Shown here piece after piece: positions 1-5,834 of a stretch of 5,834 bases of DNA. Every line of letters begins with the position of its first letter. Position 1 is the first letter of the stretch. The position numbers and the translations under genes were made by a program. Where the stretch lies: NCBI GenBank assembly GCA_024276815.1, contig JAJRWM010000191.1, positions 1 through 5,834 on the forward strand, written 5' to 3'. Origin of the DNA: a bacterium. GTDB lineage: Bacteria > JACRDZ01 > JAJRWM01. The notes beneath the pieces were generated by a model. It saw only the letters and a program-made list of their open reading frames with translations, did not search any database and was not told where the DNA came from.

Positions 1-1076
1 CCCTGATTTTCATAAGCCAGCTTGGAGCCGCCCGGGTGCCAGTCGGGGCGCCGGCCAAAAGTTTTTTCCCGCGGCGACGCGGAATTGAGAGCCTGTAAAT
101 AAATCCTTTTGTTGCGGTTAAAAACAATTTGTTTGCCATCCGGCGAAAAGCTGAAATGCCGCCCGATCGCGAACTCTTTAACTTTCAACTCGTAATCGAC
201 AAGAAATATCTTGCCGTTGCCGCCGAACAGAAAAGAAAATCCGTCAGGCGCCCAACTGGGCGGTTCGGTCCAGTCAAGCGATGTTTTGGTAATAATTTCA
301 TAATCATTGCCCCGGGATGAAATCAGGCACAGGTTGTCAACCATACCGTCAAGCTCTTCAGAAACCAGGTTATACACAATCGCCCGGTTGCCTCTCGGCG
401 AAAAACTGACGCCGCCATACAGTTCATCATCGGTACGAACCTTGATCCGTTCCCGTCGCTGGATCTCAAAATTATCATCAAGAAACAAGAGGTTCAGAAT
501 CGGTCCCCCAACCAGGAGTTCGCGGCCGTCGGGGCTAAGGCTGATACCGCCGTTAAACAGCTTCTGTTTATCGGGTAAAAATACCGGAGAGGGAAACGAG
601 GTGGAAAACACGGCGGAGACCAATTCGCTGTCCAGCGATGATTCAGCGTTTCTGACAATATATTCGCCGTCATCAGACCGATAAAGAAAAACAACATGTC
701 CGCCGTCACCGGTCCACTGGTAATCCAGCACCTGACCGCCGGTAACAATCTTTCGGGTAGCCAGAGCGTATATTTCCTGGGGAGTCAGGAGGTTCGTATC
801 AGTCGGGGCATAGGTATTAATATCCAGTCGCACCATCTCGTCAAAAATCCAGCCGACGTTTTCTTCGCTGGTTTTTACGTAATACCAGCGGCCAAATTTA
901 TTAAGCACGGTCAGCCGTTGACCGGACCGAACCAAAACGCCGTACTTATCGCCGGCAATCTCGGTTCGCAAAGAGACAGCCTCGCCCCGGACCACCACTT
1001 GCGGCGCCGCCCACAAGGAAACGGCCAGGGAGCAGAAAACAGCGATGATGACAAATTTGGGTAATCGATAATCCAT
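1..1076 (-). CDS. Secreted SH3b-domain and TolB/PD40-like beta-propeller protein (3' end cut by window edge)
   Basis: The frame is open from an ATG at 1076 to the left edge: 358 complete codons and no stop, so the C-terminus lies outside the window. AAGGAGG (1087-1081) sits 4 bases before the ATG and fixes the start. Residues 1-24 form a signal peptide (basic start, hydrophobic core, WAA before P25), so the protein is probably exported to the periplasm or cell surface. Residues about 27-84 resemble a bacterial SH3 domain (VVVRGEAVSLR; GRWYYVKT; GWIFDEMVRL), often a wall- or ligand-binding module. From about 119 on, propeller-like blades recur with the PD40 signature S/W-x-P-D-G: SLSPDG (179-184), SFSPRG (224-229), SWAPDG (274-279), SFSPDG (309-314) and DWHPGG (345-350). 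It starts 28 bp after metH, so it is probably cotranscribed. The precise role is unknown. TolB-like propellers usually mediate protein contacts, and no catalytic motif is visible. Confidence 0.88.
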   Translation of the reverse strand, partial: MDYRLPKFVIIAVFCSLAVSLWAAPQVVVRGEAVSLRTEIAGDKYGVLVRSGQRLTVLNKFGRWYYVKTSEENVGWIFDEMVRLDINTYAPTDTNLLTPQEIYALATRKIVTGGQVLDYQWTGDGGHVVFLYRSDDGEYIVRNAESSLDSELVSAVFSTSFPSPVFLPDKQKLFNGGISLSPDGRELLVGGPILNLLFLDDNFEIQRRERIKVRTDDELYGGVSFSPRGNRAIVYNLVSEELDGMVDNLCLISSRGNDYEIITKTSLDWTEPPSWAPDGFSFLFGGNGKIFLVDYELKVKEFAIGRHFSFSPDGKQIVFNRNKRIYLQALNSASPREKTFGRRPDWHPGGSKLAYENQ

Positions 1077-1080
1077 TTCC

Positions 1081-1087
1081 CCTCCTT
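1081..1087 (-). promoter_or_regulatory. Ribosome binding site of the SH3b/propeller gene
   Basis: AAGGAGG on the minus strand, 4 bases before the ATG at 1076. It lies in the 28-bp gap after the metH stop. It is the strongest Shine-Dalgarno sequence in the window and supports this start for a gene whose stop cannot be seen. Confidence 0.85.
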
Positions 1088-1104
1088 GGGATTAGGATTA
1101 AATT

Positions 1105-3495
1105 TCAGACACTAAGAATTTTTTTAATCAGGGTTACGGTCGCGACAGCATCCTTGGCGTAACCGGCGGCGCCGATTTCTTTGGCGTATTCCGGTGTGAC
1201 GACAGCCCCTCCGACGACAATCGGGATATTTAAACCGGCTTCTATCGCGCCTTTTATGGTTTCTTCCATCGAGGGCAGGGTCGTCGTCATCAAGGCGCTC
1301 AGGCCGATAATATTAACCTTCTTTTTAACGGCTGCTTTAAGGATCTCTTCTTTGGCGACGCTTTCCCCCAGGTCGATAACTTCAAAACCGTTGCTTTCCA
1401 ACAGGGAATGGCAGATATTTTTACCGATCGAATGAATATCATTTTCAACCGTGGCCAGCAACACCCGTCCCAGGCAGTGACGTTCCTTACCGGGCAAGTT
1501 CTCCTGTAATATCCCGGTACAGATAGTCATGGTACGCGCCGAGGAAACCAGTTGCGGCAGAAATAATTTTCCCGCTTCATAGTCCTTACCGATTTTACCA
1601 ATTGCCGGCACCAGGTATTTATTCAGGATTTCAAGAGGTTTTTCTTTTTTCAGGGCTTCATGAATCACCTGTACGCCGCTCTCATTGTCGCCCTGCCGGA
1701 TAATCCTCTCGATTCTGTCAGCCAGGCTCAGGGAGGAAACTTCCCGCGAGACTTCCCGCTCGGATCGGTTTGCCAGCCGATTGATATAGCGTTTGGCTTC
1801 TTCGTCCCGATTGGTCAGGACCTCGGCGGCGGCCAGGTAATCAAAGGCCAGTTTATGACGGGAATTAATGAAGACCGCGTCCAGACCATAGGAGAGCGCC
1901 ATAATCATATAGGAATCATTAAGCAGGCGGCGCCGGGGCAGTCCATGCGAGATATTGCCGATGCCCAGCATCGTGCTGACCCGGTATTTTTCTTTGACCA
2001 GTTGTGAGGCTTTCAGGGTTTCGATTGCCTGTTCGGGCTGAGTCGCGGCCGTAAACACCAGACAGTCGATTATCAGGTCCCTGGATTTCAGGCCGTAATT
2101 AGCGGCGTCCTCGATGATGGTTTCAGCTATTTTCAAACGATCCTCGATATTTTCGGGAATTTTCTTGCCCAGGGTCAAGCCGACAACCGCCGCCCCGTAT
2201 TTTTTCGCCAGCGGGAAAATGTCGCGGCGGGTATCCTCCTTGCCATTAACGGAATTGATGATAGCTTTGCCGCAATAGATCCGCAACGCCGCTTCAAGAG
2301 CCTTCGGATCAACCGAATCCAGCATCAACGGCGTATCGACCGCCGCCTGAACAGTTTCGACGGCCCGGCAAAGGGCGGCTGTTTCATTGATCCCGGCCAT
2401 CCCCATGTTAACATCCAGCACCCTGACGCCGGCTTCCGCCTGTTCAAGCGCTTCCTGACGGATTAAAGTGGTCTTTTTCCGTCTGATCTCATCTTGCAGG
2501 TCTGCCCGAGAAGTCGGGTTAATTCTCTCCCCGACGCTCAGGATTGGTTCTCCGGCTCCAAAGGTCAGAGTCCGGGTGCGGCTGCTGACCGTGCCGACCT
2601 GGGGGATATCACGTATTGCCGGCGCGAATTCTCTGGCCGCCCGGGAGATTTTCCTGATATGTTCCGGAGTTGAACCGCAGCAGGCGCCGATAATATTGGC
2701 TCCGGCGTCTATCTCCTGTTTAACGAAGGAGGCCATTTCATCAGGGGTCGCCGGGAAAACCGTTTTGCCATCGACCAGGTAGGGTATGCCGGCGTTGGGC
2801 TGAATGACAATGGGCGTCTCGCTGACCTCGCTCATCTGTTTAACCAGGCCGACAAGTTCTCGCGGTCCCATGCTGCAGTTAGCGCCGACTACTTCCGCGC
2901 CCATGCCGCCGAGCACGGTAATTACGGTTGCCGGATCGCTTCCGGTCAGGGTGCGTCCGGCGTTATCGAAGGTCACCTGGCAGATTACCGGCAGTTCGGT
3001 ATTTTCCTTGACGGCCAGCAGCGCCGCTCTCGCTTCCTGGAGATCGCTCATGGTGTCGATAATAATAAGGTCGGCCCCGCCTTTGACAAACGCGACGGCC
3101 TGTTCGGCGAAATACTCCACCACCTCTTCAAACTCCAGCTTGCCCAGGGGCTTGATCAACTCGCCCAGCGGCCCCATTGACGCGGCCACCAGCGCTTTAT
3201 CTTTGACCGCTTCCTTAACGATAGCGACGCCGACCCGGTTGAGTTCCTCGAAGCGGTCGCCCAGACCGTATTTTTTCAGTTTGTAACGGCTGCCTCCGAA
3301 GGTATTGGTGCCCACGATATCCGAACCGGCTTCCGCGTAGGCGGCGGCGATCTCTTTGATCCATTCGGGCTGATTGACGTTCACCAGTTCCGGGCATTCC
3401 CGTGACGACAGTCCTTTTTGCTGGAGCATGGTGCCCATCGCGCCGTCCAAAATCAATATTTCCTGCTCTAGTCTTTTAAGCCATGCTTCGGGCAT
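1105..3495 (-). CDS. metH: Cobalamin-dependent methionine synthase, three-module form without activation domain
   Basis: Transfers the methyl group of methyltetrahydrofolate to homocysteine through a corrinoid, in the cytoplasm. Three modules are visible in 796 residues. (1) Homocysteine-binding barrel, about 1-295: LDGAMGTMLQ (16-25), TNTFGGSRY (63-71) and zinc cysteines Cys207 (GANCSMGP) and Cys272/Cys273 (GACCGSTPEHI). (2) Pterin-binding barrel, about 315-575: SVGERINPTSR (320-330), LDVNMG (360-365), MLDSVDP (391-397), INSVNGKED (413-421). (3) B12 cap plus Rossmann domain, about 585-796: D686-x-H688-x-x-G691, then S733-x-L735 after 41 residues, then G762-G763 after 26, the classical base-off/His-on spacing, with His688 as the expected lower cobalt ligand. 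The roughly 330-residue AdoMet reactivation domain of E. coli MetH is absent; the gene ends cleanly with TGA. AAAGGA 5 bases before the ATG supports the start. It begins 47 bp after the isomerase gene. No SAM or cobalamin riboswitch is visible upstream. The family call is very secure. Confidence 0.97.
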   Translation of the reverse strand: MPEAWLKRLEQEILILDGAMGTMLQQKGLSSRECPELVNVNQPEWIKEIAAAYAEAGSDIVGTNTFGGSRYKLKKYGLGDRFEELNRVGVAIVKEAVKDKALVAASMGPLGELIKPLGKLEFEEVVEYFAEQAVAFVKGGADLIIIDTMSDLQEARAALLAVKENTELPVICQVTFDNAGRTLTGSDPATVITVLGGMGAEVVGANCSMGPRELVGLVKQMSEVSETPIVIQPNAGIPYLVDGKTVFPATPDEMASFVKQEIDAGANIIGACCGSTPEHIRKISRAAREFAPAIRDIPQVGTVSSRTRTLTFGAGEPILSVGERINPTSRADLQDEIRRKKTTLIRQEALEQAEAGVRVLDVNMGMAGINETAALCRAVETVQAAVDTPLMLDSVDPKALEAALRIYCGKAIINSVNGKEDTRRDIFPLAKKYGAAVVGLTLGKKIPENIEDRLKIAETIIEDAANYGLKSRDLIIDCLVFTAATQPEQAIETLKASQLVKEKYRVSTMLGIGNISHGLPRRRLLNDSYMIMALSYGLDAVFINSRHKLAFDYLAAAEVLTNRDEEAKRYINRLANRSEREVSREVSSLSLADRIERIIRQGDNESGVQVIHEALKKEKPLEILNKYLVPAIGKIGKDYEAGKLFLPQLVSSARTMTICTGILQENLPGKERHCLGRVLLATVENDIHSIGKNICHSLLESNGFEVIDLGESVAKEEILKAAVKKKVNIIGLSALMTTTLPSMEETIKGAIEAGLNIPIVVGGAVVTPEYAKEIGAAGYAKDAVATVTLIKKILSV

Positions 3496-3500
3496 AGTTA

Positions 3501-3506
3501 TCCTTT
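3501..3506 (-). promoter_or_regulatory. Ribosome binding site of metH
   Basis: AAAGGA on the minus strand, 5 bases before the metH ATG at 3495. An ATG further upstream in the same 47-bp gap is out of frame with metH, so this site decides the start. Confidence 0.75.
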
Positions 3507-3542
3507 CTGATACTCAAAGCCATATCGGAATTTTCGGTTTAA

Positions 3543-4313
3543 TTACAGATATTCTTTAATTGCCGAGAAACTTTTGAGATATGTTTCCTGGTCGTGAGCT
3601 TCCAGGACATAGTGCTCAGGGTTGATATTCTTTTCTTTTAACAGGGTAAACAGGCGGTCAAAATCAAAATTACCCTCATGAATCGCCGAGTGTTCGTCCT
3701 CGTCGCCGTAGTTATCGTGCAGGTGCAGCTCCGTCAGGTATGGCCCTAATTCCTTTATCCAGACTTCCAGCGGATTGGCGCTGAAGATATTAAAATGGCC
3801 AACATCGAAGCAGAACCTGAAACACGGCGAGTCCAGCGCCTCCAAAAGCGTCTGTATCGGAACATGATCGTATTCGAACACGTTTTCGAAAGCGATTGTC
3901 AGTTCTTGTTCTTCGGCCCATTTTTGAACGTCCCGCCAAAGGGGCAGGCTTATTTCCAGCCAGAGGTCTTGAATTTCCTCATGCTTGAAAGGTTCATAAC
4001 CAATATGCGTGACGATATTGCGGGGATTAAGCGGCGGGCTGGCGGTCATTAACTGTTCAAAACGTCTCTTCGCCACTTCCCGGATCAGCGGATCGGGGCT
4101 GCCCGGCATAATATCCATAAAGGGGCCGTGAACCGTAACGGCCCGCTTTCCCTCTTTCAGCCGGGCGCCAACATCGCGGTAATCGTTTCCGCTGAAACTG
4201 TCCAGATCGTCGGCTGACAAATAAATCTCCAGGTTGTCAGCCCGCCGCCAGATAAAGCTGTCTTTTTCCTCCAGCAAATAATTAAAAGGCACGTGGGCGT
4301 AGACTTGTCTCAT
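3543..4313 (-). CDS. AP-endonuclease-2-fold TIM barrel, sugar phosphate isomerase/epimerase-like protein
   Basis: A 256-residue cytoplasmic protein with the layout of the xylose isomerase-like TIM barrel family (AP endonuclease family 2, COG1082 type). Candidate metal ligands occur strand by strand: H62 (TVHGP), H103 (VTHIG), E143 (AFENVF), D170 and H173 (CFDVGHFN), H197 (ELHLHDN), D206 and H208 (EDEH) and E238 (VLEAH). Known members bind divalent metals and isomerise or epimerise sugars, sugar acids or inositols; endonuclease IV shares the fold and ligand order. The protein lacks the typical endonuclease IV C-terminal signature, so isomerase-like is preferred, and the substrate cannot be read from sequence. 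Its ATG overlaps the stop of the Trm112-like gene as ATGA (4313-4310), and the Shine-Dalgarno is weak, so translation is probably coupled to the upstream gene. It ends with TAA 47 bp before metH. Confidence 0.85.
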
Positions 4314-4474
4314 AATTTCCGGGCTTCATCCACCAGCATCACCGGGATATCATCTTTTACCGAGTAGCCCAGTTTACAGGCGTGGCAGAGCAGTTCCTCA
4401 GGCTCCTCGACGTATTCCAGGTCGCCTTTGCACTGCGGGCAGGCCAGGATTTCCAGCAACTTCTTTTCAATCAT
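4310..4474 (-). CDS. Trm112/YcaR-like small zinc-ribbon protein
   Basis: A 54-residue protein beginning [17 protein letters not shown]. Two CxxC knuckles, C12-x-x-C15 (CPQC) and C30-x-x-C33 (CHAC), should bind one zinc, and the ending DDIPVML is the usual C-terminal part of the Trm112p-like/UPF0434 (YcaR) family, whose bacterial members are about 55-65 residues. In archaea and eukaryotes Trm112 is a stabilising partner of several methyltransferases; the bacterial role is little known. AAGGAG 6 bases upstream of the ATG at 4474 fixes the start. The stop TGA (4312-4310) overlaps the next ATG (4313) by four bases, which indicates translational coupling to the isomerase-like gene. The in-frame extension of the preceding wecA-like gene would overlap its first 8 bases. 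That it assists a methyltransferase, here or elsewhere, is inference only. Confidence 0.9.
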
Positions 4475-4541
4475 TTCTTTCTCCTTTCTTTTTACCTGCT
4501 GCTATCAGGATTAAAAACACCAAAAACATAATGACGGTATG
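4467..4541 (-). other. In-frame extension of the wecA-like gene beyond its UAG: membrane helix plus basic tail
   Basis: Directly after the UAG at 4544-4542 the wecA frame continues for 24 sense codons to a TGA at 4469-4467. It encodes [16 protein letters not shown] followed by KKKGERND. The hydrophobic stretch and the lysine cluster look like the second half of the last transmembrane helix plus the cytosolic tail of this enzyme family. With the extension the protein would be 349 residues, close to the usual 340-365 of WecA/TagO proteins. The ATG at 4529 inside it has no Shine-Dalgarno, so a separate 20-residue peptide gene is less likely. It ends 8 bases inside the Trm112-like gene, a typical coupled-gene overlap. 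Confidence 0.7.
4481..4486 (-). promoter_or_regulatory. Ribosome binding site of the Trm112-like gene
   Basis: AAGGAG on the minus strand, 6 bases before the ATG at 4474. It lies inside the in-frame extension behind the UAG of the wecA-like gene, where the same bases encode the basic KKKGER tail. Readthrough ribosomes would therefore pass directly over this site. Confidence 0.8.
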
Positions 4542-5516
4542 CTAGAGTATAACAGCCGCTTGAAACAGTGATACGTTGGCGAGCAAAAGCACGTTAAGCC
4601 CCACCGCCAGAGCCAGTAAATCTAAAGTCAGGACTGACTGCGCCGGGCTTAACCCGAGGCGGACCAACTGATGCGAGAGATGGTTTTTATCGGCCGTAAA
4701 AACACTGACCCCTTCAAGCTTTCTGATTACGACGACGGTTAAGGTGTCCAGGATCGGCACCGCCAGCACCAGGAGGGGGGTGATGACCGGCAGATAGTTT
4801 AACTTACTGGATTTCAGGTACACCCCGATCACCGAAAGCGAGGCCAGGCTGAACCCCAGGAACAGGCTGCCCCCGTCGCCCATAAAGATCGACGCCCCGG
4901 GGAAATTATACGGTAAAAAGCCCAAAGCCGAACCGCAGATACAGATTGACAGAACGGCCACCAGGTGCTGTTGTTGCTGCAAGGCCACCAGGAAGAAGAG
5001 CAGTGAGGCGATAACCGTAATCCCGGCGGAGAGTCCGTTCATATTATCGAGCAGGTTGAGCGAGTTGGTAATCCCCACCATCCAGATTAAGGTCAGTATA
5101 TAGCGGGCCGTGGGATTCCTGATAAACAGGCTGATCTCGATATCGGCCCGGAACAGGAGGAGGCCGGCGGCGATAATAGCTATGAGTTGCCCCAGAAGCT
5201 TTACCTTGCTGTCCAGCCCTTTGCAGTCGTCATAAATACCAACAGCGGCCATAATAACCGAACCCATAATTATGGCGAACAGCTTTTTCCCCTGCGCTAT
5301 TGAGGAGGGATAAAAGCTGACGTAGCCGGCAATCCCTATCATAAAGGAAACAAATATCGCCAGTCCGCCCAGGAGGGGAGTCGCCCGGACGTGTACTTTT
5401 CGTTCCGCCGGCTGATCCAGCACGTCAAAGCGTAAGGCAAGCCTTTTAATAAGCGGCGTAAGTACGGCGGTCAGGGCAAAGGTCACAGACAAAAGAACCA
5501 GGTAAACCTTGATCAC
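4542..5516 (-). CDS. wecA: WecA/TagO-like polyprenyl-phosphate N-acetylhexosamine-1-phosphate transferase, ending at an apparently premature UAG
   Basis: Integral membrane enzyme of the MraY/WecA superfamily (glycosyltransferase family 4 type). It would transfer a sugar-1-phosphate, probably GlcNAc-1-P, from a UDP-sugar to undecaprenyl phosphate, the first step of O-antigen, teichoic acid or other envelope glycan assembly. Of 324 residues most lie in about ten hydrophobic helices. Motifs: D96-D97 (GIYDDCKG), N151-x-x-N154-x-x-D157 (NSLNLLDNMNGLSAG), PYNFPGASIFMGDGGS (202-217, D214), and H279/H282 (DKNHLSHQLV) in the cytosolic loop. Position 160 is Asn where most members have Asp (DGLDG). The start is GTG at 5516, with TGGAG 7 bases upstream and an extended -10 promoter just ahead. 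The stop is TAG; the frame then continues through a further helix and KKK tail (4541-4467), so the 11th helix seems split. It could be a mutated gene, a recoded one, or a sequence error. MraY proper is less likely because the sequence ends and loop motifs match WecA/TagO-like proteins. Confidence 0.9.
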   Translation of the reverse strand: MIKVYLVLLSVTFALTAVLTPLIKRLALRFDVLDQPAERKVHVRATPLLGGLAIFVSFMIGIAGYVSFYPSSIAQGKKLFAIIMGSVIMAAVGIYDDCKGLDSKVKLLGQLIAIIAAGLLLFRADIEISLFIRNPTARYILTLIWMVGITNSLNLLDNMNGLSAGITVIASLLFFLVALQQQQHLVAVLSICICGSALGFLPYNFPGASIFMGDGGSLFLGFSLASLSVIGVYLKSSKLNYLPVITPLLVLAVPILDTLTVVVIRKLEGVSVFTADKNHLSHQLVRLGLSPAQSVLTLDLLALAVGLNVLLLANVSLFQAAVIL

Positions 5517-5523
5517 AAACTAA

Positions 5524-5528
5524 CTCCA
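5524..5528 (-). promoter_or_regulatory. Ribosome binding site of the wecA-like gene
   Basis: TGGAG on the minus strand, 7 bases before the GTG start at 5516. It supports the GTG start; no in-frame ATG gives a better fit with the conserved N-terminal helix. Confidence 0.65.
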
Positions 5529-5554
5529 GTATTTTGGGATTTGATCGTGATGGG

Positions 5555-5584
5555 ATTATAGCAGTTTTTATGATTATTTGGCAC
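5555..5584 (-). promoter_or_regulatory. Extended -10 sigma-70-type promoter for the whole cluster
   Basis: Minus strand: a perfect TATAAT (5560-5555) preceded by TGC (5563-5561), giving the extended -10 TGCTATAAT. A partial -35, GTGCCA (5584-5579, 4 of 6 matches to TTGACA), lies 18 bases upstream. Transcription would start near 5548, leaving a leader of about 30 bases before the GTG at 5516. No other promoter of this quality is seen upstream of the later genes, so it probably drives all five. Confidence 0.7.
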
Positions 5585-5598
5585 AAACTTGCAGTTTG
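5584..5598. promoter_or_regulatory. Perfect 6-bp palindrome touching the -35 element, possible operator
   Basis: CAAACT (5584-5589), three-base centre TGC, AGTTTG (5593-5598). The two arms are exact inverted copies. Its edge coincides with the first base of the proposed -35, so a protein bound here could contact or block RNA polymerase. No known regulator consensus is recognised. Confidence 0.35.
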
Positions 5599-5724
5599 AG
5601 GAAATATGCCTTCGGCACTTTTAATACCGCCTCGTAAGAGTACTCGGCTGTGTATCAGGTAGTATCTAGCGCATTTAAGTTCTTACTATCAGGTTTCTCC
5701 AAGTTAAAGTTTTTTGGGGAAGGT

Positions 5725-5762
5725 TTGGAAACCTGCTTTTTTTCAAAAAAAGGGGTTTCCAA
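5725..5762. repeat. Long inverted repeat with T7/A7 tip
   Basis: TTGGAAACC (5725-5733) is an exact inverse of GGTTTCCAA (5754-5762). Inside, C plus seven T (5736-5743) faces seven A plus G (5745-5752) around a single C, with a small TG/G internal loop. Transcribed either way it would fold into a stem of about 17 base pairs with an AU-rich tip. Neither side has a clean U-tract after the stem, so it is not a textbook rho-independent terminator. It could end transcription of an unseen plus- or minus-strand gene, or be a dispersed intergenic palindrome. Confidence 0.6.
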
Positions 5763-5795
5763 GGTTCTTGTTTTGCCTTACATATGAACGTTAAA

Positions 5796-5824
5796 CGCTC
5801 TAGCGAAGCAACTCTTTGCGAGCG
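5796..5824. repeat. Bulged GC-rich hairpin
   Basis: CGCTC (5796-5800) pairs with GAGCG (5820-5824). After a two-base bulge (TA), GCGAAG (5803-5808) pairs with CTTTGC (5814-5819) with one G-U type pair, around the loop CAACT. No T-tract follows on either strand, so a terminator is not supported. It lies 33 bases from the larger inverted repeat and may belong to the same repeat unit. Confidence 0.4.
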
Positions 5825-5834
5825 GATTTGAAAG

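Follow-up and report, generated by a model that had tools for sequence, protein, structure and literature searches.

The interrupted WecA-like frame

The window, by which we mean the whole 5,834 bp stretch of DNA analysed here, is the whole of contig C125 in a metagenome-assembled draft genome (2.39 Mb, 246 contigs, 91% complete). It raises a simple question: does the UAG codon that breaks into the last membrane helix of a WecA-like enzyme belong to the organism, as a recoded codon, a mutation or an ordinary stop, or does it belong only to the assembled sequence? Our essential contention is that it is very probably a sequencing or assembly artefact and not a sign of an unusual genetic code. 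The features concerned are these:

4542..5516, minus strand: WecA/TagO-like (Glycos_transf_4) open reading frame up to the UAG, 324 aa; PF00953 match and homologs 41-47% identical
4542..4544, minus strand: in-frame TAG, most probably an erroneous base; the codon in homolog L008 is TCG (Ser), and the change would belong to a genome-wide error class
4467..4541, minus strand: in-frame continuation of 24 codons, covering the last helix and a basic tail, closed by TGA at 4469-4467
4310..4474, minus strand: Trm112-like gene (Pfam Trm112p), its first 8 nt shared with the extended frame

The WecA-like frame opens with a GTG codon (5516-5514, minus strand) and matches Pfam family PF00953 (E=1.5e-34; 119.8 bits against a cut-off of 27); with this domain and a helix-rich sequence its product is a predicted transferase, and the extended frame would amount to 349 residues with the UAG counted. 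The geometry described by the initial annotation was reproduced in full, with the TAG at 4544-4542, 24 open codons after it and a TGA 8 nt inside the Trm112-like gene, whose ATG lies at 4474-4472. Elsewhere in the window, positions 1105-3495 encode a MetH-like protein (796 aa) in which Pfam found homocysteine S-methyltransferase, pterin-binding and B12-binding domains but no other, so that it apparently does without the MetH reactivation domain.

The segment upstream of the WecA-like gene (5584-5834) belongs to an interspersed repeat: about 48 other places in the genome match it, at 70-100% identity and mostly over 50-140 bp. This may partly explain why so many contigs are short. Well over a dozen contigs carry a second repeat, about 105-150 bp long and 88-99% identical (copies at L062:6941-7062, L051:2290-2395, L073:15904-16025, L120:3769-3890 and others).

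The tail and its homologs

The best WecA-like homologs come from other phyla and reach 47% identity. Aligned with the window, close homologs carry their frame past the UAG site without a stop and end 21-45 residues beyond it, most of them near the TGA of the extended frame. At the UAG site close homologs have Leu, Ile, Val or Ser, two more remote ones have Ala or Cys, and most homologs have Leu, Ile or Val; the site sits within a membrane helix and Glu occurs there in none of the homologs aligned. No gap is needed to align the tail with the final helix of close homologs. When the tail is shuffled, 0.085% of the shuffled versions reach the BLOSUM score that the real one obtains against 10 homologs. 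Homolog L008 reads LSHTVCIFAVIALL where the window reads L*HTVIMFLVFLILI; the HTV directly after the site is common to both, and the Ser codon of L008 is TCG. Comparison with the homologs revealed no decay in the tail beyond the UAG. This homology means that the window DNA clearly descends from a full-length gene, and the initial annotation was right that the UAG breaks its last helix. Some distant family members are 322-350 aa long, and some members (L011, L025, L027, L031) stop before the UAG site, so the enzyme may tolerate losing that helix.

In-frame stops elsewhere in the genome

The WecA-like gene is far from alone. A same-frame neighbour check found UvrB, PilB, PlsX, AsnB and DAHP synthase broken by in-frame TAG or TAA, and likewise glutamine synthetase, trigger factor, UbiA, YgiQ and others. 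Measured against E. coli proteins, nine stops fall at Glu positions (in UvrB, ClpX, CysS, GapA, FabH, PlsX, GlmU, LolD and NuoG), while others fall at positions that are not Glu in E. coli (two in PyrH, and in RplA, GlnA, PilB and IlvB); solved homologs of PyrH and L1 have variable residues at the stop positions. Anchored stops with a matching residue are all at Glu and none at Tyr or Ser, and other well-conserved in-frame stops also resemble Glu sites. A hexamer scan of 1.11 Mb gave further candidate internal stops, part of the list being opposite-strand noise, and in it in-frame UAA was as frequent as in-frame UAG; a scan by codon frequency was too weak for the purpose. Control loci from other genomes contained no in-frame stop in 3,470 codons, and in three genomes of the same phylum CysS and ClpX are free of internal stops.

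The E. coli-anchored rate is about one false stop per 2,000-4,600 codons. On that footing some 0.4-0.9 false stops are expected in the window's approximately 1,790 coding codons, and the presence of one there is ordinary. Two further genes are interrupted by other combinations: a KefB-like gene (L202:970) by TGA, and an SbcC-like gene (L077:7341 and 7818) by TGA and TAG. Their TGA interruptions go beyond what a code reading UAR (UAA or UAG) as Glu would explain.

Disagreements between overlapping contigs

Many contig ends have exactly 141 identical bases in common, which suggests a de Bruijn assembler run at k = 141. In four pairs the overlap is longer (343-381 bp) and holds 2-3 mismatches, and these disagreements carry the weight of our argument: all 11 mismatches in the 1,459 bp of long overlap are G/T or C/A. 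On the coding strand they divide into eight G>T and three C>A, the latter indicating that the process reaches beyond glutamate codons. In fabH, the very site of the in-frame TAA in contig C24 reads GAA in contig C18, and in a frame that we take to encode shikimate kinase one contig reads SSGGGVV and its sister SSGGVVV. Within a pair the T or A is found now in one contig and now in the other, according to place, and both must therefore contain substitutions, with a load of about 0.4% of bases in each. Three short overlaps (112-141 bp) have one mismatch each, of another class. Between real strains one would expect mostly transitions, and stops in fabH, gapA, clpX and pyrH would be lethal to a cell. 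The assembly holds no second contig over the UAG site itself (4542-4544).

A proposed origin of the UAG

In proposing how the UAG arose, we need to account for in-frame stops in many genes and for contig disagreements of a single class. We suggest that the assembly consensus carries G:C-to-T:A substitutions at roughly 0.4% of positions, a pattern that resembles the one left by oxidised guanine, and that the errors presumably survived wherever too few reads were available to correct them. Substitutions of this kind would turn GAA and GAG into TAA and TAG, GGA into TGA, and TCG into TAG. Of the codons that lie one G:C-to-T:A change from a stop, GAA and GAG are the commonest, and UAA and UAG would therefore turn up chiefly where the family has glutamate. 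At the window site a single C-to-A step would convert TCG (Ser) into TAG, and we take TCG as the likeliest true codon since L008 has TCG there. Of the other possible sources, GAG to TAG belongs to the same substitution class but requires a Glu that is present in no homolog, and TTG (Leu) to TAG is a T-to-A change and so of another class. The gene product would then be a normal WecA-like protein, about 349 residues long and complete through its last helix.

The tRNA genes and the anchored stops fit this proposal less comfortably. There is no mismatch of the G:C-to-T:A type in the stems of the 33 tRNAs found, and this, like the missing Tyr and Ser cases among the anchored stops, is mildly unexpected; by a rough estimate from small numbers, each would be a 1-2% event if errors were uniform. 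Comparison with E. coli shows an excess of Gly-to-Cys missense differences (22 vs 4), although some of the Cys may be natural, and no clear excess of Asp-to-Tyr. The part of the rRNA alignment that was inspected yielded nothing telling.

Recoding machinery in the draft genome

A search for the machinery of amber decoding, which the initial annotation had raised through pyrrolysine or a suppressor tRNA, came back empty: the PylS profile tops out at 18.5 bits in this genome against a cut-off of 178, and none of the 33 tRNAs has a CUA or UUA anticodon, those for Glu having UUC only. The gene for release factor prfA is present and uninterrupted. Nor is UAG rare here, as had been surmised from the few stops visible in the window; TAG closes 124 of 513 long open reading frames genome-wide (24%). 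We also considered whether longer frames lie behind TAG than behind other stops, and rejected this: frames of at least 80 codons follow TAG in 28 of 142 cases and TAA in 46 of 269, which are similar, and only TGA differs. Among others, the set lacks tRNAs for Trp, Tyr and Asn, in keeping with an incomplete assembly. One ARAGORN prediction, a tRNA-Arg at L158:32-112, has badly mismatched stems, resembles a piece of the repeat in the window (AAAGTTTTTTGGGGAAGGTTTGGAAACC...) and is a false tRNA.

Alternative explanations

The foremost alternative, which we regard as unlikely, is that the UAG is a real nonsense mutation, leaving a 324-residue WecA-like protein without its last helix. Such a loss might be tolerated thanks to an uninterrupted WecA-like paralog on contig C158 (L002, L189; 342-codon frame, 39% identity), and some family members likewise end before the site; against this, equivalent stops occur in genes that cells cannot lose, and the tail has not decayed. 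Stops in indispensable genes make the stops of this draft genome unreliable in general.

Less probable still, at a very small chance, is a dual role for UAA and UAG in this bacterium, whose phylum is poorly sampled, with both read as glutamate at a small fraction of codons and both kept in use as stops. We took this idea seriously for the Glu-only anchored stops and the clean tRNAs, and the absence of a clear Asp-to-Tyr excess and the Glu-like character of the other well-conserved stop sites speak for it too. What led us to drop it was the GAA that the sister contig shows at the fabH site, together with the 11 long-overlap mismatches, all of them G/T or C/A and including missense changes and C-to-A steps. 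The idea is further opposed by the tRNA set without UUA or CUA, the presence of prfA and the share of long frames closed by TAG, by the membrane-helix site of the window where no homolog has Glu, and by the CysS and ClpX genes of same-phylum relatives, which lack internal stops.

Amber decoding by pyrrolysine or a suppressor tRNA is highly improbable: the open frame behind the UAG would suit it, and with a genome 91% complete a suppressor tRNA could have been missed, but the PylS score, the 33 tRNAs without CUA and the equal frequency of in-frame UAA all tell against it. That a short WecA variant naturally ends at the UAG, with a frame left open behind it by chance, we consider just as improbable, for although some distant family members are comparably short, the tail matches the terminal helix in every close homolog, has HTV as in L008 and is rarely matched by shuffling. 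Of the three options that the initial annotation had offered, then, recoding or readthrough is without support, nonsense mutation is reduced to a minor rival, and base error, the reading we prefer, is strongly supported by the other in-frame stops and the contig disagreements.

Relation to known systems

By itself the window's UAG means little. The wider point is that G:C-to-T:A errors in a consensus imitate a code in which UAR means Glu, closely enough to deceive a reader or a screen that infers genetic codes. A quick check for such errors, for which no reads are needed, is to compare contig ends that overlap. Within the wording tried, a literature search returned no paper on a G:C-to-T:A artefact in assembled metagenomes.

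As far as the enzyme is concerned, the WecA/TagO-like transferases (PF00953) resemble the window's protein in their domain, their helix-rich sequence and their last helix, which lies past the UAG here, and the sole difference is the apparent stop inside that helix. Some protists read UAA and UAG as glutamate and yet still use them as stops. The nuclear code of Blastocrithidia nonstop (PMC12153298) has in-frame UAA and UAG at Glu with UAA also terminating, and gives the same look as this genome; unlike that case, a sister contig here reads GAA at such a site, none of the 33 tRNAs found matches, and changes also occur in other codons. A screen of over 250,000 genomes reported that all bacterial code changes known until then reassign UGA, and warned that in-frame stops in pseudogenes can yield false code inferences (PMC8629427). 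This genome would set a similar trap of another origin, in which G:C-to-T:A errors turn GAR into UAR. The closest parallel is with C>A/G>T sequencing artefacts attributed to 8-oxo-dG (PMC6337315), which fall in the same substitution class as all 11 contig disagreements; however, those were low-frequency variants in reads, while the changes described here stand in an assembly consensus, where we infer the chemistry from the class of substitution.
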